Source of the DNA: Paulownia fortunei
Lineage: Eukaryota; Streptophyta; Magnoliopsida; Lamiales; Paulowniaceae
Reading direction: 5' to 3'
Assembly: GCA_019321725.1 (NCBI GenBank)
Contig: CM033110.1
Coordinates: 22,127,210 to 22,191,209 of the forward strand
Length of the DNA: 64,000 nucleotides
Below, in pieces: positions 1 to 64,000 of this stretch (positions are counted from its first letter, which is position 1; each line of letters begins with the position of its first letter). The notes beneath the pieces were generated by a model. The model was not told the DNA's origin and did not search any database. It saw only the letters and a program-made list of their open reading frames with translations. A program made the position numbers and the translations under genes.

Positions 1-1588
1 AGCAAAACTAGTGCAGACGGTACTAATTAGGTGCTGATCTTTTATTCATAACGCCATGCTGCTAATAGCTATTTTCAACTTCAATCAACTGTGCAGATTG
101 ATAAAAGGAATATATATATATACATATTTGTGTGTATATATATATATATAGGTTGGCTGGAACCTATTTAGATATCAGAATCTAGTTAGATCCTGAAAAT
201 CTGAAATAGTGATGGAAAAAGAACTTGGTGAAGATAATCAATATCAATGTACTTCTGGTGTTCAAGTTTTACCCAACAATTTCTACTTGTTCTTTGTGGA
301 CACCGATGCAATTTTGTAAGCTTACGCTTAAGATTGTCTTGAAATAGATTTCTTCTAATGTCATGACACTTTTTTGTATAGCATGCCTACGTTTACTGGT
401 CAGCCTATCAAGTTTGCCTAGTCCCATGTGGATGAATTTATGAAATAAATTTACTAGAATTAGCACTAAGGGTTTAATTTTGAATGAAAAAGATGACTGA
501 TACAATAGAACATGTAAACTCGACCATCATTTTCACAGTTCACATGCGCCAGAATGAAGGGATGATACCTTAAGAAAACATAGAATTTCAGCCAATAAAC
601 ACACACACACACTACATTACAACTATGTGTGAGCGTTAATGATCTTTGGTGGGGGTGGTTGTTGGGAGTGGGGGAACGGATTTCGTATTATCACTTAGTG
701 ACAAAATTTGTGAAATGAAGAAAATAACAAAATCATAGGCACGAAAATTTATAAGCAGCCATGTACGAGGAGTCACTGCTTAAAAAGAGAAATAAACGAG
801 CATTCCTGCATAATAAATGCCAAAAAGCTGTAAAAAGAACAAAAGGTCTAGGTTGATCTTCATTCCGACAGGGTTCACTTTGACCACCAAGTCACAAACC
901 CAAAAATTTTGGGACTCATATAGTTAATAAAATAAGTGACATTTGCTAGAATGGCCCCCATAATTTGCCACTTCCAGAAAACCGACTCAAACTAGTATTC
1001 TTGATGATACTGCTTTATCTCAGGGGCAAAAGTTTCTGTTTATTTAATGTCCACTTCTGATACGACCAATTAACGGGATTTCCTGCCTATCAAAATGTTC
1101 CTACAGGCTACAAACAAAAATCAATTCGCCAACTTGGTAATAGTGGACAAGGACAAAATCAAAAGAGTTCAAAAGAAGGTAAGAAGATACCTTGGAGGAA
1201 AGAAAAGAAACTAGAAAAGACTTATTCTAAGCAATAAAGATAGATGAGCAGAAACAGCATAAAATCAAGCATCTCCAAAATGAGACGATGACACACGCGG
1301 TGATCCGAGTACATTTGTACTAGAAAGAAAGATAAACCAAAGGGTATCAAGCTGTGATGAAAGATCAATGCAAGATTCTCACGTTTTTATTAAACGAGGT
1401 TGTTGAAAAAGACTTTAAAAGGGAGTACATGAAATTAAAGGCAGTGAGAAAATCCTTGACCGACACAGCCCTCAAGAAAGACATGGAATTTGATCAAGAA
1501 TCTTATAATTGTTGTTCTTGATCATAAATTATGAAAAGATACAAAATTTCTAGAAAAAGGATTAATAAGAACTGTATATGAAAATTAC
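1..1588 (-). other. 5' part of intron 1 of the AP1-type MADS gene
   Basis: This stretch lies downstream (minus strand) of the MADS exon 1 donor at 1588. I looked for the next AP1-family exon, the short one coding a peptide like MERILERYERY, on the minus strand and did not find it. Intron 1 is therefore longer than 1.58 kb and the rest of the gene lies outside the window. A long first intron is usual for AP1/FUL genes. The interval also holds a short TA repeat near 112-150 and an AC repeat near 600. Confidence 0.7.
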
Positions 1589-1773
1589 CTGGAATCAGTG
1601 GAGTACTCAAAGAGCTTTCCTTTGGTAGAGAAAACAATCAAAGCAACCTCAGCATCACACAAGACTGAGATCTCATGAGCCTTTTTCCGCAGGCCTGACC
1701 TCCTCTTGGAGAAGGTGACCTGCCTGCTAATCTTGTTCTCGATCCGCTTCAACTGAACCCTACCTCTTCCCAT
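1589..1773 (-). CDS. AP1/SQUAMOSA-FUL clade MADS-box gene, exon 1 only (partial)
   Basis: The exon encodes a 61-residue MADS domain that starts [15 protein letters not shown] and ends FEYSTDS plus two bases. The length of 185 nt is the canonical MADS exon 1 length, and the exon ends at AG followed by the donor [26 protein letters not shown] is the signature of the AP1/SQUA/FUL clade. These proteins are nuclear floral-meristem and organ-identity factors that bind CArG boxes and pair with SEPALLATA proteins. The gene lies downstream of a SEP4-type gene in the same orientation, like tomato RIN followed by MACROCALYX, which favours the euAP1 side over FUL, but the exons that would decide are outside the window. 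Residue 29 is Arg where nearly all relatives have Leu (GLRKKA instead of GLLKKA). Confidence 0.93.
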
Positions 1774-2057
1774 ATCTTCTTCTTCCTCTTCTGATCTTTT
1801 TCTTTTCTAAAAATTTCAAGATTAAGAAAAAGTGAAGCTCGTACATGTATACATACAGGCTAGAAGCCACAAATTCCTAAATTCTTTAGATAGACTGGTT
1901 CTCATTTATGTTTCACACAAACAACCAATAAAATGGAAGCAAGCAGCAGGTGGGTTTTTTTATCCTGACATTATGAGGTGCTATCTACTTTGGTCCAGTT
2001 CAAAGACAAGTGATGTTCCTTAAAGCATATGTTCTTTCTCTCTTTCTGTTTGTATGA

Positions 2058-2068
2058 TATATATATAC

Positions 2069-2107
<39 letters not shown>
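2058..2107. repeat. TA-rich microsatellite upstream of the AP1-type gene
   Basis: A run of TA dinucleotides interrupted by single CATA units, about 290 bp upstream of the MADS start codon. It may overlap the TATA region of that promoter, but no single TATA box can be singled out. Confidence 0.8.
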
Positions 2108-2108
<1 letters not shown>

Positions 2109-5032
2109 ATCTCATGGGCTGGTAGTGGTTGGTGAGGGGGCCGGGAGGAGGGTTGCGAAAACCAGAAGTGGGAAAGTGAAGTGAAAGAGAATTGGGGTTT
2201 GGGGTGGGGGAGGGGGGGGGGGGAATATGCGCTGTCGAGTGAGGAATGGATTGAGGGTAGTGTAGCCGCTAATGTTTCGTTTTGGGCCACAGGTTTTGAA
2301 CAATTCGTACGACCTAACGCGAACAAATAAGGAGGGCCCTTATGCCTATTATTATAGCACTCTATATAGTCCTTGTATTCTTGTGGCGACGGCGTTTCTT
2401 AATTCTTGCCCACTTCTCTACTTTTTCCTCGACTCTCTTTAATCTCCAACAGCTTTTATTCTTCCTTAGGGTTAATTTTTATTTGACTAACAAACAAATT
2501 CTTAAAAAATTTAGAATCTTTAATTTTAGGTAGTAAATACTAAATAGTATAAATACCCTTTTTAGTTTTTTTTGGAACTGGGATAATCCTTATTAACATG
2601 TGCATATAAATTAAATGTTAAAAATGAACCGACTAAAAAAGATAATTTTTTCTCCTACACAAATTAAGGATGCATTATTTGAATAAAAGATATAATATAT
2701 TTTTTCTCTCTATTTTTTATGTATTTTATTAATTTTAATCATTCTCATTTCTTCCCTATGTTTTGATGATTTTAAGCCGTCCGCTCTTATCACGTACAAT
2801 TTTATCAAGAATTAAAGCCCAACTTATTTGTTGAGGAGTGGCATTTGAATAAGATGTCTAATTTGTTAGAATTTGACTTTTGTTTTGGTAGAAATTGAAA
2901 GAAAATTCATCAATTAAAATTCTGCAAGACCATAATAGAATTACATACAATTTTTTGATTGGTAATATAAAAATTAAAATTCCACAAGACTGAAATAATA
3001 GTACTATATGTTAACACACGCACAGGCATCCACACACTTTTGTTACATAGAAATTTATTTATTACATGTATATATATATATATATGTAATAAATTTAAAA
3101 ATACAAAAGTATTTTGTTATAAGTTCGCATGCACATGTAATCCGCTTTAGGGTTACACACATTTTTTAATATGTATAAGGTGGTGCACATTTCCATATAT
3201 AAGATTAGTAATTGTATTTAATTCAATGCTTAATTGATTAGGTGTAATCAAACAATTTTAGATTTAAAATTTCAACACTTTTACTTAATTTTGAAATAAG
3301 AAATAGAGTAGAAACGTATATGAGTTTGCTAACTAACTATAATGTACAAAAACTTGAAAAATTAAATGGAATTGGTACGATTTGAAAGATTTTCATAATA
3401 TGTTCTTACCTATTATGTTTTTTTTTTCCGTATTTCACTGATTAGCGAAAAAGAAACATAAAATTCTTAATATGAAGTTTAAAAGAAAAAATACTTTATC
3501 TAATTTGGAATTAATTTAAAAAATAATAATAAAATTTACTATTTAAAATTATATGAGTGATAGTTATATATGTTTGGTTTAGTTTCGAGTGAGATAATTC
3601 TTAATTTATATATTATGTTTTGTTTGATTAATGATGTCATATATAAATATTTATTATTAATAAAATAATTTGAATATAATATATATAATAATGATTTAAA
3701 ATTTTTAATAATATTCTGAAAAAAATGAAAATAATTTTGAACTTTTTTTAAAATGCTGAAACTAATGATGAATTGAATACAAACCAAGCCATATATTTTT
3801 GTACTATTTATTTCAAAAATAATAGTTGAGATTTAATATTTTTGTGAAAGATTTTGACTCGATCCTAACAATTTATGTGGGCTCCACTCCAAGCTTTTCA
3901 TTTATTCTCCATGTCCTGCTAAAGCTCCAACAGCTCGCCACGCGTAATTGGGGGTGGGGGGTGGGGGTGTATAAGTGTACCAGTTTCCTTTTTGATTGTC
4001 AGACAAATAATTACTCTGACCAACTTTTACGATCATAAACGATACAATTGTGCTAATGTGAAAAAACACAATTTATAATTTTTTTTAAATTTAATAAAAA
4101 TAATAATATAACATTACTAATTTTTCAATCTCAATCATTAATTTTTAAAAATAATAATATAAAAAATATACTTTTTCAATTATAAAACTCCATATTTTTG
4201 GTCAAATTGAACCAAAAACTTTGTGCCAAGTGAGTATGTATTTGTAGTCTATTTGGAACCAGCGTGAATTTTCTCTTTGCTCCCCTCAACTACTTGTAGC
4301 ACTTTGCCTAGTCAAACTATGAGAATACACGCTTTGTTCCCTTCAATTTTAAAAAAAATAAATATTTTTTTAATTTTACCAGTCTTTTTAAAATTTTACA
4401 ATTTTATTGAAAATATGTATTTTTTTGTAACAAGTCAGAGTGATTTTATCACTTCTCATCGAGAGTTGTTTAGTGCCTCAAAATATTATCTACATATCCC
4501 ACCTACGTTTTAATAAATGTACTATTTTGTTTAAAAGCTAGTCTCTCGAGTTTTTTCTTAAAATATTAATTAATTTAAAATTATTTATTATAATTAATAA
4601 TAAAAGTTAATTGGTCACAATCTTAATAAGATTACTTTATTTTTAGATTAAATCCTGGAATCCACAACCCTATCACCATAACAAGGTTACTTTGCTTTTG
4701 AATCCACAACCCTATCACAATGACTCCAATCTCTATTAACTGGTCAATGTTGACCCCTATATTTTGAACCAACATCAGGGGTACAATTTTTTAAAATTAA
4801 CTTTGTACGTTACGTGTTGCATTGTAATATATGACACTAATACCATTTCTATCTGAAATTTATGCATCTATTAGCCAAATAACCATAAAATCTATTCATA
4901 CTTTAACCAAATTCTAAGTAATTTTTGAGTAATAAACTCTTCAAAAAATAAAAATAGGTGGTTCTCTCACCTCTCCTCCCAAAATAATAATAATAATAAT
5001 AATGATGATGAAAATAATAATAAAAAAATTCA

Positions 5033-5438
5033 CACTATATCAACAACAACAAAAAAAGAATATTAGTGATAAGTGCTCAGGCAACAATGCAAGAATTTCA
5101 CAATTTATATTTTTTAAGTAACAAAAAATTTATTTCTGTCACAAAAATAATTTTCATAAATTTAATAACTTTTACTATTTATTCGCTGCAAACAGTAACC
5201 AAAAGTTTTTCCTCATTTCCCCAAAATTGCAATTGCTAAATAAAAATAAAGTTAAAAAAAATTCGATCATTTATTTTTGCGACGACTTTCATATTTTTCT
5301 TTTATTTATTTATCATGATTTAGTTGAAGTTCTTAAATCTCACTTTCGTATTTTTTGTTGCTACAGTGAAGTTTAGCAACAAAATTTTATTTTTTGTTGT
5401 TAATAATTTTGTCGCTATTTTCACTTTTTTTTGTAGTG
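5033..5438. mobile_element. Possible non-autonomous CACTA-ended element
   Basis: The left edge reads CACTATATCAACAACAACAA and the right edge reads TTTTTTGTAGTG, the reverse complement of CACTACAAAAAA. CACTA...TAGTG ends are the mark of En/Spm (CACTA) transposons and their deleted derivatives. The flanking three bases (TCA left, GAT right) do not form a matching target-site duplication, so the boundaries or the call may be wrong. No transposase sequence is present. Confidence 0.3.
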
Positions 5439-7329
5439 GATTGTACGTAAGTTATCACCACTCAAAATTAATGATACAAGAATTATATAAAAATTATTAT
5501 TATTAAAAATTAATGACACATGAATATCAAAAATTATCATAATGATTATATAACTATATTTATATATTGTCACTATATGACATTAATTATCAACAGTGAT
5601 AATATGGACAAAAATCATGTCACTGTCAATTTATTGTGACAAAACAAACATATTTTCTCATAGTATATATTTCAACTCCACCTTACTGGAGTTCATTCTC
5701 CGCAAATATTATTATTCTGTTGTATTCTCCAATCTACTTCTTTTCTGATTTAGTTCCAACTATAAATTATAAGAGAGAGACAGATAATTAATGAGGGGTG
5801 CGCCTTAGACTGAAGAACCCTTGAGCTGAAAGCTTCACCCGAGACCCACATTAAAGGTCTTTTATCAAATTGTTTTCACAGCATTGGATTAGTGGTCCAT
5901 TACTTTTGTACGAAAAAAAAAGGGAGGAGGGGGGGGAGGAATTAATTTGTCTTAGGTAAATGCGAATGAATTATAGTATCTTAATTTCGTACAACTTGAG
6001 CTGTTAAACCTAGCTGTTTTCTTCCCGGAGTGGTCCAGTGATATTTTTTCTCACTTAATTACAGAAGTAAGACATTAGAATCATGGGGACCATGATATGC
6101 AACTAGCTAGAATTGTACTATTTATAGATTATGTAGATAGCATCAAAACGAATATAAATCCTTAACTATTTAGGTTTTCCAGGCTTTAAGTTGGGGACCA
6201 TTGTGAAATTTATTGGGGAAATTAAATTAAAGGACAATATTCACTTTTTGATCGTTGCCATATTAAATCTGTTTTTTTTTTTTTTTTTTTTTTACACAAT
6301 TTAAACAGGTTTCCGTAAATCACTGGAAATATTCAAGTATCATAAGATCCCACCTAGAAAACGCTGCTGCGATGCTTGATCCTTGATGTCTCATTAGTAG
6401 ACAAATTTATTATTTTTCAGTACTGTAGAAATAATGCAGTTTGATTTTCCTTTTGACAAAGGAATTTATCAAAAATATTTCTTTCACTATCATATTTGCT
6501 GGATTGTAAATTAAATATATGAACATAAGCATTTCAAATAATTAGTGAAAGAAATCACTTATTATAAGGGTAAATTAGTCACTTCAAAAAATTGCTCTAA
6601 ATGAGCATTAGCAATATAGACTGAAATAGTCAAATCATTTGAAGCTACAGGTCAGGACCCAACTGAAAATCCTGAATATTTGTTCACTTCCCCCAATTGC
6701 ATATGTTTTGAATTGACGAAAATGACCCTCATGAGAATCCTTAACCCTTGATGGAAATCTGCACCTCACCAAATCTTGGAGCATGTTCTAATATTAATCA
6801 TTAGAAAATTCACGTGGGAATATCATAAACCCAAGTTGCATAAAATAAGTAAAAGGTGTCTTCTTTCCTTACAAAATTGCACCAAATCTTGTTTGATTGG
6901 CTAAATGAGGCATCACTTGAGTAATTTGGAGTCTGATCTAATTATAGGAACTTCAGCTTCTTGTCTTGCTTTACAGCCAGCACTGTGGTCTTTGTGGTGT
7001 TGAGAAATAATTAAGATGTCAATAATAAACTATTTCTAAATATGGTCTCTGTCAATTCTGTTGTTCAAATAGTTACCTGCATTGTCTGATATACACATGA
7101 TGTTCCTCAAGCTTTCTTTCTTGGCAAATTCTTGTGTTTTCAATCCTGGCATTTCTTGTTTTTGTTCAAATATAGGTTGATTCACTTCAATTTCCAAAGG
7201 GTCTTAATTTATTTATTTTTTATAATCCAAATTTCCATAAGCCTTCGGCCCCGGACTAATTTTGGGAGTGACCGGTCTTCCCCTAGTTCGACCTTTAGAT
7301 AAATTTGATAAGCGAGCTTCTGTACATTC

Positions 7330-7400
7330 AGATGGATTCGAATCCACGATTCTCACATTTTTTGCCATTGTGCCTTACCAATGAACTATGCTCGCGGAGG
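7330..7400 (-). mobile_element. tRNA-derived SINE-like segment
   Basis: On the minus strand there is an A-box-like TAGTTCATTGGT (7377-7388) followed about 32 bp later by a perfect B-box-like GGATTCGAATCC (7334-7345). This pair is the internal RNA polymerase III promoter of tRNAs and tRNA-derived SINEs. The sequence between and around them does not fold into a tRNA cloverleaf, so a SINE head or a decayed tRNA is more likely than a working tRNA. The 3' body and the end of the element are not resolved. Confidence 0.4.
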
Positions 7401-9883
7401 GTGGGCCTTAATTATATATATATTTGATGTGATATCACCTATTTGTTGGAAACTCCTATTTAGAAGTCAACTATAAGATGGATTACTTTTTACATCACAA
7501 AAAATCATTAGGGGTGTGGGTCCTCAGACCTCGTGGGTTTAGTCGGAGCACTACAACCCAACTCCGTATATTGATTTGTGGACCCTATAAATTTGGCCTA
7601 TCGAATCATGTTTTTGTTTCGATCCATAGTTTAAACGGATCTTTTAGATTTAAGTCCTTGGATCTATTTTAGATTTATAACCCATCAATATTCTTATTTT
7701 TTTAATAAAAGAGAGAGAGATGAATGCAGGATACTATATATGCAAGCATGGTAACTTAAGGGAATATGTGTCTTCATGAATCTAGGAACATTTCTTTGCA
7801 TTGTATCTAGTTGGTCTATATATTGGAAATGATAAATTTTGAGATTATGCAGGATTTATACCTTTTTTTTTTTTTTTTTTTGGTTTCACTATATTTTATC
7901 CCTAAAAGGTCATTCTTTGTTCCAAATATTCAAGGACAACCTATTATAAGAAGTTTTTAGTGAAAAAACGAACTTAGCTGGTACCCTCTTAGGGCATCGT
8001 AATGAAGACAAACATAAAATAGGAATTCTGTTAGATTCACTTGCTATTGGAATTCCTAGTCAAAATCATCCACAGACATTGATGAAATGCAAACACGTGA
8101 TAGCATGATTATTGTGATTGTTCATCATCACAGTCATCTGCAGGATAATTGTTAAATTTTGAATTATAAGATAATTTTGAAAAAATAAAAAATAATGCGT
8201 GATTTGACTATTTAACCTACATCCACTAATAAAATATTGAAATAACTAGAAGATTACATATTATTCTCTCTTATCATCATAATTGAAGAAAACATATATT
8301 CTACTATCCAACATGTATTATTCATAATTAAATTGATTTTGATTTGATTTTGATATTAATATATATAATATCAGTCAAGTTGGGGCAAGTGGTGTGAAAT
8401 AATACTGGATGTGCAATCTGGACCAATCATGTGATCTAGAATATTAGAAATCAAAGATCACGAATCAATTGTGTCCTCCATACATTTTTTTGATTGGTAA
8501 AGAGTGGAAGACAACATTTGTCCTGGTTGTGGAAGACAATTGTGTAAAATATTTACCTTAAAAACAACCACAGAAACTCAAAAGAGAAAGAACCTACCGA
8601 AATATCTTTGTTTCATGCTTCGGTCTGCCTATACAAATGTTTATATGCAGAAGAGATCTCTGTCAGCTTTTAATCGTACCCCACTTAAAAAAGGTTATTA
8701 TAGATATTGGGAGGATAAATGCCAATGTAGTTTATACATAGAAATTAGAAGTATTTCTACTTATATTTTATATATAGCTTTTTAATTATAATTTTTAAAT
8801 TCGAGGATCTAATTCTAAGCATTTGAACGTCATGAGTTTTTGAATAAAATATACAATTATATTAGAAGCGACAAAAAATTAAGATACCAAGAATTTCTTT
8901 TTACACTATGTAAGAAAGGATAAGAGAAAAATAATGATAGTTAAATTAGTAGAATAGTTTATTTTTTACGAACAATTTTCCACAATGAAAATCAGTGTCT
9001 TACTGATTTTATAAGTGGTGGTGGTGTAAAGCTCTTAAATACTAATGGGATCAAGCCCATATGAGGATAACTGGGCCCAAACAAATCGGACGTTGTCAAC
9101 ACTTACCCCTTGTATAGATTCAAGATTAACTCATCCACATGTTGTCTTGAGCAAACTGGAATGCCATTTCATTTTTTACTGGATTTTAATCCATTCGAAA
9201 ATGCACAAAAAACTAGTGTAATTTGTAAAATAGAAATCTCACTAGACATTGTTTTGATCTCTTCACAAGGTTTGGCAAACTAAAACAAACAACTCGCACC
9301 GCTTTGTTTGGGTATGAGTTTTGATAAGTATGGAGAACTTCACATTTGGTCGAACAAAAGGTTTACTTGTGGCATAGTTTGACCATTGTCAGTACAAACT
9401 TGTTTTAGGTGCCAAAGTCTTGCTTAGGTACCATCTCGAACACATGATATATATGGCAACATTAACCCCCCAAAAAACCAATTTGCACTTCAATAAACCA
9501 GACGTTCGAGAAAGCAATAGTCATATGAAAAAAGAATAGCACAAGAATAGGTTGTACACAACAAAGTTAAGAAGACTAGCACAAATCCAAACAACATTAC
9601 ACAACATGGAACTTTCGTTGTCTCTGATGAGTCTAAAAACGTAAAAGGCAAAACAGAGTCCCATTGCCTTTTGCCATAGCTCAATTTAGCAAGTTTCATA
9701 CATACATTTGAGTGATGAAATTCAAATATTTAGCAAATGATTTGGTCATATTTAAGACTCCAAAACGAAACTAACACTGCTGCAGTCCATTATTTAGATT
9801 GTATCTGGAAGCAGAATCCTTCTTACATAAAAATATATATACTTCTTTAACTTGGCAGGATTTTATTTTCCTTACTATAAAAT

Positions 9884-12800
9884 TCAGAGCATCCAACCAG
9901 GGATCAATCCATTGACGTTTTGGACATCAGTTGCTGCTGTCATCTGGCTAGAACTCACAGGGTCATTGTACCTGTTTTCAGAGCAAGAAAACAATTTCAA
10001 AAATTTAGAATATAATTGGAGGAATGTTCGACGAGGAACTCAGGTTCCATGATGAATGCAATAATCATGACATTAACCTTTGTAGTTATTAAATTTTTTA
10101 TATGCAAAATCATATGCACGCGACAACTCTTGTATATTAGTACGTGTGTAATAATATCGATAAATATGAACAGTACTATTCTGTATTTCTCTTGGAAGGT
10201 ATTATAAGAGAAAAATGCTCAACCTGTTTAATTTTTCAATGTCAAAATTAATCGCAGCTATATTTCATACACATTAATAGGATTTCTAAAAGAAGAATGT
10301 ATTAGGTATTGAATTATGATGAAAATTAAAAAATCACTGGAACTTTACCCAATCTGCAGAGTAGAGTTGCAATCCAGAGGCTGAAAGAAGCCCTGAGATT
10401 GGGCATGCTGATGGCTATATGTATTGCTTTGCTCCCCCCTCCTACCCAGGATTGCTGAAGGTGATTAGCAGCATAAATTTCTTCCAGCTGAAACAAAAGG
10501 CAAAATAAATAAAATTAATTAATTAATAATGATGATGAATGACAATGAATAAATAAATGTGACAATAAATATATATTTTTTGCTTACTAACCTTTCTTTC
10601 TAAAGCCTTATTAGCGTCAAGCATCAACTTCTCCTTCAGTCGGAAAGTAATCATGTTATTTATAGAAGATACGAAATTAAAGAGAACATATACATTTGTC
10701 GAATTAATGCAGATACCTTTGCCTGAAGATCAGAAAGCTGATCAAGCATAACCTGTGTCTGCACGTAAAGTTAGAACAAGTATTAAAATCAATCAGAAAA
10801 CTGTGGATGAGAACAGTAATATAAGTTTTCTTGAAATTATTCCAAAAATGTATAAAGTTAATTTGGTTGAAACATGCAAGTGCCCCACAAATTTGCAGGA
10901 AATCAATTTTCCGATTCCAGACTATATGAAACAGAAGAATATTCACACATTTAGTAGTAGAAAAATTGATGTTATTTACTATAGAGTTCGGAGATGGGAC
11001 ATAACAGAAAACAAAAAGAACCTAGAAATATTATGTCACATAAAAGAATTGTGTTAAGGGTGCACCAAATGCTTGCACGTCTCATTTCTCAATATTATGT
11101 CAAAGAGGTATAAGTACTAATGAATAATCTCAAAATACAATATTGCATTGCAACGCACCTAAAAGGTGAAAAAGATTATTAAAGCATTATAAGGATTATG
11201 TACTCTAATTGCTTGGACAAAAGTAAAAAACCAAGAAGAACCAACTCTTACATCTCATATCTTGTAACAGTTACAGATTATAACACTGAATAATTTACAA
11301 TGTTATGACAATCAAACGGATGTATTTAGCTTACCCTTGTAGACCTAATGTGGTTCAATGATGTCTCCAATTGATGTTCGATGTGCTCAAGGTCATTGAT
11401 GTTTAGAGGTCCCAAATCATCCCCAAGAAGTTGTCTGCAACAGTAAGTATAAGAGTTTAAGAAATTCAATTCTAATTGTTGCATAATAAACTAGCAGCTC
11501 ATATATAGGAGGGTTACCACGGATAATAGAGATGACAATTAAATACCTTTGATATCGTTGTAGAGACTCGTATTTGGATTTTAGTTTTAGGTATTCCCTA
11601 TAGCTGCTTTGCTACAAGAGAAATTCCAAAATTAAAATTAGTCATAATTAAGCGTGATGCTGTACTAGGGGTTAACAAGGAATTTAGAAAGTGATGATCA
11701 AAAGATATTTCAGACAAGCAGGCAAAACTTTATATAAAAATAGTGATTGGAACAGATTATAATAATCAGATTTGCCTTTTATAGGCTTAGAAATAGTATT
11801 TATCATTCTTGATTTTTGCAGCAAAGCCATAACTTGTACAACGGTTGACATAGAAATCAAAATACCTCAATATCCTTCCAGGATGATTGACTTCTAACGA
11901 GCCATAACTGCACTTTTGATACCTTTCAAGTGTCTTGAGCATGCTGACACAAAGGCAGATAAGGGCAATCTATTAGGCAGTTGGAAGCTTGTAGCTTCTT
12001 TTACTTGTATTTTTTGTTTTCTTCTTCTAATGTTATTGGGGAATGGAATAGAACGGAAAATTCTAGCCCGAATTGGGATTGATCGAAACTAAATAAATTA
12101 TATGACAAGTGAATTATACTTTGTGATTGGTATATACTTTAAGGAGAGCGACTAATTACACGACAAATGCTATTGTCACAAGTTATTGTACTTGTGACGT
12201 GATTAGATAGATCTACCAAACCTAGTTTGTCCCAAGTGGTGAAGAAAGTACAATTGGCGGATGAAAACATTCCTACAGTTATGTTAGTCAATGCATTCCC
12301 AGAAATTTATTCCCCAAATGACTTAGCAAATGAACAAGTAAAGTAGGTAAAATAGAAGGACTATGACAATGAGTAAATATTATGGAAGAGTTATGAATAA
12401 ATATTGAATCCAATACTTCTAGGCCCTGTTGAAATAAATAAGTATTCAGATAATGAAATCCTCCCCTGCACTTGCTACTCATTAATTTAATGTTTAAATA
12501 GAAAATTATTATGTATGAAGTGCACACAAAATTAGTTGAAAATCGAAACTGAAAATTTCTAAACTAGCCAAGAAGAAACTGAAGAAATTTAATTAAAAAT
12601 TCTCTGATCCAGTCAAATTCTTTGTTCCACCTGAAGAAAACAAATAAGTTATGTTAATATAGATATGAATCAATTAAGAAGTGCTGCCACAAGCCTTTAT
12701 GTCAGTTTATGTCATCCATTGGATGCAAAAACACTTAATCTAAGCATTCAAATAATTTTCTCAACTTTGCATAAATGCCAAACGATCCCTTTGCAAAAAC

Positions 12801-13554
12801 CCTAGAAGGTCATTTTTTTTTTCTCAAAAAAAAAAAAAAGAAAAAAAAGAGAGAGATCAAACTCATAAATATTGCTGAAAATGCCTTGGACAGCATTTTA
12901 CAATCTTTTAAAAAATATATATATAAACCGGAAAACAGATCAGGCTTAAAACCAGTTAAAAGCAAAAAGTGTCAGCCTGAAAAATAATCTGTTGATTTCA
13001 CAGAAATCAGAAATCATGGAGTCCCATTGTGATCTGCCAGTTTCCTGTCAATAAGCCAAGGAACACCAAGAAGAAGAGAAGATTAAACTGGAAATCAAAC
13101 TAAAAAAGCAAAGGATCTTTCTTGACCACAAACAGTTAAAGAAAAATTCAAAATACTAAAATCAAGAAACCTAAATATTTATCTCAAAAGATTCCCAGCC
13201 TGGAGAATAACATAAGAATCCTAACCTTCCCTAAAAGCAAGAAAAATGTAAATAACTTACAAAAAAATCACAAAAACTAAAAATAAGGTCAATTGTTTAC
13301 AAATCAACATAAAGATAACAGGCAAAAACAAGAGAGAGAGAGAGAGAGAGAGAGATGATTAAGGTATACTTGGAGGAGCTGCAGAACTCATAGAGCTTGC
13401 CACGGTTAGAGAAGACAATAAGAGCAACCTCAGCATCACAGAGCACAGAAAGCTCATAAGCTTTTTTGAGCAGCCCATTTCTTCTCTTTGCAAATGTCAC
13501 CTGCCTATTTATCTTGTTCTCTATTCTCTTCAGCTCCACTCTCCCCCTACCCAT
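9884..13554 (-). CDS. SEP4: SEPALLATA4/RIN-type MADS-box transcription factor, frameshifted in exon 7
   Basis: Eight exons can be joined on the minus strand: 13370-13554, 11866-11943, 11547-11606, 11335-11434, 10717-10758, 10592-10633, 10349-10487 and 9884-9971. Sizes match the SEP pattern (185, 78, 60, 100, 42, 42, about 140, 88). The product has a MADS domain (1-61, ending YEFCSSS), an I region, a K domain with [10 protein letters not shown] and [14 protein letters not shown], and a C-terminal region with [15 protein letters not shown] and the terminal SEP motif IPGWML. The K and C regions resemble tomato MADS-RIN. SEP proteins bridge floral homeotic tetramers, and RIN controls fruit ripening. 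A run of six C at 10434-10439 (G6 in the transcript) breaks the frame. As written, translation shifts after SWVGG and stops early in exon 8 (TGA after GTMTL, about 220 residues), losing both SEP motifs. Flanking codons still encode the conserved C-terminus in another frame, so this is either an assembly error or a recent allele. The exon 3 acceptor (after CAAAG) was chosen to keep frame. Confidence 0.92.
13331..13355. repeat. AG/CT microsatellite at the start of SEP4 intron 1
   Basis: A pure AG run lies 14 bp inside the intron 1 donor (13369). On the coding strand it is a CT run. It is common in plant genes and probably neutral, but it makes a pyrimidine tract next to a 5' splice site. Confidence 0.85.
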
Positions 13555-16500
13555 GATCCCTATATCTATCTATATATATGTATAACCGTGTATTTAATTT
13601 CTGGGTTTTGATTCTCTCACAGAAAAACTTTTTCTTTCCTCTCTTGGGCCTCTTTCTTTCCCCTCAAATTGCATCCAGAATTTTCTTAACCAAAATAGTA
13701 ACAATCTTGAAACCCTAAAAAAGAAAAACTGAAAAAGGATAATTCTATTTATAGACCGCTTGAACTGTAAAACTTTGTGTGTTTTGTGCGTGTGTGTGTT
13801 TGTGGATTTGTTCTTGTTCTATCCTCTTGGATTCTCTGTAAGAAGCTTCAGGATTTAGCATGTGCAGCAGCAGATCAGAAATGAAAATTTAGGGTTGGTG
13901 TTTTTCCATTGCTTTACTATGAATTATGGAAGCTTCATGTTTTTAACCACTGAGAAAAGCTTGTGTTCCGACTCATGAATATAGAGCGTGGATTGCACGC
14001 GTGGGGATCTTAATGGGGTTGGGTGTAACGCTGTATGTGGACGCGTGATGGTGGATTGTAATGTCCATCAGGAATTATCAGGCAGCCGTTAACAATCTTA
14101 AAATGGTTGCCACGTGTTGGTCAGTCACTGGATGATAAATCTTCGCTTCATGGAAATCATTTGGTGATAATCCAGCTTGGGTGGGAAATTCCATAAATTT
14201 GTTTAATTTGGTAAAAAAAATAAAAATACGAGATAAAATATTAAATTAAAATAAATAATTTAAAGTGATAAAATATTAAGAAATATAATTTAGCATTTTC
14301 ATTATTGATATAAAAATAGCAGCAGACAGAAAAAAAGAAAGAAAGAGTGAAGGAATGAACTAGGTCCAGAATATGTTTGGTTTGAATTTGTTATTAATTA
14401 TGTACTTAAAATCATTGGCATGTTTTGATATATGATTGACTGTTTTGCTTAATAGTCTTGATATTTCTTGATTGATATAATTAATAATTTCTCGATAAAA
14501 TAAAAAAATTATTTAATAGTTTAACAACTTAGTCATAGTTGGTTCTATTAGTTAAACTCATATAATACTCATATATGTATTAATGAACAATTAAAAAAAT
14601 ATTTTCTATACATATTTTGAATTTAATGAATAATTATTATTTTTTAAAGATGAAATGTTTAGTGCACATATTATATGTATCTCATATTATACTTGAAAAA
14701 ATAATCCATCTTTCAAAATATCTATTTAAAACCTAAAAATTATATCAAAAATACTTATATGTATTAGTTGAATACCATATTAAATTCCATTTTCTAATAA
14801 TTTAAGAAATATTAATTTTTATTAAATAAATATCTTTAAGTTGTATCATAACTATAAATTAAATACTACAGTGACACATGTAAAATATTTTTTTTCTTTT
14901 AATCTAAAAATAAGTGCAAGCATGATACATATACAAATAATATCAAAATAAGTCGTATTATTGCACCCCAACTATTTTTTTATATTTTATTTTATCTATA
15001 TGTCTATAAACCTATATATTATTTATTTTCATACTTTTTAGATATAATATTTTTTAATTAAAAAATATATAATTATATATATTAAATATTAAATATTAAA
15101 TATCTTTCATCACATATTTAACTAACTATATTAGTCCACCTATCAACAAATATTGACTACATATGTTGCGTGTTGAGTGATTCTACTAATCAGTCATAGC
15201 CCACATATAAATTTGGTAAGTGTCGTCGTATCTCAAGAGCATTATTCAAGTCATAGATCATGATAACTATCTAAATAAAAACTATCAAATGAAAATAAGT
15301 TCTACCAAAAAATATAAATGCTATACATCTCCTAAAGATGGTCAATTTATTTATTTTTTTCATTTATAAAAAACTCCTTGTCATATACCTTAAATAGAAA
15401 CGCTTTTTTTTTTTTAAAAAAAAGTATCAATTACACCCTTCAATTTTAATGTGACAAGATGGAAATTAAAATGTTTCAATGTATTAGGGAAATAAGTCTT
15501 TGAATTTTTTTATACAAATAGATGTGGTTAGTAAGAAATTACTTTGTTAAAAAATAGGAAGTTTTTAACTAGAATCTAGAGTTTAAATTAATTTACCTTT
15601 TTCGATTTTCTCTATCTTGTAACTAGTGAAAGTGAAATTTGGAAAAAAAAAGTGGATATAAAATTGGCTTTTCTTATTTAATAGAGAAAATCAAATAGGA
15701 CGTCCTTTGCAGGACACAAGAATAATAATCATCAATCACTAGTTCAAATATTTAGTCGCTTTCACTTCATCGTATTTCAAAAAGTAATGACTTCGAAACC
15801 ATGCAAATGTTGCCACGGCTTATAAAGGGGAAACTATATGATTACGCGTGACTTAAGAATGGGGAGAAAATGTGAAGTGATACCTTGTTATAATTTATTT
15901 TTTTCATTACTAAATTAATGAAAAATTAAAGAAAAAACTATAGACATAACTCCCAACCACAACCCCCCCCCCCCCCACCCCAAAAAAAAAAAAAAAAAAC
16001 AAAAAAAAAACAAAAAAACAAAAAAAAGAAATAATTTAAGAAACATCATATTTGTACTCCATCCCTTACTTTATCTTTACGTAATATCAGATGAAATATA
16101 TTGTTTAGTAAAAAATTATCTATTGAATCTTTCCTGAATATTCATCAACGTCCTAGCTATTCACATAATATGAGAAGCAGATGATTAATCATTAACTTTC
16201 AGAAGAAATTAAAGAATTTTTTGGGAATCTTACAAGATCGATTTATTCTTTTTTCTATGATAAATGGTCAGAACTTCATCTGAACTTGAATTCTACTGAG
16301 AAGTCCACTAGAGATTAGGAAATTATTGAAAAAAACATCATCTTTATTTTGACCCTTCAGTCGATCAAAAAATAAAGAATTTATTAATATATTCAAGATA
16401 ATTACATAATTACATAATACTATCTTATTATCTTGTTATGATGTTTTATTATTTGTTCACAGAAAAAAAAAAAAAAAAACTGTACCATAAAGTAAAAAAG

Positions 16501-19228
16501 TCGTGAAAAATATAGAGTTCATGGTTTTGGCCTTTCTAATGAATAAGTTGGTAAAAATGACATTGACAAACCAACATCTCAACTGTGATGTCGGTTTTCA
16601 TCTACATTACTCCTTGTACTTCTTGTCCACTCACTCCAACATTACATTTGCCAACTTTCTAAAACCCATTTTTCATTCATAAATGTGGGGATTTATAACC
16701 ATCTATTTATTTTGATGATGATGATGATGATGATGTATATATCATGGTCACGTAAGTTGATTCGAACACTCTTAAAACCTCAAAGAAAAAGAAAAGAAAA
16801 GAAAACTTATACCACGTTCCGAGAAAAACTAGAGAGGATTTATAAATATTTATACCTGTGATGACGACGACGTATCGCAGACATTGAACGTGTGATATTG
16901 ATGAAAAATATGATGTAAAGAAAAGAGGGTAGGCGCGTTAATTTGGTGTTATCAATTGCGATATGACAAGTGAATAACGAGTGGGCTTTTCTAACACATG
17001 AAAACTTGCCGGCGGGTCGTGGGAAAAGGGGGGCCGTTTGCCATTATGATCAGTCCCATTACTGTTAAATTGGCCAGGGTCCAGCCTTTTTTTTTTTTTT
17101 TTTTTCAGGCAATTATTTTTTTTCTCTTCGTTGTTTAATCTTTTTTCTAGCCAAAAGGGATTCTAATAGAACCAAAACCGTAGCTTTATTTGGTGCTATT
17201 TTTAGTATTTTTATAAAAATATTTTAAAAAAATATATTTTTGATAGTGAGATTGAAAAATATATAAAAAATAAAAAATATATTTGAATGTTTTATTAGAA
17301 AAAAATAATGTGATGTATTTTAATTTACATTTTCAATTGTAAATATCTTGTTAATGTTGTTTATTATGATTAGTGGAGACATTTTTAACTATAGATGTTT
17401 TGTCAAAATTATTTATTGTGTTAGTAGGAGTATAGTAGTATATATAATTATTTAATTAAAATAATAATTAATAAATATTTTTAGGGAATGAAAATGTATT
17501 TTCCCTAAACAATATTTGTCAAACACATTTTTCTTGTGGGAGGGAAAACGTTTCCTCAAAATGATTCCAAACATTTTCTATTTTATTTTGAGCGTTTTAG
17601 GAAAATAAAATAAAATATTAAATAATTTTCTTTTATATTTTTTATTCTCTAAACTATTTTTAAAAAGTTTTATTCATTACTATACGTATATGTAATGTAA
17701 TCATAATATATTTATATATATACTTTTATACATATTTAAATTATTATATTAATAAAATATATACATCTACATCTTTCAATCAATATATTAATATAAAAAT
17801 AATATATAATAATATAATAATACAATACCACTAATTAAATAAAATACTACAAGATACATGTACAGTAAAAATGCCCAAAAAATATAACAAAACATTATTC
17901 ATACTCCCAAATATATTTTTTCAAAATATATTTTCCCTAAAACACTCAAATTGAATCCGAACAAAGTCTAAGTTATTTTTGATGAGATAATATATCTACG
18001 AATTTGTATTGTAAATAATTTTAATTTTAGCGTCCATACAAGTATGTAAAGAAAATCTTTCAGGTATGATTAGGTATATTTCTCTATTAGGGAAAGGGAC
18101 AGCCCCTCTTCATACTCAATTTATAACCAAAAATAGAAAAGAATTCTAATTAGTTATGCTACTAACAACAATTACTAGTTGATTTTGATTGTTTTTAGTA
18201 AAATTAGATGACTTTCTGAAGTCAGACAAGCCATATTCTTCGGAAAAAACCCAATAAACCCTTTGGATAATGACAAATATTACGATTAATCTGTAGGGAA
18301 TAATATATAATGGAGTAAACAAAGAGGATTTCGTTTTTCTAATTTTTGGAATTAATTTAATGTTGGGCACCATGGAAGCAATAATTTCAAAATTTAATTT
18401 ATTCTCGTGTAGCATTTTCAGTATTTTATAAACATTTACAATACTGAAAAGAAGATCCGATAATTTGCTATCAGGTACAAAATACTCCATCACGTCTTCA
18501 TCCGTTGATTATTTCGTTGATTTATGAGGTAGAATTAATGGTTCTTAGAACCCTTTTTTCTTTTCTTTTTTTAAAATAGAAAAATAATTCATCCCTGGCC
18601 CACCAGTGAAAACCATTTATTACAAGTACTCACAATCCGCCACACAACGCACGTGCAAACTTTTAGAAAACATTTATGTGAGTTTAATGTTTGAAATTAG
18701 TTAGAAAATTTGGATTTTGACTTAATTTTCATTAATTATTTAAGTAGATTTTATTTAATAAAAATAAAAATAAATTAATTAAATATAATTTACGTGCGAA
18801 AAGATAAATTTAGTATATTTAATTTTTTAAAATTAATTTCAAATGAATAAAAAATTAATGAAGAAAGTAACTTATAATATTGAAAAATAAAAAAAATAAA
18901 AAAGTGAAAAGTTATCACCTCACGTTGAAAAAATATAATAAATTTATTTTGCATATACAAAATCTCACTTTAGTAATAATTAGTCAAGTGGGGCTCTCAT
19001 ATTCTATAGTACATTCTTATAATTTTTTGAAGCTACAAGGCTATGCGTTGAGGTACACTAACCCTTAAAATTGTATTATCATCTCATTGAAATTCCGACT
19101 ATTTGATATTACACCTATCTATTTCCCCTTCACTTAAATTAGTTAGTTTCTTATAACTAGAAAACGTCTCTCAAAGCATGGAATTTACACAAGCAACAAG
19201 ATTTCAATGTTATTGCCTACAAGCATTG
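13555..19228. other. SEP4 upstream region and gene-free AT-rich stretch
   Basis: The first 500 bases upstream of the SEP4 start carry pyrimidine-rich leader-like sequence and are likely promoter and 5' UTR. Beyond about 14.2 kb the DNA is very AT-rich with no supported gene. It holds homopolymers (C-tract then A-tract at 15963-16010, A-tract near 16463, T-tract near 17090) and a GAT trinucleotide run near 16714-16735. The open frame at 18146-18493 has no recognisable domain and AT-biased codons; I do not call it a gene. Confidence 0.6.
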
Positions 19229-19760
19229 AGGGTGTGCGTTCGATAATACCGTACCAAAATTTTAGTACGAGAATTTACCAAATCGAATATCAAATCGAAA
19301 TAAATCGATTCGATTCGGTAATTATCAAAAAAATTCAACAATTCGGTACATGAACGATAAGTGTTTAATCGATATTTTGGTGATACATTCAATAAAATAA
19401 AAGAAATGCATTCTTTTAGTTATTAAAAAATTAAAAAAATATATTGTCTTTATCATGCTAATTTTTAATTAATTCCATAAGCACCAACCAAATAATTATT
19501 AAATAATTACTAAACAAATGAGCATAAGGATAATAGACTAACAAATATTTGAAGGATAAAATTAATCAATAAATTTTTTTAAAAAAAGAACAAAAAATAA
19601 ATAAATTCGATATTCGATTCGATATGATATACCGAACATAAATATACTGATATCGAACTGAATACTGAAATTTTAAAAATATATACTGAATATTGAGCCG
19701 AAATTTTCGATTTGATTTCGATTTATATCAAAATTTCGAATCGTTACGTTGCACACCCCT
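19229..19760. mobile_element. MITE with AGGG(G)TGTGC terminal inverted repeats
   Basis: The left end reads AGGGTGTGC and the right end GCACACCCCT, its reverse complement with one extra G. The ends are followed inward by sequence rich in TCGAT/ATCGA repeated in both orientations. Elements beginning AGGGGTGTGC, with long imperfect internal palindromes, are frequent hAT-like MITEs in plants. No matching 8-bp target duplication is evident (aagcattg left, aacaggca right). The element abuts the unrecognised open segment to its right. Confidence 0.55.
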
Positions 19761-20400
19761 AACAGGCAGGCAGACGCAGAGAACAATGTGACAGGCCAAT
19801 GAGAAGCATCCCTGTTGGGGCACGAAAAATGCTCTGTAGCTTGACAACTGGTGCACGAACAGGATCTTGATTTGGATTCAGCACCAAACGCCCGATTGTC
19901 ATCAACAACGGGAATCAAACTGAATGGACCTTCTTTCTTCAACCAATCCAGGGCCCTTGTTGCATCTGGAGCAGGGTAATCAGCTTTCAGGTCACCACAT
20001 TTCTTGCATATCATTCAGGTTGCAATAAAAGAACACGTTATTCTGCTGCAATTGTTCGTCTCATAACCTATGTTTTTTTTACCCCTTGAGCAATCTTCTT
20101 ATAGATTCAAACAATCAGATTGGGGGAAGAAACTTAATATTGATAACTTTAATGGCCCTGCATGTAATTAAGATTAACACGGATTCTGAGTATGTCTGTC
20201 TAATACGTAGTAAAAGGGCAAGCAAAAAGAGCAGAGCCCACCAATAAATTGAGGAGGAATTGCCGAAGAATTATGTAAATAACCTGCGTTGCGAGGAAGA
20301 AATGAAGACATCAATTTTGGGGCCAAAAATGGTGCGGATATCATTAGAATCCTCACCGCATAGCCTGCTGGTTGCCGTTTCACTTCCTCGTATTTGTGCA
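19761..20400 (-). other. Unrecognised open segment(s), possibly a gene remnant
   Basis: The minus strand carries an open segment at about 19763-20014 that reads DYPAPDATRALDWLKKEGPF and then a Cys-rich patch (SRSCSCTSCQ, FSCPN). A second open stretch at about 20280-20430 contains GEDSNDIRTIFGPKIDVFIS and ends at a possible donor (CAG then GTTATT). Base composition and codon use are gene-like compared with the flanks. I do not recognise the family and cannot join the pieces into one frame. The first segment runs straight into a MITE, so a broken or rearranged gene is as likely as a functional one. A third short open piece, YNLLISKLEAPKNFAGPVSK with a donor after it (GTAAGA), lies at about 20842-20910. 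Confidence 0.35.
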
Positions 20401-20477
20401 AACATTTTTATCTTGATTGCTATTTTTTATATAAGATAATGTATAAATTAATAAGTAATAAATTTGTTGTCAACAAA

Positions 20478-20548
20478 GGCCTATTAGCTCAGTTGGTTAG
20501 AGCGTCGTTATTACGCGAAGGTCCCAGATTTGAAACCTGCATGGGCTA
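20478..20548 (+). pseudogene. Degenerate tRNA-Ile
   Basis: The first 30 bases match plant tRNA-Ile(AAU) closely, including the D-loop and A box (TAGCTCAGTTGG), and the 3' end keeps the acceptor pairing GGCCTA...ATGGGCTA with one mismatch. The anticodon arm has lost about three bases and the AAT anticodon loop cannot form. The T-loop GTTCGA is changed to ATTTGA, which damages the B box. It is 71 nt long where 74 is normal. It is therefore probably a non-functional relic, not a working tRNA. Confidence 0.75.
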
Positions 20549-21065
20549 TTTGTTTTTCACTTTTCCTCTGTTTTGGGTTCCCTTGTTATATTTCTTATTC
20601 TTTTCTGAACCGAACGTCACCCACCCTTCTCAGGCTCCTCTTATATGCGTGCACCTAGCTCCTCCAAGATTTGCCAAACCAGTTCACCTAATTTAAGTCT
20701 CCCTTCTCTTGCCTTTTACTCCTATTTAGGTTCACAAAAAAATTGTTGACTTTTTAACTTTTCCTACTGTGTTTGTCGTGTGATTACAAGCAATAAGGAG
20801 ATGACAAGAAGAAAATCCGGGTTTATTCATCATTCTTACCTTTGAAACAGGTCCTGCAAAATTTTTTGGAGCCTCAAGCTTACTAATTAACAAATTGTAG
20901 CTGACACAGGCAAACATGTTATGAATCATCTTATTGAGTACTACTTAACCAACAATCAAACTAAAACGAAATTTCTTAAAAAAATACGAAAAAAATACAA
21001 ATACTATAATCACATACACTAGCTAGGAAGTACTGGCTCAGGTAATTAATTCCTTTCATCTTTGC
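20549..21065. other. Spacer, includes the MYB gene 3' flank
   Basis: No gene is called. The right half should hold the 3' UTR of the MYB gene (minus strand). The piece at about 20842-20910 on the minus strand has a good donor (CAAAG then GTAAGA) and may be an exon of the unrecognised locus to the left. Confidence 0.4.
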
Positions 21066-22023
21066 TCAGAATATGCACCCTTCACTATGCATGTAATTAA
21101 CGACATCTCCTCCACAAGAATAATTAGCAAGATTGGCTTGATTTTGAATTGCCATCTTGCTGCAACCATTTTGATCATCCAGGTTCCATAATCCACCCCA
21201 CAAGTAATTATCAACTGGGATGAAATCAGACCAGCCTGCACTATCTTGATAGATCATCGGAAAGATCTGATGATTCTCGATGTTCGGATACTCCAAGTCT
21301 GTCTCTTGCTTGCCGTTTTTCCAATCGCTTTTGGCTTCTGCTGCTTGATCAGGAGATGCCTTAATATTCTTGTTATCTTTTCCTGCTTGTTGCTGTTTCT
21401 GCTCAAGGAGTTTTCTTTTCTCTTGCTGATTCTGAGAAGGCTTTCTCTTCTTGAAATGGGTTCTCCAGTAGTTTTTTATCTCATTGTCTGTTCTTCCAGG
21501 CAGGTATCGTGCTATAGTGGACCATCTGCGCCAACCAGAGAAAATCAATATTGGGAAAAGTTTTTGTAGAAAAGGTATCAAAAAGAACAAGAGTGCAATA
21601 TATACTTGTTTCCCCAGAGGGCATGAAGTTCAATGATAATTCCTTCCTCCTGTGGTGTTATATGGCCTTTTTTCAGACCAGGCCTCAAGTAATTCACCCA
21701 CCTCAGCCTGCAACTCTTCCCACTCCTATTCAAACCTGATCACCAAACACTTCCAAAATAAATTTCAGAAAAAAAAAACATGCAACTAATGAAATAATCA
21801 AGTCCAAGTTAATATGCTCATTTTTTTTTCCTAAATCAGAACCATCCATCTATGTTTATATCGAGAAAAAATTAATGGGACATGTACTACAACCTGCATA
21901 CTTAGATGCGCAACTCCATCTTCCCTCACCGTGCTGGCTCACATATTCAACAAGCAACTTGTCTTCTTCAGGAGTCCAGGGCCCTTTTCTCCATCCTTGC
22001 TCAGAAACTCCCCAGCTCGCCAT
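21066..22023 (-). CDS. R2R3-MYB transcription factor
   Basis: Three exons join on the minus strand: 21894-22023 (130 nt), 21606-21735 (130 nt) and 21066-21525 (460 nt), giving 239 residues. The two 130-nt exons and intron phases are the common R2R3-MYB pattern. R2 spans about residues 13-63 ([11 protein letters not shown]...[19 protein letters not shown]) and R3 about 66-114 ([20 protein letters not shown], then [20 protein letters not shown]). The bHLH-binding signature of R3 is absent. The C-terminus is Gln- and Lys-rich and then acidic with an [10 protein letters not shown] patch at about 194-203. It is a nuclear DNA-binding regulator. WRTHFKK resembles several stress- and growth-related subgroups, but I cannot assign a subgroup with confidence. 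A TA repeat at about 22119-22142 sits where a TATA box would be. Confidence 0.93.
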
Positions 22024-24239
22024 TTGAACCATTAACTTACACTTAACGTGCCGTTTTCGAATTTAACTGTTTAGTTGTCTCCAATTCCTATGACAGACAA
22101 CCTAAACACTATCTTCCCTTATATATATATATATATATATATACTTAGCTTGTCACCTTCACTGTCTCTTTTAAGCCATTAATAAGCTGATCTCAATAAC
22201 ACTACAAAACTTGACTAGATAAACAAAAGCAATAGTATCTTTTCTTTATTACGAAATCAGTACTTCTTCGTCACAGAATCTGCCAAGTGTGAAACAGCAT
22301 TTTCCCCTCGGCTGGATTCTTGACCATTGTGCTTTCAACAAGTGTTGATATTACTAAATCTTTGGCACACCGTACGACTAAGCACGAGGACAATTATTCC
22401 TGTGTTCTTACAACTTTAATTAAGTAAAACTTATATGAATTAAGATTAAATTAACTAGGAGCACAATAATGTTCATTAGGCTGTAAACTTTAATGAGTTC
22501 TTCGTGTTTTTGTCTTAGAAAATGGTTTATGACCCAATTAGGATGCTACACGTTCGTCTACGTAATCTTGGGCTTCATGTTCTAGATACAGTTTAATGAA
22601 AAGGATGCTGTATTTTTTTATGCTGAAGAAGCTTCTTGATGCCAAAATCAGTAATGGGGTGATTAAAATATGTAAAAGAAGACGAGAACAATGAGTCACC
22701 TCATGGACGCGTGGACTCAGAGTCGCATTTCTGAATGCCAGTGGCGTTTTTTAATTGATTAAAGATGATTAATTTAATGGGCATTGTGCTATATATAGGT
22801 AATGATTTGTATCATAGCAGCAATTAAATATGCAGAAAGCTTTTAGAGAAGAAGATCTGTATAAAGTAGCAATTAGATCCTGTAAGGGTAGCAAGAGATG
22901 ATTGATTTGGTAGGGCATTACATTCTTATCTAAATAAGTTTAAATTAAATAAGAAGAGTTGCTAAGGGACATAATCAAGAATGGGTGCTCTTCTCTTGAT
23001 TTTTTTTTTCGGTTTGAGCTTTTACTGTTGGAAACCTTAAATTTTAAAGGTAATATTCTAAGAAAAAAAAAAACAAATCAAATTTAGGGAAGAACAAATC
23101 TTCCTTTTTTTTTTCTTTTTTTAAACTACAAGTTTAATTTCGTAGGTCTCTTGATTAAAAAATTTCGGACTGGGTTTGATAAGCGAAATAAATTTGTTAT
23201 TTGATTTATTGGGTACAATTGAATTTAATTTGGACGAGAATTTTTTCAAGAATTTGTTTTAAGAATGTGATCAAAAAGTTATTAGCAACATGATTTTTCA
23301 AAAATTAGTGGGCTCTGTCCTATGGGTAACTTAAAAAGTTATGCCTGCAAAATATGCGAAGACTCGAAAATTTGTAAGTGCATGTAAACGTCTTAAACTC
23401 CATCTTCTTACCTAGTTCTATCACTTTTGATAAGATAGAATCAGATATTATCTACAAAAAGGCTTCTAGATGAAATCTTGGTGCATGAACAACATATGGG
23501 CAGGGAGCAGCCAACCATAGCAGGCTTACAAGGTGGAAGATGACACCAAATGTATATCAAGACAAGGGATCCTTCTTTCTAATCCTTTCTTAATTGAAGG
23601 AAACTAAATCCTATACATTACTGTTTTCCTACTCTTGTTTAACAAACATAACATAGATGATGTATATTTTTTTTTTTTTTCTGTTTTATCCCAAAAATGG
23701 TATTAGTTTTGAAACATGTAGTCATATAAATGTCGAGCAAAACTAGAATTACAACCTTATTACAAGAATCCCTTGAACATCTGCAGCAATAATTTGTATG
23801 AGATCGAACTGGGAATCAGACATGAAAAACACTGACACCTATTTGAAGCCTAGGAAAACTATCACAAGGCACTATCACTCTGGCTCCTCTTATTTGGGTC
23901 AACTGAAAAGTTACGACAGAAGAGAGTAAAATAAAAAAAGGATTAGAGGACACATCTCACCACCTTTAAAAAAAAATAAAAATTCACCAAACTTTAACAT
24001 TATTGAATAATAATCAGTCTCTAGCACTAAATTTATATACATTTACAAATAAAAGAATCATATACCAAAACAGAAAAAAAAAAAATTCACACATTGGTTC
24101 AGAATATAATGAATCCATTAATATTTATAGTATAAAGCCTTCGTCGATTAAAAATATCTTTTTATTAACTTGTGCAGTTTCTAAGCTAATGAGCTACTTG
24201 GCGCCCTAAATTCATGAAAGAATGAACAAAATCAGACCA
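22024..24239. other. Upstream region of the MYB gene; no other gene seen
   Basis: It includes the MYB promoter, with the TA repeat at about 22119-22142. The remainder is AT-rich with short, composition-biased open frames. Nothing else is supported. Confidence 0.6.
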
Positions 24240-24422
24240 ATGGGCCTTAGAAGATTGACAAAGCAGAGGCATCTAAAACAATAACTACATAGGAAAAGAG
24301 CCTGTGATTACTACATGGTATCAACAATGGATCGAATGGGGCGAAGGGTTTTATTGATTGATATAGGCAAATAGGTCCAAGAGCCCAAGATCGCATGGGC
24401 CTTTCGTCATGGGCTATATAAA
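24240..24422 (+). promoter_or_regulatory. Site II-rich promoter with TATA box
   Basis: Three Site II elements (TGGGCC at 24241 and 24396, TGGGCT at 24410) precede a TATATAAA at 24415-24422. TGGGCY elements are TCP-bound and typical of housekeeping, ribosomal and organelle-related plant genes. The arrangement predicts rightward transcription starting near 24450. No clear protein start follows, so the target is uncertain. Confidence 0.5.
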
Positions 24423-24439
24423 ATCCAAGTTTACGGATC

Positions 24440-27208
24440 ACAGACGCCAATCACTATATTCTTATCCAACGACCTAACCAGTAAACCTTACAAACAAACC
24501 TCACTGAAAAAATATCCGAATCTCCGATGGAACAGTGGCGGATGGGAAGATGAAAAGGGAGAGAAGAGTCGTCGGAAGCGTCCGGGTTGGGAGCGATGGG
24601 AAAGGCTTCCTTCTGTAACGGAATATTCCTTTCCTATTCCTCCCATACCGAAGGTTTCCGATCTGTCCTCCCCTTTCCTTCCTTCCTTTTTTTTTTTACC
24701 AAGTATTCTTAATATCTTTAGGATCTGCTTGATCATACTGTTCTATGTATAGATCTATTCTCGTTTACTCCGAAAGCTTGTTTTTCTTTTTCTTTGCATA
24801 ATTTGTGTTTCAGATAATGTTTCTGTGGCTGAGGTGATGCTTGATTTGTGATGTCTGTCTTTTGAACTTGTAATTGACTAAATTCTAGTAATTGGTTTTC
24901 CTTTTTTCCCATTATTCGAAGATGGAAAAAGTAAATTGGCCGTGCTTTTTTTGTCCATCAGTTGTCCGTTGATTCCTTTTTCAGTGTGGAAATGTTATTA
25001 TGTTTATTCTAGTTATTGCGATTATCTGTAGTATGCATTTGTTATTTGCAAGTGTGAGAAAAATTGAGTTTTTTAATTATACTATTAATACTAATATTAG
25101 AATAACTAAATCATCAGAATTTTTTTGTCAACTATTGTAAAGTGTTGGAATTAATATGACTGTTAGGAATTTTTGGTTATTATTTCTTTCGGTGATAGCT
25201 AGTTTTTTCATGGGAATTAGTTTACAAACTCAAATTGTCATACATACTAACATTACTATTTTTTTCTTTTTTTATCACTAGCATTCCAAATTTTACACTC
25301 TTTTCATTGCTCGGTAGATGTAGGCTTTTTATAAAAGAAAGATAGGCAACCTTTATATATTATTGAGGAGATAGTTGGAGATGAGTATGCTCTCCATTTT
25401 GTCTAAAGCATACACTTTCTATTTGCTAATGATTCTGCTTCATACACTTTGTACTTGCTAATGATTCTGCTTTTTATTATTTTGTCCTATACTTGGGTTT
25501 TTTTTTTTCCCTCTCGCGTAGCTGATGCTATTCTTTCTGGTTTAGTGGTAGGGATCTTTGACCCCTACCAGCATCAATTCCTCAATTTAGGGGTTTGATT
25601 TGCAGAAAATTAGCAACATAAACAGTATCTTCTTTTGCATTAATCTTGTGTTTGGATACTTGAATTGAATGCTTAATATTAGAATTCATGAACATTTTGT
25701 TTAATTTTCGTAGTAGCATCCGCCATCCGGAATTTAAATTTCCACCATTATTTCCTCAATATCAAACGCATATGAGAATATGCAAAAGAATTTATTTCCT
25801 AATATCGATACTTGTCTCTCACTCTCTTGGTTTTTGGGCATGGAAAGGTGTGATTTCTTCCCTTGGAAGAGAAGACTCGGATAAGCTCAGTCCGGAAGTA
25901 TGTATCCAAATTTAAATATCAAACATGCCTATAAGAATACTATGCTCATTTAAATTTAATCTTACTTGTTTGATGATGATTTCTGAACGCTCCATTCTGG
26001 ACTGGCTTGTCTCTGAGTCTGTCTTCTAAACACATGAATCGCACCCTCGATCCCACCACTAAGAGTCTCCTATCTTCAATACACACAACAAGTTTTAGTG
26101 TCTTTATGTGCCCGAAGAAGATCAAGTGAGGGAGAATTTGATAGGGACAAGTAACTCAAACTCATGACTAAGCAAAGTGGATGGGACAAAGTGTATAAGC
26201 TGAGGTGAGTGTGCATAAGCTACGACCAGGGAGAAAGCCGTTCATTTCCACATAATATTGAAAAAGAAAATGGGTGAAACAAATTTTCACACAATATTGT
26301 TATTTTTATTTTGCATTAGCGCCACTCATTTATATGTGATTATTTATTTTTTATTACTTCACCACCTGATACAAAATACTTATTCACATTTGCAAATTTA
26401 GATGAAATAATTCTCCGAAGTTATCATGTTGTTAGCATGAGAACTAGGATTTGTCCCTTGCACCGGGAAACAATTCAAATGGAAAATGATTTTTTTGACA
26501 ATACTGTCCAGTTTAACTTCTTCTGATGCTTTTTTTTATTTTATTTTATTTTTTATAATTACAGTCTATTTAACTTCACATTATTGAGAAAGAAGATTAC
26601 TACTGGAAGCTTTTTTTACCATATCAAATTGTCTTTTTCAGGCTTCTGGGTCATACAATATGTGAAATACAGATTGTGGCATATATTATTGTAAAAGTTT
26701 CAGTATTTGACTGCCATATTTGGAATAATTGAGGTTTTGAAATTATTATTTCGAACAATGCACAGAGTAGTCTTGTTTCCATCATGAATAAAATCATCAT
26801 CTGATTGATATATTGATTAATAAATCATTAACTTTTCTTATTTCTTATTAGCGAGTTCCATCCCTGATTTGCTGCTCGGCATGCCTGTGTGCCTTACAGA
26901 AAAGAAAGAGGTAAAAGAACAAAACACTGAATGGAGTCTATTTCTTTATGAAGATCACTTCATCTGGTAAAAGATGAAAGTTGAATTACCTTAAAATATT
27001 CTGAATACTTGCAGATTTGGCTTTTGGCCTTCAGTTTTTTTTCTTTTCTTCTCGTCCTCTTGTCTTAGGTGGTGGAAGAATATGTTAATATTATCTGGAA
27101 ACCAATTGGTCTTGATGCAGCAAATTTATACGGCGATGACTATACTTTTGGCCTGTTATTCTAATCATGTTCTTTCTTCTGTCTTGTAGGAAAATCAAAA
27201 CCAGTTAG
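24440..27208 (+). other. Possible spliced transcript with a short C-terminal reading frame
   Basis: Downstream of the Site II/TATA patch, consecutive splice-like signals let three open pieces join in frame. One ends at 25898 (LGREDSDKLSPE, donor GTATGT), the next is 26852-26910 (RVPSLICCSACLCALQKRKR, acceptor TTATTAG, donor GTAAAA), and the last is 27190-27208 (KIKTS then TAG). I cannot find a convincing first coding exon. The ATGs near 24526 and 24546 give only very short frames. It could be a small Cys-rich protein gene, a long non-coding RNA or a decayed gene. The family is not recognised. Confidence 0.28.
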
Positions 27209-27901
27209 AGACATAAGTATGGCTTGTAGCAGCATGTCATTAACCGAAAGAGGACAAAGATTCGAAGTTACATTCGTTCTTATCACCAGGTCACTAACAA
27301 TTTAGGTTGCGTAAGAAACATATCTGAATGTTGATTAATAGTAAGATAGATTATTGAAAATGTTACTGAAAATAGTTATGCATGTTTCTTTGAAGGAAAT
27401 GTTTGGATAAATTGATGTAAAATGAAATTTTTGGAGAAATTTTAGAACTTTTAGTAAAATCTTTGTTTATTTTTTGTAATATGAGATGGATGGGCAGAGG
27501 TGATGTTTCAACCTGTTGTCAGTTTCATTTTCTTTTATGAAAGGGATGAACTTGCCCCATACTATTTGCACTTACGAAATGTTGAGATTATCTTGTAATA
27601 AAGTTGAAAGATTATATATAAGTTGGAGAATCAGTTAATATCATTTTAAAAATAAATAAAAAATTGCACATTGCATTTTTACGGTGGCCAAGTGCACAAA
27701 TGTCAAGGGCACAAGCATTGATTACAGCATATTCACAGATTGTTCAGTTTTATCGCCCAGTGTTTTGAGTGAGAGCTGTTGCCACTGAACTTTCCAGGAT
27801 GCCAACATGAATTTCATTTCATTCCATTTGAAGGACGACATTTGTTATTCACGAAATCGGAAATTTCGACAGGTTATCCTTTTAACCTTTTTCAAATTAC
27901 A

Positions 27902-27935
<34 letters not shown>

Positions 27936-28495
27936 GACAAAGGGAAGTCGAGCGATCAATTGAAGATATGTACTTACGTGATAATCTAAATTCCATACTT
28001 AAGAGAATTTTGCATTCAAATTTCAGGATTAAACTTTGTACTTCATTGTCTGGATTGTTGGTTAAGCGGGCAGGCGGTGAATTTCATGGAACCACATTTT
28101 CTCTTCATAATTTGTTCTTTATCCTTGATTCTTGTGGCTTGTCTTAACAGACAAAAGACGAAAATTTTACTTCTCTGTACGAAACGCACGATAAAAAATT
28201 TACTATTAGTTGACAATGTGGTCCGATTGCTAAACTTAGTTATTGTCTGCTATCATGACAATGAAGAATCCAGAAAGGTCGATTTCCATAAAATCATTAA
28301 CAAATAACAACATTTGTAGCATGCTATTGGAGGTGTCTAATGCTTCCAAATGCTAATCTCCCATCATCTCACCTGCTCCTCTTACAATTTTGAAACAAGA
28401 AAGATCCCTTCATAAATCATGTGTATCTTACCTTTTTTTTTTTATTGTTCTCCTAAACATACTCTAAATTTTGCATTAGCAGAAGAGTCTTGATT
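27209..28495. other. Upstream region of the SCL3-type gene
   Basis: No gene is seen. It contains an AC-then-A tract at 27899-27934 and a T-tract at about 28433-28443, about 55 bp upstream of the GRAS start codon. The proximal part is presumably promoter and 5' UTR. Confidence 0.6.
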
Positions 28496-29755
28496 ATGAG
28501 TTCTTCATCTCCATCACAAAAGCCTGATGTGACCTTGTCCCTAAGTTTACCACCATCTCCCACAACAAATGATGGCCTAAATCCCCAAGAAAGGGGTATC
28601 AAACTAATCCAGCTCTTGCTAACATGTGCCAACCATGCGTCCTCCGGCAACCTCCAGCACGCCGACACCTGCCTCCGCCAGATTTCGCAGCTGGCCTCCG
28701 TCACCGGCGACTCCATGCAGCGGCTGGCGGCCAGGTTTGCCTCGGCGCTGGCGGCCCGGCTGGTTAAGCGCTGGCCTGGCCTCTACAAGGCCCTGAACAA
28801 TGGTGGGCTGGTTTGTTGTGATACCGATCGTGCTAGGTCCATTTTCATTAGAGCATTCCCTTGTTTGGGCTTTGCCTTTGCGGTTATAAACCGGACCTTG
28901 ATTCAAGCCATGTCGGGGGAACGTGTAATCCATGTTATTGATTTGGGCTGTGGTGACCCAAAGTTGTGGGTTCCTTTTATTCGGGGCGTTGCATATGGGC
29001 CTGATGGGCCTCCCCATTTGAAGATCACGTGTGTCAGTACAAACAAGGAGGCCCAAGAGAGGTTGGAGGCTAGGCTAGTAAAAGAGGCTGAGAGTTTGAA
29101 TATGCAATTTGAGTTCAACCCTGTAAATGCTAGGCTTAGAGAGCTGACCTTGGACATGCTCAAGGTCAAATCAGGTGAAGCATTAGCATTGACATCGATT
29201 TTGAGCCTTCATGTCCTACTGGCCGAGGATGACCGTGTCGATGCACATTTTGGGCTAAGCAAAAACAACCAAGTAAATGAAAGCAAGCGAATGAAGGAGT
29301 TCCTCGAAATGGTGAAGTCAATTGGGCCGAAGGCAGTGCTACTAGTCGAGCAAGAGTCGAACCACAATTCAAGTCGTTTAGTGGATCGATTTGTCGAAGG
29401 ATTGCACTTTTACAGTGCAGTGTTCGATTCGATAGATGTTGCATTTGGTGGATTCTCGTGCTCGGATCGCACGGCATTAGAAGATATGTTTGGAAAAGAA
29501 ATTGAGAATATTGTGGCAGGAGAAGGGCTGGAGAGGGAGGAGAGGCATGAAAGGTATGAAAAGTGGGCCATTAGGTTTGGAAGAGCGGGCTTTAGGCCCA
29601 TTCGTTTATGGTATGAAACAATGGAGGAGGCCCGGCAAGTGGTGGAGGCTTATGGGCCGGATGGCTTTAAGATAATTAGTCAGCAGGGAAGTTTGATGAT
29701 ATGTTGGCATGATAGGCCCATTTATGCAGTATCAGCATGGAATTGTTTTAGCTGA
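28496..29755 (+). CDS. SCL3: GRAS protein, SCARECROW-LIKE 3 type
   Basis: An intronless frame of 419 residues starts at the ATG at 28496; the frame is open a little upstream but only TTG and ATT codons precede it. The GRAS domain fills nearly all of it. LHR I has LIQLLLTCANHASSGNLQHA (about 37-56), the VHIID core is VIHVIDLG (144-151), PDGPPHLKIT follows, the PFYRE region has AVLLVEQES, and the SAW end is RPIYAVSAWNC (407-417). The LLTCANHASSG and RWPGLYKALN signatures point to the SCL3 clade. SCL3 is a nuclear coregulator that antagonises DELLA in gibberellin signalling and root endodermis. It has a short N-terminus with LSLSL at residues 14-18, an EAR-type repression motif I do not associate with Arabidopsis SCL3. 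The first third is markedly GC-rich for the region. Confidence 0.93.
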   Translation: MSSSSPSQKPDVTLSLSLPPSPTTNDGLNPQERGIKLIQLLLTCANHASSGNLQHADTCLRQISQLASVTGDSMQRLAARFASALAARLVKRWPGLYKALNNGGLVCCDTDRARSIFIRAFPCLGFAFAVINRTLIQAMSGERVIHVIDLGCGDPKLWVPFIRGVAYGPDGPPHLKITCVSTNKEAQERLEARLVKEAESLNMQFEFNPVNARLRELTLDMLKVKSGEALALTSILSLHVLLAEDDRVDAHFGLSKNNQVNESKRMKEFLEMVKSIGPKAVLLVEQESNHNSSRLVDRFVEGLHFYSAVFDSIDVAFGGFSCSDRTALEDMFGKEIENIVAGEGLEREERHERYEKWAIRFGRAGFRPIRLWYETMEEARQVVEAYGPDGFKIISQQGSLMICWHDRPIYAVSAWNCFS

Positions 29756-31414
29756 TCATCTCTCTATATATCTCTAATTTTCATTTTATTATTATTATTA
29801 TTTATTTTTGCTTTTTGTGTATCCATGTTTCATCAGTGTATATATAATATATTTGATGTAGTATATTTCTTTTTTCTTGGGAACAATTGTTTATACACTT
29901 TAAACATTATTTTCAAAGTTGTAGGTATCTCAATTAACAAAAAAGAGAGAAAAAGTTCTAGGTATCTACACTTAGTGGTCTGCTAGATTCCTTAACAGGT
30001 TCCAGGGCACAAACTTTTGTACCATTACAGAATGACCCTTAACTTTTAGAAGTTGTACGACTACTAAGACAAAAAGGGTATTTTTTTCACCCACAAGACC
30101 CATAAGTGGTTTAAGTTTGAATAGGGACTTCTTTTTTTTTTTGAAAAAAAAAAAAAAAGCAAGATTAAAGTTTTGCATGAAGTTGATATATTGAGAATAT
30201 GAGATGATGAAGTGATATATTTTGATTGAAATGAGTCATACAACAATTGATTGAGTTTACTTTTTTTGGTTATTTTTGATAGATCAAAATTAAAATCGAT
30301 ATTTATACTCTTTTCTATTTAAGATCTCTTACAATTTTATATGATACTTAAATTTCAACAGTAGCTAATTTAAGTTTTTGACATTTGAAGAAAATGAAAT
30401 CTATCCAATCGAAGGGAGACAGAGAAATAGAGATTCTTAACAATATGAAATATAAAATTTCGAAACATAATCGTTTGTTTTAAAGAAAATGAAGAAACAA
30501 AACAAGCAATTTTTTTTTTAATATATATATATTACCAGTATAACATAGTATTTTTTGAGCTTTTTATGTGTTTGAAGACCATGAGTTTTCTACTAAAAAA
30601 AATACCACAAGTTCCAAAAATAGCCATACTTCGGGCATAATGTTAAAAGTCGGGGAATGTGAAAAATATTAGACTAGTCGATCATAATATATTTCGGCGC
30701 CTTGTGGGGCTCTAACAGCCCAAATATTTTAAAAATTATCGTACTTAGATAATATTTTTTTATATTTATTTAAAAATTTAAGTACAATCAAATAACAATA
30801 ACAGAAAATATTTATTCTCACTTATTTTTTCTTAAAGAAAAATTCAGAACAAAGCGGAAAACATTGCTAACCAAAGATGATCATAATCTAGATAAAAAGA
30901 GCCAAGACCTGTAAAAATAACAATTGGCTGAAAATAGAAAGACAGTGCAGGAGTAAAATACCAATCTGGGCCTGGGTTGATATATTAAATAAAAAAGAAT
31001 TAAAAAAAAATGTAATTGGTTGAAAATTGAAAGACAGTGAAGGAGTAAAATACCAATCCGGGCCTGGGTTGATATATTAAATAAAAACAATTCCATAAAT
31101 AATAACCACCACCGAGTCTTTCGTTCCTAATCAGGCTTTAAAACCCCGTGTCCCTGCCCTCCCAATTCAACACAGTATCTCAGCACTCCAATTTTGTTTC
31201 TACACAGGTACACACAGGAGGTAGGGTTTTTGCAGTTTCCAATTACACACGCAACACACACTTGTGTGTATACTATTTAAGTCTCTCACTTTGATGTTTT
31301 CCCTTCTCCCTGGAACCCTTAACAGGAAGTAGAACCCTCCTCAAGCCTCCGCTTTTCCCACGCTTCCGCCACCCCCGCCGCGGAGAGCCTAATAAGTTGT
31401 CATCTGCTGAAGAT
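29756..31414. other. Spacer between SCL3-type gene and TRM1 (3' UTR, TRM1 promoter)
   Basis: No gene is seen. The proximal left part should be the GRAS 3' UTR. An imperfect tandem duplication (30922-31087) lies about 330 bp upstream of the TRM1 start codon. The last 270 bases are pyrimidine-rich and leader-like. Confidence 0.6.
30922..31087. repeat. Imperfect tandem duplication in the TRM1 upstream region
   Basis: Two copies of about 74 bp (30922-30995 and 31014-31087, period 92) share GAGTAAAATACCAATC and GGGCCTGGGTTGATATATTA with a few substitutions. The GGGCCTGGG and TATATTAAAT parts are both doubled, so possible promoter elements of TRM1 are present twice. Confidence 0.85.
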
Positions 31415-34400
31415 ATGGCCGGTTCTGATGAAAAAATTGGGGATGAAGAGAAGCACCAGATGGGCGCCCCCGTAGTGGCGCCGTTCGATCTCAATGATTT
31501 CACCGTAATCAAAGAAGGGGAGGCTGAGATTCTAATGCACGTCAAAAATGAAGTCTTTTATAACAAAACCCAGGTTCTTAAAGATATTGTCTTGCTTGTT
31601 AGTTTATGTTGATTATCTATTTTCTTAGTTAAGGAGTGTATTTTCCTGGTTTGTACTTCTAAGAAACCAAATTCCGTGTTGAGGTGATTGGTAAGCTGGT
31701 TGTTTGCTACATTGATTTTGATTATAGAGTTGATGGGCTTTATCTTTTATGGTCTTTTTAGCTTCTTCTATTTAGTTAGTGACCTTAATAAAAGCTTTGT
31801 GGTTGCCTAAATAATTTTTTTCTTCGGAAATCCAAAAGTTATTACTTTTTTGAGAGATGCTCTAGTTTTTTGGTAATTTGAGGATTCTGTAGATTCATAG
31901 TAATTTCAAGTTTGTTCTATCGCTTGCATTACCCTAGTTTCTGTTTAGGGCTTTGTGCTTTGGAGGACTCTGAGCTTTGGAAATGTGATGCCAGGTTAAT
32001 AACAGAGACATGTCTATTGCCGTTTTGAGGACATTTATATCGAAACACAAACAAGAGCATGAAGCAATGCTGTCCAGGAAAATCAAAACTGGACCCAAGG
32101 TTGCTGGGGAACCTATTGTTGAACCGGAAGCTCTCACAGATACTGTAATGCATGATGGAAAATCTAATGGGGAATGTGAAGTCTCTCAAGAGACATCGCA
32201 AGATGAACCCTGCAGCATCTCGGAAGATCCAGTTGTAAACCAAGAGGGAAAAGGCCGAGGAGAAGTGAAGCCACCTCGAGTTTTGGAGGTTACAATTGAT
32301 TTCATGTTATTAATGTTGCTCTTCCTCTCAGAAATAACTACGCTATTGGTTTACATATTTACGTGTATCGGTGGCTTACACATGCTTCAATTGTGGTTTG
32401 ATAGGCACTGTCGGCTTCTGGACTCAGAGCTTTAAGGTATGCTCGTGAAGTTGATGGAATTGGTCAAGTTGTGGCTCTGGACAATGATAAAGGTAATTTC
32501 ATGTTTCTCATTATAGCATGCAATGCAAACTATGCCGGATGGCAGTTGTTGTTTATAACCCCTTCTAAATTTGTTAAAGTATGTATTTTCCCAGATGAGG
32601 GTCTTTTTTCCATTTTGGTAATACCTGGTGTTTGTACAATTATGTGTGTGTACAGGTACCCTAAGGAGGTCCTTTTTCTTTTTTTCCTTTTTTGGGGTGG
32701 TTTGTTGTAATATGACATGATCCATCCGTCAAAATGCTAATATTATGCCCTTCTGCAGTGTCTGTTGAATCTTGCAGGAGAAACATTAAATTTAATGGTT
32801 CAGTGGCATGTTCGAAGGTGGAGTCACACCTTGCTGACGCTAGAGTGTACATGCTTACCCACCCCAAAGAATTTGATGTGGTATGCATCTTTAAATCATT
32901 ATGTAGACACAGATTCTTATTGTATGATGCAGTGTTCTAATGACCTAAAAGGGAAAGTACAGCCAAAATTATGATATTCTTTGAGACGAAACCTTATCAA
33001 TCTGTAAAGTTAAGAGTGTAAAACTATAGTGAACAATGTGGCTAGCATGACAAAACACAAAGAAGATATGCTACAAATTGTTAATAAAATTGCTTTCGCA
33101 CTATCTCACACTAACTGCATGAGTAGAATTTGGCCTGTAAAGATTCTGGAATTTCTTTCATTCCTTAGACAGCATATTAGAGCCAAGATTGCGCATCTCC
33201 GCATCATCTTACCATCTTTATTTGTACTAGTCAGTCCAGTTTGGCACTTTTTGCTGGTATATGTTTTGGTATAACTCTGTCCATCAAAGTCTGGCATTTC
33301 ACTCTTTCCATGCTTACCTTGATGCTTATTTTGATCTGTGCTTTGTCCCTGAATTGTTATTACAGGTTGATCTTGATCCTTATGGTTCACCATCTGTTTT
33401 CCTGGACTCTGCTGTTCAATCAGTTGTTGACGGAGGCATATTGATGTGCACAGCAACTGATATGGCAGTGCTCTGTGGGGGCAATGGCGAGGTCTGCTAT
33501 TCCAAGTAAGATTTATTTTTAATAAGTCCATTTGTCTAATCTTTGCAACCACCGAATGGAAGTTCTGACTCGATGCTGTGCTGTTGAACTAGATATGGGT
33601 CTTATCCTTTGAGAGGAAAATATTGCCATGAGATGGCGTTGAGGATCCTTCTTGCATGTATTGAGGTAAGTTGATTTATGAATTTCTTGCCTTAAGTAAT
33701 TGAATATTTAGGTCCCTAGCTACTTGTGCATGTAAAAAGACGAATCCTTCTTGCATGTATTGAGGTAAGTTGATTATGAATTTCTTGCCTTAAGTAATTG
33801 AATATTTAGGTCCCTAGCTACTTGTGCATGTAAAAAGACGAAACTGAGTATCCTGAATTATTTCTTAGCTCCAATTTTGCCTTCTTTGTTTACTTGTTCT
33901 TGTAATTTTCTTTTCAAATTCGTTCTTGTTTTAGGTGGTTGGTGTGTTATTTAATTGACAGTGAAATAAAAACAGTAATTGTATTTATCTTTAGAATAGC
34001 TACAATTTTCTCTCTTTTATGCAGCATGGTAGAATCAAATATGCAATTTTGAAAATCATAGACTAGTACAAGTTCTGCTCTCAAGAAACACAGGCTTCAG
34101 TGGAGTAGACACAAAAGAGATATTTTATTACTGAATTAGAAACTGTAATTGCTCTTTTACACTTTTGCCAGACAAGGTTACATCAGAAAGGGAATCTTTG
34201 TTTGTTTTAATGTTTTTAACTTTTATTCTAAAGTACTGTCTCATATAGTCAAAGAGCCCTTTTCATACTTAATTCCTTCATTATCTTATTGCATTATCAC
34301 CTTCTGAAGTAAAATATCCATTTAAAATGCAGAGCCATGCAAACCGGTACAAGCGATACATTGTTCCTGTGCTATCTGTTCAAATGGATTTCTATGTACG

Positions 34401-37268
34401 AGTTTTTGTACGTATATATACGTGAGTGTTTCTCCTCCAACTTTCTTAATTTATAGTGACAGGTACTTAGGTTAGTATGACTAGAATGATTAGGTCATAG
34501 GTGCTCTATTCATCATTCTTTAGATTTGCATGTCTGATTTATGGAATAATTGCTTGCAGTTCTGCAAGTGCAATGAAGAACACTCCTCTAAAGCTGTCAT
34601 ATGTTTATCAATGCACTGGCTGTGATTCTTTTCATCTTCAGCCAATTGGAAGGACCGTCTCTAAGGTACACATTGTCATTTGTGAGACTATCCTATATTT
34701 TTGTGATGCATAAATGTGGTGGCATTATAGTGAAATTATATAATCACATTTATTTGTCTGAGAATGAAATGTTTGCAGCACAATGTTGGACGATTTACAA
34801 ATTTCAAGGTCTCCGATTTGTCTTGTCATTGAATATGTGTGCAAATGCCTGAAATTGTGCTACTAATGTTTGCATAAAACACCTTGTTATAAGCAAAGCC
34901 TTTTCGTTGCTCAAAACCTTTTGGTACTTGTTCTCCTCTTGTGGTTGGCATGCACCTTTGAAGGATGTGGGATCCTGATTATTGTTAGGGTCTAAAAATA
35001 TGCACTTTTAAGATTTTAAGGGCTAAAATCTTTTGCTTAAATAAATACGGACAATTTCCTTAAAACTCAACTTTATGATGGCAGAGTGGGTGTGACAAAT
35101 CCGGTGGTTATTATTTGGCCCTCTCTGGACTAACTATAATCTTGTCCTGATCAGCAATTGGGTTGTTTTTATGTTTCCCACATGCTACGCCCGAAACTTG
35201 AATGGTAATGTTTTGTTAGTTAACATAGAAGCTATTAAGCTGGGCATTGTTTTCCATCTGCATAAGTCATCATCATATGTTGTTGACCTCTTGTAATGAA
35301 TATTACATCTGACTTGAAATTTTTTCTATCTTTTTTATATTACCTCTAGAATACCAGTGTAAGATATCTTCCTGGATTTGGTCCTGTTGTTGCCCAAGAG
35401 TGCACCGACTGTGGCAAGAAATACAATATGGGTGGGCCCATATGGTCTGCACCAATCCATGATCTGGAATGGGTAACTTCCATTCTAGCAGATGTAAAAT
35501 CTATGAAGGATCGGTATCCTGCTTTTGATCGGATCTCTGCTGTATTAACTACAATTTCAGAGGTATGCCTCCTCCTGTCAGCAGACTTTCCAGTTAGCGC
35601 TTTGTGGTTGGTTTTCAGATATTATTCAAGAATCAATAAGTGCTACGTAGCTAGTAAACTTTTCGCACCTCAATCAATTTTGTTGATGGTTTTTTTTTAA
35701 TGACTTGGTAATAAATTCTCTCTTTGGGAATGATAAACAACTTTTATTTTAGAGACAACATACTAGCCTTTTCCATATTTCTTAGAAAATATATTACCTG
35801 CTCTCCTGTTTGTACAGAAAATCATATAGAGAACTATGATTAGGGCTTGTTTTCTTCCCAACCCATGCTTGTCAACTGAATCATGAATTTTTTCCTCACA
35901 CTAACATTCTATATTTGGTTTCTGAGTCAATTTAAAAGTACGCCTTGAATTCGACGTTGATTATCAGTTGAACTGCTTTGAAAAAGTTCCAAAACTTCTT
36001 TAAAAAAAAAAAATTGCATTTTATTTCGAATCAGATTCAATTTTTCCCATTGGAGTATATTCTTTCAGAAGTTTATATTTGTTCTTTTAGCAGCAACAAT
36101 TTTTTATTTTACCTGTATTAGTTTAGTGATTGCTAGACAAAACAAGGAATGGGAAAGCAGGTCATGACTTTATCATTGTTGCTGTTTTAGTAAAAGGATC
36201 ATCAAAGAAAATGAGGAATGGCTATATCATGTTTTGACCTCTGTGCTTAGGTTGTATTCTTACATATTTCTGGTGCATTTTGCAGGAATTACCAGATGTT
36301 CCACTGTTTCTGAGTTTGCACAACCTCTGTGCAACATTAAAATGCACATCTCCTTCTGCAGTTATATTTCGTTCTGCTGTGATTAATGCGGGATATCGTA
36401 TATCAGGAAGTCATGTAAACCCCCTGGGTTTGAAAACAGATGCTCCTATGGATGTGATATGGGATATTATGCGCTGCTGGGTAAGCACAGTGTCTTTCTC
36501 TGCATGTTTGAAACCTATGCTTGTACGAGTGTCGTGCTTTTTCAGCCAGCCAAACACTGTCCCTGAATTTTGAAATATGTAAGAAGCACATAAATGACTT
36601 TTTTGGTGCTGTGAAGAATGAACTTGTAAAGAAAGTTTCACTATGTAATCTTTCCTACCTAGATAGGTTTGAAACTAAACTGGGAATATGAATTGCAATC
36701 TTGATTTACTTCGTGATTTGTGTGCACTTATCATTGATGTCATTCTCATTCTAAGGTTAAAAACCATCCCGTGAAAGCTCAGCCACCTGATCAGGCTGGA
36801 AGTGTAATCCTTGCCAAGGAACCTGTCCTGCAGGTATTGACTTGCGACTTATCTGCTGTTATTTCAGTGATTAATTTGTTCACATTGTTGTTTAGAATGA
36901 AATAGACCAGTTCATTCAATCTTCAGTAGTTCCATTTCCCCAAACATTAGTTGAGCTTAGGTTTCACGATAAAAACTTGACCCTGATGTAGGGCACTTAG
37001 TCAAAGGTTCATTTGCCTTGTTTACTGGCAGGCTAATTTTGCACGAGCTGTTGCTTCCCTTAGCAAGGCACAGGCAAAAAAGGTTGCAAGATTTCTTCCC
37101 AATCCTGAGAGGTATTGGGGGCCTAAGGTCAGGGCAGGTCGTCAGATTACTAGCAAGCACGTCTCTCTTCTGGGTGCAGTGGCAGTTAACGGAATACATA
37201 ACCACGATGAAGGTGAAGAGCCCCCAAGCAAACGTAAGAAGACAGAAGATCCTACTCCTAATTTATGA
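31415..37268 (+). CDS. TRM1: tRNA (guanine(26)-N2)-dimethyltransferase
   Basis: Twelve exons join in frame to 597 residues: 31415-31573, 31995-32288, 32405-32492, 32759-32880, 33366-33505, 33593-33665, 34333-34421, 34560-34665, 35350-35562, 36286-36480, 36756-36833 and 37032-37268. TRM1 makes N2,N2-dimethylguanosine at position 26 of many tRNAs using S-adenosylmethionine. The SAM-binding part has [15 protein letters not shown] (153-167). DLDPYGSP (223-230) is the catalytic D-P-Y loop. Two CxxC pairs (C340/C343 and C375/C378) are the expected zinc site. The C-terminus has a nuclear-localisation-like KRKK (586-589). An acidic insert, poor in conservation, sits near residues 80-145. The first in-frame ATG is 31415. 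Upstream in frame is an Arg/Pro-rich stretch without ATG, and a 12-codon upstream ORF begins at 31294. Yeast Trm1 is dual-targeted to nucleus and mitochondria. Confidence 0.95.
33645..33841 (+). repeat. Tandem duplication spanning the exon 6 donor of TRM1
   Basis: Copy 1 (33645-33743) and copy 2 (33744-33841) are almost identical, differing by one T. The unit covers the last 21 bases of TRM1 exon 6, its GTAAGT donor and about 78 bases of intron. A second, equally good donor therefore lies at 33765, 99 bases downstream of the first at 33666. Confidence 0.95.
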
Positions 37269-38027
37269 TAATAGGCCTGCCTTCTTTCAGATGTTCGGTG
37301 CCTTGGCCAACTTACTGGGAGTCTTTTGACCGCGATTAATAAGTTTCCTCTGCTGCATTTCTTTGCAGAGAGAAGTATATTACATTGAGCAATGCACCAG
37401 TTCAGTAAAATTCTACGAAATGGTGGCGTGAAATAGAGGATTTAGTCACAATCGCATGAATCTTAAAGGAGCAACGTCGGTTTTGTTTTGCTTTATTTAT
37501 TTTCTTTGGTTGGTTCTTTCCTCTTTTTTTTTTTTTACCTATGGTTCTGGTCTGCAAGTGGACTTCTGTAATAGATTTTTATTTTTCATCTTTCATCTTT
37601 CATGTTTCATTTATTTACAAGATAAGAAGATGACAGAAAAAGGGAGTGCTATGAAATTTTGCTTAATTTATAATATTTCCAGATGCTATATACAGCTGCT
37701 CCTAATATTGTTGCCTTCATCAGTTGTTTGGATCTTGAATTTCATTAACGATGGAAAATTGCTCTTTTTTACCAAAAACAGTGGCAATTTTTTAAAGATT
37801 CGATTATATACAAGAAGTATCAACAATGGAGACTAATTAGCAATTACCTATTAACCTCTAGCAAATGGACAATATAATTTGTAAAACATGTCACTTTGCA
37901 AAACTTACCACATTATGTTTTTTAAATTGTTTATACGTTGGAAATCGGTGGCCAAAATTTTGCCAATTGAGTTAGAATGGAAAATATTATAAATATTCAT
38001 CAAATAGCTTGATTTCTTAGCAACCAA
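37269..38027. other. TRM1 3' UTR and spacer
   Basis: T-rich sequence consistent with a plant 3' UTR follows the TRM1 stop. I see nothing else until the tRNA-Asp. Confidence 0.6.
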
Positions 38028-38099
38028 GTCGTTGTAGTATAGTGGTGAGTATTCCCGCCTGTCACGCGGGTGACCCGGGTTCGATCCCCGGCAACGGCG
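38028..38099 (+). tRNA. tRNA-Asp (anticodon GTC)
   Basis: A complete 72-nt cloverleaf can be read. The acceptor stem GTCGTTG pairs with CAACGGC, the D-arm carries the A box (TAGTATAGTGG), the anticodon arm CCCGC-CTGTCAC-GCGGG has GTC at 38061-38063, and the T-arm CCGGG-TTCGATC-CCCGG has the B box. No intron is present. It starts 7 bp after a CAACCAA tract (plant tRNA genes often carry upstream CAA) and is followed by a T5 terminator at 38100-38104. The discriminator base is G. It lies between TRM1 and UAM, unrelated to both. Confidence 0.98.
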
Positions 38100-38719
38100 T
38101 TTTTGTGGTAATACTTTTGCCTTGATCCACTTTTAAACTCTTTGGGCTGTTGGGCTTCACAGTCAAATGAGACATCTGCATATCCAGAGATGCCGAGATG
38201 GTTGGAAAAAAAATGCTGATGCCAAATGTGGAAGATTTGCAATAATTGTTGAACTCAGATTCAACTCAAAATATCATACAAGAAATAATTTTTGGCAACA
38301 GATCTCTAGAATCAGAAACCCATGCTGTATATAAATGAACAGCATGCTAGAAATTAATCGTAATAACTTCGTGCCATTCGTCATCAATGGGATTGGAATT
38401 TGTAGATTTGATTCAGGGTTCATCACATAACAAGTGAACCATACAGGGCATGCTTGATTCAAAGAGTCAAAAAATTGATGGGAATATCCTACAAGTCAAG
38501 CCTAAATCAACTACTTTCTCATTTATTGTTTCAGGATCTATGTCCATCAAATAAACACCAAAAAATATGAAAATTGCAGAGAACAATTTGCAAATACAAA
38601 CAAAATCTAGACAAGGCACAAAATTCAGCTAAGACAGTAACGACTATAACAAAAATTTGGGAACTATTGAGACCTAAATTCAAACATGTGGCCTAATTTC
38701 TCATTTGAAGATAACTTGT
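38100..38719. other. Spacer with the UAM 3' UTR
   Basis: The T-run directly after the tRNA is its RNA polymerase III terminator. The right part is downstream of the UAM stop codon (minus strand) and presumably holds its 3' UTR. No other gene is seen. Confidence 0.6.
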
Positions 38720-40183
38720 TTAGTTCGCCTTGGCAGGGTTGAGCTCATCCCAAGCTTGAATCCAGGTCTCCATGGCATCTGCAAGCTTCACAAAATAAGG
38801 GTCTACTTTTCCAAGCTTTTCTTTAACCTGTTTGGCAAGTTCAATGTAACACTTCTGGACAGTGGTTGAGTCTTTGGAAAGGGTGGCAGCTTGGAAGAAA
38901 GGGATGATCTCTTCTTGCCAAAAGATGCCGTTGTACTCTTTCCTTAGGTTCACAAAGGGGTTGCTGGCCTTGCTGTGCCAAATGTATGGCAGCCCAGTCT
39001 TCACTCCCAATCCCATATGATCACAAATCACCTTAAGCAATCAAGAACAAGAATAAGACTTACAATTGTAACTGTGTCTGTGAAAGAAGGAAAAGGTTTA
39101 CAATCAAATTGCACTCCTGTTTTATAAATTCGATGCAGACAAACATTAACATAGTACTTTCTACCTAGACTTTTTTGACTTGTTTTCCTCAGTAAAGGCC
39201 CATGATAAAGAGTGTGACAAGAATTAGGAGAAGTGAAGACCACAACACAAACTGTACCTTGGTGCACCAGCCGGCCCACATATCATCATAGCGCCCAATT
39301 GGCTGACCATCTCCCATAAGGCCGAAATACATAGCAGGACCGATAAGATCACGGTCAAATGCCAGATTCATGCCACACATGGGAAAGAGGGTGCCCTTTG
39401 GTATTGTCAACACTGCATCAACAAACCTAATACACACATGACAAAGTAAGACCACACTTGAGAATGTCAAATAATGATCGTCTAATGAGTAAATTTGGAG
39501 TGAAATAAGGATATTTCGTTACTTAGTGTTTCTCTCCAGAGGCTTGACAAGCTGTGTTGGAGCATCATAATCAGGGATGTTCAACCAGAGGCCATGAGAG
39601 ACAGCTGTCGGCACACCCTCTCTTAGGCTGAAAGGGTATCCACGCACGAAATCTGAGCCTTCCCTGAAAGGGTCATACAATGTGTTGAAGAAAAGTGGGG
39701 TTGATGGGGAGAGCAGATTCTTGATATGTTGTTCCAGGGCATTGATCTGTTTGCCAGAGGGGTCTTTTGCAACCTATTTTCGTCTTCCATTAATTAGGCT
39801 TTCAAATTAAAAACAAGCTCAATATTATTTTATTGACAAATCAATACTTTAACATATATAAAGCAACTTACAAAGCAGTCATCATCAATAGTGAAGATAT
39901 ACTTCTTCTTGGAGACCATATATCCAAAGCATCGACAAGCGGAGTCCTTGAAGGAAATGCAGGAAGCCTTGGGGCCAAGAATTCGGTTAATATCATTGCG
40001 ATTGTATAGCTCGTAATCAAAGCCATCAGGCACCTTGATGATCTTTGATGGGTCGCCATCCTGCACTATGATCAGGTGGTATTGCTCGAAGAATGGCCTC
40101 CACATCTCCAAGAAATCGAGGTTTCGGATCGTGGGTATCACGATATCCAGCTCATCTTTCAGTGGCGGTGCTGCGGCTGCCAT
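38720..40183 (-). CDS. UAM1: UDP-arabinopyranose mutase / reversibly glycosylated polypeptide
   Basis: Four exons join on the minus strand to 347 residues: 39872-40183, 39523-39773, 39258-39426 and 38720-39031. The protein interconverts UDP-arabinopyranose and UDP-arabinofuranose on the cytosolic side of the Golgi, feeding wall arabinan and glycoprotein synthesis. Recognisable family blocks are [20 protein letters not shown] (13-32), the TIDDDCF metal/nucleotide motif (98-104), YPFSLREG with the Arg used for reversible self-glycosylation, and [20 protein letters not shown]. The C-terminus, with [10 protein letters not shown], is typical of class 1 RGPs. No signal peptide is visible, as expected for a peripheral Golgi protein. 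A TATA-like TTATAATAA lies about 110 bp upstream of the start codon. Confidence 0.96.
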
Positions 40184-41984
40184 GGCGGCGAACGGCGGAG
40201 GAGGAAAGAGAGATAGATCTAAAAGGTGGTGGAGAAGAGAAGCGTTACAAAGAGTGATGTATTATGTGAGTGAGTGTTTGAAGAAGGTACAACGTTATTA
40301 TAAGGAAAAAACGCGGGAGCGGTGGAAACGGCACTTATGGCGGGGGAGGTGTCTGGAGGGATTTTTTGTATGGTTGGGGCATTGTTCAAAATGAGGTCGT
40401 TGACCCGAATTTAATGGTGTACCTTTTGCTATTTTGATTTCTTGAGTATTTTTCTTTTTTAGGGGGAGATTTTCATTGTTTGATTTTGTTTAATGGAGAA
40501 TAATTTAGTGGACAGGTATATTTGAGTGTTCATACTTAATTTATCTCATGAAGTGAAACGAGTTTGTTTTCGTAAATTTTTGGACATTAAATAGTATCTG
40601 AAGTTAGATACAATATATATTTTTTTCATTATTTTAATTATCAAGCATTTCAAACAACAATAATGACATACATTTATCTCTCATCAACTGAAAAGTGTAT
40701 ATTTAATGTGAATTTTTTTGAAAATATAAATTTCGACCCCTTAATATTCTTATGTTATTTAGATGTGACATGTAGTTTAGTAAGAAGAAGCAATTTTATT
40801 TTATTTTTGTTTCTATTTTTGCTTTTATATTTCTTTTGCTAAGAAAAAAAAAAAATAGCATTTTTCAACTGAGAAGGGGAATTTGGAAAAAGGAAGAAGA
40901 ATCCGTGTCTGAGAAAGCAACATCACTTGCAAGAAAGAGTTGGTTCTTTCAGCGTTAATGAAGGGGATTCATTAATGCTTGGGAACATATCTTAATAAAA
41001 GTTATTTACTTTACATTCAAAATAAGAATTTTCGCATTTAATTATCCCCTTGTGGAATTACAAGATTTCTTTTACATTATATTTGTACCTAAATTTTTAT
41101 TAAGGAAAAGGAAAAGCATGAAAAAACAAAATCCATTGCATTTCCCTTTCTTTGTTGGGTAAAATAAACATCAATACTGCAATTAAATATAATGGAGAAA
41201 ACTTAAATATCGCTCATAGTTATTATTGCACAATATTTTCTTCCCATTTTTCCTTTAATCAAACGGGGAATATTATATTCCTCAAAACTTTCCTCCAAAA
41301 GTCCAAGATCGAAATAAATTAATAAAGGTAATTTATTGTTTTCCAAACTGAAATGAAATAAATACTAGTATGATAAATAAATGAAATTGAATAATAGGCT
41401 TGGTGAAAACGACAGAGTTGGTTTAAGCATCAAGAAACGCTAAGGAGAACGTGCAGGGTTGATTCTTCATACTTCTGCAACCTGACGTTAGAGGATTATG
41501 GATCATTATTTAAAACTCATGGTGGTGATCACTATACATTTTAGAATGTTCTACAATATCAAACTGATAATTCATAACGTTTGAGTTATTTATCTATAAC
41601 GATTAATAAGGATAAGTGGGACTAATCCAACATACTACAAACCGGCACTTGTACTAAATTACATCGAAAAAAAGAAAAAAAACATCCAAATATCACTTTC
41701 CATTATGTAAATCAATGAATGGATTTATTTCATAACCTCTATAATTTCTAATTGATCGTGTTAACTCTCAAAATCGAATAGATTTAGTTTCGATATCTTT
41801 TGTCATATTATTCAGATTTTTACGCACATTTTATCCATCCAGAATACTACATCATTATGTATATGTATAAAATGGACCTTTTTGTTATAAAACACAATTA
41901 CAAATGAATGAACATTTGTTCATACCTTATGCTCCAGGGTTGCACCCTCTATTTCCCAGTGTGAGACAGTGGTGCCAAGTCCTC
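40184..41984. other. Divergent spacer between UAM and the telomerase RNA candidate
   Basis: The left 250 bases are the UAM promoter and 5' UTR. The rest is AT-rich without a supported gene. Confidence 0.6.
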
Positions 41985-42026
41985 ATCCCACATCACTTTC
42001 CCACTGAAAGTTTTACATCTTTAAAA
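41985..42026 (+). promoter_or_regulatory. USE plus TATA, RNA polymerase III type snRNA promoter
   Basis: ATCCCACATCA (41985-41995) matches the plant upstream sequence element RTCCCACATCG at 10 of 11 positions. A TATA-like TTTAAAA begins at 42020, leaving 24 bp between the two. In plants that spacing marks polymerase III transcription (U6, U3, MRP, telomerase RNA), while about 33-34 bp marks polymerase II snRNAs. The start site is predicted near 42050. Confidence 0.82.
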
Positions 42027-42049
42027 CCTCAGACGTAAGAAAATTGCAT

Positions 42050-42318
42050 AATTGTGGAGGGTGTGGGGCTGGGGTTGTACACGCTTATTTGAACCCTAAA
42101 CTGTCTCTCTTATCAGAGTTAAATGACAAACGAAAGGGGGTGTTTCTCCGGCGTTTTTACCCCTAGACTTCCAGTCTTAATAAACGCCGATGCTTTGCGT
42201 GTGCAGTTCCCAGAGTGCGGATCCGATCCCCTCGAGTGGTTGGAAGGTGGTGCTGCTTGCGTTGTACACGTGTCTCGCGGTCACTGGTTGTCCTCGCCAC
42301 TCTGAAGCACCCTCATTT
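42050..42318 (+). ncRNA. TR: Candidate telomerase RNA (template-bearing RNA)
   Basis: The predicted transcript is about 270 nt, within the size range of plant telomerase RNAs. AACCCTAAAC at 42092-42101 is complementary to one and a half plant telomere repeats (TTTAGGG), as a reverse-transcription template should be. Downstream, GGGGT (42137-42141) can pair with ACCCC (42159-42163) while GGCGTTT (42150-42156) pairs with AAACGCC (42182-42188). The interleaved order makes an H-type pseudoknot with a U-rich stretch (42154-42158), as in the core of telomerase RNAs. GAGGGTG (42057-42063) pairs with CACCCTC (42308-42314), closing the molecule. The promoter is of the USE/TATA polymerase III type and a T6 terminator follows. 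The local GC content is well above the flanks. The 60-codon open frame inside it has no recognised domain. Both ends are estimates. The internal T5 at 42154 is a possible early terminator and a caveat. Another USE-driven RNA with a chance template is the main alternative. Confidence 0.82.
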
Positions 42319-42321
42319 TTT
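42316..42321 (+). terminator. RNA polymerase III T6 terminator
   Basis: Six T residues directly follow the 3' strand of the terminal stem of the telomerase RNA candidate, where polymerase III would stop. Confidence 0.75.
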
Positions 42322-43977
42322 CTGACTTGTCGTTGAACTGTTCCATCAATATTTTTGCTTTTTTTTTTATTTTTTTTTATTTTTTTGGTTTTAGTTATAT
42401 AGTTAGCAGATTTTCTAGACAGAAAAATGCTTTTACTTCTTGCTTAAGTAAAATTGAAAAAATAGTAACTTTTTATTGACAATTATTGTTACCAAAAATG
42501 TTCAAAATTTTCTATTGTTTATATGAAACCCATTCTTCTATAAAAAAAGGTGATTGTGTTTGTATGGTTTTTAGGGCTTATATTTTGAAACAAATGTCTT
42601 TCTGCAAAATCATTGTTGATAGATTAAATCCACACGTCTGAGGTTAGGCCCAATTACTGAAATAATTCTTCTGTCTGAATGGGTGTTTTTGTAATTGAAT
42701 CTATTTGGTTTGGATGCTACTTATGATATATATTGAATTTAAGAAGATTTTAATATTCATTTGTTCAATTTTTTATTACAATTTGTTGATTTTTAAGGAG
42801 TTTTAATTATTATTATTTTTCTATCATATTTAGCATTTTATTTATAGTAATTTTACTCAATATAAAATATAAAATACTTGGAGACAAAATTTAGATTCAA
42901 CTCCATAATATGCACTTTTCTTAAACCCATATGGGATATACATCTGTTTTAAATTCTCGATTAATTTATTTCAATTATTTTATAAAATAATATTGTGTCG
43001 AAATTAGTAATTTGCTTTGGTAAACTACCAAAAATCAGATAAACAAGTCATACTAATTTTTTGAGTAATCAAAATTTCAATTAAATTCAACAAATGCGTA
43101 TCACATTATAATGTAATTTCTAAAAAAATAAAAAAAATTAGATTTTCCAGATATATAAGATTTTCTAATACATTTTCTAACTAGCTAGGTTCATCCAAAA
43201 AAGCCAAAGCAGTTTGTTTGAATGTACAAAAGTATTATTTAAAAAATAGTATACTTATCTTTTTTAATAATAAATGAAGATAGCAATATATAAATAAATA
43301 AGATATGTTCAAAAATATATAAGAGAAATAAGAAGGGTGGGGGTGGATCCCGCCTAAAGTCTTTTTATCTTTTGGTCTCTAATCAGCTCAAAATAGCCGG
43401 AACCTCAGCAAGACGATATCCCGCCTAAAAATTTAAGCCGCGAAGATTTGCAGAGATTTGTTAATGGCGCAGATTAGTATCAAAACAAAACAAGGGACAG
43501 AAGAAGAACAGCGATTCACGAAACCGATGAAAATCTTGTGTTGGCACTCAGCAGCCCAAGAAGAGCTACCGCTAATAAATGGTAAAAAACCCATCACATA
43601 AACCGTACTGTCAAATTTTGATTTCCTGTTTAATAATTTTTTCCTTGACTAAGTTTATGTGGATTTCATATATAATTCACTTATTTACCCATTTAATTAT
43701 CTGTTAAATTATATTGTTCGTATTATGATTATATAAGAACATTACGAAAGACCATGCCCATCATCTTTGTTTGGTAAAGTTTCACGGGGGCAAAAAAATA
43801 ATTGCTGTTTTTTATTTTTATTTTTATTGTATATACATAGCAAATTAATGTACCCTGGCAAAATGGGTTTCAATTCTCTAATGCATGTGTTAGCTGAAAA
43901 TTTTTTGTACATCCAAAAAAGCTACTCTGATCTGCTGTGTTAATTTTTTTTTTCTCTGTACATTGTTCTTTGGGTGG
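42322..43977. other. Spacer between the telomerase RNA candidate and CYP85A1
   Basis: T-rich and AT-rich, no gene supported. A locally GC-richer patch at about 43330-43590 has short frames but no recognised protein. The right end, beside the CYP85A1 stop, is that gene's 3' flank. Confidence 0.55.
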
Positions 43978-46832
43978 TTAGTGAGCAGAAACCCTAATGC
44001 GAAGTCCCTTAGGCGCTTCAACCCTTGGAAATTTCATTAGCTTGTCTCCCCCTACTTCTTCCCATTTGTATTTTGTCACAAAATAATGAAGGAATGTAGA
44101 AATTTCGGCCAGTCCGAGTTCCTTTCCAGGGCATTGTCTAGTGCCTCCTCCGAAAATCAAGAAATGGTGTTGATTTTCTAGTCCTTTTTCCTGCAAATTG
44201 TAACATTGTTGAGGTTATTAGCGGATATTGGTTGGGAATGAATGACCACTAATCTGTGCCATGTGGAAAATGTTAATATAGGTGATTACGAACCAGCCAT
44301 CTCCATGGATTGAAGGTTAATGGATCAGGATAAAGGCATGGATCATAATTGACTTCCCTTGTGTACACATATATCCTCCATCCCTTGGGAATGACATACC
44401 CTGAAAAGTGAACCAGGCAAGTGATAAGTAACTATACAAGCACTATTTCATAATGTGTTTTGGCAGAAGAAACTACTAATTTATGCTTTTTTAAAAAAAT
44501 TGAAATTTGACAGTATAGGCCTTAAGCTTGTATTCCTTCTGTTATGAAGACATCGTACATTTAGCACTGAAATAGTTTATTGTTGTCTTAAGGATAATAT
44601 GGAAAATTAGATTGCATTTATTGTTTTTAGCACTTGGACTTGACAAAGGAATAATCTCAAGTTTCTGATTGAAAGGATGAGCAGTGATAGAATTAAGCTC
44701 CCTCCTCTCTTATCCAAAACCATAGACAAAATAATTCCTTGGGACAAAAGATGGGTCATCAATGGAATGTCTTGGGTTGGAATGGTAGGTTTTCCATGTG
44801 GATCATGATAGGGTAGGGTCCATATAGAAAGTTGATCTTAGTCTATTATTGCTCGTATATGCAACAGCTGCTTTTATGTAATTCCTTTTATTTTTAAAGT
44901 TGGAATTGTCAAAAATGGCAAATAATTTGAGGACTACTCAATGGGGCAGTAAATTCTAATTTCCTGTGTACTGCTAAAGCATAAAGAAAGCATAAAGGAA
45001 TTATATAATCAATGAAAAGAGATTGTGCACACCATTTATTTCCATATCTCTAGTTGTTTTCCTCAAAACTCCGTTCACTATTGTAGCTAGTCTTGATGTC
45101 TCATATATGACCTGCAGTAAGTATATAAGCCGACGTCCATTAGCTTAAAATTTTATTGCAGTAACTATTTTAAGAGAAAGGTAGCAACAACTTACCGCAC
45201 GTGTAAAGCGCATTGATTTGTAGTCATTGTAATCAATAGGGTCCTCAAGCCTTTTTCCTTCTCTTATTGCCATATGTTCTTTCTAGAAAATTTGAAGATA
45301 GAATAAGTGGTATTCATTAATGAAACACAAGCATATTTCATAACTGGAATTTCCCACTTAAACATAAGCGTACTTCATAACTGAATTTTCCACTTACCCT
45401 CAATTCTTCAAGCACTTTCGGATGATCATGAAGATACTTCACAGCCATCATAGAAGTAGTTGACACTGTCTCATATCCAGAATACAAGATTGTGATGATC
45501 AAGTCAATCATCTCCTCGTCACTGAGCTTATATTTATTCTCTTCGCCTACTAGAAAACCAAGCATGTCGTGTTGATTTTGTCCAGAAGCTCTTCTCTCTT
45601 CTACAAGTTTTCTCAACAAACTTGTAATGTTTTGTCTTGCCTGTGATGAATTTAAGTTGTTAGTATTTCCCGAGTTATTTGAGTTTGTTGAACCATATAA
45701 AGAAGTGGGAAGAAATTTACCTGAAATCCGCGATGATAATTTGTGTTGGGAAGGTTGATAGGCAGTGAAAGAGTTCCTAATACTAGTTTAAAGAATTCAG
45801 GCATGAATGCTTCAGATATTGAGCTAGCTTCATTGCTTGCTATTTGTCTCAATGATGATAGAAACGCCATCTGAAGAATATCATTATGTTGTACCAGAAC
45901 AGAGTATTAATAACATATAGTATTCCATGATTCATTTGATTAGATCTAGAGTTTCCAGTACAAACCTCTTTTGTTTTCTCCTGAATGTCAACAATTTTGT
46001 CATCCCAATTGCTCAGATGGGATCTCATAAAGTCGTCGATTTTTGGCAAGAGTTGATCTTTAATCATGGTAGGGCTGATAAGAGCAAGCAATGCTCCTCT
46101 CATATACTTGTGGGCAGAACCGTGGACAGCTGCAATGTTGCATTTCCCTAAGATGTCTAACATCGATTGGGGGTAGCCAGGGACAAGGCCTTTTGCTTCA
46201 TTCACTAGGATATATCTATTTAGCTCTGGATCCATTGAAACTATGGTAGGACAACCCAGTATGTGGGATTTGAAAAAATTCCCAAACCTGTTATAGCAAC
46301 AAAAGTGGAGGAAAAATTAGTTGAAGATTATAAGTCAAATACAGAAATGGTTAGTCAAGCATCTTCATTTGTAATCCAAAAAATACCCAAATCTTAACAA
46401 AGAGTATACTGGTCTACAGATTAGCATTTGTTGCTCGGGTTTCTTTTTATCGGCTATCATGCACATAATCATGCAAGCACCCACACAAGTTCGGGTATTT
46501 ATGGTACAAGTTTCTCATGCATTTATCCTTTGATTGACAGGTAAATTTCCTACCAGATAGGTTGGTCAATATATATTGGAAGATTAAATTCAACCTAGAA
46601 AATCTGAGAATCTCAATTTTGCAAGAAGAATAATAAGACACCTTGATCTCTGGTTTTTCATGAAGCCCGGACCTTGTTTTAGAAACTCAGTAGTCTCTCC
46701 AAAAACTGGCCACCCCATGGTACCAGGAGGCAATCCTTTCTTCCTGTACCTGACCTCATTCCATCTCAGTAAAGCAATACTCAAGAAGCAGAGGCCCCAA
46801 AATACCCCTAGAATAACAACCAAGCCAGCCAT
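43978..46832 (-). CDS. CYP85A1: Cytochrome P450 CYP85A, brassinosteroid-6-oxidase
   Basis: Eight exons join on the minus strand to 463 residues: 46642-46832, 45966-46287, 45721-45870, 45398-45640, 45196-45282, 45033-45111, 44294-44400 and 43978-44190. CYP85A enzymes oxidise C-6 of 6-deoxocastasterone to make castasterone, a late step of brassinosteroid synthesis at the ER. Visible parts are an N-terminal membrane anchor (about 2-21), the hinge GLPPGTMGWPVFGETTEFLK, VNEAKGLVPGYPQSMLDILG, the I-helix SGYETVSTT (275-283), the ExxR motif YETSR (E335, R338), FNPWRW, and the haem loop FGGGTRQCPG with the ligand Cys413. The blocks match Arabidopsis CYP85A1 nearly throughout. The activating start is the ATG at 46832, with a TATA box at 46942-46949. 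Upstream elements suggest feedback control by BZR1 (see findings). Whether it also makes brassinolide (CYP85A2 activity) cannot be told. Confidence 0.97.
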
Positions 46833-46931
46833 TGATTCTCCCTAAAAGCTCCAACTATTAGAGAGAGGGGGATGGGGAGAGCTGTGAAAGGAATGGGATT
46901 TGCTCTACTTTGTATTGGCTGGCCATGAGTT

Positions 46932-46949
46932 CGTGCGGGTGTTTATATA
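46932..46949 (-). promoter_or_regulatory. CYP85A1 core promoter: TATA box with adjacent BRRE
   Basis: TATATAAA (minus strand, 46942-46949) lies about 110 bp upstream of the start codon. CGTGCG at 46932-46937 matches the brassinosteroid response element CGTG(T/C)G, which BZR1 binds to repress brassinosteroid-synthesis genes. It would sit between the TATA box and the start of transcription. Confidence 0.6.
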
Positions 46950-47512
46950 GACCTGATGAATTCAATATGGAGAGAGGGAAGGGGGGGTTGGAAAAGATAG
47001 GCCTAATACGCCAAAATCATGCACGCTAAGAGGGTAGGACCCAGTCTTAAAACCTGAAGGAAAATTAAAAGGCACAATGAAGAAATTAAGTTACAGAATC
47101 TTGGTAACTCAAATATTTATTCCCACAAAACCGCTTGAGCATTTTTTTTCAGTACCTCAAGATCCTTCATTTCACTGATTAATCAAAACTGTAGCTGTGA
47201 ACATATATTTAGCTGGACTTTCGAATTGGATGTGGTGTGGTTGAAATAAATGACTATATGGCTCTCTAGTGATTTTTAATCCCATTAGTAGCTGTCATTC
47301 TTAATCATTTGGTTATTTATTAATCTTTTGATAAAAAGTTTTGGAGAGAAAAACTGCCTTTGACCGATGTTAGAATTATAGGCAGTAGAGGAGCACATGG
47401 ACGCCACCCCGTTAGAAGCAAAGCACTGGGACTAAGTGGTTCACATGTCTGTCAAATAGATCTGTACATGAAATTACAAAAGTCACTTGAGGACATGTTC
47501 TTGGTTAGTGAA

Positions 47513-47559
47513 GCGCGCGCGCGCGCGCGCGTGTGTGTGTGAGAGAGAGAGAGAGAGAG
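47513..47559. repeat. Compound (GC)n(GT)n(GA)n microsatellite
   Basis: Nine GC units are followed by GT and then GA units without interruption. Alternating purine-pyrimidine GC/GT favours Z-DNA. A BRRE-like CGTGTG occurs at the GC-GT junction (47530-47535), about 700 bp upstream of CYP85A1. Confidence 0.95.
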
Positions 47560-50500
47560 TTATCTCCGAAATAACAAAAGTCACTGGCAACATGTTCTTG
47601 GTTATTGAATTGGAAAGAGTGTTCTTTTGTTCTACCTAACTTTAAGTTAGAACTTTGAAGTCATAGTCTCTATTCTATTATTAGATTGAAACTTGAATCC
47701 GTAGGCTGTAGTTCCTAGTAACTTCTCCCGTGAAATTTGACTTTTTGGACTGTTTTCCACTTAACTTTTCCCTTCTTGTTATCCAACAGTTCCCCATGTT
47801 CTAATCTTTCTCACATCTAAAATTTCAGTAACTTTTTGGAGCCTTGTGCACAGTGGGGGGAGACTATAAAAAAAAACAGAGGAAAGAGCCCTGTTTCTGC
47901 TAGTTAATGGCAATCCACTAAGCATGATTTATAATTGGATTCTTGTGGGAGAATAGGATAAATACTTAAAATTTGTGCTAATCACATCAACTTATTTGAA
48001 ATGACTCTAGATTTGTGTTTCTTCATTCACACGTGTATACTAAAGGGCGTTCTAATTCCAGTTCTACCCCATGTGGAGAGACTGATGAGTACTGGTGCAC
48101 TCAGACCTTTCCTGACTAATTTTATACTCCTGAAATTCCTTGATAATTGTTACCACTCTCAGATTTTTTATGCTTAATAATGCTTGGGTTGACTGCTTTG
48201 ACTAAATTAACCCCTAGGCTCCATGTAAACATGGTTTTAGTTGTATATGGATAGATTGCCAGAGAAGTAGATATACATTTGATTTGAGCACCATAACAAA
48301 ATTTCTTGTGTACAGGCAGGCCTCCTTTACTCCAAAATAAATAAAATAAAATAAAATAAAAAAATGTGTTAGATGGATATGGATGGTTGTTATACATTTG
48401 ATTTGAGCAATATAAACCATGCAAATGGTGATGCCGTACAGAAAGGCGTACATGCTTGACTAGTCTCATCAGTAGGTTAGATTATTTGCAAAGGCTTTGT
48501 AATATATACTCCTAAGACAGGGTTTGTCTTGTAATTTTCACTTATCTCTTCTCCTCTCATTTTGTTTATTGACTTTGAGCTGATGCCGATGCCTTGTCAT
48601 AATGTGGCACAAAAGGTAGGTTGGAAAATGACTTGAAGAGAAGTGTGGATCCTTTTGGAGATCCTTAGAAAGGGATTTGACACAACTGACACAGTGCAAC
48701 TTTTACATTTCAAAGAAATTGGTAATCATCCCCCTTTTTCTCAAGGTAAGTGTTAAGCATTGTCTTAGAATTGCATTTCTGCCAATAAAAGGGAATAAAA
48801 TTTGTTGGTATTCTATTTTATTTTTTATTAGAAATCAATAAATAGTTGCTTGCTGCATCTACATATTACCCATTTTAATCCGTATGTTGTGTGGGATTTA
48901 CTTTAATAAATTGTGTGCCAAGTTGTGGGATAAATTTGTACTACTTGAATGATTGGGTAAAAGATTTATTGTTAGCAAAAATTACTCACAAAATAAATAT
49001 AATTACATTTATAAGTGATTATGATTAGGTTTAGTCTTGGATCCAGCATAGTTTGGTTAAGTAATTGATTTCATGCTGCTGTTTATTAATGATTGTTTGT
49101 TTTTAAGGAAAGAAACACGAAAAGGATACTGTGGGATATTCTATTACAAATTAGATATGTCAAAATTCTGGGATAATTGCATACTTATGTATGATAGGTT
49201 AACAATTTGTCCCTATAATTGTATTTATCAATAATTATACTTAGACAACGTGCTTGTGTCTAATATAATTTAATTATTGGTTTTGCGATGTCGTTGCGTT
49301 GTGGGGAAAAAAAAGAGAGAGAGAGAGAGAGAGAACTACATAGGAGTGAATCTGATGCGATTTTTATTTTCGTATATATTTTAAATTAAATTATTATGTG
49401 TAATTTTACTAAAAAGTAAATTGAAATCGTCATTGTGTAAATAAAAAATTATATTATTATTTTTTATTAGTTTATTTTCTTCATATATTAATGATTGAAA
49501 GGAAAAATTGACTCATTTACATATTATAAAATTACAAAAAAGAAAAAGAAAAAGAAAAAATTAGAAAATTATATATAGTAATACTTTTAAAAGATTAAAA
49601 AAATAAATTAAAATTAAACATACATATCGCTTGAAGCTTGAATTGAATGAATAACAAGAAATTTTGTAAGAGAAAAAATTGTGAGCATATTAAGAATGAA
49701 TTATTAAATTAAACTAAACAAACAATACAATTAAAAATTAATTGTTAAAATTGAATTAAATTTATATATTATAAATCTATATATCTATATATATTTATAT
49801 AGTGCGGTTTAGTTTATTGAAATATAAAATTACGACTAAATCATATAAATTATTTAAATTCTAATTTATATAATAATTTGATAAAAATAATTTAGTGTGT
49901 GGTGAGATACTAGCAATTTTAAAAAATTTCATGATTGCCCCGGCAAAGATGATGATTATTGACGTCATTCAGAACAAGTTGTTTTAAAGAAACAGGAAAA
50001 AAGATATTGCCGACAAGAATACAAATTAGGAAGAAAAAAAAAAACCCGAAAAACATATATCAAAAAATTCGCAAATATAGTGGGGCATAAGAAAAAGATG
50101 GGGATGTATGAATGGTAGCACACAGGTGGATCAAAAAGATGTGCACGGAAACTGCAGAAAGGATACATACAATAGGCTGCAAAAGGTTTTTGCATGTACA
50201 AATAATAATGTAGAGAGAGAGAGAGAGAGAGAGGAATGTCTACCCACACGCACACATGCACAGCTTAACTGGAGACGTTTCTGCTTCATTAAATGTGTGA
50301 TATACAATCAAAACTCCAGAGGTGCACGAGGGCCTCCATTTTGTTCTTTTCTGCTTTTTCCTAAAGTTGGTACCCCAACCCCCTCCCTCTCCCTACCATT
50401 ATTTTTCCCTTCAAATTATTGCAAAGATTTCTCCATCTCTATTCCTTGCATTATAGATAGAATAATGTCTTCCATATATGACCATAAATATGCCATTCTA

Positions 50501-52140
50501 GATATATCCTAAGTAATGCCGACTCTACCAAATTCAAGCTCTCTACTCGTCCCGTGTCATTATTATACTGTTTTATTTATTTTCAAGATATGTATTTTAA
50601 AATTTAAATAAATTTATCTCTCTCATATATTATCGAGGGTCTTATTTATGAATGAATTGACATTTTCACATGCATGAGTGAGGTATATTGATGTTAGTTT
50701 ATGTTCCTTGCTTCAAGAGAATAGTAATAAACTTATTACTTCATCGATTTGGAATATCTACTTTTTTGCCATTATAATTTTTTTATTTGGATTTTTAGTT
50801 TACCCTATGGTTGGATTTTAAATTTTCAAAGATGGAAGGAGAAGTGTATTGCAGATGATATTCTATTCATATTCAAATTTTCAAAAAATTTAAAAATCAT
50901 AAATAAAGAGAAGACTAATAAATAAATACAATAAATTGAAAAAAACAAATAGCAATAAAGATGACTATAAAGGATCTATCGAAACAACTTTGTAAAAAAA
51001 TGTAGGAATAATATATACATTAGCTTTTACCATTGAGCATCTATAATATTAAAACACATACACTAAAATTTACTTAATGAAAATAAAAGCTCAACATAAT
51101 TATATAAATTATAAACAAACAATAGATATGATAACAGAGAAATTCGTTGAATCCCTACAAACAGGATCAAAGGAGAAAATCCAAACAATTCACATTTAAT
51201 GAACCACAAAGTGAAAAAATAGAATAAAGAGGAAGTAATCAAGTAAAGAAAATTAAAAATAATTTAGATATGTTGACAATCTAATATGAACATGGAAGAA
51301 ATTGAAGAAAAAAGTATGCAACAATACATTAAAAGAAACTTTTTAATGAAATTTTCACATAAAACTAAAACCACAAAAAAAAGAAGGAAGAATGTATTGT
51401 AGAAGATATTATGTCCATATTCAATTTCTTTAATATTTTTTTAAATTGTAACTAATTTGGTGACATTATTAATATCTTAATTTTAACATTTCTTAAGTTT
51501 GTGTAATTTATACTTATTTTGATTCAAAACTTTTCTGAGTTTAAAAAAGGTATTAAAAGGCCATTAAACTTGAGATTTTGATAAGTTTAAAAAATCAAAA
51601 AATTCACAACTAAGTGAAAAAACTAATAAATCATTCTAAACAATTATAAAAAATTCTGAATTTTAAAAATTCTGAATTTAGTCAAAATTGCACGCTTGTA
51701 TTCAAAAGATTCCCTTCCTATGTATAATAGTATAGATGCATGATATAAATCTTGGATACAAGAGATTGGTGTTTTCCTTATTGGTGGGTCAAGTAATTAA
51801 TGGGATTCGTAATCTTGTTTGGTTTGAGTTTTCCGTTTGAAGCTTCCTTACCTAATTGGTCATCGCATCAATTTATGAACTATCCCAATCTGAGATGATT
51901 GGCAATGATATATACACCTCTTCTATCCTCAATTCTATTGCTTCAAATGTTATTCCTTGAAAAGTATACGGGGCATGGGCATGATTCATTTAATGTAATT
52001 GTTTTTCGGTGCATCTAGTGGACGCCTAATGTAGACATGCTCGCTCCAACATACATACATACATACATACATACATGATAATACATTATACCTACAATTC
52101 TCCATATATTAATAAATACAATAAGCAAGTGATCATTACA

Positions 52141-52311
52141 TCAATATATTGGCATGGGTTCTTTTTTAGTGGAGATGTAAATAAATCAAATCAAATTAGG
52201 CAATACTATTAGTTTTTTTTTATCAAATTTGAGATTATTATCAATATATTGGCATGGGTTCTTTTTTAGTGGGGATGTAAATAAATCAAATCAAATTAAA
52301 TAATACTATTA
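52141..52311. repeat. Direct repeat, two copies of about 71 bp, period 100
   Basis: TCAATATATTGGCATGGGTT begins at both 52141 and 52241 and the copies stay nearly identical through AAATAAATCAAATCAAATTA. The 28-bp middle segment is not repeated afterwards. It looks like a local duplication rather than a transposon end. Confidence 0.9.
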
Positions 52312-55300
52312 ATATGATTTGATTATTAATTAAGTTGTGTTTGAATAAATTTAATCGATTATAACCATAAAAGAATAGTATAACAAAAATAAAATGAAAT
52401 CTCTTCACTAACTATAGAAGTGTTTAATTATAATTTGTTACATGTAATATAACTTGATTCTTTTTTCAGTTTACTTCTAACTACTAAGCTAAATTTACAT
52501 AATTTGTTACTCATATCATACAAAATGACATAGATTCAGCCTTAGAAAAATATGTAGGTCCCCCTAAACTAATTAAATTGTCAATATTCTAATTGAATAT
52601 CCCTAATTTAGATTTTTAATATTGCATCTTATATTGTATATTATATATTTACATCTGTGATAATATATATATATATATATTTATACACATAATATATATA
52701 TATAATATAAGATAAGATCAACATAAAATCTATAAAATGTTAATTGGACAACTACATTGATTATAAGGAAAAGGGATTGGAAAAATTTGTGAAGTCACAG
52801 ACAACTACATTGATTAATAGTGGGCGTATACTGTTTGATTACCCTGAAAGATGAGTTATTGCGTACGTGTGTGTTAGTGAGAGGGACAGGGGTAGAAACA
52901 TGGGCCTCTGATGATTGACTGCACGTGTGGGAGATGCATCCACGTGCACTCGTTTTTATTCACTGAAAAAATTGATTGGTTTTTGTCTCTTTCCCACTAT
53001 TATTATTTTTCCTGTGCCTCTAATATTTGTTCCCATCCATGGTCTGACCTAATTTGGACTTTGGTTAGCATCATCAAATTTTGCGTTTAATAGTCCTAAT
53101 TCAATGCACTTTGGCTCAAATTACAATTGAAATAAATAGTAACTGAAATTATTTTAAAATATACCATTATCAATAACCAAATAAGATTTAAGGTAGCCCA
53201 CTGAGTATATAAATAATTATCACATATTTTATTTTAAAAAAATAAAATATTTGAAAAATGAATATTATACTACGTCTGTATGAGTGTTGTATTTATAAAA
53301 TTAAAATTTGATTAGCTTAAATTAGATGTCCCCGCTAATAAATTCAGAATAAAAGCTAAAATCTGACATCATCATATTCAAGAGTTTTGGAAGTGATACA
53401 AGATAATATTAAAGTTTTATCAGATGTAATAAAAGAAAGGGTACATCAAGAAAAAGAAAAAAAAAAACAAAGGAATTAAAAAAATACAGAGTCCCGATGC
53501 ATTCAGTTTTCTGTCTTCTTTATCTGATCACATCATTAAATAAAATTAAATGAAGAGGCCCACAAAGATAGCTTAAATTAGCTGACTGTCATTTTCATGG
53601 ATGGTCCCTTTTTCTTACTGTTGCTAGTCCTGCTGCAGTTGCAGGGTTAATTATATTTAAAATTTACTGCGGTGGAGGATAGATAATAAATATTGTTCTA
53701 AAGTTTCGTCTGTGCTTTCCTCTTATATGGGCTTGGGAGTTGGGTGTGAAAAGTGGAATAGGAACCATTATAGAAGAAAATTGGGATTGAAATGTAAATG
53801 AGTTTAATTGGTATTCCCGTTTGGTTTCCTTTCACGAAAAGTTTTTTTATCTTTTACAATTTAAAAATTAAAAATATATTTATATATATATATATTTTAC
53901 TTATATATCACGTTTTTTCATAAATAAAACACTATAAAATAAAGATATTTTCATTTTTAAACTTATATAGTCTACTTACAAAAACCCAATGAAAATATTT
54001 TAAATCCTGAAAATACCGGCAATATGAAAATGAATTTGAAATATGAATACGAATTAATTACTAATAGGTCTTAATATGTTGGAATCTCACTTATGAAATG
54101 TTCTCTGGTAAGTGACTATAAGTGATTGTTCTAGACAGATAATTCACAATTACCCCATCTTCACACATAAACACAACCAAGCGTGGGTTAAGAAAGCATC
54201 ACCATTTTTGGTCCAATTTTCTATGAATCAATCTATGTTTACAAGGTTTGGAAGTAGAGTAAGGTTTATGTGCAAATCAAGTGGTCATTTTCTGGTTTCC
54301 ACTTATGCATTGGGTCTGCACATGGATATTGCCGTCTTCAACTTGGTTTGAACTGGTTAAAAGCCAGACATAGAAAACAATTGATCATCAAGAATCAACC
54401 TCTGCAGTGTTTTTTTTCCTTGGAAGATGATTTTCATCAAAGTTTTTGTGTGGATGTAGCTTAATGGGATATCTAAATCCCATCATCTTGTTACATGTGA
54501 CAGACAATTAGACATTGACTCCATGCAAATATCCTATCTAACGTCCCTTTTACCTGTTTTATATGGCATCTCAATCAACCTGAGACTCCAAAACTTAGGA
54601 TACTTATTAATTAATTATGCCACTAGACTTTGCTGAAATTAATGTTCTTTTTCTGCTTTTTTTTTTTTTTTTATAATTCAGTTATACACTTGAAAATTAC
54701 AGGCTGGCACGTTCCTCGAAGATAATAAAATCAATAAATAGGGGGAATAAACAACCCAAAAAAAAAAAAAAAAAAAGAAGTAAATATTATCCGAGGAAAT
54801 AAATAAGGAAAACAGCGTTGGACATGTTGCTGGAAAATGCAGTCACGAGAGGGGGAAGTTTGTAGTGGCTAATGGAATTTATACATTAATGGCTGTACCT
54901 CTATCTTATGCTGGAACTTTGGCTATGGCTTTGTATGTATGAAATTCATTTTTTAATATCCCATCCAAAAAAAAAAGAATCGAGGTTTTGTTTGGAGGAC
55001 AGTGATCTGGAAAGAATCTGTATGTCGTTTCCAAGGTTTTAATTATTATTGGTTGGATACTTTAGTTAAGAATATTAAATTATCAGATTTTTTAAAAAAA
55101 AAAATAATTTGGGTTCAACATATAAAAAATTGCAGTTAATTAACTAAATATATATAAGTATGTATGTGTATATGCATTAATTGAAGTTACAGTTTGGTGT
55201 ATGATTAGGAGATTTAGTAGGACAAAATTGAATTAGTGAGAAGTTAATTTCAAAGTAATATATCATCATTTTCGTTTGAAAAGACATTATTATAGATTGA

Positions 55301-55579
55301 AACAATTTGGGCATCCCAATTAATCAAAATAATTGATGAGAAATAAGGTAATGATAAAGCTGTAAGTGGGACAAACGTGCGTGACAATCCTTTAAACCCC
55401 CAAATTATGGACTTTAAGCGGGACAAGTAGTTTTTTGGCTACAATAAGATAACGATGATAACTAATTGATTGATTTATTTTAGAATTGAAAGGGAGTTAA
55501 TGGGACGTAAAGTAGTTTCCCCAGAATGTGTCTATTCATCAGGAAAAAAAAAAAAAAAAGCAACTTGTTTTCTAAGAAG

Positions 55580-55650
55580 TATATCCCTAAATGGTAAAGT
55601 TTGGAGTACATGATTAAGAGGTTTTGGGTTCGAATTTATTTATTTTAGTA
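55580..55650 (+). mobile_element. SINE-like tRNA-derived fragment
   Basis: CCTAAATGGTAAAG (an A-box-like tract) is followed about 35 bp later by GGGTTCGAATTT (B box) at 55626-55637. This is the layout of tRNA-derived SINE heads common in plants. The element boundaries are not visible. Confidence 0.35.
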
Positions 55651-57213
55651 ATGTTTAATTATATTTGATGTCTTATTAATGAATAATTTAATTATTTGAA
55701 ATATAATTATAATAATTGATATGTATTTGGTCATTCCATAAATAATAATAATATTTTTTTTTTCTTTCTAATTACATGAACATTCCAATTAAACTTCTAA
55801 GTCTATTCGTGCCAGGGGAACCTCAAAATTTAAAGCTTAAAAATTGGTGCGTGTTACTTTCCAAGAACTCACATATTGGTATATGTACATTGTGATTGGA
55901 GAGTGACATAGGTTTAATTAATTAGAGATTTTGATATACATAATTTCTGAGTTTAAAAGCTAGTGTTGTTTTAAATATTATGGTAGATAAAACCACCTAT
56001 TCATTTATATCTGTTTTAGGCTTTGTTTTGGGATATTTCCAATGGAATCATGTAAAACACGGGTTGCTAGCTTTTTGACAATTATGTTGCTTAAAGTAGT
56101 TTTTTACGTGTGAAAACACTAAAATTTTATTTTCACGTGAAAATTGAAAATAAATACTGAAATGTACGAATCTAAATTTTTTCAAAAGCTATAATTACTA
56201 CCGAGAAAGAAGAAAGATGAAAAGAAAAAATAATTCATCAACATAGTTTTGAAGATTGAGATTACCAAGAGAAGGTACAAGCATGCCCCAAAGGGTGTGC
56301 TCTTCCAACCAACATATTGCAAAAGAATCTTAGCTTTAGGTTGGCTCCACTTCACAAAATCAATAAGGAAAAAAATGCACCCCACCCCATGTGTGAATAA
56401 GGTCCCCCCATTTCAGTCTTTGTTTGATGCCCCCTTTCCCTTTGCTTTGTCTTTGCTATTGTTTCTTCCAAATTCACCCATTTGGTACATAATACATAAT
56501 CCACACACACTTTTCTTTTTCTTTTTTTTTTTTTCTTTTCTAGCAATCTTCTATATCACCTTTATATTTTCCCTCTTCTACTTCCCTACTAGCCCACATA
56601 TGTCAAAAAAGAAGGCGCCAACGCCATGTGATCCGGTGACTGCTTGGCCACAATGAGCATGAAATTTAGCCCCTCCCGTGGGGCTTTCCCTCTCGTGTTG
56701 GTTTTTTGTGTCGCATAAACAACCAATAGAAAATTTTTCGTATGAGCCTCAACTGCATGTTACCCTCGTGGGGGTATCGTAATCGTCCTCGGTACGATAA
56801 ATGGGACAATTGACTTCTACCCACCCACACTCATCCCTAACCCTACATTTTCTTTTCCTTTCCAATGAAAAAAGAGAAAAAAATGTAAAGAAAGTAGTGT
56901 AAGCATATTTCCTCTTCTTGAGTTCCTTATGGATTTAGCTTAGTGATGATCATGTCTAGCTTTGCATGATTCTCTTTTAGTGAATTTACATTGTCTAAAA
57001 CATCTAAAACATTAATGTGTTTATGGGTTGGGATTTGGCTTTGAAACTTGAGATGGAAATTAATGTATGCAGTATCTTTATAGAAGCAAAGCATGAAAGC
57101 ACCCTTACATGCACATTTATTTGTCTTATCTCTCAGACTCCATCTGACAATCTTTTATGGCGTCCGATAAAGTGGGGGACCTAAAAATGAAAATGATGTT
57201 CTAATAATTATAG

Positions 57214-57216
<3 letters not shown>

Positions 57217-57247
<31 letters not shown>
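57217..57247. repeat. TG microsatellite
   Basis: A pure run of TG dinucleotides in an AT-rich setting. Confidence 0.95.
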
Positions 57248-57252
<5 letters not shown>

Positions 57253-57421
57253 TGCTACAATTTAGGGCTTTTGTTGTTTAGAATGAGCCAGCTATTCCCA
57301 GTGTATATGGTTCATAACTTTGCATATATATATAATCCATAATGAAGTACAACAGAGTTCATATAGATCAGTTGAAGTTTTGGTAATAGAAAAGGCCATT
57401 TAGTTCTGTGGTTTATAAAAT

Positions 57422-57455
<34 letters not shown>

Positions 57456-59277
57456 CCATAATTTGCAGATAGTGAATATAATTATTTCTTTACGAAAAAC
57501 TTAGCACTTAAACAGAATAAAATTCAGAAAAAAAAAAGACAAGAACCTATTTGCGAAGTAGTATAGAAGTAATTAAAAGCTAGAAGTTATAGATCAATTA
57601 ATTTAGAAATTTGAGGAATTTTAGGGGTTAAAGAATTGTTTTAACTCTAATATGTAATACGTGCATTGGGGAATGAAGAGTGTGAAATGATGCTTTAATT
57701 TGACTACGGTATTCCAACAAGAAAGGAATGTTAGACGCCAAATTAATTATATTAATTTACTGCATTAATAAATTGTATTAGCAGAATCTTAGGGAAAATC
57801 ATGAGAGTGAGAGACTGAGTGCCTTTGTTTTCTAGCTATTAATTGCATATTCTAATTCTGCATGCACCCATAACATGAGCCCCATTAACATCGATCAAAA
57901 CATTGTTTAATTATTTTATTTTTAACAATATATGTAATTATATGATTCCCAAAAAAATAAAGTGTATATAAAAGATGATTTTACTTTGTACTAAACAAAA
58001 GAAAAGAATTTGTGTGGATTTCTTTCAATTTTTTTTGTTTTTTGGTAATTATTTGTTTGGGTTTTCTTTTAACATAACTTAGGATCCGTAGCATGTGTTA
58101 GATGCCACAAAATCCACCTAATCACATGCTTCCCACCGATATAAAAAAGAGAGATTAAATAATTTTTTCCAAGGCACTTTTTTTTATTATTGTTATTGTA
58201 AAAGTCATGGATTTATTGTAAAACTCATGGATTCTTGATTCTTAATTAGTGTTTCAATCATAAGTTTGGTGTTCAGACTGGTGTTGCTGTGATCACTGAT
58301 TTTATTATCAGTTAAATCGATTTAATGAAAATTGGTTATATTTTTTATTGTATTATAAAAAATAGTAATATACTAGATTAATTATTATATTAAAAAGATA
58401 AATAAATAATTATAAATTATATTTAACAAAATCTAAAATCTAAATAATCATATTCATATAACTAGATATCAAATTTAAGTTTTTTTTTTTAAAAAAAATT
58501 AATCGTTTTTGGCTGATTTAACTTGATTTTTGGTATTTTATGGAATCGATCATTGATTCGTGATTAAATCAATTGAACATAACCAGATCGATTCGATTTT
58601 TAAAACACAGCTATTAAGTAGCAGCATTGGGTTTTTTGACCATTCTAAAATCATATACTAATCATCTAACATCACCTTGGTTTCAAGACAAATCTATCAA
58701 TTTTTTTCAACTATTATTGTTAGTGTATTTTCTTTTCGTCAAATTCTATCTTCCTATTCTTTTGAAAAAAACATCCAAGTCCATTATTACATCAAGATTT
58801 CGAACTATAATGAAACCATGTTACAAAGCGCTTACCAAATCGGATTCAAATCCAAAATTTCATTATTGTAAAATTGTATTGATCAGCATGTGTAATTTTT
58901 ATTTTTTTTTATGGGCATTAGATTTTAAAATAATCCAAAACCAAAAAAGCCTCCTTTATTTCTCCAAAAATAGTCACGTCGAATTCTTTCTTTCCCATCC
59001 TAATGATTCTTGATGAGAATAAACATTCCTTTTATGATATTTTTAGTAAAACTTTGAATTAACGCCAGATAAAATAATCCTCCATTATTGGGCTTGGTTA
59101 AGATAAAATCTCAAAGCAAAGGTGTCAATAAATTGGGCTAGGATAACTTAATAAAAATTGATGGCCTACTAATCAGGTTTGGTAAGTGCATCATTGGTTA
59201 GTTGTCTGGGGCCAGGATTAACTGTAGCATATAGATAAAGCAAGATCTTTGCACTCTCTTTTTTCTTTTACTTATAT

Positions 59278-59309
<32 letters not shown>

Positions 59310-59863
59310 ATAAATTCCACATGTAGTCCAATTGTGCTTTTTTTCTTTTTTACTATTATTTATTTAAATCGTAATCTGCACTTTGTAGCCCATTGTTCAT
59401 TACAAAACAGCGGGACATCCACATTGACAACACAATCCATTAGAAATTAATTTCTGGCCCAATATAAAATATTCTACTATTAAATTTCATATGATAATAT
59501 TAAAATGTAAATGCCATGCAATTTTATATTCATGCGCTGCCTTTTCCCCCAAAAAAATTAAAATAATAGGAAGTCAACTAGTGGGATTTATTATTTACCC
59601 AACAAAGATTTTTTTTTTTTTTTAAAAACAAAGGAAGCAAAGAACATTTATTATATAGTTTAAGGCAAAGGTTCTTGCTTTGATCAAATCAAGAAATGTA
59701 GTGTAAATCAAGTATATGGACCAAAGAAAGAAAATTCTCTACCAAGGCGATCACACAGTCCTCTTTTTTTTTAAAAAAAATATTTTCCGATCATTAAAAT
59801 AGTACACGAAACTGTGGGAAGCTGATGGAGTCGATTTTTCCTTAGCCTCCGGAGAGATGATCA

Positions 59864-62800
59864 TTATGGAGAAGTACATTTCGAACCTCGCTGTGGGAGT
59901 GAATCAAAATTCTTGTCAATTTCATGTCTTAAAAAACACTTCAAAAATAATTAAAAACATAAAATGCGAAGTACCACAACAGCATAGCTTATTAGTCCAG
60001 GAAAAATTGTTTTATGCATAGTTTTATATAATAGTTTAATACAGCCCATAAGAAAAATTAATTTGGGGCCCAAGAGAACAATCCTGAACAAATATGGGCT
60101 TATGGGCCCTAAAATCTTATTTAGGACATGTGACCCAAAGCTTTGGGACTACATTGAAAAGCGTGGGCTCTTTGAAACATTATCAAGCAATCCCATCTAT
60201 TTTTCTCATTGCTTCTTTTAACTCTTTCTTCATTTTTGGATTTTTGACTGAAATGACCAAAAACTTGAAAATAAACCAAAGTTTATTAAGTAGGAATCAA
60301 ATATTGACTTACAGCACATGAATGCACGTCCTTGCATCCACACAAGAGCTCCCCATTTAACATGTCCGTGGCTTGAAATGTACCCCCTCCCTCACTCCTC
60401 TGCACCAATTACCAAAAATTAGTTCAAAAACGACACATAATAATACTAAAATACTAGGATTACATTACCTTATAAAAGTCGACGGCCACAAAATTAGCCC
60501 ACCGATTGCCGGCGGCACCATAACATGTCTGCAGCATGTCGGCGAGGTCGCCGGAGTTCTGCACACAGGCCAGTGGCTTAATCGGAATAGACCTGAAATA
60601 ATTTACCAGAACCAAGGATTTGCTCGTGTCATTAAGGGCTGAAGACTCTGCCCTGTTGAAACAATTCCCTGCCTTCATTCCATCGTCCCCATCTGATCAA
60701 AATTATTAAAGTATATAAAAAAGAAAAATCAAATTATTAAATATTAAAAGGATGTCAATAATTTTGAAGTATGTACAAGGTAACTTACATTGATTTTCAA
60801 CCATGTAATTCCACTGGTAAGCAATCCCTTCACTGCTTTCCTTGGATTTTATAGAAGTAAACACGAGCAGCCTTTGATTATTGGCGATCATGTCGCTAAC
60901 CAGTGGCCAGTCCTGTCCGTTTTTAGGCATTTTGTACAATGGAAACCAGTATTTCATTAACCCTGCATCCCTGAAAACCTTAGTCAATCCATTTGGGGTT
61001 CGAACATAGTCTTCCAAGATCACCGTCACGATTTCTGATGGATTTCCAGACAAGAATGCTTCGATTTCCCTCAATGTGTCTATGGCAGGTTCCTATTAAT
61101 TACACGTTACGTGCATGTATGTTAAAGAGAAATATAAAATGTAATATAAAATTATTGTATTGATTTTTTTTTAACAAGAGAAAAGTACAATAATAATGAA
61201 AAAAAATATTTACTTACAAATTTAGTGTAATCGTGGCATTGGCCTCCGAAAGAATGGCACAACCATATGTCTCCTTCAAAGTCATATGTATCCAGCATCA
61301 AGGCACGAACCCCATTCTGCAAGTAAAAGATGATAAAATTGACAAACACGTGAAATAGGGTGAGAAGTATTTTTTATTAATCATGAAATGTAATGGAGGA
61401 AAATGTAATGAAATTAGAATAACATACATTGAGCTGTTGAGTGACGTTGTCTTCTTGATTTGTGAAAGTCAGTCTTGGGACCCCATCTTCTATTGCGAAG
61501 GCGTTATGGGTTGTCAAAAACGCGTACTTGTTGAATGGTAGAGAATTGTTCTGTAATAATTTTGAGGAGCCTGTTTGTTTATATTTTTAAAATATTTTTT
61601 TTTATTTTTATTATTTAAAACTTTAAAAATATATTTATTTTACACATTTTCATTATAAATATAATTTATTTTACATATTTTCATTATAAATTTCTTTTTA
61701 TTTCATATTTTTTCATGTCTTTTTATGTACCGATGATATTCATTTTCAAATTGTTCACGTATAATGCATTTTCATGCAAAAAAATACTATAAAAAATATT
61801 TTTTATTTTCAAATCTATATTATCTATGTAGAGACATAACTAATTAAACATATTTTTATTTTTACACGAAAATTTAATAAAAATATTTTTAATTATAAAA
61901 ATACTAAAAAATAAAAATGAATTTGAAAGTAAAACCAAACGGGCATTAAAATTTTTAACTTTAAGAGACTACTATCTATTCTAATGCATTATTCTCATCG
62001 CATGTGGTTGTCATAGTATAGTTCTACCCGATTACTCGCCCTGTCACGATTTTATAGGTGTTGCTGCAATATCCTCCACTCTATAAGTATTTTATTTTTA
62101 ATAAAATTATTGAATGAAATCCATACACTTAATGCATCATTCATTGCATGTAGCATGAATTTCACCTTATGTAACAAAATGAAATTAGACTAATTAATTT
62201 TTTGGCCGCTATAATTTAATAGAATTACAAAAGCTATCAAATTTTGAAATTTACTAGTAATTTATTTAATATTCTTTAATCAAGTTTAAAAAATTAAATC
62301 AAATTAACTAATATGTTTAAGCCTAGAAGGAGGTAGTATGTACGAACTACCAAACAAATTTCCTTTTGTTTGGGTTGTGAAGAAATCAAGGCCACTTAAT
62401 TAGTTCACTCCCAAGTCTTTTTCCCACGATCCCAAGATCAAACTTTTCGTGACCCCCACGCCCTAGACCAAATACTAGGAAAAATATCTAAGCTACGTAC
62501 AAAGTTTGATTTGTCCAAAAATCTTATCCCCATCAACTCATACTCTAGTAATGGGCTAACAACCACACAATTTGAGCGAGATAAGTAGGTTGAAGCAACT
62601 GGCATTAGTTGAAAAAATTAAAATGGTTCGCCTAATTTTAAGTTGACTATGAAGATTTATTGATGCAATTGTTTTAGAAGAAGGCAAGTAAAACTGTAGA
62701 AGGCAAAAAATCATGTATGCTAGGATCTTTTTCTTTCGTTGTAAGATATGTTATATCCAAAAATATGTTTGTGAGTGTGTTATGTATGTTAAATATATGA

Positions 62801-63475
62801 TGAAATACATATATGATAATGTATATCGAATGTGCACCAGATATAATATCTACAAAATTCCTACCCCTAAAATCTCCTAAAATCTAATTGTTTAGGAGGG
62901 AGAGAGACCAATAAGTTGAATTGGTTTGTGGCGATTGAGCATGAAGATTTATTGATGCAATTGTTTTAGAAGAAGGCAAGTTTTTAAGAAATGTTACATG
63001 TATCAAGTATGTATCAAATATACGATGGATGCATAGTATTCATATAATATGCATTAGGTATAGTATTTATCAAATTTGTTCCCCTCAAACCTAATTATTG
63101 CCGGTTAGTTGAGAGAGAGAGAGAGAGAGAGAGAGACCACTAAGTTGAACTGGTTCGTGGCGGTTGATCTCACACATGTGGAGCCATCAAGCCCTGCTTC
63201 ACAAGAAAAGCAATACAGTCCCGCCCCGCAATCCGCATCCGTCGAACATTCATCCCCGAGCTGCGTCGCATCATTCAGGAAACCAAAAAACACACAGTAC
63301 ACACACTCGTCATACGTATAAAGAAATAAACATGAAATCAGAAAACAAATAAAAAAGAGTGATCGATTCATTAGAGTAAACTTTTTACCTTGCAGGCTCC
63401 ATTAGAGCAGGCGGTGCCAAGTTTTAACAGGAGCAACGCTGTGATTACTGGAAGAAACACTCTCCCCACACCCAT
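59864..63475 (-). CDS. Secreted PI-PLC X-domain-containing protein
   Basis: Eight exons join on the minus strand to about 356 residues: 63389-63475, 63141-63260, 61428-61550, 61218-61316, 60789-61092, 60469-60692, 60313-60399 and 59864-59890. A signal peptide (VFLPVITALLLLKLGTA) is followed by a Cys-rich part (GDECSTDADCGAGLYCFSC). The PLC-like phosphodiesterase X domain has His84 in TTHNAF and His131 in WLCHSF as the expected catalytic pair, plus EAFLSGNPSEIVTVILEDYV. It ends in a Cys-rich tail CGCKDVHSCA. It belongs to the plant PLC-like phosphodiesterase family (Arabidopsis At5g67130 and At1g49740 type), whose substrate is not established. It is shorter than GPI-anchored members and near the 350-residue ones. 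The last exon (RGSKCTSP, 59864-59890) is small and the least certain; without it the frame would read through to another stop near 60284. A GA/CT run lies directly inside the intron 2 donor. Confidence 0.9.
61569..61944. mobile_element. MITE candidate in intron 2 of the PLC-like gene
   Basis: The left end GCCTGTTTGTTTA and the right end AAACCAAACGGGC are near-perfect inverted repeats (11 of 13) flanking 376 bp of AT-rich sequence that is itself partly palindromic. The pattern GCC(T/C)GTTTGGTTT is frequent in plant MITEs. No target duplication is evident. Confidence 0.5.
62649..62981. repeat. Repeated 41-bp segment in intron 2 of the PLC-like gene
   Basis: ATGAAGATTTATTGATGCAA and the bases after it, ending GAAGGCAAGT, occur at 62649-62689 and again at 62941-62981. 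Just left of the second copy (62903-62938) the sequence also resembles the end of exon 2 and its donor (63135-63170). Confidence 0.85.
63111..63136. repeat. GA/CT microsatellite inside the intron 2 donor region
   Basis: On the coding strand a CT run starts about five bases after the predicted donor (GTGGTCTCTC) of the PLC-like gene's exon 2. Confidence 0.9.
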
Positions 63476-64000
63476 GGCCCTGGAGAAATTCTATAAGAAA
63501 TGCTTTCTTGAAGAAAACAAATTCACATTTCAAAACACACCCTAATTATCAGGGAAGTTTTTTATTAAATCAAACAGGAGATTTGAAGAATTTAATAATG
63601 GTATTGTCTGAGTAACCGAAGGAATGATGTTTTATTTGGTATGTAGAACAACGAAAGGCGTAATTTGCTATTTGATGAAAGAAATACAAAAGGTCATGAT
63701 GTCCCTACTACATATGTCATTGCGAAAATGTCAAACCAGTACATTAAAAAGAAGCGAAATTAAATGGTATTATTTAATGCAAGTTTGGTATAAAAACATG
63801 CGAAATGCTTATGATTATTATTATCCCAAATTCTAACTTCATTATTTGGGACGGTTTGAATTCTGCAAAGGTAGTTAACATTAAGGTATAAAACATGTGT
63901 TGTGCAGTTAAATTTGTAAGAAACGTCAAAGAAGCTTAATTTGTCATGGTTTAACAGGTAATGGCGTTATACGGCGTATCTAAAGTCGGGAGAAGTCGTC
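63476..64000. other. Upstream region of the PLC-like gene
   Basis: Promoter and 5' UTR of the PLC-like gene (minus strand) are expected here. No other gene is seen up to the window edge. Confidence 0.55.

Follow-up and report, generated by a model that had tools for sequence, protein, structure and literature searches.

The plus strand between about 42051 and a T6 run at 42316-42321 represents, with a probability of roughly 95%, the telomerase RNA gene of the Lamiales plant Paulownia fortunei. It lies in a 64,000-nt window (the whole stretch of DNA analysed, C6:22127210-22191209) of a 509-Mb assembly, whose 1247 contigs include masked stretches; contigs C1-C20 measure 15.8-32.1 Mb, C21 and C22 less than 19 kb. 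According to the available text of PMC6765143, PMC7145096 and the review PMC12133305, plant telomerase RNAs are polymerase III RNAs with the same set of conserved regions. The reading as telomerase RNA, which an earlier note on this DNA had proposed, is supported by the class and spacing of the promoter, the length, the template, the repeat at the chromosome ends, the position of the pseudoknot, a single copy according to BLAST and the presence of a TERT locus in the assembly. The locus very probably belongs to an established class of genes and is newly mapped in the Paulownia genome, and it may have been listed earlier in the supplementary tables of telomerase RNA papers.

The small-RNA genes of the same genome, U6 and U2, served as a yardstick for promoter spacing. 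U6 matched at 26 places, 20 of which were read. The six best loci (at least 110.9 bits) carry the upstream element (USE) TCCCACAT at -65 and TTTATA at -31 (TTCATA in L069), and display the same 34-bp offset between the starts of both elements as the candidate (Table 1). The two next best, L071 and L072, likewise have an offset of 34, provided that in L072 the second, overlapping USE is used, and the other 12 of the 20 are without an exact USE at that place. Among the U2 genes (30 matches, 12 loci read) the offset from a USE with at most one mismatch to TATAAA is 41, 44, 41 and 41 in L085, L086, L089 and L093, while in L065 and L066, two of the U6 genes, this measure yields 36. The remaining eight U2 loci are masked or miss at least one of the two elements. 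U2 genes and fragments cluster on C5 near 21.46-21.48 Mb and on C18 near 1.90 Mb.

The U6-like rather than U2-like offset of the candidate leads us to expect transcription by polymerase III from a type-3 (USE/TATA) promoter, beginning near 42051, and a start at this position places the beginning of the template at nt 42. The snRNA-type promoter and the T6 stop of the earlier note are hereby confirmed, and its start at 42050 differs by a single base. The U6 genes also share the T-run terminator with the candidate, but they encode a different RNA, and Rfam yields no U6 match at the candidate locus. The Arabidopsis telomerase RNA (AtTR, also AtR8) is described with a polymerase III type promoter, as predicted here. 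Telomerase RNA genes of Mimulus, of the same order, possess the same USE followed by a TATA box, and the Mimulus paper cites this USE from earlier work for the surveyed Lamiales (PMC12169523, in its available text). Their TATA box lies 28-30 bp downstream of the USE as opposed to 26 bp between the boxes of the candidate, a difference that we count against our reading, although 26 bp is the distance in the U6 genes.

Table 1. Elements of the predicted telomerase RNA gene (window positions; nt 1 = 42051, except that the shuffle test of the helices took nt 1 = 42050)
Feature	Position	RNA nt	Strand	Sequence	Basis or remark
USE	41986..41993		+	TCCCACAT	exact; spaced like that of the six top-scoring U6 genes
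TATA-like box	42020..42026		+	TTTAAAA	start 34 bp past USE start
Predicted gene body	42051..42321		+		inferred start into T run
End-closing helix (8 bp), 5' arm	42057..42064	7-14	+	GAGGGTGT	predicted fold, helix list
G-rich 5' region	42059-42068	9-18	+	GGGTGTGGGG	shares GGGTGTGGG (9 nt) with the 5' AtR8 primer
P1, 5' arm	42071..42084	21-34	+	GGGGTTGTACACGC	pairs with 42197-42210
Template	42092..42101	42-51	+	AACCCTAAAC (RNA AACCCUAAAC)	complement of (TTTAGGG)n over 10 nt
P2, 5' arm	42136..42141	86-91	+	GGGGGT	pseudoknot search; G run nt 86-90
P3, 5' arm	42149..42156	99-106	+	CGGCGTTT	pseudoknot search, helix list
P2, 3' arm	42159..42163	109-113	+	ACCCC	pseudoknot search
P3, 3' arm	42182..42189	132-139	+	AAACGCCG	C, G, G at nt 135, 136, 139
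P1, 3' arm	42197..42210	147-160	+	GCGTGTGCAGTTCC	helix list
Candidate P4, 5' arm	42234..42239	184-189	+	GAGTGG	at AtTR position
Candidate P4, 3' arm	42297..42302	247-252	+	CCACTC	at AtTR position
End-closing helix, 3' arm	42307..42314	257-264	+	GCACCCTC	C-rich; predicted fold, helix list
Predicted polymerase III terminator	42316-42321		+	T6	sequence

The 10-nt telomeric tract of the earlier note is present at the expected place and is the only exact occurrence of AACCCTAAAC on either strand of the window. It exceeds one telomere repeat in length and is complementary to the repeat found on chromosome ends. By itself the tract is a weak signal, as it appears in 16 of 100 dinucleotide shuffles of the window. 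Under a composite rule, which like all its variants was fixed after the site had been seen, an exact USE, a TATA-like box 22-30 bp on, the 10-nt tract and a T5 stop coincide once in the window and in 1 of 5000 shuffled windows. Shorter tracts of 9, 8 and 7 nt give 4, 6 and 13 of 5000 shuffles, respectively, and a looser rule with one USE mismatch, equally defined after the fact, is satisfied in 6 (9-nt tract) and 26 (8-nt tract) of 1000 shuffles. The type-3 promoter is common to plant U6 and other small-RNA genes (the U6 genes here; review PMC12133305, in its available text), and the frequency of the 10-mer among shuffled windows would allow for an accidental telomere-like tract in some other polymerase III RNA gene. 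We regard such an accident as very improbable, given that the window holds no RNA above the Rfam threshold except two tRNAs, and that P1 and the pseudoknot are placed as in the Arabidopsis telomerase RNA.

The predicted product of the telomerase RNA gene is about 265-270 nt long, in agreement with the approximately 270 nt of the earlier note, and its length and T-run terminator fit what is published for land-plant telomerase RNAs, whose lengths range over 234-390 nt (PMC12169523, available text). Its G+C content is 52% (42050-42315), compared to 32% in the window. Two results of folding speak against the reading. The energy is only modestly low, with 13 of 200 shuffles as low for 42050-42318 (z -1.77) and 1 of 200 for 42057-42315 (z -2.15), and the minimum-energy fold, which is pseudoknot-free by design, retains P1 and P3 but pairs template bases 42093-42097 with the 5' arm of P2. 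At the 3' end the C-rich GCACCCTC is present, and an AT-rich region is not evident inside the RNA.

P1 is an uninterrupted helix of 14 pairs, including four G-U, and ends 7 nt before the template; only 1 of 2000 shuffles has a P1 as strong at an Arabidopsis-like place. The earlier note had named a downstream pseudoknot merely as a trait of the family, and it can now be located 3' of the template as a predicted H-type P2/P3 pseudoknot (42136-42189), equalled at Arabidopsis-like places in 11 of 2000 shuffles and, irrespective of position, in the core of 9 of 2000. The tolerance in these comparisons was 10 nt for the pseudoknot and P4, with wider limits for P1. A P4 helix at an AtTR-like place is matched by 171 of 2000 shuffles, a chance-level result that counts against the reading, and CACTCTG beside its 3' arm can alternatively pair with CAGAGTG at 42211. 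None of the 2000 shuffles combines P1, pseudoknot and P4 of at least this strength at the Arabidopsis-like positions. A segment near the 5' end of the RNA (42058-42083) recurs 187 nt further on at 42245-42270 (77% over 26 nt, including GTTGTACACG), and this second copy could compete for the pairing of P1. A perfect 12-bp inverted repeat (42025-42036/42634-42645) spans the gene and is provisionally ascribed to chance.

For AtTR, the available text of PMC11093817 gives a length of 262 nt, a pseudoknot fragment of nt 25-150, P2 residues G86, G88, G89 and G90, P3 residues C129, G130 and G133, and P4 at 179-187/241-249. The G run of P2 in the candidate agrees with that of AtTR, whereas the corresponding C, G and G in the 3' arm of P3 follow 6 nt later; the displacement of elements after P2 amounts to about 6 nt at most, and the candidate P4 lies within about 6 nt of its counterpart. 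AtTR is similar in length to the candidate, and its stated template is CTAAACCCT (PMC6765143, available text) compared to AACCCTAAAC in Paulownia. Its end sequences were taken from the AtR8 cloning primers (PMC7151572) and cover partial ends only. The G-rich 5' end with GGGTGTGGG is common to both RNAs and stands at the right place; however, 9-mers of the 5' primer also occur at three other places on the plus strand and one on the minus strand of the window, where the primer has its best local match at 7481-7511, away from the candidate. The 3' primer sequence has no match at the 3' end of the candidate, and we count this absence and the better 5' primer match elsewhere against our reading. 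In Mimulus the telomerase RNA genes are somewhat longer (278-317 bp); section Diplacus has an AACCCTA-type template like that of the candidate, in contrast to the altered templates and telomeres of several other groups (PMC12169523, available text).

Telomere repeats were sought in 4 kb of sequence at each of 38 termini of the large contigs, namely the starts of all 20 and the ends of C1 to C18. Arrays of at least 12 copies of TTTAGGG/CCCTAAA in telomere orientation are found at five of the 38, with 12 copies at the start of C11, 66 at the start of C14, 259 at the end of C2, 42 at the end of C9 and 15 at the end of C15. The other 33 ends, including the start of C4, which is mostly N, have at most four copies, and some arrays end short of the last base of the contig. 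TTTCGGG is present in no more than one copy at each of the 38 ends, and the end of C2 additionally holds 11 copies of TTAGGGTTAGGG. The template of the candidate fits the TTTAGGG repeat, and this fit is informative because some groups of Mimulus, another genus of Lamiales, show TTTCGGG or TTTCGG telomeres together with matching changes of the template (PMC12169523, in its available text).

A locus for the expected protein partner, TERT, is present in this genome. The Telomerase_RBD family matches a single place, on C2, inside an open frame of 418 aa. This frame continues past the domain into a probable reverse-transcriptase motif.

With respect to copy number, BLAST with the candidate against the 509-Mb assembly retrieves only the candidate itself, i.e., one copy, and a missing match is not proof of rarity. 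A pattern similar to USE, TATA box and template occurs at two places in the assembly, the candidate and one on C4. The latter was rejected on account of the 25% G+C of its next 266 nt and the lack of a G-rich start. A different and better telomerase RNA locus in the same genome, the finding which the earlier note had set against its own reading, was thus detected neither by BLAST nor by the pattern search. Scanning the window and 41700-42700 with Rfam produced no match at the candidate locus, a point against the reading, though Rfam is not known to include a family for plant telomerase RNAs. Pattern scans of viral contigs returned 0 and 21 places, and the 21 were set aside, as chance matches are expected for a G-rich pattern.

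We also have to consider that the locus is a silent or decaying paralogue and that the working gene resides elsewhere, perhaps in a gap of the assembly or in a form that BLAST no longer recognises. Species of Mimulus do have telomerase RNA paralogues, one of them probably non-functional (PMC12169523, available text), and the fragmentation and masking of the present assembly, together with the limited meaning of a missing BLAST match, leave some room for a second locus. Nevertheless, promoter, template, pseudoknot and terminator look intact here, and neither search yielded another convincing place; we therefore consider a decayed paralogue unlikely.

By analogy with known plant telomerase RNAs, the predicted elements suggest how this telomerase RNA may work. 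Polymerase III would start about 31 bp past the beginning of the TATA-like box under the control of the type-3 promoter and stop in the T6 run. In the cell, the 14-bp P1 stem would close a loop that holds the template and the P2/P3 pseudoknot, and the pseudoknot and P4 would be bound by TERT. AACCCUAAAC would then be copied into TTTAGGG repeats, with the three nucleotides beyond one repeat used for realignment, and P1, 7 nt upstream of the template, may set the 5' limit of copying.

At the level of gene families, the genomic neighbourhood agrees with the UAM and CYP85A1 genes named in the earlier note. An RGP (UAM) gene is identified by Pfam in both frames tested (38720-39040 and 39830-40261, minus strand), and the neighbour on the other side belongs to the P450 family (Pfam match in one of three frames tested between 45338 and 46841, minus strand). 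MADS-box, GRAS (SCL3-like) and RGP/UAM genes stand in a row at 13297-40261, an arrangement that resembles the SEP-TRM1-RGP regions on chromosomes 3 and 5 of Arabidopsis. The best named matches of the GRAS protein (28496-29755) are from Lamiales, with 85% for Rehmannia glutinosa and 83% for Sesamum. Two tRNA genes are located on the plus strand at 38028-38099 (60.3 bits) and 20478-20548 (33.9 bits; both by Rfam).

Plant promoters often contain short telomere-like motifs (PMC6765143, available text), and the tract could in principle be a telo-box of the UAM gene, without any RNA gene. This is extremely improbable, as the tract lies upstream of the UAM frame by some 1.9 kb, and a telo-box would leave the USE, the U6-spaced TATA-like box, the GC-rich structured body and the T6 run unexplained. 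Regarding the position of the telomerase RNA gene, it is possible, if rather doubtful, that the gene occupies a lineage-specific place and arrived there through a transposition-like duplication, as has been suggested for Mimulus.

The present locus would escape protein-based annotation, and its recognition locates a telomerase RNA gene in a Lamiales genome assembled to chromosome scale. The work on Mimulus shows that telomere repeats change and telomerase RNA genes occupy non-syntenic places in this order (PMC12169523, in its available text). The locus adds a TTTAGGG-type point of comparison with position, promoter and template. If the gene indeed arrived by duplication, the interval between UAM and P450 would mark one step in the relocation of the telomerase RNA gene within Lamiales.
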